A stretch of DNA of 61,913 nt from Anaerolineales bacterium (GTDB lineage: Bacteria > Chloroflexota > Anaerolineae > Anaerolineales > UBA4823), in assembly GCA_003105035.1 (NCBI GenBank), contig PQAL01000032.1, forward strand, positions 1 through 61,913, in the 5' to 3' direction. The notes under the pieces are model-generated. The model ran no database searches. It had not been told where the DNA came from and worked only from the letters and a program-made list of their open reading frames with translations. The translations under genes were made by a program, and so were the position numbers. Shown here one piece after another: positions 1 through 61,913 of the stretch (positions within the stretch are counted from its first letter, which is position 1; each line of letters starts with the position of its first letter).

Positions 1-1338
1 ATCCACTTATCAGAGACCCGGCAAGAGGTCGAGAACAGCCGAAAAGAATTTGGGATGCCAGTGATCCCCTATGTTAAAAAACAAGATGTGTTTGAAGCCA
101 GGGTCCTGGCAGCCCACTGCGTGCATGTTGATGATGGAGAGGTGAAGACCCTTCAGCATCACCACATCGGAGTGGCTCATAATCCTTCATCCAATATGAA
201 ATTAGCATCCGGATTCGCACCAGTGAATAAAATGCTGGCTGCTGGGCTGCATGTTGGCATCGGAACGGATGGTGCTGCTTCTAACAACGACCTGGATATG
301 TTCGAAGAGATCCGCCTGGCTGCTTTCCTTGCGAAAGGTATCAGCGGAGATCCGACCACCTTGCCGGCGCCGGTAGCATTAACCATGGGTACCCGCATGG
401 GCGCCGACGCCCTGCAATTGGGTAAAATCACCGGTTCTTTGGAACCGGGTAAACGGGCTGATTTGATCCTGGTGGACATCTCGCGGGCTCACAATACCCC
501 TCGCTTTAAAAGAGAACCAGAGGCTATCTACGCACAATTGGTATACGCTACCCATCCATCAGATGTGACGGACGTTATGGTGAATGGGAGATGGCTAATG
601 CGGGATCAGCAATTACTGACCATTAACGAGCCTGAGCTGCTTGCTAAAGCTGAGATATATGCCCGAAAGATCGATGCATTCCTTCATGAACGTGAACACT
701 CAGTATTGTCGAAACTGATCGCCATCGGTGGAGCATCTGAAGAGGAAAGTTACGAGGTGCAGGTAAAAGTTGCCCTTGAGGATCCTCAGATCGTTATCAA
801 TGCAGTGCATCAACCCGGCATTGAGGTTCTCCATCACCGCCACTACCATGAATACGATACGTATTTTTCTTTTTCAGATGCTTCTCAGGGTTACTTACGC
901 TACCGTGAAGATGAAGCCATCGATGTCAATGACAAGATCAGCAGTATACGGTATCGCCTCACCTTGCTTGGCCCTACTCGAGAAGGAAACTTATCCAGTG
1001 ACGCCTTATTATCTCGTAGCCGGTTTATTGCGCCTGCCAATCATAGCTTGCGTTTTTATCGCGAATATTTCAAGCCTGCTCACGAAACCGTGATCGAAAA
1101 ACATCGCCTGAGATGGCGCATCCTCTATCATGGTCTGGAATTTTTTATAAACCTGGATCGAATGGACCAGCCTGCGTTGGGCCATTTCCTTGAAGTAAAA
1201 AGCCGGACCTGGAGCCGCAGAGACGCAGAGCATAAAGCCCAGGTATCCCGTGAATTAATCAAATCACTTGGAATGACCAACGAGCCTTCAGTTTCGCAGG
1301 ATTATATAGAGCTCGTCAGCTCAAGCCCCACCGGATAA
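1..1338 (+). CDS. Amidohydrolase (MTA/SAH deaminase-like) fused to a CYTH-like domain, 5' end missing
   Basis: The reading frame is open from base 1, so the gene begins upstream of the window; the ATG at 55 is internal. The first ~200 residues match the C-terminal half of the 5-methylthioadenosine/S-adenosylhomocysteine deaminase (TRZ/ATZ) family: AAHCVH supplies a metal-binding His, followed by HNPSSNMKLASG and GTDGAASNND with the metal-binding Asp. From about residue 230 of the ATG-55 numbering a second domain begins that is not part of that family. It has EVQVK, EYDTYF, LRYRED, RWRI and GHFLEVK, which resemble the ExExK and alternating charged strands of CYTH/triphosphate-tunnel proteins. 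The second Glu of ExExK is Gln here. The deaminase family call is firm; the exact substrate and the CYTH activity are inferred. The stop overlaps the next gene's start by one base. Confidence 0.8.
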   Translation: MHLSETRQEVENSRKEFGMPVIPYVKKQDVFEARVLAAHCVHVDDGEVKTLQHHHIGVAHNPSSNMKLASGFAPVNKMLAAGLHVGIGTDGAASNNDLDMFEEIRLAAFLAKGISGDPTTLPAPVALTMGTRMGADALQLGKITGSLEPGKRADLILVDISRAHNTPRFKREPEAIYAQLVYATHPSDVTDVMVNGRWLMRDQQLLTINEPELLAKAEIYARKIDAFLHEREHSVLSKLIAIGGASEEESYEVQVKVALEDPQIVINAVHQPGIEVLHHRHYHEYDTYFSFSDASQGYLRYREDEAIDVNDKISSIRYRLTLLGPTREGNLSSDALLSRSRFIAPANHSLRFYREYFKPAHETVIEKHRLRWRILYHGLEFFINLDRMDQPALGHFLEVKSRTWSRRDAEHKAQVSRELIKSLGMTNEPSVSQDYIELVSSSPTG

Positions 1339-2555
1339 TGGGAGAAATTACTTCATCTCCATTGACCCTTGATCATCCGCAAGTATCAAGGTTTCGGCTG
1401 GATCGCGTCTCGGTAATTGTCGGCGGTCATCTCGTCCAGGATACGTATTCGGCATTTCTGGCTCCCCTGCTTCCAAGCCTGATTGAAAAACTAGCTCTAT
1501 CCTATACTCAGGCTGGTGTACTATCAGCGGTTACCCAATTGCCTTCCCTCCTAAATCCGTTGATCGGCTATTTGGATGATAAAGTAAACCTGCGCATCTT
1601 CATCATCCTCGCTCCGGCGATCACTGCCACGATGATGAGCTGTTTGGGTGTTGCTCCAACTTATCCCAGCTTGTTATTCCTGCTTCTGATTACCGGGGTA
1701 AGCATTGCTTCATTCCATGCGATTGCTCCCGCGATGGTCGCCCGTGAATCGGGTAGCCAGGTGGGTAAAGGGATGAGCCTTTTCATGGCAGCAGGTGAGA
1801 TGGGCCGAACGATTGCCCCATTGGTTGCTGCCTGGGCACTACTCACCTTAACCCTGGAGCACATGTTCCCATTAGCTGTGTTTGGTTGGATTGCCTCGTT
1901 GATCATCTTTATCCGCATCAAGGGAATTCCCGTCCATATTGGAAATCGGGTTCAACTTAAAGCGGCTCTGCCGGTTGCACGGCGCTTATTTATTCCCCTG
2001 TTCGCATTTTTGTTTTTTCGTAGTTTCCTGATCACCGGAATGGGTGTTTATTTGCCCACCCTTCTGCAAGGTCAGGGTGCCAGCATATGGATGGCCGACA
2101 TCTCTCTGACGATCTACCAGCTGGCAGGTGTATTTGGAGCCTTATTCGGAGGCACCATCAGCGATCGGTATGGACGAAAACCAGTACTTTTCATTGCTTC
2201 TCTCCTTGCCCCTTTAACAGTGATGTTCTTCCTCAGAACCAGTGGATGGCTGGCATTGCTCGTATTGATCTTTGCCGGTATTTTTAGCCTTTCGTCGCAG
2301 CCGATCATGCTTGCTATTGTCCAAGATCATCTTCCTGACCATCGCTCGGTAGGCAATGGTCTGTTCATGGCGATTAATTTCATCTGCTTATCTGTTGCCG
2401 CAGTTGGCATTGGCGTAATAGCAGACCGAATGACACTATTCCAGGCATTCCAGGTTACGGCGATATGTGGATTAATCGCCGTTCCGTTGATTTTTTGGTT
2501 GCCCACCCCGCCTGCTGCTCGAGTCAACCCGCAAACAGTAGAGGTCAAGGATTGA
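1338..2555 (+). CDS. MFS transporter, fosmidomycin-resistance (Fsr)-like
   Basis: A 405-residue protein with about twelve hydrophobic segments. The N-terminal stretch HLVQDTYSAFLAPLLPSLIEK and the following LSYTQAGVLSAV are characteristic of the Fsr branch of the major facilitator superfamily. The loop motif SDRYGRKP lies near residue 275, after the central cytoplasmic loop. Such proteins export drugs or small metabolites across the cytoplasmic membrane; no substrate can be assigned from sequence. The start codon overlaps the stop of the amidohydrolase (TAATG), so the two are probably translated from one message. The next gene starts 7 bp after the stop. Confidence 0.85.
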   Translation: MGEITSSPLTLDHPQVSRFRLDRVSVIVGGHLVQDTYSAFLAPLLPSLIEKLALSYTQAGVLSAVTQLPSLLNPLIGYLDDKVNLRIFIILAPAITATMMSCLGVAPTYPSLLFLLLITGVSIASFHAIAPAMVARESGSQVGKGMSLFMAAGEMGRTIAPLVAAWALLTLTLEHMFPLAVFGWIASLIIFIRIKGIPVHIGNRVQLKAALPVARRLFIPLFAFLFFRSFLITGMGVYLPTLLQGQGASIWMADISLTIYQLAGVFGALFGGTISDRYGRKPVLFIASLLAPLTVMFFLRTSGWLALLVLIFAGIFSLSSQPIMLAIVQDHLPDHRSVGNGLFMAINFICLSVAAVGIGVIADRMTLFQAFQVTAICGLIAVPLIFWLPTPPAARVNPQTVEVKD

Positions 2556-2562
2556 AATATCC

Positions 2563-3345
2563 ATGAATCAATATCTATCTTTTGCAACCAGCCTCGCTAT
2601 TGAAACTGGCGGATTATTATCAAGTTTCTTCAGTGAATGTGGCATCCAGGCTTCCCCGAAACCTGATCAGACGGTTGTTACAGAAGCAGACTTTGCTGCA
2701 GACAGGCTGATCACAGATAAGATTCATCAACACTTTCCCCAAGACGGCATCATCACTGAAGAATCCGCCCACCTCGTCAATGATATTCATGCACCGATCT
2801 GGGTGGTCGATCCTTTGGATGGGACGACGAATTTCAGCCTCGGACTACCCGTATGGGGAGTATCGATCGCTCGGCTTGTTCACGGAATCCCAAATCTAGG
2901 CGTGCTGTATTTTCCGCGGATTAATGAGCTGTATACTGCGGTGGCTGGGTCAGGAGCAGCACTAAACCACCAACCCATCGCCACAAAAGCACCTGATCCA
3001 AACCAGCCGATGTCTTTTTTTGCCTGTTGTTCGCGCACTTTTCGGACATTCGATGTATCCATACAATATAAACCGCGTATCTTCGGTTCTTGTGCCTATT
3101 CCTTCTGTATGGTTGCCCGTGGGTCGGCGTTATTGGCCTTGGAAGTAACCCCGAAGATATGGGATCTGGCTGCCGCCTGGCTGCTTGTTGAAGAAGCCGG
3201 TGGCATGATCAATGCCTTGGACAGTACACCGATTTTTCCGCCACAGTTAAATTTGGATTACGGTACAGCAAGCTGGACAGTGCTGGCAGCTGCCACACCG
3301 ATGCTGATGGAAATGGGAAGAAGTAGGATTCACAGAAAAGCTTAA
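2563..3345 (+). CDS. Inositol monophosphatase family protein
   Basis: 260 residues, the normal length for the IMPase/SuhB/CysQ superfamily of Mg-dependent, Li-sensitive phosphatases. The metal-binding motifs are present: VTEADFAAD, a Glu-Glu motif (ITEES), DPLDGTTNF with the catalytic Asp residues, and the C-terminal WDLAAAWLLVEEAGG. The substrate could be inositol phosphate, another sugar phosphate or PAP and cannot be chosen from sequence. It follows the MFS gene by 7 bp, so it is likely the last gene of the operon with the deaminase and the transporter. Confidence 0.88.
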   Translation: MNQYLSFATSLAIETGGLLSSFFSECGIQASPKPDQTVVTEADFAADRLITDKIHQHFPQDGIITEESAHLVNDIHAPIWVVDPLDGTTNFSLGLPVWGVSIARLVHGIPNLGVLYFPRINELYTAVAGSGAALNHQPIATKAPDPNQPMSFFACCSRTFRTFDVSIQYKPRIFGSCAYSFCMVARGSALLALEVTPKIWDLAAAWLLVEEAGGMINALDSTPIFPPQLNLDYGTASWTVLAAATPMLMEMGRSRIHRKA

Positions 3346-3459
3346 GTAACTTAGATCTTTCTCCAAGGGTTATACTTCTTGCGCAATCATAAAACTTAAT
3401 AGTACGGTCAACATACAGCGGATTTCTTAAGATAAGAGCATCAGGAGGACATAATAAAT

Positions 3460-4452
3460 ATGGAATATCATCGTTTAGGTCAATCGGGTTTACAAATATC
3501 TGCATTATCATTCGGCGGATGGGTGACAATCGGGGGACAGATCGGTGAAGACCTCTCTCACGAATGCATGCAGGCTGCTTATGATGCTGGAGTCAATTTC
3601 TTCGATACTGCTGAATCCTACGCCCATGGGAACGCTGAGATTGTGATGGGCAATGTGATCAAAAAAGCGGGTTGGAAGCGTAGAGATTTGGTGATTTCGA
3701 CTAAATTGTTTTGGGGAGGGCGGAAGCCAAACTACACGGGACTATCGCGCAAGCACATCATCGAAGGAGCCAGAGCCAGCCTTGCCAGGCTGCAAATGGA
3801 TTATGTCGATCTCATTTTCTGCCACCGACCTGACATTTACACACCGATCGAAGAGACCGTGCGGGCCATGAATTTCCTGATCGATCAAGGGCTGGCTTTT
3901 TACTGGGGTACTAGCGAATGGAGTGCTGACGAGATCATGCAAGCGTATTCAATTGCCCGCCAGTACAACCTCATCCCACCTACCATGGAGCAACCTGAAT
4001 ACAACATGTTCAGGCGCGATAAGGTTGAGCGTGAATTTCTCCGTCTTTATCAAGAGATCGGCCTTGGAACAACCATCTGGAGCCCACTGGCCAGTGGGAT
4101 GTTAACTGGAAAATATAGCCAGGGTGTTCCTCAGGGAACGCGCATTACCCTTGAGGGGTATGATTGGCTGAAGGAAGGCTTTGAAAATGAAGAAGGCAAA
4201 CAACGAATTGAAAAGGTAAAGAAGCTTGCCCCGATTGCCGAAATTCTGGGAATATCATTAGCACAGATGGCTATTGCCTGGTGTCTGAAGAATCCAAATG
4301 TGAGCAGCGTGATCACGGGTGCATCAAAACCTGAGCAGGTCATAGAAAATATGAAAGCCTTGGATGTGACTGATAAAATGTCCCCGGAAGTATTTGAGCG
4401 GATTGAAGCTGTGCTGCAGAATAAACCCGAGCCCATATCGGATTATCGATAG
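3460..4452 (+). CDS. Aldo/keto reductase (Kv-beta-like subfamily)
   Basis: 330 residues. The N-terminus MEYHRLGQSGLQISALSFGGW, the FFDTAESY motif with the catalytic Asp and Tyr, STKLFWGG with the catalytic Lys, and LDYVD/CHRPD with the active-site His are all typical. The C-terminal SSVITGASKPEQVIEN motif binds the NADPH phosphate. Members of this branch resemble the potassium-channel beta subunit and reduce aldehydes or ketones in the cytoplasm; the physiological substrate is unknown. A good ribosome site (AGGAGG) sits about 13 bases before the ATG. The 114-bp gap upstream suggests its own promoter. Confidence 0.9.
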   Translation: MEYHRLGQSGLQISALSFGGWVTIGGQIGEDLSHECMQAAYDAGVNFFDTAESYAHGNAEIVMGNVIKKAGWKRRDLVISTKLFWGGRKPNYTGLSRKHIIEGARASLARLQMDYVDLIFCHRPDIYTPIEETVRAMNFLIDQGLAFYWGTSEWSADEIMQAYSIARQYNLIPPTMEQPEYNMFRRDKVEREFLRLYQEIGLGTTIWSPLASGMLTGKYSQGVPQGTRITLEGYDWLKEGFENEEGKQRIEKVKKLAPIAEILGISLAQMAIAWCLKNPNVSSVITGASKPEQVIENMKALDVTDKMSPEVFERIEAVLQNKPEPISDYR

Positions 4453-4466
4453 ATACTGACCACAGG

Positions 4467-4500
4467 AACCTGACCTGTTATGACTTATACAGGTCAGGTT
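4467..4500. terminator. Inverted repeat between convergent genes, putative bidirectional terminator
   Basis: A 12-bp perfect stem (AACCTGACCTGT / ACAGGTCAGGTT) with a 10-base loop lies between the convergent aldo/keto reductase and GyrI-like genes. The T tract is weak on both strands, so the terminator role is inferred from position and stem strength. Confidence 0.55.
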
Positions 4501-4523
4501 TACTTGGAAATGAGTTTTTAAGG

Positions 4524-5138
4524 TTATCTTTTGCTAATCGGCTGGCGTAGGATCGTTCGCAGCTTTTCGGGGGGTGTCTTACGAGCATCGCTTAAATATA
4601 TCTCATGGTGTTTCCCATCAGGTCGATACCCATTCCTTTCGATAAACGCATGCATATCGGCTATCGTTGCCGCTTCTTCTGCATATGGACCGATATATAA
4701 GATCTGAACGGCACTCCCTTCCGAATATCTCTCAAACCTGGTTTTATTCAGAATAGGATTGTCACTTTTGTCGTTCACCTTGAGCCTGATTTTTTCAAAA
4801 TTTTCCTGAGTTACCCAATCGGGCTGCATGATCATCATCGTCCATTTCCATCGATATTTATTTGCGAGTGTGAATTCACGCATGTCATCCATCCACCACA
4901 ATCCTTCCAGAGGTGGAACAACATGGTCAAATCCTTCAGTTTTCAAGGCAAACTTTATTCCATAGGAGATCGAATAAAGTGCTTCGATCGATTGCTGATA
5001 TTCAACGGTTGTATTTGGATCACCAACTCCGTCAAGCATTAAGAAATTCATCGATGGCACTTCGACTATGTGAAAACCTTTGATTTTCGGATCGTAAAGA
5101 GATTTTTTAGATTTCTTGAAATCGACTTTGATAGCCAT
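4524..5138 (-). CDS. GyrI-like small-molecule-binding domain protein
   Basis: 204 residues that resemble the GyrI-like/SOUL ligand-binding superfamily in its stand-alone form. Recognisable parts are the N-terminal DFKKSKKSLYD, the EVPSMNFLMLDGVGDPN strand, EGLWWMDD, and the C-terminal YIGPYAEEAATIADMHAFIERNGY followed by HHEIYLSD. There is no DNA-binding domain. Stand-alone members have been linked to binding or hydrolysis of small toxic compounds; no function is claimed here. The ATG is preceded by TAGGAGAA. It faces away from the kinase gene, with a 175-bp intergenic region between the two starts. Confidence 0.75.
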   Translation of the reverse strand: MAIKVDFKKSKKSLYDPKIKGFHIVEVPSMNFLMLDGVGDPNTTVEYQQSIEALYSISYGIKFALKTEGFDHVVPPLEGLWWMDDMREFTLANKYRWKWTMMIMQPDWVTQENFEKIRLKVNDKSDNPILNKTRFERYSEGSAVQILYIGPYAEEAATIADMHAFIERNGYRPDGKHHEIYLSDARKTPPEKLRTILRQPISKR

Positions 5139-5252
5139 TAATATTCTCCTATCAATCCGGCATGATAAATGTATCTGCGATGGATAATATAGTTAATTAT
5201 ATACTTGAACGTATAGGTAAATATCCTTCGGACGACTTGACGAGCCGATTAA

Positions 5253-5282
5253 TTGTCATTTTGTTATAATGATGGCTATAAT
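5253..5282 (+). promoter_or_regulatory. Sigma-70-type promoter for the kinase/phosphatase operon
   Basis: TTGTCA (5253-5258) and a perfect TATAAT (5277-5282) are separated by 18 bp. A second TATAAT lies 12 bp earlier (5265-5270). They are 30-60 bp upstream of the kinase start and point into the signalling island. Confidence 0.65.
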
Positions 5283-5301
5283 ATCCCAATGCTAGTGCGA
5301 C

Positions 5302-5306
5302 GGAGG
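5302..5306 (+). promoter_or_regulatory. Strong ribosome-binding site that favours a CTG start for the kinase
   Basis: GGAGG lies 7 bases upstream of the in-frame CTG at 5314. The alternative TTG at 5353 has no Shine-Dalgarno sequence in front of it, and no in-frame ATG or GTG lies near either candidate. Confidence 0.55.
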
Positions 5307-5313
5307 CGCTAAT

Positions 5314-7206
5314 CTGGAAAATCACCGTTCAACTCATCCCTTAGCCGATTCCTTGGTACCAAGAAAACAATCTGACCAGTTACAGCCAGGTTCCGTCCTG
5401 ATTAATCGTTATGCCATCCAATATGTGGTTGGTGTGGGTGGGATGGGTGCGGTCTACTGCGCACGTGACCTACACTTCCCGAATGTTGTAAAGCGGGTAG
5501 CGGTGAAGGAAATGATCAACGTGGTCCGCGATCCAGCCATTCGAGAGACCATCGTCAAGAATTTCGAACGTGAAGCAAATATCCTCGCCACTTTAGATCA
5601 CCCATCCATTCCTCGCATTTACGATTACTTCACAGCAGATGATCGCTCATATCTGATCATCGAGTTCATTGAAGGAAAAGATCTGGAAGCCATTGTCAGC
5701 GAATCGCAGGATTTTCTCCCAGAAGAGCAAGTAATGAATTGGGCTATTGAACTGTGTGATGTCATCAGTTACCTGCACAACTATAAGCCAGAACCGATCA
5801 TTTTTCGTGATATCAAGCCATCCAATATCATGATTAACACTCATGATCATATCCAGCTGGTTGATTTCGGTATCGCCAAGACCTTTCAACCTGGGCAAAA
5901 AGGAACCATGATTGGCACAGAAGGATACTCACCTCCCGAGCAGTACAAAGGTGAAAGTACCCAGCGCGCCGATATTTATGCCCTAGGTGCAACCCTTCAT
6001 CACGTATTAACCAGACGTGATCCACGTCTTGAGCCACCTTTCTCATTTGATCAGAGAAAAATCCGGGCGATAAACTCATCAATCTCCCCAGAGCTGGAAG
6101 CAGTGATCTATACAGCTCTTGCCTATGAGCCGGAGAAACGCTTCTCGAGTGTAGAGGTAATGAAAGAAGCTCTGCTTGCGTCTGCGAAGAAGACTGGATT
6201 GCTGCATAAGCTACCTGCTGCGATCAAGTCGGTTTCGCGGGAGAACGCAGAGATTTCCACGGCATGGAAATTTGAGTGCGAAGATGAGATTCGCGGCACA
6301 CCTACATATGTCGCAGGGACGATTTATGTTGGTTCTTATGACAATAACCTTTACTCCTTGAACGCCGCAACCGGAGAATTCAACTGGAAGTTCGCAACGG
6401 AAGGTGGGATCGTCAGCCGCCCTGCTGCCCATGAAGGAAATATATATATAGGCTCTGAAGACCAGCGTTTATACTGTATCAATATGCGCTCAGGGCAGGA
6501 AATTTGGTCTTATTATTCCAATGGACCGATTCGCTCCTCCCCTTATATCGCTGAAGGGCATGTCTTCATCGGATCAGATGATGCATTTCTCCATGCTGTG
6601 AACGCCTTAAGTGGCCGGCGCGCCTGGAGAATTGACGCAGGTTCGCAGGTACGATCGACTCCGTTATTACTCGGCGAATTGATTTATTTCGGTACGGAAG
6701 CTGGTGACTTGTTCTGTGTCGACTTGCGAGGCAATGTAAAATGGCGTTTTAAAGCCAAGCGAGCATTAACCTCGTCACCTGTCCATGCCAATGGGATTAT
6801 ATATATCGGCTCAGTGGATACCCTGCTATACGCCCTGGACGCAAAATCAGGTTACATAATCTGGCGTTTCCGTATGGCAAAGGCTTCCATTTCAACGCCT
6901 TTTATCGCCGATAATTACATTTTTACCGGTTCGGTTGATTCCCACATCTATTGCGTTGATATCCATTCGGCCAAGGAAGTATGGACCTATGCAACCGAGA
7001 ACCAGGTGACCAGCTCTCCCATATCGTATCAGGATTCTGTATATTGTGGTTCTGTCGATGGGTCAATGTATTGCCTGGAATTTCGTTCAGGCCGCCTGCG
7101 ATGGAAGTACCAGACCAAGGGCCCGGTCACCGGCAATGCGGTTATCGCCAATGACGTGCTTTATTTCGGTTCCAACGACCACAAGATTTATGCAATCGCC
7201 TTATAA
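5314..7206 (+). CDS. Hanks-type Ser/Thr protein kinase with C-terminal PQQ-like beta-propeller
   Basis: About 630 residues from the proposed CTG start (617 from TTG 5353). The kinase domain spans roughly residues 30-290 and is complete: glycine loop GVGGMGAVY, the VAVKEM lysine, FRDIKPSN (HRD appears as FRD but the catalytic Asp is kept), DFGIAK, GTEGYSPPEQY and DIYALG. The C-terminal half is a run of about seven PQQ/quinoprotein-like propeller blades with repeated YIGSxDxxLYAL and GxxxWxF patterns. No membrane span or signal peptide separates the two halves, so the propeller should be cytoplasmic; it may bind a ligand or partner proteins. It is the first gene of an operon with a PP2C phosphatase, a VWA protein and an FHA protein, the usual partners of such kinases. 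The start codon is the main uncertainty. Confidence 0.88.
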   Translation: MENHRSTHPLADSLVPRKQSDQLQPGSVLINRYAIQYVVGVGGMGAVYCARDLHFPNVVKRVAVKEMINVVRDPAIRETIVKNFEREANILATLDHPSIPRIYDYFTADDRSYLIIEFIEGKDLEAIVSESQDFLPEEQVMNWAIELCDVISYLHNYKPEPIIFRDIKPSNIMINTHDHIQLVDFGIAKTFQPGQKGTMIGTEGYSPPEQYKGESTQRADIYALGATLHHVLTRRDPRLEPPFSFDQRKIRAINSSISPELEAVIYTALAYEPEKRFSSVEVMKEALLASAKKTGLLHKLPAAIKSVSRENAEISTAWKFECEDEIRGTPTYVAGTIYVGSYDNNLYSLNAATGEFNWKFATEGGIVSRPAAHEGNIYIGSEDQRLYCINMRSGQEIWSYYSNGPIRSSPYIAEGHVFIGSDDAFLHAVNALSGRRAWRIDAGSQVRSTPLLLGELIYFGTEAGDLFCVDLRGNVKWRFKAKRALTSSPVHANGIIYIGSVDTLLYALDAKSGYIIWRFRMAKASISTPFIADNYIFTGSVDSHIYCVDIHSAKEVWTYATENQVTSSPISYQDSVYCGSVDGSMYCLEFRSGRLRWKYQTKGPVTGNAVIANDVLYFGSNDHKIYAIAL

Positions 7207-7231
7207 GTGAAAAGGTATTGGAGGCTTCTGC

Positions 7232-8167
7232 GTGCCGTCATTCTTCCGAAAAATCGTCAATAAAAATAAAACTGAAGGTGATTCGAGATCACCATCCAGC
7301 GCTAGAGATGAAGTGAGGCTACCGGGCGATCCCGAAGCGCCAGCCAGTGCGAAAATAGAATCTGGCGGTCAAAATTTAGCAGAATTTCTTGGATTGGAAG
7401 TCCCTCAGATCGTGGTTGGTGTCGCTCAATCGAAAGGTATTCAACGCACAAATAATGAAGATGCCCTATATACGCTTGCTGGGAATGTGTTATCCGATGG
7501 ACGGGCGATAAAATTTGGTCTCTTCATAATCGCTGACGGAATGGGTGGGCATGAGAATGGCGAGTTGGCCAGCAGCCTCGCAATCGAGATATTTTCTGAA
7601 CATATCGTCAAGGCGATTTACGTCCCTTTGCTTGCCCAGACTGGCAACCAAATCGATCGTTCTATCCAGGAGATAATGGGCGAGGGGGTGATCATGTCTC
7701 ACCAGGCAATAAAACGAGCAGCGTTAGGTGGAGGGACCACCCTGACAGCATTGCTCGTCATAGGTGACCAGGCTACTCTTGCCCACGTAGGTGATAGCCG
7801 GGCATACTCCTTATCTGTTGATGGGAAGCTGGATTTGCTGACACATGACCATTCTTTAGTAAAACGCATGGAAGAAATTGGTCAGCTCTCACCGGACGAA
7901 GCTTCCGTCCATCCAAAACGGAATCTCCTTTATCGGGCTGTTGGTCAGGGAGACAACCTTGAAGCGGATATTACCAGTTTCTCTCTCGTAGAAGGTTCTA
8001 CACTGATGCTGTGTAGCGATGGTCTTTGGGGGGTAGTTGACGAAAATGTCCTCGCAGATGCGCTCCGGAAATCAGCTGAGCCGCGCATCTTGTGCCAGTC
8101 ATTGGTTGATGCTGCCAATACAGCTGGTGGACCAGATAACATCTCGGTGATCATGATTCGATTATAA
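7232..8167 (+). CDS. PP2C-family Ser/Thr protein phosphatase
   Basis: 311 residues, GTG start with a good TTGGAGG site 7 bases upstream. After an ~60-residue charged, probably disordered N-terminus comes a complete PPM/PP2C catalytic domain: QRTNNEDA, IIADGMGGHENGE (metal-binding Asp-Gly), GGTTLTALL, AHVGDSRAY, CSDGLWGVVDE and GGPDNISV. There is no membrane segment, so it is cytoplasmic. It follows the kinase by 25 bp and very likely reverses its phosphorylations, including those on the FHA-binding targets encoded downstream. Confidence 0.92.
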   Translation: MPSFFRKIVNKNKTEGDSRSPSSARDEVRLPGDPEAPASAKIESGGQNLAEFLGLEVPQIVVGVAQSKGIQRTNNEDALYTLAGNVLSDGRAIKFGLFIIADGMGGHENGELASSLAIEIFSEHIVKAIYVPLLAQTGNQIDRSIQEIMGEGVIMSHQAIKRAALGGGTTLTALLVIGDQATLAHVGDSRAYSLSVDGKLDLLTHDHSLVKRMEEIGQLSPDEASVHPKRNLLYRAVGQGDNLEADITSFSLVEGSTLMLCSDGLWGVVDENVLADALRKSAEPRILCQSLVDAANTAGGPDNISVIMIRL

Positions 8168-8178
8168 GGTTGATCCCT

Positions 8179-9663
8179 ATGGAAGACCTGACACTCTATG
8201 ACTACTTGTGTATCCCCAGAGATGCCTCCCAGGAGGAAATTCGGCGTGCATACCGCCAGCTCGTCTTGCACCTGCATCCCGATACCAATGTCAATAAGGG
8301 TGATACCCAGCTTTTTCTGGATATTCAACAAGCCTATGAAAGTTTGTCAGATCCGATCAAGAAAGATGATTACGATAGGCACCTGCCGGCTGAGTCTCCA
8401 CTTGATTATCCCATTGCGATAAAAACAAGCTATAGCCAGCCAGTCGTGGCTCGTTTACCAGAACCGCAGCTGGTTTATGCACTACTCGATTTGACCTTGA
8501 TCGCAGACACGAAGGAATGGGTTTCTTCAACTCCCTTGAATATTTCAATGGTTGTTGATTGTTCCACATCAATGCAGGGTATCAGGTTGGATGCGGTAAA
8601 AATGACAGTCATTGACTGCCTGCGCAAGCTTCAGCCAAGTGATATTTTCTCCCTGGTTAAATTTAACGATTTTGCTGAGCTGCTCCTTCCACCGGTAAAT
8701 CAGGCAGACATAAAGTCTGCGGAGATGAAAGTGCAGCTGCTCCGAGCAGAAGGTGGCACGGAGATTTATAAAGGGTTGGAAATGGGTTTTACCCAGGTCA
8801 ATAAAAATTTTTCTACCCAGAGAATTAATCACATCATCCTGGTAACGGATGGTCGTACGTACGGGGATGAAGCCCAATGCCAGCAGCTTGCTGAACAATG
8901 TGCAGCTTCACAGATTGGTATCAGCGCACTCGGCATCGGAAATGAGTGGAATGATCGTTTCCTCGACCAAATCACCGCGAATACAGGTGGAATTTGTAAA
9001 TACATTCCTGATAGTGGTGATATCCGCAACACAATCCTTGATGAAATTTCTCGCCTCGGCTCATGCTTAACCGAACAAATTAACTATAATATTCACATAC
9101 CTGAACATATCGAGATATCCTCCATCTACCGCCTCCAACCAGATGCATCTCCACTTGAGCCACGTTCACCAATAAATCTGGGGAATCTGCCACACTTTGG
9201 CAATATGAATGTCTTGTTTGAGTTTACAGTCAAGGATATTCCGTCCGGTACAGCTGACCTTACACTTTCTAAAGGTTTTATCTACTACGAGATTCCTCGC
9301 CACACCCGCAAAACCAGGTATGTCAATCGCTTGGCTTTCTCCCTGCCGGTAAGTTCCGAGCCTGTAAAATCACTCCCACCCACATCGATCTTGAATGCGA
9401 TAACATTCCTATCGCTTTACCACATGCAGGAGCGCGCAAGCGTCGAGATGAACAAGGGCAATCACACCTCAGCAGCCAGGTACATGGAGAATATGGCTAC
9501 TCAGCTTTTACAGAAGGGTGAACGCAATCTGGCACAATCAGTGCTGACTGAAGTGACGAACCTCCGCAATAATCAATCCTTCAGTGAAGATGGAGAAAAA
9601 AGGATAAAATATGGTACTCGGGCTTTGCTTCTCCCGCCAGGGGGCAAGCCGAATAAACTATGA
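8179..9663 (+). CDS. J-domain and von Willebrand factor A domain fusion protein
   Basis: 494 residues from ATG 8179, which has AAGG 9 bases upstream; a TTG at 8170 lies directly after the phosphatase stop and is less likely. Residues 5-70 form a DnaJ-type J domain with HPD at 33-35, so it could stimulate an Hsp70 ATPase. Residues ~118-300 form a VWA domain with the metal-ion motif DCSTS (127-131), the later Thr in GGTEIY and the VTDGRTYGD strand. The rest is a beta-rich region and a C-terminal helical segment. The protein lacks a signal peptide. VWA proteins beside kinase/PP2C pairs occur in the TerY-P triads and in type VI post-translational control; a fused J domain is unusual. Its place in the operon suggests a scaffold or effector of the kinase. 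Confidence 0.88.
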   Translation: MEDLTLYDYLCIPRDASQEEIRRAYRQLVLHLHPDTNVNKGDTQLFLDIQQAYESLSDPIKKDDYDRHLPAESPLDYPIAIKTSYSQPVVARLPEPQLVYALLDLTLIADTKEWVSSTPLNISMVVDCSTSMQGIRLDAVKMTVIDCLRKLQPSDIFSLVKFNDFAELLLPPVNQADIKSAEMKVQLLRAEGGTEIYKGLEMGFTQVNKNFSTQRINHIILVTDGRTYGDEAQCQQLAEQCAASQIGISALGIGNEWNDRFLDQITANTGGICKYIPDSGDIRNTILDEISRLGSCLTEQINYNIHIPEHIEISSIYRLQPDASPLEPRSPINLGNLPHFGNMNVLFEFTVKDIPSGTADLTLSKGFIYYEIPRHTRKTRYVNRLAFSLPVSSEPVKSLPPTSILNAITFLSLYHMQERASVEMNKGNHTSAARYMENMATQLLQKGERNLAQSVLTEVTNLRNNQSFSEDGEKRIKYGTRALLLPPGGKPNKL

Positions 9664-10169
9664 TCAGCTGTCCAAACTGTGGGAATAAAGAACTACCCGG
9701 CGCACTTTTTTGTAAAGAGTGCGGCACTCAATTTACTTCTTTCCGTGAGCCAACCCTGGTGATACCTACCAGCCTCGGAGATCAGCTTCGCAAAAACGCT
9801 GATCATGATCCTGACCACGCATTGCCAATGAACCCTGAAAATCCTCGCTTGTCTTTGTTTCTGGTGGAATCAGGTGAAGTAATTACTCTCGAGGGGCTCA
9901 CTGAGTTCACTATCGGCAGGTCATCGGAAGATCAACCCATCCTGCCCGATGTTGACCTGGCACCTTATCACGCATATGAGTATGGAGTATCCCGTTTGCA
10001 TGCTTCCATTGAAATCAACCAGTCATCAATAATCCTGATCGATTTCGGTGCAGCCAATGGGTCGTCACTAAATGGCCAAAAAATGACTCCGAATAAACCA
10101 TATCCGATCACACACGGCGATATATTTTCCTTGGGAAAAATGAAGATTCAGCTTCTCGTGAATCGCTAA
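9660..10169 (+). CDS. Zinc-ribbon and FHA domain protein
   Basis: 169 residues. An N-terminal zinc ribbon (CPNCG ... CKECG, residues 4-21) is followed by a short linker and an FHA domain at about 75-165. The phosphothreonine-binding signature is present: TIGRSS, SRLHASIE and AANGSSLNG. FHA domains bind phosphothreonine peptides, so this is the likely reader of the upstream kinase. The start overlaps the stop of the J-VWA gene by four bases (ATGA), indicating translational coupling. Confidence 0.9.
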   Translation: MISCPNCGNKELPGALFCKECGTQFTSFREPTLVIPTSLGDQLRKNADHDPDHALPMNPENPRLSLFLVESGEVITLEGLTEFTIGRSSEDQPILPDVDLAPYHAYEYGVSRLHASIEINQSSIILIDFGAANGSSLNGQKMTPNKPYPITHGDIFSLGKMKIQLLVNR

Positions 10170-10185
10170 GAAATGTGAGGTAGCT

Positions 10186-10428
10186 ATGCCCTACACAATC
10201 ATCCTACACCCTGCCGGTGAAGAGCCAATTATAGGCGAAGTGGAAGAGTTACCACTGCCAACCGACATCACCATTACCGTTAATTCCCCAAGACGGATTG
10301 ATGGGAAAGAGCTGCATTACCTATCTGAAAGTGTTCTGACTGTGATTTGGCCGATTGCCAGGTTGAATTTTATTGAAATATTACCGACTAAAGCAGAAGA
10401 AGAGATCATTGGCTTTGTTCGAGAATGA
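10186..10428 (+). CDS. Small protein of unknown function in the kinase operon
   Basis: 80 residues, no recognised domain. It is acidic, with no Cys, no membrane span and no signal peptide, and looks mostly beta-stranded (YTIILHPAG, TDITITVNSP, VLTVIWPIARLNFIEIL). GTGAGGTAGCT provides a weak ribosome site. It sits 16 bp after the FHA gene and overlaps the response-regulator start by four bases, so it is a genuine coupled member of the operon. It could be an adaptor; nothing in the sequence gives a function. Confidence 0.7.
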   Translation: MPYTIILHPAGEEPIIGEVEELPLPTDITITVNSPRRIDGKELHYLSESVLTVIWPIARLNFIEILPTKAEEEIIGFVRE

Positions 10429-11207
10429 ACGAAATGATGCCAGATACTCATTTTAAAAACTATCGCATCCTGGTTGTCGACGACGAACAAAGGATGGCAA
10501 AATTCATCCGTTTGAACCTGGAACACGATGGATTCCGTGTCGCGGAAGCATTCACCGGCACTCAGGCAATGGACCGGCTACGTACCTCCATGCCTGACCT
10601 GGTCCTGCTCGATGTGATGCTGCCTGATCTGGATGGCTTTGAGGTGCTAAAAATGATCCGCGCCATAAGCACCGTGCCAGTGATCATGGTGACAGCTAAA
10701 GGGGAGGAAGAAGAACGCATCCATGGGTTAGAGCTGGGTGCCGATGACTACGTCACCAAACCATTCAGTCCACGCGAATTGGTAAGCCGGGTCAGGGCTG
10801 TTTTGCGACGTACCGAGCTGACAACAGATAGCACGCATGGGTTGATTGAAGTCGATGACCGGTTGAAGATCGATTTCGACCGGCATGAAGTATGGTTAGA
10901 AGGAAAGCTGGTTAATTTACGCCCGACCGAATACCGTTTGCTATATTATCTCGTGCAGAATGCTGGCTGGGTGGTATCCCATGATCAAATACTTACCAAT
11001 GTCTGGGGCTATGAGTACCGCGATCAACCGCATTATGTTCGCCTTTATATAAATTATTTACGTCAAAAAATCGAGAAAGATCCAGCTCTACCGGTGTATA
11101 TCCAAACTGAACGGGGTTTAGGTTATCGTTTTGTTGACTTCCGGCGCGAGCATCCTCAGGAACCACCGGATAAATACCCTGCTCAAGCCGATGGAAATCC
11201 TTCCTGA
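10425..11207 (+). CDS. OmpR/PhoB-family response regulator
   Basis: 260 residues. The receiver domain (~13-125) has VVDDE, the phosphoacceptor Asp in LVLLDVMLPDLDG, the Thr in VTAKG and the Lys in DDYVTKPFS. A winged-helix DNA-binding domain follows (~145-240), with LRPTEYRLLYYL, VWGYEY and the RGLGYRF wing. The protein is a transcription factor. No histidine kinase gene is adjacent; the start overlaps the stop of the 80-aa gene. It may be served by a distant histidine kinase or be a target of the Ser/Thr kinase; neither is shown by the sequence. Confidence 0.92.
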   Translation: MNEMMPDTHFKNYRILVVDDEQRMAKFIRLNLEHDGFRVAEAFTGTQAMDRLRTSMPDLVLLDVMLPDLDGFEVLKMIRAISTVPVIMVTAKGEEEERIHGLELGADDYVTKPFSPRELVSRVRAVLRRTELTTDSTHGLIEVDDRLKIDFDRHEVWLEGKLVNLRPTEYRLLYYLVQNAGWVVSHDQILTNVWGYEYRDQPHYVRLYINYLRQKIEKDPALPVYIQTERGLGYRFVDFRREHPQEPPDKYPAQADGNPS

Positions 11208-11231
11208 TATTTGTAGTTAAAGGTGGAAAAT

Positions 11232-11888
11232 ATGACCAATAAACAAAGGATATTGCTGGTAGATGATCACGAGGTTGTACGTTTGGGTTTGAAATCCTTA
11301 CTTGAGCGCCATCCAAGTTTTGAGGTCGTTGCTGAAGCGAGCACAGCCCGAGAAGCAGTGGAACGCGTTGCTGCCTTTACCCCGGATGTGGTGGTCATGG
11401 ATATCCGCTTGCCGGGTGGCTCAGGAATCGAGGCTTGCCAGGAGATCGTAGACAAGTACCCCGATACGAAAGTCATCATGCTTACCTCCTATGCCGAAGA
11501 TGAAATGCTCTTCTCAGCGATCCGCGCTGGAGCTGCAGGTTATGTGCTAAAGCAGATCGGGGGGGAAGATCTGATCAAAGCCATCGAGGCGGTTGGCCGA
11601 GGGGAAGCTTTGCTTGATCCTGCAGTAACCCAACGAATCTTCCAGGAAGTCCGCAAAGCTGCCAGGGAAGAAGAAGCCTCTGCCTTTTCTGCACTCACTC
11701 AGCAGGAACGGCATGTCTTGATGCTTGTGTCGGAGGGCAAAACGAATCGTGAAATCGCCAAGGCACTCTTCCTGGGAGAAGGGACAGTGCGAAATTACGT
11801 CAGCAGTATTCTTTCCAAGCTTGGCGTCAGTAACCGTGCTGAAGCAGCTGCATATGCGGTTGAGCATAATTTAAAGGATTATCTATAG
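11232..11888 (+). CDS. NarL/LuxR-family response regulator
   Basis: 218 residues from ATG 11232, which has AGGTGG five bases upstream; the in-frame GTG at 11223 lies inside that site. The receiver domain has LVDDHE, the phosphorylatable Asp in [11 protein letters not shown], the Thr in MLTSYA and the Lys in GYVLKQ. The C-terminal LuxR helix-turn-helix includes [22 protein letters not shown]. It follows the OmpR-type regulator by 24 bp, giving two regulators in a row without a cognate histidine kinase. Confidence 0.92.
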
Positions 11889-12033
11889 CAATCTTTATGA
11901 ATATTTTTGTTTCACACTGCCAGTTTCGAATGCTCTGAAATCCTCCAAAATAGTATAGTTCCAGCAGGTTTTACGTAACCAAATCCAATTATTTCCGTAT
12001 ACAGAACTAAATCGTTACTAAAGGAGATATGCA

Positions 12034-12531
12034 ATGAACGAAATACAACCTTCAGAAAATATGCCTCCTGTTCCGCAGGAAGAAGTACTCCCTCCCCAGG
12101 CACCCCCTCCTCAAGCATCTCCTCAAGGATTGAGCACTTCGGAGGAACATACCTGGGCTATGCTTGCCCATCTAAGTATCTTGCTCAATCTAATCACTGG
12201 CTTCCTGGGTGTGATTACTGCCCTGGTGATTCACTTGGTCTATAAAGAACGCTCAAACTACGTTGCCTACCAGTCGATGCAAGCCTTCTTATTCCAATTA
12301 ATTTGGTGGGTCGGCGGAGGCTTGTTAGTGGGACTTACTTGGGTTATAGCTGGCACTCTTACCGCAGTTATTGTAGGGATTTGTTTGTGGCCGGTTGCTT
12401 GCCTGATTACTTTCATACCTGTTGCCGCTTTGGTTTACGGGATCATTGGTGCCGTTAAAGCCAATTCTGGTGAAGATTTCAAGTATTGGCTGATTGGTGA
12501 TTGGGTGCGTGGCGAACTGACCCGCTCTTGA
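12034..12531 (+). CDS. DUF4870-family membrane protein
   Basis: 165 residues. The first ~40 are rich in Pro, Gln and Glu (cytoplasmic or disordered). Next comes the DUF4870 signature TWAMLAHLSILLNLITGFLG, then HLVYKERSNYVAYQSMQA with its conserved basic loop, then two to three further membrane segments and a final KYWLIGDWV. AAAGGAGA precedes the ATG. DUF4870 proteins are small bacterial inner-membrane proteins with no defined function. The promoter of the glycine operon overlaps its stop codon. Confidence 0.85.
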   Translation: MNEIQPSENMPPVPQEEVLPPQAPPPQASPQGLSTSEEHTWAMLAHLSILLNLITGFLGVITALVIHLVYKERSNYVAYQSMQAFLFQLIWWVGGGLLVGLTWVIAGTLTAVIVGICLWPVACLITFIPVAALVYGIIGAVKANSGEDFKYWLIGDWVRGELTRS

Positions 12532-12556
12532 CTTTTGCCTGATAAAACCTTAGAAT
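12528..12556 (+). promoter_or_regulatory. Promoter of the glycine-riboswitch operon
   Basis: TTGACT (12528-12533) and TAGAAT (12551-12556) are spaced by exactly 17 bp, just upstream of the riboswitch. The -35 box overlaps the TGA stop of the DUF4870 gene. A transcript from here would begin near 12563 and include the whole riboswitch. Confidence 0.62.
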
Positions 12557-12574
12557 TAGCCGGCTGCAGTCAAG

Positions 12575-12777
12575 GAAACAAAGAAGAGACCTGGTGATCA
12601 CCAGGCACCGAAGGGGCAAGCCTCATTTTGATGATCGAGGTGAAACTCTCAGGTAGAAGGACTTTGTTTCTAGAAAGCTCTGAAGAGCCAGTTTTATTCG
12701 ATCGCTGGCACCGTTGGGGCAAACGCTCTCGCAAGTCTACAACTTCGAAGCGCTAATCTCTCAGGTAGAATACAGAG
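12575..12777 (+). ncRNA. Tandem glycine riboswitch (two aptamers)
   Basis: Two glycine-aptamer cores lie in series. Aptamer 1 is closed by GAAACAAAG (12575-12583) pairing with CTTTGTTTC (12662-12670) and contains CCGAAGGGGCAAGCC and CTCTCAGGTAGAAGGAC. Aptamer 2 contains GGCACCGTTGGGGCAAACG and CTCTCAGGTAGAAT, and its closing stem can form from CTCTG (12678-12682) with CAGAG (12773-12777). Both are standard glycine-riboswitch landmarks. It lies directly upstream of gcvH-gcvPA-gcvPB, the expected target. The CAGAG strand is shared with the following terminator, which implies that glycine binding blocks termination and turns the operon on. Confidence 0.95.
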
Positions 12778-12809
12778 ACGCACATGTACGAGTGCGTCTC
12801 TGTTTATTT
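12772..12809 (+). terminator. Riboswitch expression-platform terminator
   Basis: A 12-bp perfect stem, ACAGAGACGCAC (12772-12783) with GTGCGTCTCTGT (12792-12803), and an 8-base loop are followed by a T-rich run. The 5' arm overlaps the closing stem of aptamer 2, so the two structures cannot form together. Confidence 0.88.
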
Positions 12810-12879
12810 ACATTTTATGCCTTGTGTATATGCTAGTTCGTATTAAAATCTACCTACAACCTTTCATTGGAGGCATCTC

Positions 12880-13266
12880 ATGAACATTCCCAGTAACTTG
12901 AAATATTCCGAAAGCAACGAATGGATCAATTTTGAAGGAAAGACCGGCACAGTTGGCATATCTGATTATGCTCAAAATCAGCTATCAGATATCGTCTTTG
13001 CTGAAGTCATCGTTAGTGAAGGGGATCAGATAAAAAAAGGTGACACGATTGCTACAGTTGAATCAGTCAAAGCTGCCGCGGATGTGTATTCTCCGGTATC
13101 CGGTACAGTCACGAGCGTCAATGAAGATTTGGGCGGTGCACCCGAGGTGATCAATACCGATCCGTATGGTGCTGCCTGGATCATTAAAATCGAGCTGGCA
13201 GATCCTGGTGAACTGAATGCCTTGTTGGATGCTACTGCCTACGAAAAATCGATCCAGGAAGGATAA
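12880..13266 (+). CDS. gcvH: Glycine cleavage system H protein
   Basis: 128 residues, normal for GcvH. It carries the aminomethyl group on lipoamide between the P, T and L proteins. The lipoylation site is Lys64 in ATVESVKAAADVYSP. The start MNIPSNLKYSESNEW and the GTVGISDYAQNQLSDIVF stretch are typical. TTGGAGG precedes the ATG. It is the first gene after the glycine riboswitch and is followed 11 bp later by gcvPA. No lipoate ligase or dihydrolipoyl dehydrogenase gene is present in the window. Confidence 0.96.
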   Translation: MNIPSNLKYSESNEWINFEGKTGTVGISDYAQNQLSDIVFAEVIVSEGDQIKKGDTIATVESVKAAADVYSPVSGTVTSVNEDLGGAPEVINTDPYGAAWIIKIELADPGELNALLDATAYEKSIQEG

Positions 13267-13277
13267 TAGGAGCAATT

Positions 13278-14627
13278 ATGTTTATTCCTCATACAGATGC
13301 CGATCGGCAGGCAATGCTGCAAACGATCGGCATTGACAGGCTGGAAGACCTGTTCAGGGATATTCCAGCCAAGCACCGGTTCCCAAGTTTAGACCTACCG
13401 CCTGCCCTAACTGAGATGGAAGCTTCAGCCTCGTTACAGGATATCGCCCAGGCGAATGAAAGTGTGCGAGAATTATCCTGTTTTCTGGGCGCAGGTGCAT
13501 ATAACCACTATGTTCCGGCTGCTGTTGATGCGATCATTAGACGGGGAGAATTCTTGACGGCTTATACACCCTACCAACCCGAATTGTCTCAGGGCACCTT
13601 ACAAGCAATTTTCGAATACCAAAGTAATGTCGCGGCTCTGACGGGTATGGAGGTCTGTAATGCCTCCCATTATGATGGTGCGACTGCAGTGGCTGAGGCT
13701 GTCAACATGGCTTACGCAAATTTCCGGGGGAAACGCAACAAGGTCATCCTTTCTCCGGCACTCCACCCGCAGTACCGCCAGACTGTCCGGACTTATGCTG
13801 AAGGAACACCACTCCAAATCGTCGGTGATGAGCCTGGTGCAGATTTGCTGGCTGATCCCACCTACCTGATACCCCAGGTCGATGTGAATACTGCCCTGGT
13901 GGTGGTCCAATATCCCGACTTCTTTGGGCGAATTTATGACTATACGAACCTGGCAGAAGCGGTGCATTCCATGGGCGCCTTGCTGGCCGTTTCCGTCAAC
14001 CCAATCGCTTTGGGATTGCTCAAAGCCCCAGGATTTATGAATGCTGATATTGTCACAGGTGAAGGCCAACCTTTGGGAATACCCCTATCTTTCGGTGGGC
14101 CATATCTGGGTTTATTTGCTACCCGCAAAGAATATGTGCGAAAAATGGCTGGACGCCTGGCAGGTGAAACGGTTGATAACCGCGGCCAGCGAGCTTATGT
14201 TTTAACCTTAACTGCGCGTGAGCAGCATATCCGTCGCGAAAAAGCAACCTCGAATATCTGCACCAACCAGGGATTAATGGCCCTGGCCTCCACAGTATAT
14301 ATGAGCCTGTTGGGCAAAAACGGTCTGCGCCAGGTCGCCGAGCTCTGCTACCACAAGGCGCACTATGCTGCGGAAGTCATCTCCCGGCTGCCTGGATATT
14401 CCCTGTGGTCTAGCACGCAGTTCTTTAACGAATTCGTAATTAAGACCCCTGCACCAGTTTCAGAAGTAAATGATCTACTGCTTGACCATGATATCCTGGG
14501 AGGATACGACCTGAGCCAGGATTATCCTACCCTTCCCAACCATCTGCTTGTGGCAGTGACAGAAATGAATTCCCGCGAGGATATTGACCAGTTCGCGGAA
14601 GTGCTGTCGGAGGTGTCAAATGGGTGA
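13278..14627 (+). CDS. gcvPA: Glycine dehydrogenase (decarboxylating) subunit 1
   Basis: 449 residues. This is the N-terminal half of the P protein in its two-subunit form, which decarboxylates glycine with pyridoxal phosphate and passes the aminomethyl group to GcvH. Family landmarks include CFLGAGAYNHYVPAAV, FLTAYTPYQPELSQGTLQ, NASHYDGATA, GEGQPLGIPLSFGGPYLG and the REQHIRREKATSNICTNQ segment. The PLP lysine is on the partner subunit. It overlaps gcvPB by 8 bases. Confidence 0.95.
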   Translation: MFIPHTDADRQAMLQTIGIDRLEDLFRDIPAKHRFPSLDLPPALTEMEASASLQDIAQANESVRELSCFLGAGAYNHYVPAAVDAIIRRGEFLTAYTPYQPELSQGTLQAIFEYQSNVAALTGMEVCNASHYDGATAVAEAVNMAYANFRGKRNKVILSPALHPQYRQTVRTYAEGTPLQIVGDEPGADLLADPTYLIPQVDVNTALVVVQYPDFFGRIYDYTNLAEAVHSMGALLAVSVNPIALGLLKAPGFMNADIVTGEGQPLGIPLSFGGPYLGLFATRKEYVRKMAGRLAGETVDNRGQRAYVLTLTAREQHIRREKATSNICTNQGLMALASTVYMSLLGKNGLRQVAELCYHKAHYAAEVISRLPGYSLWSSTQFFNEFVIKTPAPVSEVNDLLLDHDILGGYDLSQDYPTLPNHLLVAVTEMNSREDIDQFAEVLSEVSNG

Positions 14628-16083
14628 GCCTCAATTATGTGAGATCTCCGTGACTGGTCGCCAGGGGGTCAGCTACCCTGCTCCTGACGTGCCACTCAGC
14701 CCCCTACCGGACGGTTTGCTTCGTGACGATCTGCCCATGCCTGAGTTGTCCGAGCTGGATGTGATCCGCCACTACACGCGCCTCTCTCAGCTGAACTACA
14801 GTATCGATACAGGATATTATCCATTGGGTTCCTGCACGATGAAATATAACCCGAAGATCAACGAAGAAACGGCTCGCTATTCTGGTTTTGCTCTCACCCA
14901 TCCGCTCCAACCTATCGAAACCGTCCAGGGCAACCTTGCACTGATGTACACCTTGCAGGAGTGGCTAAAAGAGATCGCCGGATTTGCCGGGGTAACTTTA
15001 CAACCAGCTGCTGGTGCACACGGTGAGCTGACCGGTGTGCTGATGATTCGAGCCTACCACCGCTCTCGCAACGATAACAAGCGGGATAAGATCCTCATTC
15101 CCGATTCAGCTCATGGCACTAACCCGGCTACATCGGCGATGAGTGGGATGCGGGTTGTTGAGATCAAGTCGGATGCCCGCGGCAATGTGGATCTGGAGGC
15201 ACTCCGCCTTGAATGTGACGACACCCTGGCGGGCTTGATGTTGACCAATCCCAACACCCTGGGTCTCTTTGATGAGCACGTGGAGGAAGTCATCCGCCTG
15301 GTCCACGCTGCTGGTGGATTGGTGTATGGAGACGGAGCGAACCTGAATGCGTTACTTAGCATTATTCGGCCAGGAGATGTGGGTTTCGATGTGATGCACT
15401 TCAATTTACATAAGACCTTCTCCACGCCTCATGGCGGTGGTGGACCAGGGTCAGGCCCTGTAGGTGTTGCCGCTCACCTGGTCGATTTTCTCCCATCACC
15501 GTTAGTAGCCATCCTTGAAAAAGGGGACGATGAGCTGCCACCCTTATACGGTTTTGTCACTCCCTCGAAAACCATTGGCAGAATGAAGTCATTTCACGGC
15601 CACTTCGGCATGCTCGTCCGTGCATTTACCTACATCAGCATGTTTGGCAGTGCTGGCTTGCGTCAAATTGCCGAGCATGCAGTACTGAACGCCAACTACC
15701 TGCTGGCCTTAATCAAAGATACCTACCACCTCCCATATGACAGGCTGTGCATGCATGAATTCGTTGTTGAAGGTCAGTGGCCCGATGCCCCAGATATCCA
15801 TGCCCTGGATATATCCAAACGTCTGATGGACTATAAGTTCCATCCACCCACCAACTATTTCCCATTGATTGTTCATGAGGCGTTGATGATCGAACCCACG
15901 GAATCTGAAAGTAAGGAAACCCTGGATGCATTTGCAGACACGTTGAAGAAAATCGCCGAAGAAGCCCATAAAGAACCAACACTGCTTAAGGAAGCCCCGC
16001 ATATCACCCCAGTGGGCCGGCTTGACGAAGTGAAAGCTGCCAAAGAATTAGTGTTATGTTGTGGAGTGGGTTCCCTGGAATAG
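14620..16083 (+). CDS. gcvPB: Glycine dehydrogenase (decarboxylating) subunit 2
   Basis: 487 residues from ATG 14620, preceded by GGAGGTG; the frame is open further upstream inside gcvPA, but those codons are not family-like. This is the PLP-binding half of glycine decarboxylase, with the Schiff-base Lys in NLHKTFSTPHGGGGPG and the YPLGSCTMKYNPK, PDSAHGTNPAT and YGDGANLNAL motifs. It overlaps the end of gcvPA by 8 bases, consistent with translational coupling and 1:1 assembly. A strong terminator follows within 12 bp. Confidence 0.96.
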   Translation: MGEPQLCEISVTGRQGVSYPAPDVPLSPLPDGLLRDDLPMPELSELDVIRHYTRLSQLNYSIDTGYYPLGSCTMKYNPKINEETARYSGFALTHPLQPIETVQGNLALMYTLQEWLKEIAGFAGVTLQPAAGAHGELTGVLMIRAYHRSRNDNKRDKILIPDSAHGTNPATSAMSGMRVVEIKSDARGNVDLEALRLECDDTLAGLMLTNPNTLGLFDEHVEEVIRLVHAAGGLVYGDGANLNALLSIIRPGDVGFDVMHFNLHKTFSTPHGGGGPGSGPVGVAAHLVDFLPSPLVAILEKGDDELPPLYGFVTPSKTIGRMKSFHGHFGMLVRAFTYISMFGSAGLRQIAEHAVLNANYLLALIKDTYHLPYDRLCMHEFVVEGQWPDAPDIHALDISKRLMDYKFHPPTNYFPLIVHEALMIEPTESESKETLDAFADTLKKIAEEAHKEPTLLKEAPHITPVGRLDEVKAAKELVLCCGVGSLE

Positions 16084-16093
16084 CAAACCATCG

Positions 16094-16127
16094 AAAAAGC
16101 CTGGTTTTTAGAAACCAGGCTTTTTTC
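16094..16127 (+). terminator. Rho-independent terminator after gcvPB
   Basis: AAAAAGCCTGGTTT and AAACCAGGCTTTTTT form a long stem with a five-base loop and a six-T tract, 11 bp after the gcvPB stop. Confidence 0.93.
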
Positions 16128-16251
16128 TTGCAACCCAAAGCATGGCCAAAGGATGAATGGTATCCGCTATTGTCACCTTACAGATTCCTAATTAAGCTAA
16201 GCTGGAGTTAATGTTACAATTGCCATTCGATTCCCTTACCGGTGATGATTT

Positions 16252-17994
16252 ATGGATAAAATAAATCCCGTAGAATTCGAATTCATCACACCCCGCCCAA
16301 CCGTTGAGATTCATTTGCCTGATGGACGGGTTATATGTGGTCAGCGCGGGGCAGCGGTTGGGAAATTTCTCTCAATTCTGGAGTCTTCCTCTTCAGCTCC
16401 CATCGTTGGCGCAATTGTGAATGGTGAGTTACGTGAGCTGACATTCCCGGTTCGCATCGAAGCCAAGGTAACGCCTATTTCGATGGAAGATCCTGATGGG
16501 ATGTTGATTTATCGGCGATCGCTCACATTTTTGCTGGAAGCAGCTTTTGAAGAAAAATATCCAGATGCTACCCTGACCATTGATCATTCTGTTTCCTCAG
16601 GTGGGTATTACTGCGAAGTCAGCGACCACGCTCCGTTGACCGATATAGAGCTTAATTCTCTGGCTGATCATATGCGGTCTATTGTTGAGGAAGACCTGCC
16701 TTTTACCAAGCGTGAAGTGCCTTTAGTTGAAGCCATTGCTTATTTTGAAGCCAAGGGTTTTGAAGACAAGGTCCGCCTGCTAGCCCACCGCCAAAAAGAC
16801 TATTTAACCCTATACCGCCTCGGTGACCATCAGGACTACCACCATGGTTATATGGTCCCTTCAACGGGTTATTTGAAGTGGTTCAACTTGATTCCCACCA
16901 ATGGCGGCTTCACCATTAATTTCCCCCGCCGGAAGCTCCCCACTCACCTACAACCCATGCCAAGCTACCCCAAATTGCTGGCAACTTTCCGCCGTTACGG
17001 GCAGTGGCTGGATAGGTTGGGTATTGCCAGCGTGGGTACGCTGAATGATGCCATACTGGCGGGCCGTATCCATGAGATCATCCTCGTTTCCGAAGCCTTG
17101 CACGAGGAACACGTGGCTGACATCGCCGAGCAGATCACTGCACGGGTTAACCTCTCCGATCCTACGAGAGCGGTCCGAATTATCCTGATCGCCGGACCTT
17201 CATCAAGTGGTAAAACCACCCTTTCCAAGCGCCTCACCATCCAGTTATTATCCCAGGGGCTATCACCCTATCCCCTTGAAATGGATAATTATTTTATCAA
17301 TCGGGATTTAACTCCAAAGGACGAAGAAGGAAATCCTGATTTTGAATCACTGGGAGCGGTGGATACACACCGGCTTGCCCAGGATATGCGTCACCTGGTC
17401 GCGGGTGAATCCGTCCGTATGCCACACTACAACTTTAAAACCGGCCAATCGGAACCGGGTGACCTGATACAGCTTCAACCTGGGCAGCTGGTTATCTTGG
17501 AAGGTATCCATGGATTAAATCCTGAGCTTTTACCGGATTTTCCCATCGAACAGACCTTTCGCATCTATGCTTCTGCCCTTACCCAACTTAATCTCGACCG
17601 TCATAACCGCATCTCCACCACCGATACGCGCCTGGTCAGGCGTATCGTCAGGGATGCTCGCGAGCGTGGATATACTGCCCGCGATACCATCCAACGCTGG
17701 GAATCGGTCCAACAAGGGGAGAAAACCTTTATCTTTCCCTACCAAGAAAATGCTGACATCATGTTCAATTCTGCCTTGGCCTATGAGTTATCTGCACTAA
17801 AACCATATGCTGAACCCTTGCTCCGCCAGGTTCCCTTCGGGACCCGTGAGTACATCGAAGCGAAACGCATGCTGGCTCTATTGGAGTGGTTTCGACCGAT
17901 CTCATCCGAGTTAATCCCCGACAATTCCATCCTGCGCGAATTCATTGGAGGTTCGATCCTGAAAGAATTCAAGCTTTGGAACGCGGCCGGGTAA
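16252..17994 (+). CDS. TGS-domain nucleoside (uridine) kinase-like protein
   Basis: 580 residues. Residues ~16-80 resemble a TGS domain and ~85-250 resemble the second additional domain of threonyl/alanyl-tRNA synthetases. Residues ~305-520 form a uridine-kinase/phosphoribulokinase-type P-loop domain, with Walker A GPSSSGKTT at 315-323, LEMDNYF, and LEGIHGLNP for the Walker B/lid region. The same architecture is known in clostridial and Thermotoga nucleoside kinases, which phosphorylate cytidine, uridine or inosine with NTP. The substrate here is inferred. A malic enzyme gene follows after 24 bp and is probably cotranscribed. Confidence 0.87.
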   Translation: MDKINPVEFEFITPRPTVEIHLPDGRVICGQRGAAVGKFLSILESSSSAPIVGAIVNGELRELTFPVRIEAKVTPISMEDPDGMLIYRRSLTFLLEAAFEEKYPDATLTIDHSVSSGGYYCEVSDHAPLTDIELNSLADHMRSIVEEDLPFTKREVPLVEAIAYFEAKGFEDKVRLLAHRQKDYLTLYRLGDHQDYHHGYMVPSTGYLKWFNLIPTNGGFTINFPRRKLPTHLQPMPSYPKLLATFRRYGQWLDRLGIASVGTLNDAILAGRIHEIILVSEALHEEHVADIAEQITARVNLSDPTRAVRIILIAGPSSSGKTTLSKRLTIQLLSQGLSPYPLEMDNYFINRDLTPKDEEGNPDFESLGAVDTHRLAQDMRHLVAGESVRMPHYNFKTGQSEPGDLIQLQPGQLVILEGIHGLNPELLPDFPIEQTFRIYASALTQLNLDRHNRISTTDTRLVRRIVRDARERGYTARDTIQRWESVQQGEKTFIFPYQENADIMFNSALAYELSALKPYAEPLLRQVPFGTREYIEAKRMLALLEWFRPISSELIPDNSILREFIGGSILKEFKLWNAAG

Positions 17995-18018
17995 TATACT
18001 TTTTGGGACATCATCGAA

Positions 18019-19368
18019 ATGGATATATCAGATAAATTCATGCGCACCATACGGGTGCGCAATGAACAGCAATTGGGTACACTCGGCCGACTTTTAGTTT
18101 CCGTAGCTGAGGCTGGCGGAGATGTCGGTGAAGTTCGCCTGATCCAGGAAACTTCCCGATATACGCTCAGAGATATCTCGATCTATACCCAAGACGAAGC
18201 CCACATGGAACGAGTGTTGCAGGCCATGCAAGCCAATCCCGGCACACGCATCCTTGCCATTCGTGATGAAGTACTCGAGCTGCATCAGAAAGGGAAAATC
18301 GCCATTCGCAGCCGGATTGCTGTGGATAGTCTTTTTACCTTACGCCGGGTCTATACCCCGGGTGTGGCTGAAGTCTGTTTGAGAATCGCCAACGACCCAT
18401 CCCTCGCCCGCCAGTACACCGCCATCAGCCACCTGGTAGCCATTGTAACGGATGGCACCGCCATTCTCGGCCTTGGGGATATTGGCCCCGTCGCCGGGAT
18501 GCCCGTGATGGAAGGCAAAGCCATGCTGATGGAGACCCTCGTCGGGCTTTCTGGTGTGCCGATCCTGTTAAATACCAAAGATCCTGATCAGATTATTCAA
18601 ACGGTGGAAAATATCGCTCCCACGTTTTCAGCCATTCAGCTCGAGGATATCTCAGCTCCACGCTGCTTCGAAATTGAAGAGGAACTGCAGGCGAGCCTGG
18701 ACATTCCTGTGATGCATGATGACCAGCATGGGACCGCCGTAGTGAAGACCGCTGCGCTAACCAACGCCTGCCGGATCACCGGTCTCCCGCTCGATAAAGT
18801 GGTGATCGGCCAGATCGGGCTGGGTGCTGCAGGGAATGCAATTGGCCGCATGTTGATGAAGCTGACCGGTAACCCAGTTCTGGGGGCAGATTTATCCGAG
18901 GCTGCACTAAACTTTTTTCAACAGTCGGGGGGTAAGCGCTCCAACCTCAAGGAAATCATGCAGGAATGTGATGTGGTGGTAGCAACCACCGGGGCTGCAG
19001 GCTTGATCAAACCGGAGATGGTACGCAAGGGTCAGATTATCCTTGCGCTCTCGAATCCCAACCCTGAGATCGATCCGGACCTGGCGATCAATTCTGGCGC
19101 AGCCTTCGCAGCGGATGGAAAATCAGTCAACAATGTATTGGGTTTTCCAGGTATCCTGCGCGGTGCGGTGGATGCTTATGCCAAACGCATCAGTGATGAA
19201 ATGTACCTGGCTGCAGCGAATGCGATCGCTGACCAGACCTTACCCGATGAGCTGGTGCCTAACCCTCTGGATAAAAAAGTGCATCGTGCGGTTGCACGCG
19301 CGGTCGCACAAAAAGCGATTCAACAAGGCTTGGCTCGTGCCGAATTTATTCCCTATGCGGAGGAATAA
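18019..19368 (+). CDS. NAD(P)-dependent malic enzyme with N-terminal ACT domain
   Basis: 449 residues. Residues ~9-85 form an ACT-like regulatory domain ([30 protein letters not shown]). The catalytic part has [11 protein letters not shown] with the active-site Tyr, MEGKAMLM with the catalytic Lys, [17 protein letters not shown] and [11 protein letters not shown] for the metal ligands, and the [13 protein letters not shown] nucleotide loop. It decarboxylates malate to pyruvate in the cytoplasm. The ACT domain suggests allosteric control, perhaps by an amino acid. No phosphotransacetylase-like C-terminal extension is present. Confidence 0.93.
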
Positions 19369-19430
19369 CTAACCCAAAGAAGTAAAGAATCAAAAATTTC
19401 AGGCACGCAACGAAGAAGGAGAATGGTTGG

Positions 19431-21725
19431 ATGACAAGTAAACATCGTTTTCTCATCGCAGCAATAGTTATGGCAGTGGTCATCCTGATTGGTGGTTTAT
19501 TTCTCGATCAAAATCGACGCACATCAGCGTCTGAGTTGCCAACGACCGATATATCTTTGGGGGTAACCAAATCGGATCAGCTCGTTATCCGATTTTACTA
19601 TGACAGTCAGGATCAATTGAATGCAGTTGCTGGATTATTGGACACCTGGGAAGTGCATCCATTACCTCGTATAGGCTCGAACGCAGGTTATGCAATTGCA
19701 GCAGTCTATCCGTCACAAATGGATTGGCTCGAATCACTTGGATATCGGGTCGAGGTGGACCAAGAATATACAGCTCTTCTCCAATCATCCCTGGCCCCAT
19801 TAGATCCCCGCTATTATTATTTTGATAACTATGTTACGAATGGTAACGACCTATACATGGTGGATTTCATGCGGGGGATAAGCGATACCTATTCGAGTAT
19901 TGCAGAACTGATTGACATCGGAAATGCCTGGCAGGCAGCGCAAGGTGGACATATCCGCGATATGTGGGTGATGCGGATAACGAGCGAAAATCCCAACTTC
20001 GGCCCTATCGAGGATAAACCAGCTTTTTTCTTATTTGCCAATGTGCATGCCCGCGAAGTCACAACCCCTGAAATGGCGATTCGCTATATAAAATACCTTA
20101 CATCTGGATATCTTAGCCAGGGCGGATATGAGATCGATCCTGATGTAACCTGGCTGGTAAACCACCACGCAGTATACATCTTAGTTTCGCAAAATCCCGA
20201 CGGACATGCGATAAATGAAGCAAATTGGTCGCTCTATAGGCGAAAAAATATGGATACTGCTGGCTGCACTTACGATCCAAATAATTGGGGTGTTGATTTG
20301 AATCGGAATAGCAGTTTTAAGTGGGGATGTTGTGGTGGTTCGAGTGGGAGTCCATGTGCTGAGACATATAGGGGTCCAACAAGAAACTCAGAACCGGAAA
20401 CCCAGGCTTTTCAAACCTTTTTTGCCTCAATATTCCCCGATCAAAATGGTAATAATGGTGATGATCAGATCCCCGGCGCAGCACCGAATAATGCAACAGG
20501 CATTTTTCTCTCCCTGCATTCTTATGGAGACGAAGTATTATGGCCATGGGGTTTTGATGATAGCTTGAACCCACCCAACGGCGCACAATTAACTACAATT
20601 GGCAGGAAGTTGGCTTATTTAACCTCCTACTATCCCCTTCATAATCTATATACCGTTGATGGTGATAACGCTGATTGGGTTTATGGGAAGTTTGGTGTAC
20701 CGGCTTTCACTTATGAAATAGGAGCGGATTCTGGTACATGTGGAAATTTCTTCCCATCATATACATGCCAGGATGGAGAAGGAGTACCTAGAAATTTTTG
20801 GGCTGAAAACCGTCCTTCTTTCATCTACCTACACAAGATTGCACGCACACCTTATCTGACTGCGTATGGTCCTGATTCGAACTCACTTTCAGTTACCCCA
20901 GCTTCAGTCATCGCTGGTGACCCGGTCGAGCTAACAGCTTATATTCGGGATTACCGATATGCTGGCGATCCGGCAGCGAATATTGGTGGAGCTGAATTTT
21001 TTATTGATACGGAAGGTACTGACGGAGCTGGCATAGCATTGTCTCCCAGTGATGGCAGCTGGGGTGGTTCTTTTGAAACTGTTGAATCTATTGTCGATAC
21101 CACAGACCTATCTGTTGGCCAGCATTACATTCTTGTCCACGGTAGAAATGTAAACGGTGATTGGGGTCCATTTACCGCAATTTTCTTGACCATTGCTAGA
21201 GAAGATGCACCGACTGCTGACTTTACCAGTAATAGTCCAGTTGTGTTGGGAGAAGAAATGCTGTTCACTAACACCACCACTGGCACTGAACCCATCACTT
21301 ACGAGTGGGATTTCGGTGATGGAGTGACAACTACGGAGGTTAGCCCTGTTCACTTGTATTTGGGTGATGGTGATTTCATCGTTACTTTAGTTGCCACAAA
21401 TACCTATGGCACAGATGAAATAAGTATACTAGTTTCGGTCTTCCCACCTGCTCCAATAGCTGATTTCACTAGCAATAGCCCGGTTGAGTTTGGTGAGCAA
21501 GTTGTCTTTACCAACACAACCACAGGCACTGGACCCATCACTTACGAGTGGGACTTCGGCGATGGAATAGGAACGTCTACTGAAACCAATCCAACCTATT
21601 TATATACCGCACCAGGAATTTTCACCGTAACCCTGGTCGCCACGAACCCTGGCGGATCTGACCTGGTCACACAGTTAGTTATTGTTAATAAGCTCAAGAT
21701 ATTCATTCCCATATCATCGAAATAG
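19431..21725 (+). CDS. Exported M14 zinc carboxypeptidase with two PKD domains
   Basis: 764 residues, ATG preceded by GAAGGAGA. Residues 6-25 form a signal/anchor segment. The M14 catalytic domain (~130-475) has the zinc ligands His207, Glu210 and His363, the substrate-binding DLNRN at 289-293 and the catalytic Glu429 in FTYEIGADSG; Cys pairs in CCGG and CGN suggest disulfides. After an Ig-like linker come two PKD domains (594-670 and 675-752), each with YEWDFGDG, and a short tail KLKIFIPISSK. It removes C-terminal residues from extracellular peptides. The tail resembles those of the other exported proteins in this window (see findings). Confidence 0.92.
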   Translation: MTSKHRFLIAAIVMAVVILIGGLFLDQNRRTSASELPTTDISLGVTKSDQLVIRFYYDSQDQLNAVAGLLDTWEVHPLPRIGSNAGYAIAAVYPSQMDWLESLGYRVEVDQEYTALLQSSLAPLDPRYYYFDNYVTNGNDLYMVDFMRGISDTYSSIAELIDIGNAWQAAQGGHIRDMWVMRITSENPNFGPIEDKPAFFLFANVHAREVTTPEMAIRYIKYLTSGYLSQGGYEIDPDVTWLVNHHAVYILVSQNPDGHAINEANWSLYRRKNMDTAGCTYDPNNWGVDLNRNSSFKWGCCGGSSGSPCAETYRGPTRNSEPETQAFQTFFASIFPDQNGNNGDDQIPGAAPNNATGIFLSLHSYGDEVLWPWGFDDSLNPPNGAQLTTIGRKLAYLTSYYPLHNLYTVDGDNADWVYGKFGVPAFTYEIGADSGTCGNFFPSYTCQDGEGVPRNFWAENRPSFIYLHKIARTPYLTAYGPDSNSLSVTPASVIAGDPVELTAYIRDYRYAGDPAANIGGAEFFIDTEGTDGAGIALSPSDGSWGGSFETVESIVDTTDLSVGQHYILVHGRNVNGDWGPFTAIFLTIAREDAPTADFTSNSPVVLGEEMLFTNTTTGTEPITYEWDFGDGVTTTEVSPVHLYLGDGDFIVTLVATNTYGTDEISILVSVFPPAPIADFTSNSPVEFGEQVVFTNTTTGTGPITYEWDFGDGIGTSTETNPTYLYTAPGIFTVTLVATNPGGSDLVTQLVIVNKLKIFIPISSK
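21216..21323 (+). repeat. PKD-domain direct repeat, copy 1
   Basis: 108 bp that recur in the same gene at 21459-21566 with high nucleotide identity. It encodes the first half of the first PKD domain (ADFTSNSPV through WDFGDG). Confidence 0.75.
21459..21566 (+). repeat. PKD-domain direct repeat, copy 2
   Basis: Second 108-bp copy, same length and no gaps relative to copy 1. The nucleotide similarity, not only the protein similarity, points to a fairly recent internal duplication or to conversion between the two copies. Confidence 0.75.
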
Positions 21726-21795
21726 GTTCACAGGGTGAGGTAAATTTCGAGTACAATTTGCACCACCCAATCGATATAATTTTTCGGAGGTTCAC

Positions 21796-22368
21796 ATGAC
21801 CAAAGCAGCTTTACGCGAACAACGCCGCGCCGAACGCATCGCCCGCAGGAACCGGCAGCGTGCCATCCTCGCCGCAATTATCATCCTGGCTGTTGCTGTC
21901 GTTGCTTTCCTGGTGATCAGGGATTACGTCAATAAATCAAATGCCGCAGCAACCCCAACCCCAGCAAGCGCATCCAGTGGCTCATATCCCATCGGTACTT
22001 TGGATTCCACACCACCCGCACCATCCGCGAATGCAGTGACCACCACCTCCGGTCTCGTTTATGAAGACCTGCAAGTGGGCGATGGCGCTGCCGCTAAAGC
22101 CGGCGATACTGTTTCAGTTAATTACACCGGCTGGTTGGAAGATGGCACTAAGTTCGATTCATCCCTTGACCGTGGTCAAACCTTTGACTTTCCGCTTGGC
22201 TCAGGTCAGGTAATCCCCGGCTGGGATGAAGGTGTCCAGGGCATGCAAGTGAACGGTACCCGTCTACTGGTCATACCTCCGACATTAGGATATGGATCGC
22301 AAGCCAACGGACCCATCCCAGCAAATTCCACCCTGATCTTTGAAGTCCAGCTGGTGGGCATCCAGTAA
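21796..22368 (+). CDS. Membrane-anchored FKBP-type peptidyl-prolyl cis-trans isomerase
   Basis: 190 residues. A basic N-terminus (residues 1-24) and one membrane segment (~24-43) are followed by a Pro/Ala/Ser linker and an FKBP domain (~85-190) facing outside. Signature parts are VSVNYTGWLEDGTKFDSS, FPLGSGQVIPGWDEGVQGM and IPPTLGYGSQ. It catalyses prolyl isomerisation and probably helps fold exported proteins. CGGAGG precedes the ATG. A convergent bidirectional terminator follows. Confidence 0.93.
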   Translation: MTKAALREQRRAERIARRNRQRAILAAIIILAVAVVAFLVIRDYVNKSNAAATPTPASASSGSYPIGTLDSTPPAPSANAVTTTSGLVYEDLQVGDGAAAKAGDTVSVNYTGWLEDGTKFDSSLDRGQTFDFPLGSGQVIPGWDEGVQGMQVNGTRLLVIPPTLGYGSQANGPIPANSTLIFEVQLVGIQ

Positions 22369-22370
22369 AT

Positions 22371-22403
22371 AAAACCGGGCGTTCAAAAAACACGCCCGGT
22401 TTT
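22371..22403. terminator. Bidirectional rho-independent terminator
   Basis: AAAACCGGGCGT (22371-22382) pairs with ACGCCCGGTTTT (22392-22403). The stem has A/T-rich flanks on both sides and lies between the convergent FKBP and aminotransferase genes. Confidence 0.88.
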
Positions 22404-22422
22404 CATATTAATTTACCATACG

Positions 22423-23652
22423 CTATTTATTAGCGATGATGGTCTCTTTCAGAACATTAGCTAAACGTTCAACGCCTGTCTGGATCTGATCAGGGTTGGA
22501 ATACGAGAAATTCAACCGCATCGTGTTTTCTCCACCACCCAGGGCGTAAAATGAGGTCCCTGGAACGAAGGCAACATTGCGTTTTACTGCCACCTTGAAG
22601 ATTTCTGTCGTGTCCAAGCCTTTGGGCAGCATCCCCCACAGGAACAAGCCTCCCTTCGGTTTGGTCCACGTTACTCCAGGGGGAAATAATTCTTCCATTG
22701 CATCCAGCATTATGTTTCGCCGTTCACCGTAGATACGCCTGATCAACCAGATGTGCCTGTCAAGGAAACCACCGCGTGCCACTTCATACGCCACAATTTG
22801 GTTGAAAGTAGCGGTATGCAAATCGGCTCCTTGCTTCGCCTGAACCAGCTTGCGGATTACCTGCGTCGGAGCAATCACCCAGGCAAGGCGTAAGCCAGGC
22901 GCCAGTGTTTTCGAAAATGTGCTTAGGTAGATCACATTACCGGCATATTCGTTTGTGCCATTCTTTCGAAACTCATTATCCAGGTATACGATAGAAGGTA
23001 AATTTTCACCCTCATAACGCAACTGTCCATATGGATCATCTTCGATGATCGGGACGCCATAACGGTCAGCGATCTCGATAAGCTGTTTCCTTCGCTCAAG
23101 CGAGAGTGTCACTCCGGTCGGATTCTGGAAATTCGGTAGGACATAGATGAACTTCACCCCAGACCGCAGGGCGTTCTCCAGCTCATCGGTGATCATCCCA
23201 TTTTCATCCATGGGGACAGTCACATACTCCGCCCCATATGAGTTCCAGGCTTGTAATGCACCCAGATAAGTTGGCTCCTCCACCAGGATCCGGTCACCCC
23301 GGTTAATGAATACCTTACCGATCAAATCCAGGGCTTGTTGGCTGCCACTGGTGATGAGGATATTGTCAGATGAAACGCTTACTCCGTAACGCGCCGTGTG
23401 ACGAGCGATCATCTCCCGCAGCGGTCGGTATCCTTCCGTTGCCCCATATTGGAGCGCCTCAGCCCCCCATTCTTTTAATACAGTCTCACAAGCTGCAGAA
23501 AATTCATCTACCGGGAAGACATCAGGTGCTGGCAGGCCACCCGCGAAAGAGATAACTTCTGGGTTTTCGGTTAGCTTAAGTAATTCACGAATTGCAGAGC
23601 TTTTCATCCGCTGTGTCCGTTGGGCATATCGATGGTCCCAAGGTGTTTCCAT
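22423..23652 (-). CDS. PLP-dependent class I/II aminotransferase (LysN/2-aminoadipate aminotransferase-like)
   Basis: 409 residues, ATG with AAGGAG nine bases upstream. The fold-type-I pattern is complete: ISFAGGLPAPDVFP, QYGATEGYRPLREMIA, TSGSQQALDLIGKV, LPNFQNPTGVTLS, EDDPYGQLRYEG, the Schiff-base Lys in STFSKTLAPGLRLAW, and the C-terminal Arg in MRLNFSY. The SFAGGLP start groups it with 2-aminoadipate/multi-substrate aminotransferases such as Thermus LysN and not with AspC. Substrate choice among 2-oxoadipate, branched-chain or aromatic acids is open. It lies downstream of glyA-gcvT on the same strand. Confidence 0.9.
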   Translation of the reverse strand: METPWDHRYAQRTQRMKSSAIRELLKLTENPEVISFAGGLPAPDVFPVDEFSAACETVLKEWGAEALQYGATEGYRPLREMIARHTARYGVSVSSDNILITSGSQQALDLIGKVFINRGDRILVEEPTYLGALQAWNSYGAEYVTVPMDENGMITDELENALRSGVKFIYVLPNFQNPTGVTLSLERRKQLIEIADRYGVPIIEDDPYGQLRYEGENLPSIVYLDNEFRKNGTNEYAGNVIYLSTFSKTLAPGLRLAWVIAPTQVIRKLVQAKQGADLHTATFNQIVAYEVARGGFLDRHIWLIRRIYGERRNIMLDAMEELFPPGVTWTKPKGGLFLWGMLPKGLDTTEIFKVAVKRNVAFVPGTSFYALGGGENTMRLNFSYSNPDQIQTGVERLANVLKETIIANK

Positions 23653-23685
23653 TCAGTCACTCTCCTTTAAGGCTTGTATTTGAAG

Positions 23686-23723
23686 GAAGACCGTCTTGCT
23701 GTAATGAGCAGGTGCCGGTCTTC
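23686..23723 (-). repeat. Hairpin between glyA-gcvT and the aminotransferase
   Basis: GAAGACCG (23686-23693) and CGGTCTTC (23716-23723) form an 8-bp stem with a 22-base loop. No T tract follows on the minus strand, so it is not a convincing terminator; it may be an mRNA-stability or attenuation element. Confidence 0.3.
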
Positions 23724-23728
23724 AACGT

Positions 23729-26700
23729 TTACAATTTCGGAAAACGACGCATGATATGAGCGGGTGAAGGTAGGATTACTCGCTCACCCACTTTCAGTGC
23801 TCCTAATACTTTACTGCTATCCTTTGGTGCTCCCTGGTAAATATAGATAATCGTCCCTTTCTCAGCGCTCTTCGAGTCAATATAAGCTTGTCCTGTCAGG
23901 TAGCCATCCATGTCAACCGCGCAGCTGGTGACGTACCCCAATACCTTACCACGCCAATCTACCACTGGGTCACCCAAATGGGCCATCCTGACACCTTTCT
24001 CATCGAAGCGGAAGCGAACCAGCTCGCCCTTGCGCTGCTTTTCCTTCACCAGGAAAGCCTCACGACCTATAAACCATGGCTTGTATGTCTTAACATACTG
24101 GCCGAAACCAGCTTCAGCCACTCCCAGCTTGAGCTCTCCACCCATCTCGTGCCCATACAGAGGCAAACCGGCTTCCGTACGGAGTGAATCGCGTGCCCCC
24201 AGGCCACAAGGTTTGAGCCCGTAATCCTTGCCAACTTCCAGGAGAGCATTGAACAGGTCATCCGCCCGGGCTGGATGCACGAATATTTCGTAAGAGAATT
24301 TCTCACCAGTGTATCCCGTGCGTGATATCACCAGGTCGAAGCCCCCTAAAGACACTTCGCATATCCTGGTCCTCGTAAGGTATCGTATGCAACAACGTGT
24401 ATCTTCATCGCACCCCAGCCCCATTAGGATTTTTCGAGCCATTGGGCCCTGCAACGCAATGTCTACACGCATATCACTGCCTTCTTTAGGATCCTTTAAA
24501 TTACGCAGGATGGCGTGATGGCCAAACACCCTCGTCCATGGGCGGTGATTGTCGACTTTAACTTGCCCATTCTTGACGGCATTTAACCAGGCCCAATCCT
24601 TATCGAAGTTGGCTGCGTTGACCACGATGAGCATTTTTTCTGGGCTGCGCTTATAAACGATCAGATCATCGATCACGTTAGCCTCAGGATCAAGCAAGTG
24701 GGTATAGCACGACTCACCTACTGCCAGATAACTGATGTCATTCGCCACCACGCTGTCAAGGAAGGCTGCCCCATCCGGTCCTTCCACTTGCAGCACGCCC
24801 ATGTGGGCAACATCGAACAGTCCTGCGGTCTGCCTGACCGCCAGATGCTCTTCCATCACCGATGTGTACCAGACAGGCATCTCCCAGCCGGCATAGGTGA
24901 TGATCTTGGCACCCAGTCTCTTGTGGGTGTCAAATATGGGGGTGCGCTTGGGTGCACCTTCCTTTTCTTCCCAGTTGAATACCGGCAGTGCTTCGCCTTT
25001 TCCATCTTCCATACCGATATAATACGGTTTTGGGGCAAACACATCACCCTTTATCGGGATATCTGGATCAACCTCGGCTACCTGGACTACAGTCAATCCC
25101 GGTAGCTTTTTCAATGGGTCCGGATCGAAGGCAACATACCCATCAGATAGATCTCTAAGCCATGCTGCTATGAGTGCTAGCTTTTCGGAAGGGATTGTCA
25201 GGTTATATTCATGAGTATCCACACAACGCAAGGTCCCATCGATTGCGCCGTTTGGAGTACTGATGCGTGTGGGTTGGGTATTGCCAGGTTCAAGTATCTC
25301 AACATCACTGGCTAAGGCTTCGCTCAAGAAAAGCCTGACTCGCTCACCCGAAAGCTTCAAGACGGACCATGCTCTCTTAGGTGCAGCATCATCCAGGTAA
25401 TAAAAGTGGGGGTAACCATGCCGGCTGGCGGTAAAATCGATTCCTGCGCTTTCTGCCAGATTACGAACCTTTATTTTTGCTTCCTCCAGGGTTTTAAAGT
25501 CGACCTTTGCCCGCCGTAGGATACCATTAGCACCCATACGTCCATGGGGTTGTGTAGAAAACAGGATATCCGCTATGATATCCGCCAATTTCTTCATTTC
25601 CGCTTCTTTAAATCCACGCTGCGTGACCCAGGGTGTACCCATGCGTATACCCGATGGATCGGATGCGTCTTTATCACCAGGGATGGTATTGCGATTGACC
25701 ACGATCCCGGCAATATCCAGGATGCGCGAAGCCATATCACCTGATAAAGCGGTGCCATCTTTCCCCACCACAGTTGTGCAAGCCAGGTTCATTAAGTGGG
25801 TATTGGTGCCACCGTATGCGATCCGGAACCCTCGTTGGCGCAAATCGTCTGTAAATGCAATGCAGTTTTTTACCACCTGGTGCTGCAGTCCCTTAAATTT
25901 CTCGGTCTTGGCGACTTTGAAAGCAACTGCCATCCCGGCATACGAATTTACGTGCGGCCCTCCCTGTTCACCGGGGAATACTGCGCGATCAATATCACGT
26001 GACATCTTCTCATCAAATGTCAAAATGCACGCCCCTCGCGGTCCACACAGCGATTTATGGGTGGTGAAGGTCACAACATCAGCGTATCCAACCGGAGAGG
26101 GATAAGCCCTCGCTGCCACCATGCCAGCAATATGGGCAATGTCGGCAAATAAGTATGCACCAACCTCGTCTGCGATCTTCCGGAACCGTCCCCAATCCAC
26201 CGCCCAAGGATAGGATGAGTATCCCGCAATGATGAAGCGTGGTTTATGTTTTTTGGCCAGCTCCTCGACTTCATCATAATTAATCTGCTCAGTTTGCGCA
26301 TCTACCGAGTAATGCACGGCGTTGTAATACTTCCCCGACCGGTTAACTGGCGAGCCATGCGTTAGGTGACCACCATGAAGCAGATCCATGCCCATGATCG
26401 TAGCACCAGGCTCAACCAGGGCATGATAGACCGCATTGTTTGCTGGCGCTCCCGATAACGCCTGCACATTCACATAAATGTCATCTGCATCGACGAGATC
26501 ATTGGCAAAAAGCTCAGCACAACGGCGGCGAGCAAGCTCTTCGATCGTATCTGCGTACTCAACGCCCTTGTAGTAGCGTTTATCAGAGTAGCGTCTAAAA
26601 TTGACCAGGCGAGCAGGAAAATCCATGATCTCTTTCTCAATCATGGTTCTTGTTTCTTCACGTGGATATCCTTCTGCGTAGATGTTTTGAAACGCTGAAG

Positions 26701-26848
26701 ATAACGCTTCGCGCACTGCCATGGGAGCCTGGCTCTCAGACGGGATTAGGATAATCTTTCGATATTGTCTCTCAGATTCGAGTTGGGTTAATTCGAAAAT
26801 AGCGGGGTCCAGCTCTGCCAGACTACCGCGAAACAAAAAGTCATCCAT
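23729..26848 (-). CDS. Serine hydroxymethyltransferase-aminomethyltransferase fusion (GlyA-GcvT)
   Basis: 1039 residues, about the sum of two full enzymes plus a middle module. Residues 1-465 are serine hydroxymethyltransferase: PSESQAP, LSGAPANNAVYHAL, DIAHIAG and the PLP Lys265 in TFTTHKSLCGPRGA. Residues ~495-590 look like a partial GcvT/YgfZ-type folate-binding module (VLKLSGERVRLFLSEAL, CVDTHEYNLTIPSEKL). Residues 634-1039 are a complete GcvT (THKRLGAKIITYAGWEMPVWY, FDVAHMG). Together they would couple serine/glycine interconversion with release of the glycine-derived one-carbon unit on tetrahydrofolate. AGGAGA precedes the ATG. It is unlinked in transcription from the riboswitch-controlled gcvH-PA-PB operon 8 kb away. 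Confidence 0.93.
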   Translation of the reverse strand: MDDFLFRGSLAELDPAIFELTQLESERQYRKIILIPSESQAPMAVREALSSAFQNIYAEGYPREETRTMIEKEIMDFPARLVNFRRYSDKRYYKGVEYADTIEELARRRCAELFANDLVDADDIYVNVQALSGAPANNAVYHALVEPGATIMGMDLLHGGHLTHGSPVNRSGKYYNAVHYSVDAQTEQINYDEVEELAKKHKPRFIIAGYSSYPWAVDWGRFRKIADEVGAYLFADIAHIAGMVAARAYPSPVGYADVVTFTTHKSLCGPRGACILTFDEKMSRDIDRAVFPGEQGGPHVNSYAGMAVAFKVAKTEKFKGLQHQVVKNCIAFTDDLRQRGFRIAYGGTNTHLMNLACTTVVGKDGTALSGDMASRILDIAGIVVNRNTIPGDKDASDPSGIRMGTPWVTQRGFKEAEMKKLADIIADILFSTQPHGRMGANGILRRAKVDFKTLEEAKIKVRNLAESAGIDFTASRHGYPHFYYLDDAAPKRAWSVLKLSGERVRLFLSEALASDVEILEPGNTQPTRISTPNGAIDGTLRCVDTHEYNLTIPSEKLALIAAWLRDLSDGYVAFDPDPLKKLPGLTVVQVAEVDPDIPIKGDVFAPKPYYIGMEDGKGEALPVFNWEEKEGAPKRTPIFDTHKRLGAKIITYAGWEMPVWYTSVMEEHLAVRQTAGLFDVAHMGVLQVEGPDGAAFLDSVVANDISYLAVGESCYTHLLDPEANVIDDLIVYKRSPEKMLIVVNAANFDKDWAWLNAVKNGQVKVDNHRPWTRVFGHHAILRNLKDPKEGSDMRVDIALQGPMARKILMGLGCDEDTRCCIRYLTRTRICEVSLGGFDLVISRTGYTGEKFSYEIFVHPARADDLFNALLEVGKDYGLKPCGLGARDSLRTEAGLPLYGHEMGGELKLGVAEAGFGQYVKTYKPWFIGREAFLVKEKQRKGELVRFRFDEKGVRMAHLGDPVVDWRGKVLGYVTSCAVDMDGYLTGQAYIDSKSAEKGTIIYIYQGAPKDSSKVLGALKVGERVILPSPAHIMRRFPKL

Positions 26849-27038
26849 GATTTTCTCCTAGGTGCATTTTGGATCTTAATAACGCCATGTAAATTGTAGT
26901 CGCTTGCATTGCTTGGGTCAAGTAGTCACCTTCTGTTAAATAGAAAAGTGGACTAGGAAGCTTGCTTTCCCATCCCGTTGGATAACATTTAACTCGATTA
27001 ATCACGTGTACAATGTCTATGCGAATCTTCGATGAAGG

Positions 27039-27986
27039 TCAATACCCACGGATGAAATCAACCTGATATAAAAGTGGTTTTCCTTCAATAGAGCGGCGAT
27101 AGTTCTCGATAAATATCTTGGCAATATCCGGTGGATAATTTTGGGCAGCACTATGGAATGTGAGGTAGGTATTTGGTGTTGACCATAACGGATGCCCGGC
27201 AGGAAGTGGCTCCACCGCGTTCACATCCAACACAGCACCTGCCAGCTGATAGTCACTTAATCCCCGGATCAATGCTGTCTCGTCTATTGTACTGCCTCTA
27301 CCGATGTTCAACAACCATGCCTTGGGCGGTAAACTAGAAAGAAATCCTTCATTTATTAGATGAAATGTTGCCGGGGTACCCGGTAGACAGCACACCAAAT
27401 AATCTAACCCACAAGCAAATTCGGTCAATTCCTCTCCATGGAAATATCGATCCACTGCCGGGCAATCTTCACTTTGCCTGGTGTACCCAAATACTTGCAT
27501 ACCAAAATCATGAGCGGTATTTGCCAGTTGGGATCCGATGCTTCCTACACCAAGTAATCCTAAGGTTTTTTCCCGCAGAGTCCCATTCGGCCGGTTATCC
27601 CACTTTTCAGTCAGTTGTGACTGCCAGCGAACCAGAATTTTCCGCTCGATCATTAGCAAATAGCCAAAAACATACTCTACCATCGCCTGACCATATACAT
27701 TACGAGCATTTGTGAGCTGATAATCCTGCCGCATACCAGGCACCAGCAATGGTTCCACGCCTGCCCAGGTCGATTGAACCCAATGAACTGCAGGCATATT
27801 GGGTAATACTTCGCTTATCAACGAAGGTTCACCAAAAATAATGTCGATAGGTTCGCCTGTATGGACTATTTTTATTGGTTCTTTTACTGCACTGACCAAT
27901 AAACCGGGCAGTTGTTCACAAGCAATCAATTGCTTATAGATCTCATCGTGTTGTGACAAAATGAGTAAATGATGTTTAGTATTCAT
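27039..27986 (-). CDS. D-isomer-specific 2-hydroxyacid dehydrogenase
   Basis: About 315 residues from the ATG at 27986; an in-frame TTG lies four codons upstream and neither has a clear ribosome site. The NAD-binding signature GLLGVGSIGSQLANTAHDFG, the catalytic Arg in LLNIGRGSTIDETAL, and AGAVLDVNAVEPLPAGHPLW with the catalytic Glu are present. The usual TPH motif appears as YLTFHSAA, which keeps a His. The branch resembles glyoxylate/hydroxypyruvate-type reductases. It lies 15 bp after the AAA+ ATPase gene and is probably cotranscribed. Confidence 0.88.
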   Translation of the reverse strand: MNTKHHLLILSQHDEIYKQLIACEQLPGLLVSAVKEPIKIVHTGEPIDIIFGEPSLISEVLPNMPAVHWVQSTWAGVEPLLVPGMRQDYQLTNARNVYGQAMVEYVFGYLLMIERKILVRWQSQLTEKWDNRPNGTLREKTLGLLGVGSIGSQLANTAHDFGMQVFGYTRQSEDCPAVDRYFHGEELTEFACGLDYLVCCLPGTPATFHLINEGFLSSLPPKAWLLNIGRGSTIDETALIRGLSDYQLAGAVLDVNAVEPLPAGHPLWSTPNTYLTFHSAAQNYPPDIAKIFIENYRRSIEGKPLLYQVDFIRGY

Positions 27987-28001
27987 CGAAAGAGGCAACG
28001 A

Positions 28002-29273
28002 TCAATGTTTTACGAAATATATCTCGCAGGCCTCATCAATCAACTCAGGAGATAAATATATTGCTTTTTCCTCATAAACACATAGTGCTCTGAGGATGGT
28101 TAAGATGTCTCTCGGATGAACTGCTTGATAGGGCCTGTCACTTTGATGGTACCAACGATCGATCAGGTGCTGATAACTCTCTTGATCGAAATAAATTCCC
28201 AGTTGCTTGCAAACACGTTTAAAGATTTGCTTGTATGATGCTTCATCGGGGGTAAAAATTCCGACCTTCATTTGAATCCGGCGGAAAAAGGCTTCATCGG
28301 CCAGGTTGTACGGGTCGAGGTTCGTACAGAAAATGATCAGTGCTCGGAACGGTATGACCAGGGTCTGTCCGGTGCGTAAACGTAGAAAATCCACACCATT
28401 TTCCAATGGCATGATCCAGCGATTCAATAGCTCGATTGGACTGGCCTGTTGCCGGCCGAAATCATCAATCAAAAAAACTCCTCCATTCGCTTTTATTTGT
28501 AATGGAGCTTCATAAAAATTCGCTAGCGGATCCCACCGAAGGTCGAGTGCCTCGATCCTCATCTCACCACCGACCACAACAGATGGCCGTTTAAATAATC
28601 CCCAACGCCCATCTAGCTGATTTTTTTGCTCTCGTTCAATCTCCTGGTGGAACAATCGATCATAAATTTGGATAATCTGCCCGCCTGCAGTCAATGCATA
28701 AGGCAACCAAATTGGATCGGTGCCACTGATCAATTTCGAGATCTGCATGGAGATGGTGGTCTTCCCATTTCCAGGAGGACCATACAGGAATAACGACGCA
28801 GCAGAATTTATCGCTGGACCGATTTTTCGGTGAAATTCAGCTGGTAACACCAATTCATTGAGTGTATCCTTAACCTGGGCAGGTTTTACCATACGCGGAC
28901 CAGTGGTCTGCAACTCAATCGCTTCATTATATCGGTTCACTGGCACAGGCACTGGCCCGATATACTTGCAGCGATCCATGGCCTCACGGGCACGATCTTC
29001 ACCAGCCCCAGTCAGCTTATAGATGTAATTCAACGGGCCATAGGAGGTTGAAGATTGAGATACTTCGATCAAGTGTTCCTTACGTAACCAGTCTAACACC
29101 TGCTCCAATGCGTGCGGAACCCTCATCACCTGTGACATACGCTTGAAATCCACATATCCTTCGGTGTACAACAGGCGAAGAAGGATGTCAATTAAGATAT
29201 TTTGGGGGATATCCAGCTCTTCTACAGATTTCGGTTGTGTAAGAATATCATTGATGGTCCTGTTATCTTGCAT
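28002..29273 (-). CDS. AAA+ ATPase with N-terminal winged-helix-like region
   Basis: 423 residues from the ATG at 29273, which has GGAGG five bases upstream; the longer start at 29285 would put that site inside the gene. The first ~100 residues look like a winged helix (VDFKRMSQVMRVPHALEQVLDWLRKEHLIEVS). The AAA+ core has Walker A GPPGNGKTT, Walker B GGVFLIDDFG, sensor 1 FCTNLDP and an Arg-finger region DEAFFRRIQMKV. Homologous stand-alone ATPases are found in Chloroflexota and cyanobacteria without an assigned role, to my knowledge. The mechanical or regulatory target is unknown. Confidence 0.78.
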   Translation of the reverse strand: MQDNRTINDILTQPKSVEELDIPQNILIDILLRLLYTEGYVDFKRMSQVMRVPHALEQVLDWLRKEHLIEVSQSSTSYGPLNYIYKLTGAGEDRAREAMDRCKYIGPVPVPVNRYNEAIELQTTGPRMVKPAQVKDTLNELVLPAEFHRKIGPAINSAASLFLYGPPGNGKTTISMQISKLISGTDPIWLPYALTAGGQIIQIYDRLFHQEIEREQKNQLDGRWGLFKRPSVVVGGEMRIEALDLRWDPLANFYEAPLQIKANGGVFLIDDFGRQQASPIELLNRWIMPLENGVDFLRLRTGQTLVIPFRALIIFCTNLDPYNLADEAFFRRIQMKVGIFTPDEASYKQIFKRVCKQLGIYFDQESYQHLIDRWYHQSDRPYQAVHPRDILTILRALCVYEEKAIYLSPELIDEACEIYFVKH

Positions 29274-29504
29274 TCCATCCTCCATAGCATTGGGTTGGTG
29301 TCATTATACAATGCATTGATTAATGACCGCCCACATCTATCGATTCTGTAAGTTTCTTGCAGGGAGGTTGCCATCGAAAAATTAGATTAGCTGGAAATTG
29401 ATCATCCCATCCAGTGCATTTAGTTGTTGTGATTAAAGATGGTTAAGCTGGATATTGGAATATAAGATATTTTTCCCCATTGTAAGGACGAATACTAAAA
29501 TACA

Positions 29505-30149
29505 TCAGGCGAGATCTTCCATCACAAGGTGATTCTGGATTGCATAATGGGTTAGCTCAGCATTCGTTCTCATATCCATTTTGAGCAGGATTCGTGCTCG
29601 ATAGGTGCTGACCGTTTTGGGACTCAGAGACAATTCACTAGCGATTTCCCTGATCTCCTTGCCCGAGGCGATCAAGCACAAAACTTGATATTCCCGGTCA
29701 GATAGTGCTTTATGCAGCGGTTGATCGCTATCACGTCTGGCATAACTGACAAGTTCTTCAGCCACCGCCGCACTGATATATTCGCCTCCCGAAAGGATTT
29801 TTTGGAATGCTTCGACCAGCTCTTCAGGAGCACTCTCTTTATTCAAATATCCAGCTGCCCCCACACGGATGGTCCTGAGTGCATATTGGTCTGCTGGGTA
29901 AATGCTCAGGACTAAGACCGGGATACTTGGGTGCTCCTGTTTTATTTGTTTGAGCATCTCGATGCCATTACCTTCTGGCATGGCTAGATCCAAAACCAGA
30001 ATGTCCCATGCCTCAGCATTAATTTGATCCCTCAACTCGTGAAAATTTTGCGCTTCACCAAAGATTGCTTGAGGGTAAGCTTCGCTGAGGATTTGCTTGA
30101 TGCCCTTTCGGACGACTGCATGATCATCAGCCAGCAGGATTTTAATCAA
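29505..30149 (-). CDS. NarL/FixJ-family response regulator
   Basis: 214 residues, TTG start with AGGTGAG just upstream. The receiver has LLADDHAVVRKG, the phosphoacceptor Asp in LVLDLAMPEGNG, the Ser in LVLSIYP and the Lys in GYLNKES. The LuxR-type DNA-binding domain has LSDREYQVLCLIASGKEIREIASELSLSPKTVSTYR. It lies 8 bp after the histidine kinase gene, so the two are a matched two-component pair. Confidence 0.93.
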   Translation of the reverse strand: MIKILLADDHAVVRKGIKQILSEAYPQAIFGEAQNFHELRDQINAEAWDILVLDLAMPEGNGIEMLKQIKQEHPSIPVLVLSIYPADQYALRTIRVGAAGYLNKESAPEELVEAFQKILSGGEYISAAVAEELVSYARRDSDQPLHKALSDREYQVLCLIASGKEIREIASELSLSPKTVSTYRARILLKMDMRTNAELTHYAIQNHLVMEDLA

Positions 30150-30157
30150 CTCTCACC

Positions 30158-32290
30158 TCAATTGATAGGTTTTTCTTCATCAGTAGATAGCGGAAATGTA
30201 ACTCTCAAAGTCGTTCCATGTTGCGGATCTCCATTTATCTCGAATGTTCCGCCAAATTGTTTTGCTCTTTCACGCATTCCGAGGAGCCCCAATGAATGAT
30301 TGTTATTGATTTCGTCAGCCTTAATCCCCTTGCCGTAATCCTTAAGCTCAAGCAATATCTGGTTACCGTCGGTTATCATACGAATATCCAGCTGGTCGGT
30401 CTCAGCATGCTTGGCTACATTCGTCAATCCTTCCTGCAGGATTCGGTAAATCGCCAGGGCTTGTTCACTCGATAAATTCTGTTCATCATCCAACTGCGAG
30501 ATCGTACACTTTATCCCGCTCCTCCTCTCGAAATCGCGCACCTGCCATTCGACCGAAGCTGCCAATCCCAGGTCATCCAACATCCCGGGTCGCAATTCTG
30601 CTGCAATCTGTCGCACTGACACGATTGTGTTGTTCAATTGAGCCAGAATATCCTTGGTCTTTTCACCCAAGGTTTCATCTTTTTGTCCAATTTGCGTTGA
30701 AATCCAGGCCAGGTCGAATTTTATGCCGGTTAAGGATTGACCCAGCTGGTCATGCAGTTCACGAGCAATGTTGATGCGCTCTTCTTCCCTTGTCGACTGG
30801 AGACTGGCAGCAAGCTCTTGAAACTGATGGGCGGACCTCTCAAGGTCGGCTAGTGTTGTTAATCTTTGCTGGTAAGCGAGGGCATTCTGAATCGCAATCG
30901 ATGCAACAGGCGCGAGTGTCAGTAGCATTTCCTGGTCATTAATTGAAAAACCTTCCGAATCTTGCTTGTTGCGAATGTCAAAATAAGCGATTACTTCTCC
31001 AACTGTATCAAGAATCGGAGTACAAATTACTGACCGAAGGTCATTATTAATTTCCAAGTCCCTGCAAATCAATGGATCATTTTCAGCATCGCTGGTTCCA
31101 TAAGGAACCTTATATTTCAATACCCACCCTGGGATACCTTCACCAATAGCCCAGGTATGGTCAAAGGGGATTTCCCGTCCCTGCTGGAAATACTTTTTAA
31201 CCCTCATCCCATCACTGGTACGCAATCCTGCAAAGCCACTTTCGCCACCGACCATTTGGATAGCTTCTTGGGCAAGGGCATCCAGGATCACATCCACGTC
31301 CAGGGTGGCATTTAATTTGCTGCTGATCCTGAAGAGAGTCTGAAGCATTGCTTGAGATTGATCAACGGGTTGTCCTGTGACAGGTGTCCCCATTGCTTGC
31401 TCACTGACTGTATGACGATCGGTTTCTAAATAACCAGGTATGATTCGTTTGATGTGAATTGCCAGATGTAACGCCAGATTCTCAGCCAAAACCAGCGAGT
31501 TCTGATCAAAATGCCGGCCAGATTCCGCATAAATGAATATGCTTGCTCCGATGGGTTTGCCATAAAAATTTAGCGGAACGATCATATAAGAGGTTATACC
31601 TGCTTGCGCTGCCCGGCGCATTGGATTTACTTCCACGACCAACTTCGCTCTTCCTGATTGTAAAACAGCCGGCAGCCCATCAACCTCATCATTGGTCAGA
31701 TCATTCTCGAACCATTCATACACCGCAGGATTATTGAGCACTTCCTGTGGTGTGATTACCTTTTGTTCTGGCAAACCTTCAGGATCAATAACATACACAC
31801 CACACCAGTCTGTAAAAAGTGGGGCAAGAGAATTTGCGATGCGTCGAATAGCCTCGCTTATATTTCCACCATCTTCAGAAGTTGTATAGGTTTGAGCCAG
31901 GATTTGATTAATCATCCTGACCTGCTCCACTCGGGTTGCGTCGGATGGGGACCAAACAATAAAAAATAATTTCTGCGATCCAACCTGGGCTGGCACTATG
32001 ATCGAGTCAATGATAGCTGTGATGCCGTTTTCGTTTCTTATTTGGAGGATGCTGAACCTTAAGTTATTTATTGGTGGCAAGTCGGTGTTTGGTCGAATTA
32101 CATCGGTATAAGAGGATGATGTAATGATATCTGAAATGCTTTTCCCTACGAGCCTGTCTGTACCATCTCCATATTGTGCTTTGGCCAATATATTCGCGCG
32201 TAAAATAATCCCTTTTTCGTCTACGACGAGTAAAGCATACTCGATTGCATCCATCAATCTTTCTGCTAGCGTAAGTTGTTCACTTTCCAT
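30158..32290 (-). CDS. GAF-domain sensor histidine kinase (HisKA_3/NarX-like)
   Basis: 710 residues with no membrane span, so a cytoplasmic sensor. An N-terminal PAS domain (~10-120) is followed by two GAF-type domains (~130-290 and ~325-480). The second has the CxP-like RSVICTPI stretch. The HisKA_3 dimerisation box has the phosphoacceptor His in INIARELHDQLGQSLTGIK. The HATPase domain has EGLTNVAKHAE, DYGKGI and GLLGMRERAKQFGG. Partner regulator immediately downstream. It is divergent from the CBS/YggT/GlsB stress cassette, whose promoters carry a shared dyad that this system could control. Confidence 0.93.
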   Translation of the reverse strand: MESEQLTLAERLMDAIEYALLVVDEKGIILRANILAKAQYGDGTDRLVGKSISDIITSSSYTDVIRPNTDLPPINNLRFSILQIRNENGITAIIDSIIVPAQVGSQKLFFIVWSPSDATRVEQVRMINQILAQTYTTSEDGGNISEAIRRIANSLAPLFTDWCGVYVIDPEGLPEQKVITPQEVLNNPAVYEWFENDLTNDEVDGLPAVLQSGRAKLVVEVNPMRRAAQAGITSYMIVPLNFYGKPIGASIFIYAESGRHFDQNSLVLAENLALHLAIHIKRIIPGYLETDRHTVSEQAMGTPVTGQPVDQSQAMLQTLFRISSKLNATLDVDVILDALAQEAIQMVGGESGFAGLRTSDGMRVKKYFQQGREIPFDHTWAIGEGIPGWVLKYKVPYGTSDAENDPLICRDLEINNDLRSVICTPILDTVGEVIAYFDIRNKQDSEGFSINDQEMLLTLAPVASIAIQNALAYQQRLTTLADLERSAHQFQELAASLQSTREEERINIARELHDQLGQSLTGIKFDLAWISTQIGQKDETLGEKTKDILAQLNNTIVSVRQIAAELRPGMLDDLGLAASVEWQVRDFERRSGIKCTISQLDDEQNLSSEQALAIYRILQEGLTNVAKHAETDQLDIRMITDGNQILLELKDYGKGIKADEINNNHSLGLLGMRERAKQFGGTFEINGDPQHGTTLRVTFPLSTDEEKPIN

Positions 32291-32421
32291 AGCACATGCT
32301 TCCGAAGTTATGCATAACCAAATGAAACCCCATCAATTATGAACCAAAAATCCCCACCCAATATATAGGAAGATTATATCCTCAGATATCCGTTTGGAAT
32401 GACAAGATGAAAATATTCTTA

Positions 32422-32440
32422 TGTAGGATAAATTCCTACA
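32422..32440. promoter_or_regulatory. Dyad operator, copy 1 (upstream of CBS gene)
   Basis: TGTAGGATAAATTCCTACA has perfect 7-bp arms (TGTAGGA/TCCTACA) around a 5-bp centre. It matches the element at 34022-34040 in 16 of 19 positions. A related half site, TTACCTACA, lies ~15 bp downstream. The spacing to the -35 box is identical at both promoters. Confidence 0.65.
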
Positions 32441-32484
32441 ACAGTTTTCTTAGTTTACCTACAAGACTTTCAGTCCTCTGCTGA

Positions 32485-32513
32485 TTGCTGCCGCTGTTTG
32501 TGTCAGATATAGT
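32485..32513 (+). promoter_or_regulatory. Promoter of the CBS-domain gene
   Basis: TTGCTG (32485-32490), a 17-bp spacer and TATAGT (32508-32513). The flanks CTGATTGC and GATATAGTG recur in the promoter at 34085-34113. Confidence 0.62.
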
Positions 32514-32587
32514 GAATCTCATGGTTAGCAGGATTGTCCGAGACAGTCCTTGCTGTTAATGATCATAGTTCAGAAAAGGAGATAAGA

Positions 32588-33325
32588 ATGTCTAAAGCAT
32601 ATGAAGTTATGACCCAATCACTAGCCACCTGCTCACCCGATGACAATGCCGCCCATGCAGCTTCAATTATGTTGGACAGAGACATTGGAGATGTGCTTGT
32701 CGTTGAACAAGGAAAACTACGTGGAATTGTCACGGATCGAGACCTGGCACTCCACACTCTGACAAACCACAGCGATCCCCATACACTCCAAGTAAGGGAT
32801 ATCATGTGTGATAAGTTGATTGTTGGTAATCCAGATTGGTCGATGGCAAGAGTAGCCAGGACGATGGCAAAGCATCAGATAAGGCGTCTACCGATTGTGG
32901 AAGATGGCCAATTGCAGGGGATCGTCTCTCTGGCAGATATTGCTCGCAATGAAAACCGCAGAGGTGTGATCGCCAGCTCCTTGAAGGCAATTTCATCACC
33001 TATGGTTGAATCAAAAGCGAACGGAAAGGCTCACATTGGAGCGTTAGTGGGTTTAGGAATTGCTGCATTAACTTCATCCGCGTTGATCTTCCTTACCTGG
33101 AATCGCAGTGGGAAAGAGCTTAGAAAGCAAGTCGCAGATACCAGGCTCTATCACTCGACCCAGCAAGCAGTTGAGTCTGTAAGAGACAAGGTTGACGAAG
33201 CTGCCTCAAGTAAGGCTGCAAAGGATTTTCGTCAGCGGATGCGGTCCAATATGAAAGACCTGTCATATCAGCTTCCGAGGATTGAATATAAACAACCAAA
33301 ACGAAGACCTGCCTGGTTTCAATAA
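32588..33325 (+). CDS. Tandem CBS-domain protein with a membrane segment
   Basis: 245 residues from ATG 32588, which has AAAGGAG seven bases upstream; the frame opens at a TTG 54 bp earlier that lacks a ribosome site. Two CBS domains (~5-125) include DIGDVLVVEQGKLRGIVTDRDLA and RRLPIVEDGQLQGIVSLADIA; such pairs bind adenine nucleotides. A hydrophobic segment (~158-180, IGALVGLGIAALTSSALIFL) and a charged C-terminal tail follow. It is the first gene of the stress-like cassette. Confidence 0.88.
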   Translation: MSKAYEVMTQSLATCSPDDNAAHAASIMLDRDIGDVLVVEQGKLRGIVTDRDLALHTLTNHSDPHTLQVRDIMCDKLIVGNPDWSMARVARTMAKHQIRRLPIVEDGQLQGIVSLADIARNENRRGVIASSLKAISSPMVESKANGKAHIGALVGLGIAALTSSALIFLTWNRSGKELRKQVADTRLYHSTQQAVESVRDKVDEAASSKAAKDFRQRMRSNMKDLSYQLPRIEYKQPKRRPAWFQ

Positions 33326-33460
33326 CAAGTAAATTGAACTTCACTTAATACCAATGTTTTGCCTTGCATAAACTACAGGCTAGGCAAAATGAAGTGAAAT
33401 ACTCAAATTTGGGGTCAGGTAAATCGTAAATATCGACCAGCTTATTACAGGTTTATATCT

Positions 33461-33489
33461 AAGCAGGGGTTTGTTCTCAGCCCCTGCTT
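33461..33489 (+). repeat. GC-rich hairpin upstream of the YggT-like gene
   Basis: AAGCAGGGG (33461-33469) pairs with CCCCTGCTT (33481-33489). There is no T tract after it. It ends 34 bp before the YggT start and could terminate, attenuate or stabilise the transcript coming from the CBS gene. A weaker stem, TTTTGCCT/AGGCAAAA, lies at 33357-33389. Confidence 0.45.
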
Positions 33490-33523
33490 ACCTGGGGGTT
33501 GATTGTAAAGAAAGGAAGCAACG

Positions 33524-33952
33524 ATGGCTGAAACAAATCAAGTTTCTGAAATAAGGTCAGAAGAGTGGGAACCTGACTTAACCCACCGGAGTAGAGCCCA
33601 AATAGCCACGCAAGTGGTGGCGTTGCTTGTTTCCATACTTGAGGCACTACTCGCATTGCGTTTCCTGCTAAAGTTGATAGCAGCCAATCCACACAGCCCG
33701 ATTGCGGTATTCATCTATGCAGTCACCGATTTGCTCCTCACGCCATTTGCAGGGTTAACTGCTACCCCTTCAGCTGACGGCATGATTCTGGAGATATCGA
33801 CTCTTATCGCTATGCTGGTCTATGGCTTGGTCGGATGGTTTCTCCAAAGGTTAACCTGGATCGTCTTGTACCGACCACGCGGTTCAAAAATAGAAGTCAC
33901 TCGCACCCGCAAGCATGAAGATCGTTCCAGGAAACATCAGACTCAATCATAG
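33524..33952 (+). CDS. YggT-family membrane protein
   Basis: 142 residues. A charged N-terminal ~30 residues precedes two to three membrane segments with the YggT-like pattern ALLALRFLLKLIAANPHSPIAVFIYAVTDLLLTPF, and a strongly basic tail (RPRGSKIEVTRTRKHEDRSRK). YggT proteins are small inner-membrane proteins associated with osmotic tolerance or cell division in other phyla. The family assignment rests on the FxxxTDxxLxPF pattern. Confidence 0.75.
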   Translation: MAETNQVSEIRSEEWEPDLTHRSRAQIATQVVALLVSILEALLALRFLLKLIAANPHSPIAVFIYAVTDLLLTPFAGLTATPSADGMILEISTLIAMLVYGLVGWFLQRLTWIVLYRPRGSKIEVTRTRKHEDRSRKHQTQS

Positions 33953-34021
33953 CAGTGGATCTTTTGGTAAGTAATAAATCGAAACGCTAAGAATTCAGAC
34001 AGACTGTTAGACATGTGTATT

Positions 34022-34040
34022 TGTAGGATAAATCATTACA
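34022..34040. promoter_or_regulatory. Dyad operator, copy 2 (upstream of GlsB/YeaQ gene)
   Basis: TGTAGGATAAATCATTACA keeps the left arm of copy 1 exactly and the outer part of the right arm. Its start is 63 bp upstream of the start of the -35 box, the same as copy 1. Confidence 0.62.
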
Positions 34041-34084
34041 AACATACTCACAATCGGCTGACGATAAAATCATCCCCCCACTGA

Positions 34085-34113
34085 TTGCCACCAATAATAT
34101 ACGGAGATATAGT
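34085..34113 (+). promoter_or_regulatory. Promoter of the GlsB/YeaQ-like gene
   Basis: TTGCCA (34085-34090), a 17-bp spacer and TATAGT (34108-34113), with the CTGATTGC and GATATAGTG flanks shared with the CBS promoter. Confidence 0.65.
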
Positions 34114-34159
34114 GGGTATGTAAGCAGATTGAACAGGGGTGGATTGAAAGGAGAAAATA

Positions 34160-34414
34160 ATGAACATTATCATATATTTACTTGTCGCTGCTGTAATTGG
34201 ATGGATTGCCACAGATTTGATGCATGACCGATCAAACCTTCTGATCAATATCGTTGTGGCAGTCATCGGGGCGTTCGTGGCAGGCTATCTGCTAAGCCCT
34301 ATCTTTAAAGTTGGTACCATCAATCAAGCTATCACGATACCGACGATGATCGTCACATTACTAGGGGCGATCATATTACTGGCGATCCTAAGGTTATTCC
34401 GCCGAGTTTTTTAG
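34160..34414 (+). CDS. GlsB/YeaQ/YmgE-type stress-associated membrane protein
   Basis: 84 residues, three hydrophobic segments. VAAVIGWIATDLMHD, NIVVAVIGAFVAGYLL and VTLLGAIILLAILRLFRR are typical of the transglycosylase-associated (GlsB/YeaQ/YmgE) family. These small membrane proteins are commonly induced by general stress; their biochemical role is not known. GAAAGGAGA precedes the ATG. Confidence 0.82.
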   Translation: MNIIIYLLVAAVIGWIATDLMHDRSNLLINIVVAVIGAFVAGYLLSPIFKVGTINQAITIPTMIVTLLGAIILLAILRLFRRVF

Positions 34415-34468
34415 ATCGGATGGGTTGAGAGAAATCACAAGGTATTCGACATCTCAGGATATTCAATG

Positions 34469-34501
34469 GCTCTGCCAACCGAGGACCTCGGTTGGCAGAG
34501 C
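34469..34501. repeat. Near-perfect 33-bp palindrome upstream of the CsbD gene
   Basis: A 16-bp perfect stem, positions 34469-34484 (GCTCTGCCAACCGAGG) and 34486-34501, with a one-base centre. It ends six bases before the GGAGG of the CsbD gene and has no T tract. As RNA it would form a very stable hairpin beside the ribosome site; as DNA it is a possible protein-binding site. Confidence 0.7.
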
Positions 34502-34518
34502 AACAATGGAGGTTTGAT

Positions 34519-34743
34519 TTGGCTATGGCACTTGATAATATTAAAACAAAATGGTCGATACTCAAACCGGATGTACGCAAACATTGGGGGAAAATCACCG
34601 AAGATGATCTTACTCATATTATCGGTTCTCAAGAAGAGCTGATAAATATCCTTCGGAAGCGTTATGGTTATGGAAAACAACAAGCGGAAATTGAGATTAA
34701 TGACTGGTTACTCCAACACCACGAGCATCATGTGGGAGAGTAA
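34519..34743 (+). CDS. CsbD-family stress-response protein
   Basis: About 74 residues from TTG 34519, six bases after GGAGG; ATG 34525 is the alternative, with a 12-base spacing. The core WSILKPDVRKHWGKITEDDLTHIIGSQEELINILRKRYG is a good match to the CsbD family of small, soluble, helical general-stress proteins. The extended C-terminus QAEIEINDWL occurs in many members. It sits in the stress cassette after GlsB/YeaQ. Confidence 0.85.
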   Translation: MAMALDNIKTKWSILKPDVRKHWGKITEDDLTHIIGSQEELINILRKRYGYGKQQAEIEINDWLLQHHEHHVGE

Positions 34744-34791
34744 TTGATCGACCTATCGACATTTCCGTTTATCGATAATAGGAGGTAATCC

Positions 34792-35364
34792 ATGAATATA
34801 CAAACTTTAATACCTGTATTGATTGTAGTCCTGGTTGTTCTTGTGGTCGTGGTGATACTTGCATTCTTGATACTAAGAGGCCGTAGCCAGCGACTTAAAA
34901 GCAAGTTTGGTCCGGAGTACGATTACACTGTTCAAAAACTTGGTGATCGCCGCCAAGCTGAAGCCGATTTGAAGGACAGAGAAAAATGAGTAGTAAAACT
35001 AGATATCCATCCACTGGGGGACGAAGTAAATAGAAAATATCATGATGAATGGAAATCTATCCAATCAAAAATCGTCGATGATCCTTCTGAAGCTGTTGAG
35101 CAGGCCAATCGATTGGTGACAGAAGTGATGATTGCCCGCGGTTTTCCAGTGGCAGACTTCGAGCAGAGATCCGCTGATCTGTCAGTTATCTACCCAAACC
35201 TTGTGCCTGGTTACCGAGACGCACAAGCTATCCTAATCAAAAAACGAGATGGAGGCGCTTCAACTGAAGAGCGTAGGCAAGCAATGGTAAACTTCCGTAC
35301 GTTGTTTGACGAATTGGTCGGCATTGCCCATCAAAAAGAATCTAGCATGGAGGCAGTAAAATGA
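34792..35364 (+). pseudogene. Membrane-anchored unknown protein interrupted by an in-frame TGA
   Basis: One continuous frame of 191 codons is split by TGA at 34987-34989. Before it come a single membrane span (PVLIVVLVVLVVVVILAFLIL) and SKFGPEYDYTVQKLGDRRQAEADLKDREK. After it, in the same frame, come VVKLDIHPL and a helical domain (WKSIQSKIVDDPSEAVEQAN ... FRTLFDELV). The pieces read as one protein of a family I know as an unnamed membrane-anchored protein with Arg/Lys at this position, which a CGA-to-TGA change would explain. TGA is an ordinary stop elsewhere in the window. A sequencing error or truncated but functional halves are alternatives; an internal GTG/ATG near 35113 could restart the C-terminal half. 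Confidence 0.75.
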
Positions 35365-35888
35365 AACCGAATGAAATCCCAGACGATCCGCGCGAGGATA
35401 TTTCTACTCCACAAGAACCTGCTTCGTCCATCAATCAGAATAGGATGAACGAACCATCGGATATGCCTGGTCAAATGAACACACCTCAGACTTCAATTCC
35501 AATCACTCGCTCAGAAGGACATATCAGAGGAGCTATTCAAAATCAGCCCACAATAAATGCTATGTTTGGTGCTGAGCAGGCAGTGCCACCCAAGCAGAAG
35601 CAAGAAGAACCTCACGCCGAAGAAACATGGTTCTTAAAAGCTGATGCGGATGAAATGCGATCACGCTGGAATACCATACAGATACAGTTCGTCGAATCAC
35701 CTTGCACAGCAGTCGAACAAGGTGATGCTTTGATAGGCGAGGTAATGGAGCGCTTCTCGCAGATGCTGTCTGACCATCAAGAGTCTTTAAACCAACAGTG
35801 GATCAACCATGATGATATTACGACAGAGGAGTTGCGTATGACCTTACTAAATTACCGTATTTTGCTTGAGCACTTGCTAAAGCTTTAA
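35361..35888 (+). CDS. Unknown protein related to the C-terminal half of the preceding gene
   Basis: 175 residues. The first ~90 are polar, Pro/Gln-rich and probably disordered. The last ~80 (WNTIQIQFVESPCTAVEQGD ... LLNYRILLEHLL) align by eye with WKSIQSKIVDDPSEAVEQAN ... MVNFRTLFDELV of the broken upstream gene. It overlaps that gene by four bases (ATGA). It has no membrane span, unlike its relative. Function unknown; the pair looks like a tandem duplication with different N-termini. Confidence 0.7.
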   Translation: MKPNEIPDDPREDISTPQEPASSINQNRMNEPSDMPGQMNTPQTSIPITRSEGHIRGAIQNQPTINAMFGAEQAVPPKQKQEEPHAEETWFLKADADEMRSRWNTIQIQFVESPCTAVEQGDALIGEVMERFSQMLSDHQESLNQQWINHDDITTEELRMTLLNYRILLEHLLKL

Positions 35889-36297
35889 AAAACCGAGCCT
35901 TCATGATCCTGGCATATCTAATAACACCATGATCTGAAGCTTGATGAGCTAAAGCCTGCATCGATGGGAATATTCCAAGATGCAGGCTTTTCGTATTTAA
36001 ATCGATGAGAAACTTCAGGGAATCATGTCTGTCTGATTATTAGATTGTGTAGAAACATAAATCTCAAAACATTAATAGCAAATATTAAAATATCGTCGTT
36101 TATGGCACAAATGTGCCTGTCAAATAGTCGGAACCTGCTCAAAATACACTCATGAAAAATAGTCTATTTGGTATACACACATTTGGATAATTCAACGATG
36201 TGTATTTAATCATTCTCTAATATATTATTGATTAGTAATCGCCCTGTGGTCGCGAACGGATCATCGATGGTATTTTTATGATAATGTCAGGTGCCAT
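35889..36297. other. 409-bp intergenic region, AT-rich, with a terminator and a short dyad
   Basis: No coding frame with convincing content. It holds a terminator-like hairpin at 35951-35990 and a short dyad GGCACA-AA-TGTGCC at 36104-36117. The stretch before the PilZ gene is AT-rich and probably carries its promoter, but no clear -35/-10 pair could be fixed. Confidence 0.6.
35951..35990 (+). terminator. Hairpin terminator of the stress cassette
   Basis: AAAGCCTGCATC (35951-35962) pairs with GATGCAGGCTTT (35979-35990), 12 bp, followed by TCGTATTT. It lies about 60 bp after the last gene of the cassette. Confidence 0.72.
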
Positions 36298-36618
36298 ATG
36301 AACAATAACGCAGATCGAAGGATTAAGCCACGCGTCAGCTGCGTTTACCCTGCACTTGTTGAGGGAATTGATGCAGACGGTAACCGGTATAACGAAAACG
36401 CTCGGTTGGCTAACCTGAGTGCCAGTGGGCTCTATATGAAGGCAAATCGTTATATTGAAAGTGGCTCAAAACTATCTGTAACCGTGCTACTCACGGCTGA
36501 ATCTATCGAAAGAGACACTCCGAAAATCGCCACCAATGGTGTTGTAGTTCGAGTCGAACCACAGAATGACGGAACCTGTGGTATTGCAGTGAAATTTAAT
36601 AGTTATCGTTTTCTTTGA
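36298..36618 (+). CDS. PilZ-domain protein (putative c-di-GMP receptor)
   Basis: 106 residues, a single PilZ domain. The c-di-GMP-binding signature is present as ADRRIKPRVSC (RxxxR) and ANLSASGLYM (the D/NxSxxG motif). A beta-barrel pattern follows, ending IATNGVVVRVEP and GIAVKFN. PilZ proteins change partner activity on binding c-di-GMP; placed before a polysaccharide cluster it may control export or polymerisation. No GGDEF enzyme with an intact active site is in the window. Confidence 0.85.
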   Translation: MNNNADRRIKPRVSCVYPALVEGIDADGNRYNENARLANLSASGLYMKANRYIESGSKLSVTVLLTAESIERDTPKIATNGVVVRVEPQNDGTCGIAVKFNSYRFL

Positions 36619-36910
36619 AGAGATGACGAAGATCGGCTCAAGACTTAATTAATGGTATCACTGGTGAGAAATCAGGGGAAAAGCAGGAAATTTTGTCAAT
36701 CCTGCGTTTCTGATTTCGCTGCGAAGTGAAACAGGATGCTGAGCAAAACCAGTCTGGGTAAACCAGGTAAATGACGTAAGCTGACTGATCGCAGATACAT
36801 TCGCATTCCGATAACAAATACGATGTCGGAATGGCGGAGCATAAATTAAGCAATTATCCTAACATAATCGTTGGTTCATTACTTCACAGTTGATAGTATA
36901 AAAAGGTTTT

Positions 36911-38440
36911 ATGGATATTAAGTATTATTTAACGATTTTGTGGGGGAACAAATGGATCATCGTGACCACCCTTGTGGTTACCTTGATCGTTGTCACGTTA
37001 GGGACCTTACTCATCACACCGATCTATTCAGCTACGTCCACTTTACGCGTGGCAACAGCTTCCACAGGCTCACTTTCCTCAGCGGATTACGCTTATGCTG
37101 AACGGTTAATGAATACGTATACGAAGATAGCATCCAGTGGACCTGTTCTACAGGAGCTGGCAAATAAGCTCAACCTGCAGACCATCCCAGAGGTAAAAGT
37201 ATCGACAATAAGCTCAACCGAGCTCATTCAAATCTTAGTTAAAAGCCCCGATCCGATCATCGCCCAAAATGCAGCAAATACACTTGCAGAAATCTTGATC
37301 GAACAGAGCCAAAAACTATATGCTGGGGGAGTGAAGAGCACTACTGAAATCCTGGCTGAACAGTTGAGTATGGCTGAGAGTGACCTAAACCAGGCGCGTG
37401 CTGATTATGAAGCCTCTGTCGCAAAATCACCCGCAGATACCGAGGCAATTTCAAAAGCCAGTATGATCGCGGATTTAAAAGAAAAGACCTACGAGACACT
37501 TTTGGATCAATATGAGGCTGCTCGGGTCAAGGAGGCGATCAGGGCGAATACCATAACCTTGATTGACCCTGCGGTCCTTCCCTTAAAACCATCCCAGCCC
37601 CAACTCCTGATGAATATTACCCTCGGCGTGATCATCGGTCTGGTCCTCGGTGTGGGTTTAGTCTTCCTCATTGAAAATCTCAATCCCCGGCTATATACTC
37701 TTGATCAGATCGAAGCTGTAACTGAGCTAGATGTCATCGAAAAAATCCCATCAATAAAAACCAAAGGTTTCACTGGATTATTCAAGAAAAAAGTCCCACT
37801 AAACCGCCCTGCATTTAAGAGCTCATTCCAAAAATTGCAAACAAAGATTGCGCAAATCAACTCGGGTGGTCATCCGATGAAAAGCCTTCTATTCACGAGT
37901 GCAGTCCCGGGTGAGGGAAAATCGACCATCGTCGCTAACCTGGCAATAGCTATCGGCAGAGCAGGTCAGAATGTCCTCCTTGTAGACTGCGACATGCGCT
38001 TGCCTACTCAGCACAAAATATTCAACTTACCGAACGCACAAGGGTTAAGTACATTATTGACTCATCAAGCCAGATTGATGGATGTCATCAAGAAAAACCG
38101 TAATCCGAATACCTGGATATTAACCAGCGGGTCAGTTGTCCCCAATCCAATGGAGCTTTTAGCATCAGCCCAGATGAAATCAGTTCTTGAGCAATTAACC
38201 CAAAATTTTGATTATGTATTGCTCGACACACCCGCACTCCTACCTGTCGGTGATGCAATGGCACTTGCCACCATTGTGGATGGAATCGTTCTGGTTACCC
38301 GCCAGTTTTATTGCAAGGAAGATGACCTGCGCGAGACGCACAAGGCTTTGGCAGATTTAAATACTCGCATTATTGGTGTCGTGGTGAATGATGTTAAGCA
38401 TTCGCGCAGCTACAATTATACGAAATATAAATATTCATAA
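36911..38440 (+). CDS. Wzz-domain/BY-kinase (Wzc/CapAB-type chain-length and tyrosine kinase protein)
   Basis: 509 residues. An N-terminal Wzz domain has membrane spans at ~16-36 and ~235-255 with a coiled-coil region between. The cytoplasmic tyrosine kinase has Walker A SAVPGEGKST (330-339), Walker A' LLVDCDMR (356-363) and Walker B YVLLDTPALL. The C-terminus SRSYNYTKYKYS is a tyrosine cluster for autophosphorylation. Such proteins set polysaccharide chain length and couple synthesis to export. It is the first gene of the polysaccharide cluster and is preceded by a 292-bp region in which I see no gene. The separate tyrosine phosphatase is not seen. Confidence 0.92.
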   Translation: MDIKYYLTILWGNKWIIVTTLVVTLIVVTLGTLLITPIYSATSTLRVATASTGSLSSADYAYAERLMNTYTKIASSGPVLQELANKLNLQTIPEVKVSTISSTELIQILVKSPDPIIAQNAANTLAEILIEQSQKLYAGGVKSTTEILAEQLSMAESDLNQARADYEASVAKSPADTEAISKASMIADLKEKTYETLLDQYEAARVKEAIRANTITLIDPAVLPLKPSQPQLLMNITLGVIIGLVLGVGLVFLIENLNPRLYTLDQIEAVTELDVIEKIPSIKTKGFTGLFKKKVPLNRPAFKSSFQKLQTKIAQINSGGHPMKSLLFTSAVPGEGKSTIVANLAIAIGRAGQNVLLVDCDMRLPTQHKIFNLPNAQGLSTLLTHQARLMDVIKKNRNPNTWILTSGSVVPNPMELLASAQMKSVLEQLTQNFDYVLLDTPALLPVGDAMALATIVDGIVLVTRQFYCKEDDLRETHKALADLNTRIIGVVVNDVKHSRSYNYTKYKYS

Positions 38441-38476
38441 AACCCAATACCAATGAGACAAACATCGGAGGGTAAA

Positions 38477-39496
38477 TTGGATGGACAGGTAAAAATCGGG
38501 GTGATTGGTTTGGGTCGCATGGGGCAGCATCACTGCCGAGTATATTCAAATCAAAAGGATGCTCGCCTTGTCGGTGTATATGACATAGATACTCATACGA
38601 CGAAGGATACTGCTGAAAAATATGAGGTTGAGGGATATTCTCGATTAGAAGATCTTTTGGATCAAGTGGATGCATTAACCATTGCAACACCAACCCCAAC
38701 TCACTACGCAATTGCAAGCCAGTGCCTGGAGAGACGGATCCATGTGTTGCTTGAAAAACCTGTCACGGACAATATCAAAGATGCCGAAGCTTTAACCAGC
38801 CTGGCAGATAATTGTGGCTCGGTCTGCCTTATCGGGCATATTGAGCGCTTTAATCCTGCATATGTCGAATTGAAGAAAGTACTGGATAGGTCGAGTGTGA
38901 TCGCCATCAATTTCCGCCGTTTGAGTCCGTATCGGGTGAGTAATACCGATGTTGATGTGGTACTCGACCTGATGGTGCATGACCTGGATCTTGCTTACGA
39001 TATTACCGGAAGGGACCCAGAGTTTACATACGCCAATGGATTAATGCCTTTTAGCTCCAGCCTCGACCACGTGGTTGCCCAGCTTTTTTTCGCCAACGGG
39101 CCTCTGGTAACGTTAACAGCATCGCGTGTCACTGAGCAGAAAATCCGCTCGGTTGATGTAACTTGCGAGGATTGCTTCATTGAAGTTGACTTTATGAACA
39201 AGAGCATTTCCATCCATCGAGGCTCAACTGGAGAATTTTTAGGGAAAACCAGGAATGGGGTCAGCTACCACCAGGAAAGTATTATCGAGCGTATACTGGT
39301 ACCGAATACTGAACCTCTATCAGCTGAGATAAGGAGTTTTCTGGAATGTATCAAGCAAAATCGGCCCCCACGCGTATCTATCCATGACGGTCTCAAGGCT
39401 TTACGCATGGCGCAAAACATAAGCATGCTTGCCAGCGAACAACTCAATCAATTTTCCATCAATTCTCTCCTACCTGACCGGGTTGCCGCCCACTAA
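38477..39496 (+). CDS. Gfo/Idh/MocA oxidoreductase, WlbA/WbpB-like amino-sugar 3-dehydrogenase
   Basis: 339 residues from TTG 38477, which has GGAGG five bases upstream; the in-frame ATG at 38453 has no ribosome site and adds eight unusual residues. The Rossmann motif GVIGLGRMGQHHCRVY, LLEKPVTDN with the catalytic Lys and GHIERFNPAY are typical of UDP-GlcNAc(A) 3-dehydrogenases such as WlbA/WbpB. Together with the next two genes it would make a 3-amino or 3-acetamido UDP-sugar. Confidence 0.87.
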   Translation: MDGQVKIGVIGLGRMGQHHCRVYSNQKDARLVGVYDIDTHTTKDTAEKYEVEGYSRLEDLLDQVDALTIATPTPTHYAIASQCLERRIHVLLEKPVTDNIKDAEALTSLADNCGSVCLIGHIERFNPAYVELKKVLDRSSVIAINFRRLSPYRVSNTDVDVVLDLMVHDLDLAYDITGRDPEFTYANGLMPFSSSLDHVVAQLFFANGPLVTLTASRVTEQKIRSVDVTCEDCFIEVDFMNKSISIHRGSTGEFLGKTRNGVSYHQESIIERILVPNTEPLSAEIRSFLECIKQNRPPRVSIHDGLKALRMAQNISMLASEQLNQFSINSLLPDRVAAH

Positions 39497-39498
39497 TT

Positions 39499-40104
39499 AT
39501 GAAGATCCGCATCCACCCAACTGCTGATGTATCTCCCAGGGCTGTGATCGGCGATTCAACCTGCATTTGGCACCAGGCGCAAATTCGAGAGGATGTTGTC
39601 CTCGGTCAGAATTGCATTATTGGGAAGGGGGTTTACATTGATGCCGGCGTAAAGATAGGTAATAATGTAAAAATCCAGAATTACACTTCTGTCTATCACG
39701 GTGTAACCATTGAAGATGGTGTATTTATCGGTCCACATGTGTGCTTTACAAATGATTTGAAACCCCGCGCCATTAATCCTGATGGCTCGTTGAAGGATGC
39801 TGATGATTGGATCCTGACAACCACCCTGGTTCAAAAAGGTGCTGCCTTAGGAGCAAATTCAACCATCCGATGCGGGGTCACGATCGGTGAATGGTCTATG
39901 ATTGGATGTGGAAGCGTCATCACCAGAGACATCCCAAATTACGGATTGGCATGGGGTAATCCAGCCCGACTGCATGGTTTCGTTTGCCCCTGCGGCACTC
40001 AGCTTGAAAAAGTTGCTATCGAAGACGGTTCTCAGCAGGCGGTCTGCCCTGCTTGCGGTATAAAGCTGAGTATTCCCATGGCAGCTTGGGAGTTAGTCCG
40101 ATGA
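39499..40104 (+). CDS. Left-handed beta-helix N-acetyltransferase, WlbB/WbpD-like
   Basis: 201 residues. Hexapeptide repeats run through ~10-150 (IGDSTCIWHQAQIRED, IGNNVKIQNYTSVYHGV, IGPHVCFTND), with the GAALGANSTIRCGVTIGEWSMIGCGSVI block typical of WlbB/WbpD acetyl-CoA-dependent sugar N-acetyltransferases. The C-terminus adds two Cys pairs (CPCG ... CPACG, ~160-190), a rubredoxin-like zinc knuckle seen in some members. It starts two bases after the dehydrogenase stop and overlaps the aminotransferase start by four bases. Confidence 0.88.
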   Translation: MKIRIHPTADVSPRAVIGDSTCIWHQAQIREDVVLGQNCIIGKGVYIDAGVKIGNNVKIQNYTSVYHGVTIEDGVFIGPHVCFTNDLKPRAINPDGSLKDADDWILTTTLVQKGAALGANSTIRCGVTIGEWSMIGCGSVITRDIPNYGLAWGNPARLHGFVCPCGTQLEKVAIEDGSQQAVCPACGIKLSIPMAAWELVR

Positions 40105-41219
40105 TCAACATCGCCAAGCCGCTTATCGGTGAGGAAGAGAAAAAAGCAGTCCTGGAAGTGCTCGATTCTGGGATGATCGCCCAGGGACCTCGGGTAAAAG
40201 CATTCGAGGAATCTTTCGCGAGGATGTGTGGTGTGAAGTATGCCGTTGCTACTACTTCCGGGACAACCGCTCTACACATCGCCCTTCTCGCAGCTGGCGT
40301 CGGAGCAAGTGATCAAGTAATCACCTCTCCCTTTACCTTTATAGCTTCAGCGAACAGTATTCTTTATACTGGGGCGCGGCCGGTTTTCGTTGATATTGAC
40401 CCTGAAACATATAATCTGGACCCAACCAAGATTGAAGCCGCGATAACCTCGCACACCAAAGCAATTCTGCCTGTCCACCTTTTTGGATTAAGTTGCGATA
40501 TGGATCCGATCATGGAAGTTGCCGAGAAGTACGGCCTATCCGTGATCGAAGACGCCTGCCAAAGCCATGGCGCAATGTACAAGGACAAGCGGGTTGGTTC
40601 GTTTGGTATTGGCACGTTCTCTTTCTATCCAACCAAGAATATGACATCCGCTGAAGGTGGCATGATCACGACCAATCATGATGGGATCGCTGAACATTGC
40701 CAGGTGATACGTCAGCATGGCATGCGTCGGCGTTACTATCATGATGAGCTAGGCTTTAACTTCCGCATGACAGATGTTCACGCAGCAATCGGCATAGAGC
40801 AACTTAAAAAATTAGCGGCCAACAACGATATCCGCCGTATGAACGCCAGCTATCTAAGTCAGCATCTGCAGGGTGTGAGCACTCCCGTGATCCCTCAAGG
40901 CTGTCAGCATGTCTTTCACCAGTACACGATTCGTGTCCCTGGCGGTAAAAGGGATGAATTGCGTGCTTTCCTTCAGACAAATGGCGTAGGCTCAGAAATA
41001 TATTATCCAGTGCCAGTGCATCAGCAGTTTTTTTATGCTGAAGCATTAGGATATGCCGGTGTATTTCCTGAAGCTGAACGTGCAGCTGGAGAGGTGCTTT
41101 CCTTACCAGTGCATCCTTCTTTAAGTCGTGCGGATTTGGAGAAGATCGTCGAATCAGTAAATCAATTTTGTTTATCTGCTGGCAGACAGTCGGATTTGCG
41201 CACTAACCTGACGGGATAA
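40101..41219 (+). CDS. DegT/DnrJ/EryC1 aminotransferase, WlbC/WbpE-like
   Basis: 372 residues from ATG 40101, which overlaps the previous stop (ATGA); the frame extends upstream into that gene. Landmarks: INIAKPLIGEEEKKAV, TSGTTALHIALLAAGV, VIEDACQSHGA, the PLP Lys in FSFYPTKNMTSAEGGMI and NFRMTDVHAAIG. It would transfer an amino group to the 3-keto sugar made by the upstream dehydrogenase. The trio lacks only the UDP-GlcNAc 6-dehydrogenase that some pathways need. Confidence 0.9.
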   Translation: MINIAKPLIGEEEKKAVLEVLDSGMIAQGPRVKAFEESFARMCGVKYAVATTSGTTALHIALLAAGVGASDQVITSPFTFIASANSILYTGARPVFVDIDPETYNLDPTKIEAAITSHTKAILPVHLFGLSCDMDPIMEVAEKYGLSVIEDACQSHGAMYKDKRVGSFGIGTFSFYPTKNMTSAEGGMITTNHDGIAEHCQVIRQHGMRRRYYHDELGFNFRMTDVHAAIGIEQLKKLAANNDIRRMNASYLSQHLQGVSTPVIPQGCQHVFHQYTIRVPGGKRDELRAFLQTNGVGSEIYYPVPVHQQFFYAEALGYAGVFPEAERAAGEVLSLPVHPSLSRADLEKIVESVNQFCLSAGRQSDLRTNLTG

Positions 41220-41224
41220 TATTA

Positions 41225-42094
41225 ATGAAGCAATTACGCGTTCGAGCTTTGGTGTTAGCGATCTGGCTGATAGGCTTATATCTACTGGCTCATTTTTCGA
41301 AGCTTATCAGCCTGAGTCCCTTAGTTTACTTATATACACTGGTTCTGGTTGTCATCTTTTTTGCAGTTCCTCACTTGAGCAAGGTGAAGAGAGGTTGGTT
41401 GCTGGCCATCCCACCCGTAACTTATTTAAGCATAAAAGGCTTGCTCGGTGAGCCCCTTCTCGGGATTGCCCTCCCCACCGCGGTAATTGAAACCTGCAGT
41501 ATCGTGTTTACTTCACTCATCCTGATCTGGGTGCGTGAGCCAGTTCATGAATTCGAAAATGCCGTCGCTGATCTGACATTTGGTCATTCACAGAAAGTCA
41601 TTGAAACAGCAGAAGAAGGGCAGAGTATTCTCTATCGTGAAGTCAGGCGTGCTCGAAACCACCAGCGTCCATTGGCGATCATGGCCATCGCAATCAATGA
41701 ATCCACGATCGATGGTTCCCTGGACCGCATGGTTAAAGATGCTCAGCAGAGTATCCTTCGGCAGTTCACTGTGACAAGTGTCAGTCGTACCTTATGTGAA
41801 AAACTCGAAGATTGTGACATCGTTGTTCAAACCAACAACCACTTTGTGGTGGTATTACCGGAAACCAAACCAGAAGACCTGCCTGGTTTGACTGAACGGA
41901 TTCGTAAACAAGTCGCTGACCAGGTAGGGGTTGAGATCAAAATCGGCACTGCCTCGCTTCCCGAGGATAGTTTTACACTGGAAGGGTTGATGGATAAAGC
42001 TACCATGGAGCTGCAAGGCTCATTGGGATCCGAGCTATTTATTAAGCCCGAACAGCTGTTTGTCAAGCGAAAACCACTGGATCATTCAAGTTAA
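41225..42094 (+). CDS. Membrane protein with degenerate GGDEF domain
   Basis: 289 residues. Residues 8-102 form three or four membrane segments. Residues ~135-265 follow the GGDEF fold (YREVRRARNHQRPLAIMAI, a helix, DCDIVVQTNNHFVVVLPET, IKIGTASLPED) but the active-site motif reads TNNHF at 203-207 in place of GGDEF, so it cannot be an active diguanylate cyclase. It may be a structural or nucleotide-sensing partner in the membrane. It lies between the amino-sugar trio and the priming transferase. Confidence 0.72.
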   Translation: MKQLRVRALVLAIWLIGLYLLAHFSKLISLSPLVYLYTLVLVVIFFAVPHLSKVKRGWLLAIPPVTYLSIKGLLGEPLLGIALPTAVIETCSIVFTSLILIWVREPVHEFENAVADLTFGHSQKVIETAEEGQSILYREVRRARNHQRPLAIMAIAINESTIDGSLDRMVKDAQQSILRQFTVTSVSRTLCEKLEDCDIVVQTNNHFVVVLPETKPEDLPGLTERIRKQVADQVGVEIKIGTASLPEDSFTLEGLMDKATMELQGSLGSELFIKPEQLFVKRKPLDHSS

Positions 42095-42105
42095 GAAGGT
42101 ATTCT

Positions 42106-42780
42106 ATGGACTATGTAATCATTAAGCAACCTCGCCTGATGCCCCGCTCTGGTATTTATCACAAGATAAAGCGCTTGATTGATATTGGCGTCTGCCTGGC
42201 AATGCTACCGGTCATAATACCGATCATGTTATTCTGCGCCATCGCCATTTTGCTTGATTCTCCCGGTCCTATCTTATTTGTCCAGGAACGTTTAGGTAAG
42301 GGTGGGCGGCTATTCAAAATGTATAAATTTCGCACAATGAGGACCGATATTGATCAACGCCACGTCCAAGACTATATGAGAGCATATGTCAGGTCCGAAA
42401 TCATCACCCTTGAAGATGGTCGCAAGACATTCAAGCCAGCCAGCGATCAGGCCTTTTTCCCATTTGGCAGGCTGTTACGCAAACTCAGTTTGGATGAGCT
42501 ACCCCAGATCATCAATGTCCTAAAAGGTGAGATGAGTATTGTTGGTCCACGGCCGAATGTGCTCTGGGAAGTTGAAGCTTACCGTCCATGGCATTATGAG
42601 CGCATGGAGGTATTGCCGGGGATTACCGGTCTGGCACAGGTGCGTGGAAGGAGCAGTATTGATTTTGCCCACCTGGTTCGAAATGATATTGAATATATCG
42701 AAAAACAAAGCTTATCCCTGGATCTTAAAATAATGTGGTGGACTTTCATCTCTGCCCTGACTGGAAAAGGCGCAGCCTGA
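42106..42780 (+). CDS. Priming sugar transferase (undecaprenyl-phosphate glycosyl-1-phosphate transferase)
   Basis: 224 residues, the short WcaJ/WbaP catalytic form with one N-terminal membrane helix (~25-47). Conserved parts are KRLIDIGVC, DSPGPILFVQERLGKGGRLFKMYKFRTM, LRKLSLDELPQIINVLKGEMSIVGPRP and LPGITGLAQVRGRS. It starts the repeat unit by moving a sugar-1-phosphate from a UDP-sugar to the lipid carrier; the sugar is not predictable. Confidence 0.93.
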   Translation: MDYVIIKQPRLMPRSGIYHKIKRLIDIGVCLAMLPVIIPIMLFCAIAILLDSPGPILFVQERLGKGGRLFKMYKFRTMRTDIDQRHVQDYMRAYVRSEIITLEDGRKTFKPASDQAFFPFGRLLRKLSLDELPQIINVLKGEMSIVGPRPNVLWEVEAYRPWHYERMEVLPGITGLAQVRGRSSIDFAHLVRNDIEYIEKQSLSLDLKIMWWTFISALTGKGAA

Positions 42781-42852
42781 TATGGGAAGCAGGATAGGAT
42801 AAAAATTTTTAGCAAAAAACTGCTCCAATATAGACCGTTCTGGGGATGGAAA

Positions 42853-44328
42853 TTGGTCTCCCCAGAACGTTCTGTTTTAGAATTGGCTATAGCGATTTTA
42901 TTAAGCCTGGTCTTTGGTGCTCTGGTGGTGTTATCACCCTATCTACCAGTCCCGTCTGCTTTTCAAAAACTCATCCTTGTTATTCCCTTCATTTTTACTC
43001 TCGCCATTCTAATCAACAACCTTGAAAGATTGATTTTATTTATCATCGCCGTAGGGATACCGCTAAATTTAGATATATCTATCATTATCAGCCCTTTAGC
43101 GCGTAATGTGGCTAATATTGCGAGCGGGAGAACCATAGTTGCCTTAACCGAGCTCCGTATATCACTCATCATGATCATCGTGATAGCCGGTTATTTATTA
43201 TGGCTGGTGGGCCGGCGCGGCATGGTTCGTTATCCTATTCGCTACTTCCCAAGCATCACCATCCCAGCGATTGGTTTAATTGTCATCTCGCTTCTCTCCA
43301 TCACACAAGCTCAGGATACGCAGCTGGCTTTCTTCAAGATCATGATGCTCATTGAGCTGTTCCTGATTTATTTCTATGTTGCCAATCACCTGCGGACAAA
43401 ATCTGATCTTCAGTTCTTTATGCTCGTTTTTATGGGGGCATTATTAGCTGAGAGTATTTTGATGGTGCTTCAATGGCAGACGGGGTGGAGTTTTTCTGTG
43501 GCTGGGATAAATGCCATCATTGATCCAGACAGCCACCGTGCGGCGGGGACGTTAGGAACAGCAAATTCTGCTGGGGTCGTAATTACTGGATACTTAGCAC
43601 TCACCTGCGCGATGTTCTGGCTCTTTCCTAGGCGCACTCAAAAGGTGTTCGCGGTAATCTGCTTCGTGTGCGGTTGTGTCGCCTTAATCAGCACAGCCGG
43701 TCGAGCAGCTTGGGGAGGCTTCATCGTAGCGTTCTTAGCCTTTATTTTGATCGGAACACAACAAGGATTGGTGTCACGTAAAGCTGTGATTTGGCTTTTT
43801 CTCGCACTCATCCTGATCAGTGGGCTGTTCTATCCCGTGATTTCTCAACGCCTGACCGCCAATGACAGTGGCTCTGCCGCCAGCCGTTTGGTTATGGCAA
43901 AATTAGCCTGGAACGTGATCCGCTCCTCGCCTACTCACTTCTTTATAGGAGTTGGCGCCAATAATTATGCCTTGATTGCACCAGCGTATTACTCAACCGA
44001 TGTTGGGCGCCTGGGATATATCATAGATTCATCCGTCCATAATGCTTATCTACTCGCCTGGGCAGAAACAGGTCTAATTGGCTTGATTTTTTATCTAATT
44101 TTTCTATTTACACCTCTCTTACACGCATGGAAAAACATCTTTTCGCATGACAGGTTTGTTTCATTAATGGCGCTCGGTTTAGGCTGCGCTCTACTGGCAA
44201 TTTATATTCAGATGCTGGTCGATCCTTTCATTGCTCGACCAAAGATGATCATTGTTTGGTTGCTCATTGCTCTCATTGCCAGCCTGGATAATATGCATCC
44301 GTCTAAAATATCTGTAACAAAACTTTGA
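42853..44328 (+). CDS. O-antigen ligase/polymerase-like membrane protein (Wzy type)
   Basis: 491 residues from TTG 42853. The frame is open back to the previous stop, and the upstream residues (KLLQYRPFWGWKL) look like the true cytoplasmic N-terminus, so translation may begin ~10-20 codons earlier at a rare start. About ten to twelve membrane segments are present, with a large outer loop carrying TAGRAAWGG and IGVGANNY/HNAYLLAWAETG, the usual signature of the Wzy/WaaL superfamily. Position before the flippase supports the polymerase role. Confidence 0.85.
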   Translation: MVSPERSVLELAIAILLSLVFGALVVLSPYLPVPSAFQKLILVIPFIFTLAILINNLERLILFIIAVGIPLNLDISIIISPLARNVANIASGRTIVALTELRISLIMIIVIAGYLLWLVGRRGMVRYPIRYFPSITIPAIGLIVISLLSITQAQDTQLAFFKIMMLIELFLIYFYVANHLRTKSDLQFFMLVFMGALLAESILMVLQWQTGWSFSVAGINAIIDPDSHRAAGTLGTANSAGVVITGYLALTCAMFWLFPRRTQKVFAVICFVCGCVALISTAGRAAWGGFIVAFLAFILIGTQQGLVSRKAVIWLFLALILISGLFYPVISQRLTANDSGSAASRLVMAKLAWNVIRSSPTHFFIGVGANNYALIAPAYYSTDVGRLGYIIDSSVHNAYLLAWAETGLIGLIFYLIFLFTPLLHAWKNIFSHDRFVSLMALGLGCALLAIYIQMLVDPFIARPKMIIVWLLIALIASLDNMHPSKISVTKL

Positions 44329-45821
44329 TGGGATTAAAAAACCTGAATTTAGCCAATCGAATTTTTAATAACACCCTTGCCCTGACGATTGCCAGCGCAG
44401 GACAATTGGTTGGCAATATCATCCTGTTTTTCTATCTCTCGCGTCTGCTCCAAGCTGAAGGGTTGGGGATTTATTCGACCGTGATCGCAATATTCCACAC
44501 TGTGATCCTCGGTTGTGCCGTAGTAAACCCTTATATACCCAGGGAGCTGTCAAAGGATCTCTCCCAGACTAATCGTTACCTGATTCATGGAGGCTTGATT
44601 TCCGCCGCGATTGCGTTGATCCTCACCATCGGCCTGGATCTTTTAGTACCCTTCTTGGGCTACCTGCCACAGACGGAGATTGGTTTATACCTAATTTCTC
44701 TGGCAATTTTCCCTGAAGCCATGAATGTTGTGCTTTTCACGATGTTCATCTCCCATCAGAAAGCCAAATTCATCTCTTTTACCAGCCTCGTGGTAATTTT
44801 TGGGAGAATACTTATCAGCCTTCTAGCTTTATATCTCGGATACGGTGTAACCAGCCTGATCATCATCTATGCTGGATTCAGTTATCTTTCCTTGCTGTTA
44901 AATTTTATTTTTCTGCGGCGTTTCATCCTCGCGCCTCGCTGGGAGTTTAATTTTCCATTTCTGACTAAGATGGTTCTCGAGCTGAAGTATTTCGCTGGCA
45001 CCACGATATTAAATATGCTTTTTTCACAATCAGAAGTGATCGTCCTCTCCTTGATCGGTGGAGAGACACAGGTCGGATTCTACAGCGCAGCCCTAAAGCT
45101 GGTCACAGTCTGGGCAATGCTTCCAACCAGTTATGCCACGGCAATTTTCCCTGTATTAAGTTCAACATATCAGGAATCACGCAGCAGGGCAGTTGACTTA
45201 CAAAACAGGTCACTCAAGTACCTGATGGCCTTGGCCTTCCCACTGGCGGTCGGTATTTGCCTCACAGCCAGTCTGATAATTCCATTGTTCTACGGGCCTG
45301 GCTTTGAAGGTTCAATATTTACATTACAGCTTCTCGCCTGGTATTTACCCCTCGCTTTTTGCAACATGATCCTATATAGGATGCTGTATGTTCGCGGCGA
45401 GCAGCACATTGTTTTCCGCATACAATTCGCTTCAGAGATCATTCAAGTCGTTTCGGCTGTGGTTCTGATACCGATTTATGACTGGAATGGTGCAGCAATT
45501 GCCCTTATACTCGGCAACTTCAGCTATTCTGTGTTGTCAATCTTCTTCGTTGCCCGAGATAAGTCACCGCTACCCCTGCTCCAAATTAGCTGGCGATTCA
45601 TCCTGGCATCTTCTTTAATGGGTGCTTATGTCTGGATTTGTACACCAGTGCTCAACCTATTTTTCCTCATTGCTGGCGCAGTAGTCATTTATCTTGCCTT
45701 GTTATTGATCCTGCGTGCTTTCTCGAACGAAGACCGATTGCTTTTTAAACGCCTACTTTCATTCTCCAAAGATTCTCCCCCTGGACAGCCTTCGACAGTT
45801 GTGTTCGATATTAAAGAATAA
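44328..45821 (+). CDS. Oligosaccharide flippase (Wzx, MOP superfamily)
   Basis: 497 residues from the ATG that overlaps the polymerase stop (TGATG). About fourteen membrane segments. ASAGQLVGNIILFFYLSRLLQAEGLGIYSTVIA at the N-terminus and LFSQSEVIVLSLIGGETQVGFYSAALKL in the middle are typical of Wzx. It moves lipid-linked repeat units across the membrane for polymerisation by the upstream Wzy. Confidence 0.9.
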   Translation: MGLKNLNLANRIFNNTLALTIASAGQLVGNIILFFYLSRLLQAEGLGIYSTVIAIFHTVILGCAVVNPYIPRELSKDLSQTNRYLIHGGLISAAIALILTIGLDLLVPFLGYLPQTEIGLYLISLAIFPEAMNVVLFTMFISHQKAKFISFTSLVVIFGRILISLLALYLGYGVTSLIIIYAGFSYLSLLLNFIFLRRFILAPRWEFNFPFLTKMVLELKYFAGTTILNMLFSQSEVIVLSLIGGETQVGFYSAALKLVTVWAMLPTSYATAIFPVLSSTYQESRSRAVDLQNRSLKYLMALAFPLAVGICLTASLIIPLFYGPGFEGSIFTLQLLAWYLPLAFCNMILYRMLYVRGEQHIVFRIQFASEIIQVVSAVVLIPIYDWNGAAIALILGNFSYSVLSIFFVARDKSPLPLLQISWRFILASSLMGAYVWICTPVLNLFFLIAGAVVIYLALLLILRAFSNEDRLLFKRLLSFSKDSPPGQPSTVVFDIKE

Positions 45822-45862
45822 CCGTTCTCCTATTTATGCTGCTCACCTGATTAAATAAAAAT

Positions 45863-47272
45863 ATGAACGAAGCTGTGCCGGTTCAACGGAGTGAACCTCA
45901 GAAACCGAAGAAAATTTGGTGGATGAATATCCGATATATTCTCCGCTCAAGGTTGCGTACCTTTCCGTCGTTGGAGAAGCTGGTGTTGACAATCTGGCAC
46001 CCGCTCAAGTATTTTTATTGGAAAAATCGCTGGGGATTGGAAACACAGTTACGTAGTTTACAAGGTGAACGAGAACGCTATATTGATGCTGATCGGATTT
46101 ATTATGTGTCCCCGGACAAGATAGTATTTTCGTCGCTGCAAGAATTTAACTTTAATTATTTTAAAGGCCATGTGCTTGCTGGTGATTGGGATCGCCTTGA
46201 TAAGAGAATCGAAGACCTGGATATCTACCTCGCCATAAAACAAGTCTGTGTTGATGGCAAACAGTGGAGTGATACTATTTTCTTTCAACGCATTCTCAAA
46301 GATATTCAACATGGCCGCATCCATTACGCTTGCCGTAATGAAAAAGACTTAATCAAACATTGCTATGCGATTGAAGCTCTTTATATAGATATCCAGCAAA
46401 AAGGTTATAAATCTCAAAAAGAGTTATTCGCCGAAAAACTGATCAATGACCCCATGCAAGCCGAGGAGGAAATAGCAATAAGCATCGGCCGGGATGGTGA
46501 CTTTCTATTCAGTGATGGTGCACATCGCCTTATAATTGCTAAATTATTGGGCCTGCCTTCAATCCCTGTCAAAATTGCTGTCCGGCATAAAGAATGGATC
46601 GACTTTCGTGAAGAATTGGTGCTGTATGCCAGGGATTCGAAAATCTCAAAAAATAACAAGCTTTACCAACCGGCTACGCACCTGGATTTAACTGATATAC
46701 CTTCTTCGCACGAAAGTCAAAACCGTTTCCAGATTATCAAAAGTAGTACTTCATTTACTAACGGGAGCATGTTGGATATTGGTGCTTGCCTGGGATACTT
46801 CTGTCATTGCTTTGAAGACCTGGGATTTGATTGCGTTGCCATCGAGAATGATCAACAGACTGTCTACTTTTTGCAACGCTTGAAGCGAGCTGAGAATCGC
46901 CACTTCAAAGTTTTCAGTAACTCTATACTGGATAATCTTGAGATCAGGGATAATCACTTTAATATTGTACTGGCATTAAACATCTTCCACCATTTTCTGA
47001 AAACTCAAGGAGATTTTGAGCGCCTGGTCGATTTGTTGAATAATTTACACATGGACGAGATGTACTTCGAATCACACCTCCCGGACGAGTCACAGATGGA
47101 AGGCGCATATCAAAATTTTTCTCCGGAAGAGTTTGTTCAATTCATCTTGGCCAATTCGATGCTTGACCGATCCATCTTAATAGACCGGATGAGTGATGGC
47201 AGGCCGATTTACAAGCTGTATCGCAGCGAACGAGAATCGCCACATGGAATACCGGTAGGTATGTTTTCTTAA
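45863..47272 (+). CDS. ParB-like domain plus SAM-dependent methyltransferase
   Basis: 469 residues. The N-terminal half includes a segment around residues 190-235 (EEEIAISIGRDGDFLFSDGAHRLIIAKLLG) that resembles the DGxHRxxAAxxLG core of ParB/sulfiredoxin-like folds. The C-terminal half has the SAM motif MLDIGACLGYFCHCFEDLG, an acidic VAIEND strand and LALNIFHHF, so it is a class I methyltransferase. No membrane span. It probably modifies a sugar or a lipid-linked glycan; the role of the N-terminal domain is unclear. Confidence 0.72.
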   Translation: MNEAVPVQRSEPQKPKKIWWMNIRYILRSRLRTFPSLEKLVLTIWHPLKYFYWKNRWGLETQLRSLQGERERYIDADRIYYVSPDKIVFSSLQEFNFNYFKGHVLAGDWDRLDKRIEDLDIYLAIKQVCVDGKQWSDTIFFQRILKDIQHGRIHYACRNEKDLIKHCYAIEALYIDIQQKGYKSQKELFAEKLINDPMQAEEEIAISIGRDGDFLFSDGAHRLIIAKLLGLPSIPVKIAVRHKEWIDFREELVLYARDSKISKNNKLYQPATHLDLTDIPSSHESQNRFQIIKSSTSFTNGSMLDIGACLGYFCHCFEDLGFDCVAIENDQQTVYFLQRLKRAENRHFKVFSNSILDNLEIRDNHFNIVLALNIFHHFLKTQGDFERLVDLLNNLHMDEMYFESHLPDESQMEGAYQNFSPEEFVQFILANSMLDRSILIDRMSDGRPIYKLYRSERESPHGIPVGMFS

Positions 47273-47306
47273 TCGAAAATTTTTCTGTATCTACTCAATA
47301 TTGTTT

Positions 47307-48356
47307 ATGTGCACAATATTCGATAATCAACACGCTGAGACGGCATTATCCATCATTATCATCGCCAGAAATGAAGCCAGGAATATCGCCCGTACAATAG
47401 AATCAGTCCTTTCAGCAACGAAAAACTGGCCGCAAGCTGAGATATTGTTGGTCGATTCAGCTTCCACAGATGAGACAGTCGAGATCGCAAAGCACTATCC
47501 TATTGGTATTGTCCGCCTGGATCCTTCCTGGTTTCTTTCGGTGCCTGCCGGGCGCCACATCGGCATGCATTACTCACACGGCGATTTAGTTCTGCACATG
47601 GATGGTGACATGGAGCTAGACCCAGAATGGGTGGATCGTTCGACCACGTATTTACTTGACCATCCACAGGTTGGTGCAGTAGGAGGATACTACCGGAACA
47701 TTTATTCGAAAAATGGTCAGGTCGTTGGTGAGCAGGACATTCACCGCGACTTGCAAGATAGGATTCAAGAAGTCAGATATGTAGGCGGGGCTGCGCTGTA
47801 CCGCCGCTCTGCTATTCAAGCCATGGGAGGCTTCCAGCCGTACATTCGGGGAGAAGAAAGTGTTTATATCAGCCTGGGTATTCGGAAAGCTGGATATAAA
47901 GTAATTCAATTACCCTACTTAATGAGCAAGCATTATTGCGTCCCACCTCAATCAATGGCTTACAGCTTGCGCCGGTTAAAATTGGATATGTGGCTTGGCT
48001 TCGGCCAGGTGCCGCGTTATTATTGGGGTACGCCTTTATTTTGGACTTACTTGAAGGAACGTGGGGCATTTTTGGTGTACCTTGCCTTGGTGTTGATAAC
48101 CCTTCTTACACTTTTACTTACCCTATTCACAGGTAAAATTATTTACCTCACCACCTGGCTGCTGATCGAAGTACTCTTTTTAGCCGTATATTTGATCAAA
48201 AAGCGTAGCCTGCGAAAAACGATCGTCAGTCTCATTGCTCATACTGGCATCACAATCAGCGCAGTACGTGGTTTTTTAATCAAACCCCGCTATTCAAACA
48301 TGTATCCGACCAATGTTGAAATCATACAGGTTCAAGCCCGTAACGGAGGCAATTAA
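47307..48356 (+). CDS. Glycosyltransferase family 2 with C-terminal membrane segments
   Basis: 349 residues from ATG 47307; a TTG two codons earlier is possible and neither has a clear ribosome site. The GT-A domain has LSIIIIARNEARNIARTIESVL, LVDSASTDETVEIA and the DXD-type HMDGDMELD. GGAALYRRSAIQAMGGF and a membrane pair near residues 255-300 complete the fold. It adds a sugar to the growing repeat unit at the cytoplasmic face. Confidence 0.9.
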   Translation: MCTIFDNQHAETALSIIIIARNEARNIARTIESVLSATKNWPQAEILLVDSASTDETVEIAKHYPIGIVRLDPSWFLSVPAGRHIGMHYSHGDLVLHMDGDMELDPEWVDRSTTYLLDHPQVGAVGGYYRNIYSKNGQVVGEQDIHRDLQDRIQEVRYVGGAALYRRSAIQAMGGFQPYIRGEESVYISLGIRKAGYKVIQLPYLMSKHYCVPPQSMAYSLRRLKLDMWLGFGQVPRYYWGTPLFWTYLKERGAFLVYLALVLITLLTLLLTLFTGKIIYLTTWLLIEVLFLAVYLIKKRSLRKTIVSLIAHTGITISAVRGFLIKPRYSNMYPTNVEIIQVQARNGGN

Positions 48357-48518
48357 CTAAGCTCACACCTCTGATGATTATTTCTCCTTAAACTAAACAA
48401 ACCACACCTAACAAAACTGTAAGGTCCTCCAATCCGCACGAAGTTATTGAGATGGTAGAATTGACAAGAATAAATGATTTATTGGTAAGTATTAATAACT
48501 TTGTTTGCGGAGAGAAAT

Positions 48519-50897
48519 GTGAAAAGGGTTCTGTGGCTGACAGTAATCTTTTTCTTCTTGTTACCCCAGGGTGCGGTATTGGGGGCGGACATCAGTCAGC
48601 CTGAGAGTATTAGTATTCCAAACGCCGGCTTTGAATTAAATCCAACGGATCCCTACAATGGATGGATTTGGTCGGGTGGAAATTGGACTTGGGACGGGAC
48701 GGCACATAGTGGTGCCCATTCAGCCCGTATCTACCGCAATGGTGGCGATGAAACGTCAAGTCTATGGTCAGGGTACATTCCTATCCAAGCATCTTCAATT
48801 TATACATTCTCTTTCTGGCTACGGAGTGAATCAGCCAGTAAGAATCCCTCGGTGGTAATTTATCAGTATACGAACGGGGAAGCGCAGACCGGTCCCAGGC
48901 AGATGGTCTATTCAAACGTTGGCAGTGGAACCAATGGGTGGTTTCAGGTCAATTACCGCTTCCAGACTCTACCCAATACCGCCAAAATAAAGATTCGCTT
49001 ATATCTCTACACGGATACCACCGGAACATTCTGGTTCGATGATTTCATGCTAGACCAAGGAAATCTGGCATTATTTCCGTTTTCAAGCGGATTTCCAGTG
49101 GTGTCATCGGGTTGGGTTTATATGTCCTCCCCATCCGTTGCTGATATCAATAATGATGGCAGCAATGAGTTGTTGATTGGGGCGGATGATGCGGTCAATG
49201 GCTGGACCCGCACCGGGAACATCCTGCCTGGTTATCCATTACCTACTAGCGACCGTTATATCTACAACCACCTGGCTGTAGGTGACCTGGATGGAGACGA
49301 TCGGATGGAAATCGTTGCAGGCACTCGTACGGCAAACCCTCCTGAAGGTCAATGCCGTGTGTATGCCTGGCAGGATGACGGTTCGTTGCTCAGCGGATGG
49401 CCTATCGCTGTTGATTGGAATCCATACTACTCAAACAACGACTGCAAGATCACCTCAGTAGTCATGGCGGATGTCGATGGTAACCAACAATTAGAAATTC
49501 TCGCCAGTACGACCAACAATGCTTCAGGCAATCCCAATGCGGGCATCTATCCTGTGAATTTATATGCATGGCGAGTAAATGGTACCCTTGTAAATGGCCT
49601 GTGGCCCAGCAAGCTCACCGCCGCTGGTTTTTATGGTGCGATTGCTGCTGGCGACATAAACGATGATGGACGAGCGGATGTCATCACCGCACGCGACCAT
49701 CACCGTCTCAATGCCTATAATGGCTATGGCTATACCCTGAATGGCTGGCCGATCGAAACCTATCTCAATGGCAATGAGGGTGATTATCAAACTGATCAAC
49801 GCATTGTCTTTGGGAGAAGTGCTCCCGTCTTAGCCGATCTCGATGGGAATAGAACTTCTGAGTTTATTGTCATCGGGAATGTCACCGGTCCAGGTAACAT
49901 CACCGAGGCACAAAATACTGCCCTGTTGGTGCTTAATTCAGATGGCACGCGCATGTCTGGCTGGGAGATGCCTGCCCTGGGAACTGGTATCCTGACCCAG
50001 GAGGATTTACCTCAGAAATCCCCTGCTATCGGTGATATAAATGCAGATGGCTTGCCAGAGATCATTGCCACGACCACCGACGGATGGATTCGTGCATACG
50101 ATTTGCAAAAGAATGTCTTATGGGAATTCAATTACACACAAGGAGCAACCCTGTTCGCTACTGAGCCTGTCATCGGTGATGTGGATGGTGATATTGCTCT
50201 GGAGGTAGTCTTTGGAACCCATGTGCCTGTTGCTGGTACTGATTGGGATGGTCCTGTCGGATTATGGTCGCTAGAAGCAAATGGCACGGTAACATCTGGC
50301 TTTCCATTACCCATACCCACCCCAGGCATGGATGCAGCGCCGACCCTGGCTGATTTGGATGGCGATGGCAACCTGGATATCCTTGCTGCCACCATTACCG
50401 GGCAGGTGTTCTCTTGGGATACTTCCAACCCGACTTATCCAGCTCGCCTTCCCTGGCCAACTGCACGTCACGACCTGATGCGGACCGGAACCTATTCCGA
50501 TCCGAACTCGTTTGGGAACAGCCATATCTTTGGATCACCAAATACAGTTCAGCAGGGTGATGTCGCCACCTTTAATATTCATGTGTCGAGCCTGACACCG
50601 ATATTCGATACGGTGACCCTTGTAGATACCATCCCTTCAGGGATCAGCTATATACCTGGTACGCTCTTCGCCAGCGCAGGAACAGTGACAGAACGACATG
50701 GTGTGATTCAGTGGAGTGGCAGCTTATCAGAATCTCTGAGCGTTGATATTTCCTATCAGGTGACAGTAAACACTCGCTCGCCAAAGTTCATTGTGAATAC
50801 CGTGACCATCGATACGACCATCGAGGGTCTGGTGTATCGCAAGGGATATCTATACGCCAATACCGAAGCGGTTTATCTACCCGTCCTTCAGCCTTGA
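48519..50897 (+). CDS. Exported FG-GAP/VCBS-repeat protein with carbohydrate-binding-like and DUF11 domains
   Basis: 792 residues from GTG 48519, which has GGAG six bases upstream; upstream in-frame TTG gives a poor signal peptide. A signal peptide ends near residue 25 (LLPQGAVLGA). Residues ~30-180 resemble a CBM4/9-type jelly roll (NAGFELNPTDPYNGW, FDDFMLD). Eight calcium-type FG-GAP motifs follow, such as VADINNDGSNELLIG, VGDLDGDDRMEIVAG and LADLDGDGNLDILA, making a propeller. A DUF11/conserved-repeat domain (~665-780) ends in TEAVYLPVLQP. It is probably a surface protein tied to the polysaccharide. Confidence 0.88.
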   Translation: MKRVLWLTVIFFFLLPQGAVLGADISQPESISIPNAGFELNPTDPYNGWIWSGGNWTWDGTAHSGAHSARIYRNGGDETSSLWSGYIPIQASSIYTFSFWLRSESASKNPSVVIYQYTNGEAQTGPRQMVYSNVGSGTNGWFQVNYRFQTLPNTAKIKIRLYLYTDTTGTFWFDDFMLDQGNLALFPFSSGFPVVSSGWVYMSSPSVADINNDGSNELLIGADDAVNGWTRTGNILPGYPLPTSDRYIYNHLAVGDLDGDDRMEIVAGTRTANPPEGQCRVYAWQDDGSLLSGWPIAVDWNPYYSNNDCKITSVVMADVDGNQQLEILASTTNNASGNPNAGIYPVNLYAWRVNGTLVNGLWPSKLTAAGFYGAIAAGDINDDGRADVITARDHHRLNAYNGYGYTLNGWPIETYLNGNEGDYQTDQRIVFGRSAPVLADLDGNRTSEFIVIGNVTGPGNITEAQNTALLVLNSDGTRMSGWEMPALGTGILTQEDLPQKSPAIGDINADGLPEIIATTTDGWIRAYDLQKNVLWEFNYTQGATLFATEPVIGDVDGDIALEVVFGTHVPVAGTDWDGPVGLWSLEANGTVTSGFPLPIPTPGMDAAPTLADLDGDGNLDILAATITGQVFSWDTSNPTYPARLPWPTARHDLMRTGTYSDPNSFGNSHIFGSPNTVQQGDVATFNIHVSSLTPIFDTVTLVDTIPSGISYIPGTLFASAGTVTERHGVIQWSGSLSESLSVDISYQVTVNTRSPKFIVNTVTIDTTIEGLVYRKGYLYANTEAVYLPVLQP

Positions 50898-51015
50898 TTG
50901 ATAAGAATAGCACCAAACCCTGTAAAGCGAATATCCTAAATTTATTGTGAGTCATCAGCGGTGAAGCCAGTTTTTCTGCCTCACATTTCCTCCTTTCGCG
51001 TTCAATGGTTGCTAG

Positions 51016-52263
51016 ATGAATAAACCATTCAAGGTAGCTTATTACTTGTCACGCTTTCCACGCTTGTCGGAGACATTCATCTTGCGCGAGATGTGTGCGC
51101 TGCGTGAAAAAGGCGTGGATGTCGAGATATTTTCGATCATGTCTCCCCCGCCCACCACCACAATGCATCCACAGGTGCAGACTTTACTCCCTCATGCACA
51201 CTACAGTGCTTTTTTCTTATCGTTGAAACTAATTTTCGCTCAAATCTATTTTCTTATTAGATCCCCTCGAAGGTATATTAGTGCACTTCGGCGGTTAGCC
51301 TGGCAGACTTCGCATGAATTAAAATCATTGGTGATGGCGCTGTTTCTCTTTCCAAAATCTGTGTATTTTGCCTGGCTCCTCAAAGATATGCAGGTAGATC
51401 ATATTCATGCTCACTTCGTATGGTTGAATGCCGTAGCAGCTCAGGTGGCAGCAGACCTTCTCGGCCTCCCCATCAGCCTGCATGCGCATGCCTGGGATAT
51501 CTTCCGACGCAACCCAGAATGTGTCAGGCGGCAGATACAACTGGCAACATGCGTCATCACCGTTTCAGAATACCATCGCCAGTTCCTGACTTCGCTTGTG
51601 CAGAATCATCTTCTCGATATCCGGATTGTCCATTACGGCCTGGATCCGAATGATTTTATTCGAACAAACCCTGTTCCAAATAACCAGACAGTTCAGATTA
51701 TTTCTGTTGGCAGGCTGGTTGAAAAGAAAGGTTTCGAGTATCTAATTGAAGCTTGCAAGATGCTCGGCGATAGAGGTATACCCTACCGTTGCCGCATCGT
51801 GGGAGAAGGACCTGACCAGCGAATTAACGCGATGATCAGAGAAACCAGCCAAGATGGCAGTATCTCAATGGACGGAGCAAAGAATATTACCGACATCATT
51901 GCCTACTATCAAATGAGTGATATTTTCGTCTTGCCCTGTGTGGTGGCGAAATCAGGCGACCGGGATGGCATGCCGAATGTCCTCCTCGAAGCAATGGCAA
52001 TGCAGCTACCAGTCATCACCACACCTGTGACCGGGAACACCGAATTGATCCAGGATCGTCTGAATGGATTGTTGGTGCCCGAAAGGGATCCTAATGCGCT
52101 CGCAGACGCAATCCAGCGATTGATCGGTGACCCAGGGTTGAGAATGAGGTTAGGCGCTGCCGGGCGCCAAACCATCTTGACAGGTTTTGACATCCATTCC
52201 ACAGCGGTTCTGCTACTGGAGACCTTTAATACTCTACAGAAGTCAGTGCGCAGTTCGAGCTAA
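51016..52263 (+). CDS. Glycosyltransferase family 4 (WcaL/AmsK-like)
   Basis: 415 residues, GT-B fold. The N-terminus VAYYLSRFPRLSETFILREM is the mark of the colanic-acid-type WcaL/AmsK branch. DHIHAHFVWLNAVAAQVA, SLHAHAWDIF, VGRLVEKKGFEYLIEA and the donor-binding GMPNVLLEAMAMQLPVITT are present. It is cytoplasmic and retains the configuration of the sugar donor; donor and acceptor are unknown. Confidence 0.92.
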   Translation: MNKPFKVAYYLSRFPRLSETFILREMCALREKGVDVEIFSIMSPPPTTTMHPQVQTLLPHAHYSAFFLSLKLIFAQIYFLIRSPRRYISALRRLAWQTSHELKSLVMALFLFPKSVYFAWLLKDMQVDHIHAHFVWLNAVAAQVAADLLGLPISLHAHAWDIFRRNPECVRRQIQLATCVITVSEYHRQFLTSLVQNHLLDIRIVHYGLDPNDFIRTNPVPNNQTVQIISVGRLVEKKGFEYLIEACKMLGDRGIPYRCRIVGEGPDQRINAMIRETSQDGSISMDGAKNITDIIAYYQMSDIFVLPCVVAKSGDRDGMPNVLLEAMAMQLPVITTPVTGNTELIQDRLNGLLVPERDPNALADAIQRLIGDPGLRMRLGAAGRQTILTGFDIHSTAVLLLETFNTLQKSVRSSS

Positions 52264-52336
52264 CATCGTAGTTTTTCTCGTCTCGTCCGATTTTTCTGTC
52301 GCCTGAACACAATAGATCATTCACCTTTTGCCACTT

Positions 52337-53638
52337 ATGCCATCAAACCATCTATCATATGCTATTAGAGCAAAGGGGTTGCCTGCATTCAATAACCGTA
52401 TACGCTCTATCTCCCAGCGCTACGGCTTCTCTCCTGTTAAGATGGAGAATTCTTTACGCCAGTTCATTGGTATTCTCCAACAATACCAGTGTGGTGCGAG
52501 TTTCCCTTTAACAGCAGTTGCTTTGAAAAGATACCCTGATTCCATCCAGGCCTTTCAACAAGCACCCGTCGAGTTTTGCGTTCATGGCTATACGCACAAA
52601 GATTTCTCTTCCCTGGATCCAGATAAGATCGTTGACCAGCTACACAAGGCCCGCCAGGTTTTTTCCAACACCGGGCTAACAACCACAGGATTTCGCTCTC
52701 CATATTTAAGCCGTAGCTCTGACATTTCAAAAGCTCTAGAGACGACCGGGTTTTCTTTTTCCAGCAACCAACCCATTCTCTGGGATATTATTGATGCTAC
52801 CTCCCTTACCGCCTCTCAAACTGCCAATTTTGGTCATGCAGTCGCCTATTATCAACCCTGGCTGGCGGACGCTCGCTTATCCTTACCCTACCAAATCTAT
52901 GGTCTGGTCGATATACCGGTGTCACTCCCTGATGATGAAATGTTATTTGATAGGCTCAACCTGTCACACGCTGATGTGGAAAATGCCTGGCAGAATATCC
53001 TGACCCAAACTTATCAGCGAGGGGAGTTGTTCACCCTCCAGGTACATCCTGAACGAACCTCCTTGTGTGTCGAGGCTCTTTTAGCGTTGTTATCTCGGGC
53101 ACAAAGCCTTTCGCCGAAGATATGGATTGCAAAGCTAAGTGAAATTGCTGCCTGGTGGCGAAATCTATCAGCTGCATACATTGAGTTAATCGAGTTGTCA
53201 AACAATCAATACAAAGTGAGGATAAAAAGCCCGGTAAGTGCGACTGTGCTCGTCCGTTCGGTCGAGGCTAACGCCCCAACAGAGGTATTCTTCGACAATT
53301 ATCGATCGGTAAATTCTATCGATTTTACGGTCCGATCTTCTGTGCGTCCGATCATTGGCCTATCACCGAATACTTCTCAGGTATTGGCAAATTTTCTCCG
53401 TCAGCAAGGCTTGATCATTGAATTCAACCCACGCCGCGAGCAGTACTCGCTGTATTTCGACCAGGAATCGTTTGATCATTCTCAAGAACGATCAATCGTT
53501 GCCGCGATTGATTCCTCTCTGCAACCGCTTGTCAGGCTCTGGCGCTGGCCAAACGGCGCGAAAAGTGCACTGGCGATAACTGGAGACATTGATGCTCTGA
53601 CTCTATGGGATTTTGGTCTCCGGCTAATCGGAAGCTGA
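52337..53638 (+). CDS. NodB-type polysaccharide deacetylase with motif order rearranged
   Basis: 433 residues from ATG 52337. The N-terminal half has HGYTHKDFSSL (HxxxH metal ligands) and GFRSPYL, both standard NodB motifs, preceded by a helix ending ASFPLTAVALKRYP. The expected first motif with the catalytic Asp pair is not before them. A good match, SALAITGDIDALTLWDF, lies at the extreme C-terminus instead, after a beta-rich insert. This suggests a circularly permuted NodB fold. Such enzymes remove acetyl groups from surface glycans. No signal peptide is seen, so it may act in the cytoplasm. Confidence 0.78.
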   Translation: MPSNHLSYAIRAKGLPAFNNRIRSISQRYGFSPVKMENSLRQFIGILQQYQCGASFPLTAVALKRYPDSIQAFQQAPVEFCVHGYTHKDFSSLDPDKIVDQLHKARQVFSNTGLTTTGFRSPYLSRSSDISKALETTGFSFSSNQPILWDIIDATSLTASQTANFGHAVAYYQPWLADARLSLPYQIYGLVDIPVSLPDDEMLFDRLNLSHADVENAWQNILTQTYQRGELFTLQVHPERTSLCVEALLALLSRAQSLSPKIWIAKLSEIAAWWRNLSAAYIELIELSNNQYKVRIKSPVSATVLVRSVEANAPTEVFFDNYRSVNSIDFTVRSSVRPIIGLSPNTSQVLANFLRQQGLIIEFNPRREQYSLYFDQESFDHSQERSIVAAIDSSLQPLVRLWRWPNGAKSALAITGDIDALTLWDFGLRLIGS

Positions 53639-53750
53639 ATCTGGTCTTTTCTTAAACATATCTTAAGGAATTGTTAAAGAACACAAAGGTTGCTCGAGAA
53701 TTCACAGGCGAGCCAGAAGTTTACCCAGGATTGGTACTACACTAAGGGAC

Positions 53751-54833
53751 ATGTTGAATAGCACCGTTATTTTACAAGCAAGCCAAGATGCTGAATGGGA
53801 TAGCTTTTTATCCGCGCATCCAGCTGGTCATTACACACAAAGCAGCCTGTGGGGGCAGCTCAAGGCCAGGTTTGGTTGGCAAGTGATACGCATCCTGATC
53901 AAGGATACTGACCAGATAGTTGGCGGAGCACAAATCCTGACACGTCATCTTCCGATCTGGGGGCATATCGGTTATATCTCCAAAGGCCCTGTGGTACATC
54001 CAGATCATCCGCAAGTGATTCAGCTGATTCTTGATGAAATCAGTACCCTTGCCAGGAGAGAAGCAATCTTTCTGGTCAGCATTCAGCCACCGGTTGACAC
54101 ACAAACATATTTAGACATCCTTATAAAAAATAGCTACAAGGTAAGCAGCTATTACGTTATTCCACCTTGTACGGTGGTCATCGACCTGACCCAATCAGAA
54201 GACGAGCTGCTCAGCCACATGAAACGGACGACCCGCCAGAATATACGCGCAGCCCAAGCCAGGGGTGTAATAATCAAGGAAGGTAGTTCAGCTGATCTGC
54301 CGGCTTTCTGCCAGCTTAAGCAAATGACCGAATCACGCAGTGAATTTGTCCACTACGACCAATGCTATTACGAGGAGGCCTGGCACCAATTAGCTCCAGG
54401 TGGCAACATGAAGCTTTGGCTGGCATACTTTGAGGAAGAGTTGTTGGCCGGCTTGATGGCGATCTACTTCGGTCAGTGGGTGGTGTATGCCTGGGCAGGC
54501 TCGACCCGCCTTTATCCTGAAAAACGACCCAACGATTTGCTCTTCTGGCATGCTATGCTCTGGGGCAAGGAACAGGGTTACCATTATTGCGATCTGGGAG
54601 GAATATCACCCATCGTCGCAGATGCGCTGTTGCAAGACCGAGAACCACCGGATTGTAAGGAAAAAGGGATCGCACGCTATAAACTGGGTTTCGGTCCGAT
54701 GCACACCTTTCCACCAGCTTACGACAATATATTCCTCCTCAAACCGAAATGGATGGTTCGTAAAGCCATTGCCTTCGCGTGGGGTAAGGATCGGAAATTC
54801 GTCAGCCAGCTGATACGTGGTGTGAAGCGTTAA
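53751..54833 (+). CDS. FemAB/FemX-like aminoacyltransferase (GNAT fold), copy 1
   Basis: 360 residues with two GNAT-like halves. HYTQSSLWGQLKARFGW, the KRTTRQNIRAAQARGV helix and ARYKLGFG near the end are characteristic of the lipid II:glycine glycyltransferase family. These enzymes use aminoacyl-tRNA to add amino acids to glycan-linked peptides. In this polysaccharide cluster it could aminoacylate the repeat unit. The next gene starts at or within 24 bp of the stop. Confidence 0.88.
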   Translation: MLNSTVILQASQDAEWDSFLSAHPAGHYTQSSLWGQLKARFGWQVIRILIKDTDQIVGGAQILTRHLPIWGHIGYISKGPVVHPDHPQVIQLILDEISTLARREAIFLVSIQPPVDTQTYLDILIKNSYKVSSYYVIPPCTVVIDLTQSEDELLSHMKRTTRQNIRAAQARGVIIKEGSSADLPAFCQLKQMTESRSEFVHYDQCYYEEAWHQLAPGGNMKLWLAYFEEELLAGLMAIYFGQWVVYAWAGSTRLYPEKRPNDLLFWHAMLWGKEQGYHYCDLGGISPIVADALLQDREPPDCKEKGIARYKLGFGPMHTFPPAYDNIFLLKPKWMVRKAIAFAWGKDRKFVSQLIRGVKR

Positions 54834-54857
54834 TTGTGGATAAACCTTAAAAAAGTG

Positions 54858-56063
54858 ATGCGAGCTCGACGCCATTGTATGATCGTTTTCAATGAATATC
54901 CGCTGGGAGAGACCCGCGTTCAACGCCAAGCCGAAGCCCTTTTAAGAAACGGTTTTGAAGTAGATGTAATTTGTAAGCGTTTAGCTGGCCAAAAGCCTGT
55001 GGACAGGTATAAAGGGGTGCGGATATTTCGCGAGAAGTATCATCTCGCCATGCCACTATTAAAAACTGGAAGCTTATGGCAGAGATTCCTGGATTATTTC
55101 CGTTTCTATTTTTCTGCGTCCGCCCGCTTGAACTTGTTATCTTCTCAAGAGCAGTACGATTCAATCCAGGTCCATAACTTGCCCGATTTCCTGGTCTTTT
55201 GTGCTTATAAACAAAAAAAGCGTGGCGTACCAATTATTTTAGATTTGCACGACCTGATGCCCGAGTTTTTCGCTGGCAGGTTCAGTGAGAGCAGCGCCTT
55301 GTTATCCAGGCTTATCCTCTGGCAGGAGAGAAAATCCTGTAACTTCGCCGACCATGTGATCACCGTCAGCGAGCATTGGCGCCAGGCTTTGATCAAGCGC
55401 GGTGTGCCTCCTTCAAAATGTAGCCTGGTGATGAATGTGGCTGATAGCACCATCTTCCATCCCCGGGATAATCTGCCATATAAAAAGCAGCAAGGTCATG
55501 GATTTCGTCTTATCTACCATGGCAGCATGGTACGCAGATACGGAATTGACCTGGTAGTGCAGGCGGTAAATCAGCTGCGTGAGGAAATTCCAGGTATTCA
55601 CTTATCCCTGATCGGCCAGGGTGAGTTCCTACGCGATGTCATTGCAATGCTAGATGAGCTGAAGCTTCATAGCCACGTTAGCATCGAGCCAAAACACCTT
55701 GCTGAAGAGCTACCTCAGATGATCCTGGCCTGTGACTTGGGAATCGTGCCTTACCGCAATGATGTTTTCACCGATGGGCTGCTGCCAACAAAATTGATGG
55801 AATATGCCGCCTTAGGGCTACCCGTCGTGGCCTCCCGGACAACTGCTATGCGTGATCATTTCAGTGGTATGAACGTTGATTTCTTTGAGCCGGGAGATGT
55901 TGCCGACCTGTGTCGAGTAATCCGCTCGCTCTATCAAAATCCGGCTCAGCTCGCAGACCTGCGAAAAGGGTGCCGGGGTTATCTTGAACGCTATGATTGG
56001 TCGAAGATCAGCTCAGAATATGTCAGCCTGGTCAAAAACATTGACACTTACCAAGCCGTTTGA
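54858..56063 (+). CDS. Glycosyltransferase family 4
   Basis: 401 residues from ATG 54858. A TTG directly after the previous stop (54834) and a GTG at 54855 are also in frame, and no ribosome site decides between them. GT-B fold with FNEYPLGETRVQRQAEALLRNG, VHNLPDFLVF, LDLHDLMPEFF, VITVSEHWRQALIKRGV and the donor site TDGLLPTKLMEYAALGLPVVAS. Sugar and acceptor unknown. Confidence 0.9.
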   Translation: MRARRHCMIVFNEYPLGETRVQRQAEALLRNGFEVDVICKRLAGQKPVDRYKGVRIFREKYHLAMPLLKTGSLWQRFLDYFRFYFSASARLNLLSSQEQYDSIQVHNLPDFLVFCAYKQKKRGVPIILDLHDLMPEFFAGRFSESSALLSRLILWQERKSCNFADHVITVSEHWRQALIKRGVPPSKCSLVMNVADSTIFHPRDNLPYKKQQGHGFRLIYHGSMVRRYGIDLVVQAVNQLREEIPGIHLSLIGQGEFLRDVIAMLDELKLHSHVSIEPKHLAEELPQMILACDLGIVPYRNDVFTDGLLPTKLMEYAALGLPVVASRTTAMRDHFSGMNVDFFEPGDVADLCRVIRSLYQNPAQLADLRKGCRGYLERYDWSKISSEYVSLVKNIDTYQAV

Positions 56064-56107
56064 TCAGAGAATTTACAAGCATAGGTCATCTGAATTCACC
56101 TTAAGCC

Positions 56108-57232
56108 ATGCCAATAAAGATAGTTAATACCCTGAACGACCTCATCTGGCGAGATTTTATTGAAGCGCAACCACAGGCGAACGTCTATCACACACCAGAG
56201 ATGTTCCAGGTGTTTTCCAATGCTGAGGGTCATCAACCTGCGTTATGGGCTGCGATCAAGGATGATGGTACTCTTTTGGCAATGTTGCTGCCAGTTCAGG
56301 TAAGTTTGCAAAATGGTTCACTTCACGCTTGGACTACCCGAGCAGTCGTCTACGGCAGCGTCCTTACCATCCAAGGGGAAGACGGGGCAGATGGACTACG
56401 TTTTTTGTTGCGCGAATACAATACATTCGCACGAGGGAAATTCCTCCTCACTGAGCTGCGCAACCAGTCACCAATCGACTCTATCCAACCCGTTCTCAGC
56501 GAGTGCGGTTATGCTTTCGAGGAGCACTTAAACTACCTGGTGAATCTCGACGTTTCAGAAGATGTGCTCTGGCATGGTCTGTCAAAAAGCTGCCGGCAAA
56601 GAGTGCACATTTCGATTGACAAGGGCACAATTGTACAAGAAGTGTCAGATTCTGATCAATTGGAAGCTGCCTATGGTAAATTACAAAGCGTTTACCAGCG
56701 TGTCCATGTGCCATTGGCACACATTAGCCTGTTTAAAGCAGCATTGGATATATGCAGCCCACTTGAGATGTGTAAGGTGTTTATCGCTAGTGTGGATAAT
56801 ACATGTATTGGAGCTTGTTTCAACCTCATCTATAACGGCCGAATGCATGCCTGGTATTCAGGGTCAGATCGGGCATATGCTGCGTATAATCCTAATGAAT
56901 TACTAAAATGGCACTCCTTTTTGTGGGGCAAGGCGCATGGATGCCATACCTTCGATTTTGGCGGTGCGGGAAGACCAAATGAAGCGTACGGACCGCGTGC
57001 CTTCAAAGCAAAATTCGGCGGTGAATTGGTCAATTACGGTCGCAATGTCTGTGTCCATTCACCACTACGTTATCAGATCAGCAAAACGATTTACCGTGTA
57101 GCAAGAAAAATATCAACGACAAGCCCGAAGCCGTGTCAACCATTCGCTAAGCAGGTCAATAATATATTCATGTATTTAGCATATAATCGTCCCAACCCAC
57201 CATTTATTGGTATAACGAAGGGTAACCAATGA
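56108..57232 (+). CDS. FemAB/GNAT-like acyltransferase, copy 2
   Basis: 374 residues, the same double-GNAT type as the protein at 53751 but more divergent. ANVYHTPEMFQVF aligns with the substrate loop, CRQRVHISIDKG with the basic helix, and FDFGGAGRPNEAYGPRAFKAKFGGELV with the C-terminal core. MHAWYSGSDRAYAAYNPNELLKWHSF is a family hallmark. It overlaps the next gene by four bases. Two FemAB-like enzymes in one cluster suggest two additions or a heterodimer. Confidence 0.84.
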   Translation: MPIKIVNTLNDLIWRDFIEAQPQANVYHTPEMFQVFSNAEGHQPALWAAIKDDGTLLAMLLPVQVSLQNGSLHAWTTRAVVYGSVLTIQGEDGADGLRFLLREYNTFARGKFLLTELRNQSPIDSIQPVLSECGYAFEEHLNYLVNLDVSEDVLWHGLSKSCRQRVHISIDKGTIVQEVSDSDQLEAAYGKLQSVYQRVHVPLAHISLFKAALDICSPLEMCKVFIASVDNTCIGACFNLIYNGRMHAWYSGSDRAYAAYNPNELLKWHSFLWGKAHGCHTFDFGGAGRPNEAYGPRAFKAKFGGELVNYGRNVCVHSPLRYQISKTIYRVARKISTTSPKPCQPFAKQVNNIFMYLAYNRPNPPFIGITKGNQ

Positions 57233-57792
57233 AACATTCGACCTCTGAGCTCAAGAGTAAGGAATGCCAGGTGCTGTCTATCCCAAATATCAGAACGGAG
57301 AAGGGCGTTCATTCTGGTAACAATCTGCCCCTTCTCACCCAAATTCGATTATTCTTTCGAAGGCATCTAGACCTCGAAGCCAGGCGTAAGATAAAACGGG
57401 TTTTATTTCTTAATCGCTTATGGCAGCCAGAGCAAGTAAAAAATCATAATGCAATCGATCAGGACCAGATCCTACTTGAACGCCTCAACCTCCAAGCAGG
57501 TGATCGGGTTAGAATACGCTCGAGGGAGGAAATATTGGCGACTCTCGATGAGGAGGGTAAGCTGAAAGGTTGCAGCTTTATCGACGTTATGTGGCAGTAT
57601 TGTGGTACAACCCAGAAAGTATTCAAGCCTGTACATCGCTTTGTGGACGAGCGTAATTACCAGGTGAGAAATGTGCGCGGCATGGTTCTGCTTGAGAATG
57701 TGATGTGTGACGGTACGGGCTTTTACGGCAGCTGTGACCGGTCATGCTTGTTCTTCTGGCGTGAGGAATGGTTAGAGAAGCTAGCAGAATAA
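57229..57792 (+). CDS. Unknown protein with a conserved Cys-containing C-terminal domain
   Basis: 187 residues. The N-terminal ~70 residues are basic and variable in appearance. The C-terminal ~110 begin AGDRVRIRSREEILATLDEEGKLKGCSFIDVMWQYCG and end CDGTGFYGSCDRSCLFFWREEWLEKL, with six Cys in all. I recognise this as an unnamed family that occurs near glycan and natural-product genes; the Cys pattern suggests metal or disulfide binding. It is translationally coupled to the second FemAB-like gene. Confidence 0.7.
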   Translation: MKHSTSELKSKECQVLSIPNIRTEKGVHSGNNLPLLTQIRLFFRRHLDLEARRKIKRVLFLNRLWQPEQVKNHNAIDQDQILLERLNLQAGDRVRIRSREEILATLDEEGKLKGCSFIDVMWQYCGTTQKVFKPVHRFVDERNYQVRNVRGMVLLENVMCDGTGFYGSCDRSCLFFWREEWLEKLAE

Positions 57793-57820
57793 GAATTTTA
57801 TGATATGCTAAGCCATACAT

Positions 57821-58921
57821 ATGATAACCACTCAACAAATAACAAAATTACATTTTCACCTTGGATTTAATTCGTTGGTAAAAAGACGGATTTTACTTCT
57901 ACCGATCTTGTTCTTGTGCCTGATTGTGGGCATCGGATTATTGGAAGATTTTCCCAATCTCCTCGTGCTGCTCCTTTCAAGACCGGCAACAATCGAACAA
58001 ACTTACACACCAACCCAGTTATCCACCAGCGCTGATGTCTCGGCGGTTATCAATGCAGTCAGCAAGGATCGAATTCTCACAGATCTTCGTCGGTTGACGG
58101 GCGCCGAACAGGTCTGCCTGGATCACGGTTGCTTTACCATTACCAACCGTATGACGGGTAGTGTAGGATTGCAGTGGGCTCAAGACTACGTGGTTGAGCA
58201 GCTGACCGGCCTGGGATATTCTGTTCAAATCCAGTCCTGGTCGCGGGATGGCTATCATGATGAGAACCTCATCGTCCGAAAGCAAGGTATAGTTTCCCCC
58301 CAGGATGAAATCTATTTCGTCGCCCACATGGATGGTGTTAACGTGCCCGCCGCAGATGATAACGGCAGTGGTACGGTTGACCTGCTGGAGGTTGCCAGGA
58401 TGGTCAGCCGCCGTGATTTTGAAAAAACCATCGTTTTGCTGTTTTCTTCTGGTGAAGAACAAGGTACCCAGGGTGTGAGTTATTACCTCGATCATCTAAC
58501 TCCGGAACAGCTGGCTGCAATCAAATACGTGGTCAATGTTGACATGGTTGGATATGATAATAACCAGGATGGCATAATGGAGCTTTTCAATGGCGACCAA
58601 GATCAGGATTTTGTCCAGTTCTTGGCTGATATCATTGCGAGCTACCATATTAATCTAACACCTCAGATCGTTTCAGACTGTGGCTGAGGGGATGAAGGCC
58701 CCTTCCGTGCGAAGGGTCTCATTGCAGCAGTTCAGATCCAGGACTACAACGGTGAGAGAAATCCGAACTATCACAAAATCGGCGATGATGTCTCGCACAT
58801 TAACTTCGATTACCTGTTTAGGCAAGCCAGGGCGAGTGCAGCATTTGCTTGCGAGTTGGCTGAAATCATTCCATTGGATGTCCGAATGGTTCTACCGGTA
58901 GTAATCTTTCAAGATTTCTAA
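57821..58921 (+). pseudogene. M28-family metallopeptidase interrupted by an in-frame TGA
   Basis: 367 codons in one frame with TGA at 58685-58687. An N-terminal membrane segment (RRILLLPILFLCLIVGIGLL) precedes an M28 catalytic domain: zinc ligands in AHMDGV and AADDNGSGT, catalytic SSGEEQG and VNVDMVGYD. After VSDCG the TGA replaces a residue that is often Trp or Gly in the family; the frame continues GDEGPFRAKG, then NPNYHKIGDDVSHINFDYL, a normal C-terminus. The last zinc-binding His expected near here reads Glu (GDE). The tail ends RMVLPVVIFQDF. The stop plus the missing ligand point to decay, but a sequencing error for the stop cannot be excluded. Confidence 0.8.
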
Positions 58922-59371
58922 CACAAAATCTTGCCCGTTACCAGATTCGAAAACCTTCCGGATTGGAAGGTTTTTTGTTTTAAGCGGTTTTATTATCTAG
59001 ACCATTTATATCAATCACGCATTGAGGTGTAATCTTGCGCTGTTATGATGTTCGAAGGTCCGGTCTATTAGTAGATGATTATTCTTATGACGATATATAA
59101 TGGCTATGCGCATCATAAAGGGCCGGGGTAAGATATGTAATTTTCTATCGGGATGGTTATTCGTTATCTGCTTTGTAAATAATTGAACGGCATCGTCAGC
59201 ATGAATCAAATCCACGTATCTAGATAAGTGATTCAAATAGATCAAACGACTATTTTATATTAGGAGTTGACAGAGATAAAAACCAATCCTATAATATCAA
59301 ATAGGACTAAATATATCCGATAAAATCGGGGGTAAGACCTATTCATTGCTCTCTGGCATGGAGAAAAATAT
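58922..59371. other. 450-bp intergenic region
   Basis: It contains the terminator at 58950-58977 and then ~390 AT-rich bases. A 76-codon minus-strand frame (59015-59245) has no ribosome site or recognised domain and I do not call it a gene. The promoter of the next gene presumably lies near its 3' end. Confidence 0.55.
58950..58977 (+). terminator. Rho-independent terminator of the polysaccharide cluster
   Basis: AAAACCTTCC (58950-58959) pairs with GGAAGGTTTT (58965-58974), five-base loop, followed by TTGTTTT. It comes 28 bp after the end of the M28 frame. Confidence 0.88.
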
Positions 59372-60034
59372 ATGACAACGATTTCATCAAAAGATTGTCT
59401 CTCGCTCCCATCTTCAGGTAAGGGTCCGGGTGTCTTGGTTCTGCACGCCTGGTGGGGGCTAAATGACTTCTTTCGGGGTACCTGTAATAGGCTGGCGCAG
59501 GCAGGTTTTGTAGTTCTTGCGCCTGATCTATTTGCTGGACAGATTGCTCAAACTATTGAAGAAGCAGAGCAGCACAAGTCGGCGTGGGATGAAGAGCATG
59601 AAGTACCGCAAATCATCTTGCCGGCTGTAGACAATTTGCGGGAACATCCAGCTGTTGTTGGTCATGGCTTGGGGATCATCGGATTTTCAATGGGAGCTTA
59701 TTGGGCGTTATGGCTGGCCCAGAAAAGACCTGAGTTGATCCGCTCCGTTGTTTTATTTTATGGCACCAATGGTGGGGGTGGTGACTTCCAGAAATCGCGG
59801 GCCGCTTATCTTGGTCACTTCGCTGAGCTGGATCCTTATGAGTCCGGATCCGGGATTCAGGAGCTGGAAAAGACTTTAAAAAAAGCACAACGGCCAACCA
59901 ACTTTTATACCTATCCCGGCACCAGCCACTGGTTCTTTGAGCAAGATCGTGCAGATGCGTATGATGCTCAAGCTGCCGGGCTTGCCTGGGATCGAACGTT
60001 AGCCTTCTTGCTTGGTACTTTAGTGTCGGCGTGA
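59372..60034 (+). CDS. Dienelactone hydrolase family protein
   Basis: 220 residues, alpha/beta hydrolase. GPGVLVLHAWWGLNDFFRGTCNRLAQAGF, the nucleophile elbow GFSMGAY (Ser in place of the Cys of true dienelactone hydrolases) and the catalytic His in TSHWFFEQDRADAYD are present. Substrate unknown; esterase activity is the likely reaction. GGAGAAAA precedes the ATG. It converges with the next gene, with a 14-bp gap. Confidence 0.86.
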   Translation: MTTISSKDCLSLPSSGKGPGVLVLHAWWGLNDFFRGTCNRLAQAGFVVLAPDLFAGQIAQTIEEAEQHKSAWDEEHEVPQIILPAVDNLREHPAVVGHGLGIIGFSMGAYWALWLAQKRPELIRSVVLFYGTNGGGGDFQKSRAAYLGHFAELDPYESGSGIQELEKTLKKAQRPTNFYTYPGTSHWFFEQDRADAYDAQAAGLAWDRTLAFLLGTLVSA

Positions 60035-60048
60035 TCAAGCTGTGCTTT

Positions 60049-60636
60049 TCACACACCAAATTCTCGATGCAGCGATTGTTGCTCGATTTTCCTGATCACC
60101 TTAGCCGGATTCCCCACCACCACGGTATTTGCTGGGACACTGCGTGAGACAACCGCCCCCGCACCTACCACGGCATTCTTTCCGATCCTTACCCCAGGCA
60201 AGAGGATGGCACCGCCCCCGATCCAAACATTGTCTTCAATTAATATCGGTTTGGCGACTTCCCACCCTTGAATGCGCGATTCAGCCTGGAGGTGATGAGC
60301 TGCGGTATATATCTGGACAGCCGGTCCAAGCATGACATGATTACCGATATGCACTTTATTGCAATCCAGGATAGTACATAAAACGTTCAAATATACATAT
60401 TCGCCGATGTATATGTTCTGACCATAGCAGCAATAGAACGGTGGCTCGATGATCGAATCCCGGCCGACATATCCTAACAGCTGAGAGAGGATAATAGTTC
60501 CATCATTTGGTGCTTCCGCCAAGTTGAAAAGGCTAACGAGTTCCTTGGCCTTCTGGCGTTCAAGCACTAAGGCAGGGTCGAGACAGTTGTAGGTTTCACC
60601 TGCCAGCATTTTCTCTTTTTCGGTCAAGTTATTCAT
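60049..60636 (-). CDS. Maltose/galactoside O-acetyltransferase-like protein
   Basis: 195 residues. The N-terminal mac domain EKEKMLAGETYNCLDPALVLERQKAKELV and the hexapeptide helix (DNVWIGGGAILLPGVRIGKNAVVGAGAVVSRSVP) are typical of LacA/Maa/NodL. The catalytic His lies in YTAAHHL. It transfers acetyl from acetyl-CoA to a sugar hydroxyl in the cytoplasm. The ATG has AGGGGAG upstream. Confidence 0.92.
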   Translation of the reverse strand: MNNLTEKEKMLAGETYNCLDPALVLERQKAKELVSLFNLAEAPNDGTIILSQLLGYVGRDSIIEPPFYCCYGQNIYIGEYVYLNVLCTILDCNKVHIGNHVMLGPAVQIYTAAHHLQAESRIQGWEVAKPILIEDNVWIGGGAILLPGVRIGKNAVVGAGAVVSRSVPANTVVVGNPAKVIRKIEQQSLHREFGV

Positions 60637-61090
60637 ATAATTACTCCCCTATCCTTCCTGGTCTCTTGATTAAGTTGATTCGGAAGCTGAAAACTGAAAA
60701 ATCAAGACCACCCTAATTACGGTAAACAACATCTCCCCACATATCTTCGTCAGTGGCGGTTCCAATTATAAAATTCTATGCTAACTGGCTTCCCTTATTA
60801 CAGTATACAGAAAAGTGAAGAGTTATTCAAGAACATTCGTAAAGATTAACAACTCAGCTGCACTATAAGATAGTGTGTCGAACGTTATTAAAGAGCTATC
60901 AGAAGTTTATATCGATCCGAGGGGTTGATAACTAAACAGAATATCCTCCAGATGAATAGGATTCAGTTACGAGGAGTCTAAAAAACCTAACCCCTCTCCC
61001 ACCTGGATGAGGGGATGTGACTTATTGATCATCAGCCGAAGTTAAAATAATGATGTGCAAAATACTTCGTTGACAATAGGTGAGTATCCC
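60637..61090. other. 454-bp intergenic region
   Basis: No convincing coding frame on either strand. Its left end holds the ribosome site and presumably the promoter of the acetyltransferase (minus strand); its right end holds a terminator-like hairpin for the gene at 61091-61780. I see nothing else. Confidence 0.5.
60978..61014 (-). terminator. Possible terminator of the DUF457-type gene
   Basis: Read on the minus strand, CCCCTC (61014-61009) pairs with GAGGGG (60996-60991) and is followed by TTAGGTTTTTT. It lies 77 bp after the stop codon. The stem is short. Confidence 0.4.
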
Positions 61091-61780
61091 TTATGCCGGC
61101 GATGCTTCAGGTTTGTATTCAATCGTCCCACGCATGCGGATAACGACGCCCACCGCCAAGCCCAAAGACAGCAAGTAAATTGCCCCGAAGATGGTCAGAA
61201 AACCCTTCGAGAGGCTGAAAGCTAGCACCAAAAAGATGGCGAATAACACAAATTGCAACCAGATCCAGGTGCGCAGCCTGCCCAGGTATGCCACATCCGA
61301 ACCTTGCTTACTCGCCAGGAAGAACAGGTTGATGATGAAGAGACCTAAGAAGAGGAATTCTGCTGGTTGCATCAAGGTCATCCACCAGGAAGAGGGCGAA
61401 AACCTGCTCCACAAGTTGAGATAGTAAGAGTAAGGCCATAAGATCGCCACACCATCGAACCAAAATATCAGATCGAGCAGAATATGTAAAAGTATACCGA
61501 TCCCCAACCCGATGCCCAGATTAAGCCAACGCGGGCGTTTTGTGATCAAACTCACCAGCCCGAAGACAGCGATCACAACCGCGATAGCGATCAAGCTATG
61601 CGTGAAGGTGCGGTGCAACCCTGTAGTTGGCAACTTAGCCACGGTTGCCACCGCTACCGTAAGGTTATCTGCGTCGGGTAGGATGCTCCCAAGCACGATC
61701 CCCAGCATCAACCAGGTGCGGTTCGGAGTCCACTTGCGTACTGCGTTACTGATCAATCCATGAATCCCCGCCTGAGCCAT
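61091..61780 (-). CDS. DUF457/YdjM-type membrane-bound metal-dependent hydrolase
   Basis: 229 residues from the ATG at 61780, which has GGAGG five bases upstream; the open frame extends a further 32 codons but without a ribosome site. GIHGLISNAVRKW, GSILPDADNL with the metal-binding Asp pair, GLHRTFTHSL with the conserved HRxxTHS, and LLHILLDLIFWFDGVAILWPYSYYLN are the family hallmarks. Five or six membrane segments follow. The family is predicted to be a membrane phospholipase-like hydrolase; the substrate is unknown. Confidence 0.88.
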   Translation of the reverse strand: MAQAGIHGLISNAVRKWTPNRTWLMLGIVLGSILPDADNLTVAVATVAKLPTTGLHRTFTHSLIAIAVVIAVFGLVSLITKRPRWLNLGIGLGIGILLHILLDLIFWFDGVAILWPYSYYLNLWSRFSPSSWWMTLMQPAEFLFLGLFIINLFFLASKQGSDVAYLGRLRTWIWLQFVLFAIFLVLAFSLSKGFLTIFGAIYLLSLGLAVGVVIRMRGTIEYKPEASPA

Positions 61781-61801
61781 ATACACCTCCTTCGTTTTCG
61801 G

Positions 61802-61816
61802 GTGTGGTAACCACAC
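61802..61816. promoter_or_regulatory. Dyad upstream of the DUF457-type gene, putative operator
   Basis: GTGTGGT-A-ACCACAC is a perfect 15-bp dyad, 22 bp from the start codon on the minus strand. A TATA-rich stretch that could hold the -10 box lies just upstream of it (61840-61860), so a bound protein would block the transcript. Confidence 0.45.
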
Positions 61817-61913
61817 GATATGAATTGTTTCCACATTTGTTATAAAAAGTATATAACGAAAATTAAATAATTGCATTTATATGGAAACTCAGTTGGTGTA
61901 ACATTCTTTCTGT

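Follow-up and report, generated by a model that had tools for sequence, protein, structure and literature searches.

The window analyzed here, a stretch of 61,913 nucleotides from the genome of an Anaerolineales bacterium (G000), contains the gene of a NarL/FixJ-family response regulator adjoined by that of a histidine kinase and, divergent from this pair, a group of genes with two similar promoters (Table 1). The regulator consists of an N-terminal receiver domain (PF00072, E 4e-26) and a C-terminal LuxR-type (GerE) helix-turn-helix domain (PF00196, E 3.4e-16). The kinase is of the HisKA_3 type (PF07730 and PF02518), and Pfam found only GAF, HisKA_3 and HATPase_c domains in it; the orthologue in G038 has an extra PAS domain. 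The GAF part had no match in the PDB at E <= 1e-10, where only the kinase cores of VraS and DesK were found. The tandem GAF domains suggest a cytoplasmic redox, gas or small-molecule cue.

Table 1. Genes, candidate regulator-binding arrays and core promoters in the window. Unit centres are given relative to the predicted transcription start site.
Feature	Position	Strand	Remarks
NarL/FixJ-family response regulator	29505..30149	-	receiver + LuxR-type HTH; proposed array-binding activator
Histidine kinase	30158..32290	-	two GAF domains + HisKA_3/HATPase_c; putative cognate kinase of the regulator
Array 1 (CBS promoter), unit 1	32422..32440	+	TGTAGGATAAATTCCTACA, perfect 7-5-7 dyad; centre about -89
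Array 1, unit 2	32445..32463	+	right half ACCTACA conserved, left half degenerate; centre about -66
Array 1, unit 3	32468..32486	+	TTTCAGTCCTCTGCTGATT, abuts the -35 region; centre about -43
Core promoter 1	32485..32513	+	TTGCTG-17-TATAGT, -10 at 32508-32513; absent from the consensus scan list
Two-CBS-domain protein, 245 aa (target 1)	32588..33325	+	PF00571; G383 orthologue 53% identical, in the same place
YggT-family membrane protein	33524..33952	+	PF02325; between the two arrays; homologues in the G038 cluster
Array 2 (GlsB promoter), unit 1	34022..34040	+	TGTAGGATAAATCATTACA; centre about -89
Array 2, unit 2	34045..34063	+	right half GCTGACG, left half degenerate; centre about -66
Array 2, unit 3	34068..34086	+	AATCATCCCCCCACTGATT, abuts the -35 region; centre about -43
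Core promoter 2	34085..34113	+	TTGCCA-17-TATAGT, -10 at 34108-34113
GlsB/YeaQ-type (transglycosylase-associated) membrane protein (target 2)	34160..34414	+	PF04226
CsbD-like protein	34492..34743	+	downstream of GlsB; Pfam score 27.2 against a cut-off of 40
Small genes p65, p83, p175	34792..35888	+	no Pfam family; G383 homologues behind an array of their own

The YggT gene may be co-transcribed with the CBS gene, and the CsbD-like gene probably belongs to the GlsB operon. Between GlsB and CsbD lies a perfect inverted repeat, CCAACCGAGGACCTCGGTTGG (34475-34495), which is possibly a processing or partial termination site. The small genes p65 and p83 (34792-35364) share one frame that is interrupted by a single stop codon at 34987-34989, and the homologous stretch of G383 is one open frame of 195 aa (L068:14952-15539). 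The split could be due to a nonsense change or a sequencing error, or the gene could be a split one.

A sequence-only reading of the window had noted that the two promoters carry the same 19-bp dyad at an identical distance, and the measurements agreed with it. The dyads at 32422 and 34022 are alike at 16 of 19 positions, TTGC follows 63 bases after the dyad start in both copies, the -10 box ends at base 92 from the dyad start, and the flanks CTGATTGC and GATATAGTG are common to both promoters. TATAGT starts 86 bases after the dyad start in both cases. The stretch between dyad and promoter had been described as different in the two copies. The letters do differ, but the stretches are not unrelated, since a second conserved element stands at the same offset in both, CCTACA at 32458 and CTGACG at 34058.

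The signal is the composite at fixed spacing, and the dyad alone is unremarkable. With up to 3 mismatches, TGTAGGATAAATNNNTACA matched three times in the window, at the two sites and at one further place with 3 mismatches, while 0.45 matches were expected and three matches were reached in 0 of 100 shuffles. Throughout the 4.45-Mb genome, TGTAGGAT followed by TATAGT 70-90 bases later was found only at the two window sites; the other strand had 0 occurrences, and the reversed pattern gave 0 + 0. The palindrome TGTAGGA-N5-TCCTACA alone (up to 3 mismatches) had 2 matches in the window versus 1.84 expected, and perfect 7-5-7 inverted repeats occur at seven places in the window. Promoter-like hexamer pairs were as frequent in the window as expected in a consensus scan, which picked up the promoter at 34085 and missed the one at 32485. 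The loose dyad was rejected as a genome-wide regulon motif, because it is not enriched but has fewer matches than the reversed control (93 + 106 versus 263 + 264). The concern that the dyad might occur at random is thus justified for its loose form, whereas the composite, unique to the two sites, is unaffected. A gapped composite pattern was found in 38 of 151 relatives, with the reversed control at least as frequent in many rows of the comparison, and in the own genome it gave 2 + 0 matches versus 6 + 6 for the reversed control; the pattern was therefore uninformative.

Two other readings of the dyad were discarded. It was listed as a transcription terminator by a scan, but the upstream gene on the plus-strand side runs the opposite way, and relatives do not retain the perfect hairpin. 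The TGTAGGAT half resembles a lux box, but the spacing of the half-sites differs.

Conservation was analyzed in relatives, above all in G038 (Anaerolineae bacterium fen_1073), G383 (Chloroflexi bacterium HGW-Chloroflexi-10) and G400 (Thermoflexales bacterium BIN20). Among 400 genomes of the order, three have an orthologue of the kinase (E <= 1e-90), namely the own genome, G038 and G383. The loci were scored with the window dyad, CTGATTGC and GATATAGT, shifts of several bases being allowed. The kinase loci of G038 and G383 yielded three copies each, all with zero shift from the window spacing and scores of 5-8; elsewhere in the five sources the best score was 10.6, except for one overlapping shift in the window at 9.2. 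No copy of the window-derived consensus was found in L069 and L070. The stretch from the dyad to CTGAT, which had not been used in the scoring, proved to be conserved, with GCTTACA at offset 35 and TCAG at offset 48. When the CBS protein was used as the marker (E <= 1e-20), 4 of 61 genomes were found, including the own genome and three distant ones, and a contig scan with this protein revealed no relative.

A model of eight sites (R1; the two window sites and six copies from relatives), built from sequence only, was then searched against whole genomes. Outside its training set it found G038 C1:39091, seven sites in G383 (C9:21028, C9:22826, C9:66222, C9:85952, C19:59402, C79:11073 and C38:1841), several in G400 and two in G395, and the downstream genes are unlike each other. 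Over 400 genomes of the order, six were matched at E <= 0.001, four strongly (G000, G038, G383, G395) and two weakly (G287, before a GlsB-like gene, and G060). At E <= 0.001 there are 4 arrays in G038 and 10 in G383. G400 has 6 long and 6 compact ones, whereas the window genome seems to have only two, its other R1 matches having E = 0.34. A matrix made exclusively from 20 sites of other genomes ranked 34022 first (49.1) and 32422 second (38.4) in the window; the next place reached -30.6, and the best of 60 shuffled windows reached -10.6. A non-window matrix without unit 1 still picked exactly 34022 and 32422. The conservation upstream of CBS and GlsB genes in relatives that the sequence-only reading had called for was found, together with the regulator.

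The architecture was derived from a column-against-column comparison of 22 gap-free sites (comparison A6). Two sites with one-base shifts were left out (G383 C38:1841 and G400 C1106:935), as were G287, which was reserved as an independent case, G383 C9:37562 with its E of 0.0033, the partial array of G060, all 6 compact sites, and the weak G400 matches C1277 and C1287. The array consists of 19-bp dyads with a half-site of about GCTTACA, whose starts are 23 bp apart, followed by a TATAGT-like -10 box. In the 22 sites, the half-site (A/G)CTKAYA is found on the plus strand at offsets 12, 35 and 58 and on the minus strand at offsets 0 and 46. Units 1 and 3 are 7-5-7 dyads, and unit 2 retains its right half; its left half is degenerate, which counts against the array reading. 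The half-site period of 23 bp corresponds to about two helical turns. Unit 3 ends at offset 64 and the -35 hexamer starts at offset 63, so that the last dyad abuts the -35 region. The -35 hexamer is poor in most sites, with TTGTCA in the kinase-adjacent arrays of G038 and G383, and the -10 register of core promoter 1 is conserved in relatives. The earlier placement of a dyad at about -88 was right about the upstream position, but the dyad is not a lone site; it is the first of three phased units.

Unit 1, which lies furthest upstream, is the most conserved unit, conservation being used here as a stand-in for affinity. The conservation of units 2 and 3 among the later-found sites was partly imposed by the search model, and in the first eight sites that of unit 2 is free of this bias. 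A matrix of unit 1 only, scanned over 142 offset and strand positions, ranked +35 first, +58 second and -46 fourth; the third rank was taken by a position overlapping the -10 box, above -46, which counts against the array reading. When the half-sites at +35, -46 and +58 were summed with a matrix from 20 non-window unit-1 dyads, no more than 14 of 20,000 shuffles reached the sum of the real sequence in any of the 22 sites.

G400 has six compact arrays, each of which lacks exactly one 23-bp unit. The distance from the dyad start to CTGA is 36 in these arrays versus 59 in the long form, and the core promoter is still in phase. The left half of unit 2 in the compact arrays ranked 7th of 106 positions, which counts against the array reading. 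A compact-form model applied to 10 genomes gave strong matches in G400, and matches elsewhere were weak or coincided with long arrays; a search for compact arrays in the own genome found none (best E 0.28). One array of G060 can also be read as two full dyads 23 bp apart.

These results bear on the idea that the conserved element is the core-promoter signature of an alternative sigma factor, CTGATNGC-17-GATATAGT, without any activator site. In favour of this idea, the conserved columns include the -10 region GATATAGTA and CTGAT, and a sigma-70-family gene of G400 lies downstream of a compact array. We nevertheless regard it as very improbable. The -10 box varies among sigma-70-like forms (TATAGT, TATGTT, TATCAT), unit 1, more than 60 bases upstream, is more conserved than the -10 box and the right half of unit 2 about equally so, CTGAT is accounted for as a half-site of unit 3, and the promoter stays in phase although a 23-bp unit can be absent.

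Resemblance of the two promoters by descent, through local duplication or the copying of a mobile element, is scarcely credible, although some sites seem to point that way. The G383 copies f/j and b/i are alike over the spacer too and look duplicated, and one G383 array precedes an unassigned ORF that may be part of a transposase, for which a Pfam search found nothing. On the other hand, identity ends at the array edges, many spacer columns carry little information, and the copies front unrelated genes at identical spacing in genomes of different families. A different repeat was seen in G034, where a palindromic element, TGTAGGACAACTCA(A/T)TGAGTTGTCCTACA, or near copies of it stand at six listed places (L056 and others). 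It is apparently a dispersed repeat that is unrelated to the array.

The GAF kinase/NarL pair had been named as the nearest candidate regulator, and its regulator gene tracks the array. Orthologues of the regulator (E < 1e-100) were found in 4 of 13 genomes, all of which have strong arrays: the own genome, G038 (72% identity to the window's regulator), G383 (68%) and G400 (71%). An array stands beside the divergent kinase gene in 4 of 4 genomes that have a kinase orthologue and the regulator. The four regulators form one clade in the tree (support 100/99), G572 comes next (83/88), and the fork joining G060 is not well supported. Array model R3 (E <= 0.01) matched three out of 400 genomes sampled from the phylum, G000, G038 and G572, and all three are among the five in which the regulator was found at E <= 1e-65 in a sample of 400 that is apparently the same draw; the other two are G462 and G518. 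G572 belongs to the same phylum but not to the same class. Its array is weak (19.3 bits), starts 70 bases beyond the point where the regulator match ends and is followed by an ice-binding-like gene, and a search among 151 relatives of G572 matched only G572 itself. The array of G060 is flanked by a regulator homologue (56% identical) on one side and by a GlsB-like stretch on the other.

Not all genomes conform to this pattern. The regulator homologues of G401, G462 and G518 are 46-50% identical and no array was detected in these genomes, which counts against the linkage. The recognition helix of array regulators is KT(V/I)STYR, and it is of the same kind in the array-less homologues of G462 and G518. 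Conversely, G395 has two strong arrays and no regulator at E <= 1e-40; this genome is 84% complete, and the regulator is perhaps missing from the incomplete assembly. In G287 (L132 7644-7739), a diverged array with a perfect outer dyad, TGTGGGATAAGTACCCACA, precedes a GlsB-like gene. The best regulator match in this genome has only E 2.4e-43, and the array is perhaps a co-evolved variant.

The arrays could be real and yet be bound by another regulator, the kinase/regulator pair being only a neighbour or itself a target. G395, with arrays and no detected regulator, would be in line with this, and the kinase/regulator pair might itself be controlled by the array in the intergenic region beside the kinase gene. 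This alternative appears unlikely to us. Strong arrays occur together with a regulator orthologue in four genomes, of which three belong to different families, the arrays of G572 and G060 lie directly behind the regulator homologue, and the dyad geometry and the recognition helix fit a NarL-type dimer. At the level of sequence, the array, its spacing, its conservation and its linkage to the regulator are established.

The proteins encoded downstream of arrays in relatives were analyzed with Pfam, and 6 of 29 had no family. The families found behind arrays, those of the window included, were CBS, transglycosylase-associated (GlsB), CsbD, YggT (as the second gene), AI-2E transporter, DUF1003, ice-binding-like, undecaprenyl diphosphate synthase, diacylglycerol kinase, pyridine nucleotide-disulphide oxidoreductase, thymidylate kinase, sigma-70 factor, PAS-GAF histidine kinase, CHRD, PDZ and rubrerythrin (below the cut-off); CHRD and PDZ follow weak sites, and the GlsB match of G287 is below its cut-off. 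GlsB homologues with 81% (G383) and 71% (G038) identity likewise lie downstream of an array, as do CsbD genes in G038, G383 and G400. The CBS, YggT, GlsB, CsbD and small p-genes recur near the regulator, but not every gene in each genome. The proposal that the CBS and GlsB/CsbD promoters form one mini-regulon gained support from the conserved arrays beside regulator orthologues. The CBS, GlsB, CsbD, DUF1003, AI-2E and ice-binding genes are likely targets. For several arrays, the first convincing start codon is some 290-580 bases further downstream, and therefore, the assignment of those targets is tentative. A stress function is suggested by the names of the target families.

On C1226 of G400 (L114), a compact array at 15915-15992 lies 439 bases before the start codon of a sigma-70-family gene, and another at 14387-14464 lies 256 bases before that of a PAS-GAF histidine kinase, hinting at a regulatory cascade. 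Ice-binding-like genes (PF11999) were found behind arrays at G383 C19:59402 (L110) and at G572 C347:6060 (L180), the latter outside the class of the window.

The architecture has a counterpart in BvgA of Bordetella, a regulator of the NarL family. At the fha promoter, three BvgA dimers are bound head-to-head every 22 bp on one face of the DNA, with the high-affinity site furthest upstream and the last dimer abutting the -35 region, and six dimers are bound at another promoter (PMC7250471). The arrays share with fha the repeated dyads, the last of which abuts the -35 region, and the strongest site (judged by conservation) furthest upstream; they differ in the period of 23 versus 22 bp and in the GCTTACA-like half-site, the fha primary site being given as TAAGAAATTTCCTA. 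The sensors differ as well. The window kinase is a GAF-domain HisKA_3 protein without a BvgS-type sensor, it has neither the periplasmic Venus-flytrap domains nor the phosphorelay of the hybrid kinases of BvgAS and EvgAS, to whose family the pair was not assigned, and the putative targets are stress and envelope genes. The regulator is 27% identical to E. coli EvgA over 160 aligned positions and shares the helix core KTVSTY (EvgA KTVSTYK), but orthology is not supported, EvgA having a very long branch in the tree. It resembles VraR/LiaR, DevR (DosR) and NarL (PDB 5hev, 3c3w, 1a04) in domain order and family. The kinases of DevR, DevS and DosT, are GAF-GAF-HisKA_3 proteins, and the DevR regulon includes a CBS protein; the DevR box differs from the window array. 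The phased multi-dimer architecture is thus already known, and the regulator subfamily, the motif and the regulon appear to be new, as judged from a limited search of the open-access literature, in which no description of them and no paper on a regulator of CsbD/GlsB-type stress genes in Chloroflexota was found.

Taken together, we propose, with a probability of roughly 0.8, that the response regulator would bind to the arrays as a row of dimers and activate sigma-70 promoters. The GAF-domain kinase would phosphorylate the NarL-type regulator, binding would nucleate at the strong outer dyad at about -89, and the weaker units at about -66 and -43 would be filled by cooperation. The last dimer, placed against the -35 region, would then bring in sigma-70 RNA polymerase at a promoter whose -10 box (TATAGT) is good but whose -35 hexamer is imperfect. 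Activation by contact with RNA polymerase is suggested because the last dyad overlaps the -35 region and two units lie further upstream. Binding, activation, phosphorylation, the start sites and the stress signal are what we infer from these features.

A broader reading, which we put forward as quite possible but tentative, is that a cytoplasmic GAF kinase and a NarL regulator form an undescribed stress system of Chloroflexota, in which the number of 23-bp dyad units (three or two) in modular arrays would set the strength or order of induction. The targets would be scattered envelope, CsbD/GlsB and ice-binding genes, with sigma-factor genes added in one genome. With two-unit and three-unit forms both occurring naturally, the effect of dimer number on promoter output can readily be tested, and the regulator now named, the exactly delimited candidate array and the list of targets are open to immediate testing. 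The results suggest that a BvgA-type phased multi-dimer promoter exists in a distant phylum.
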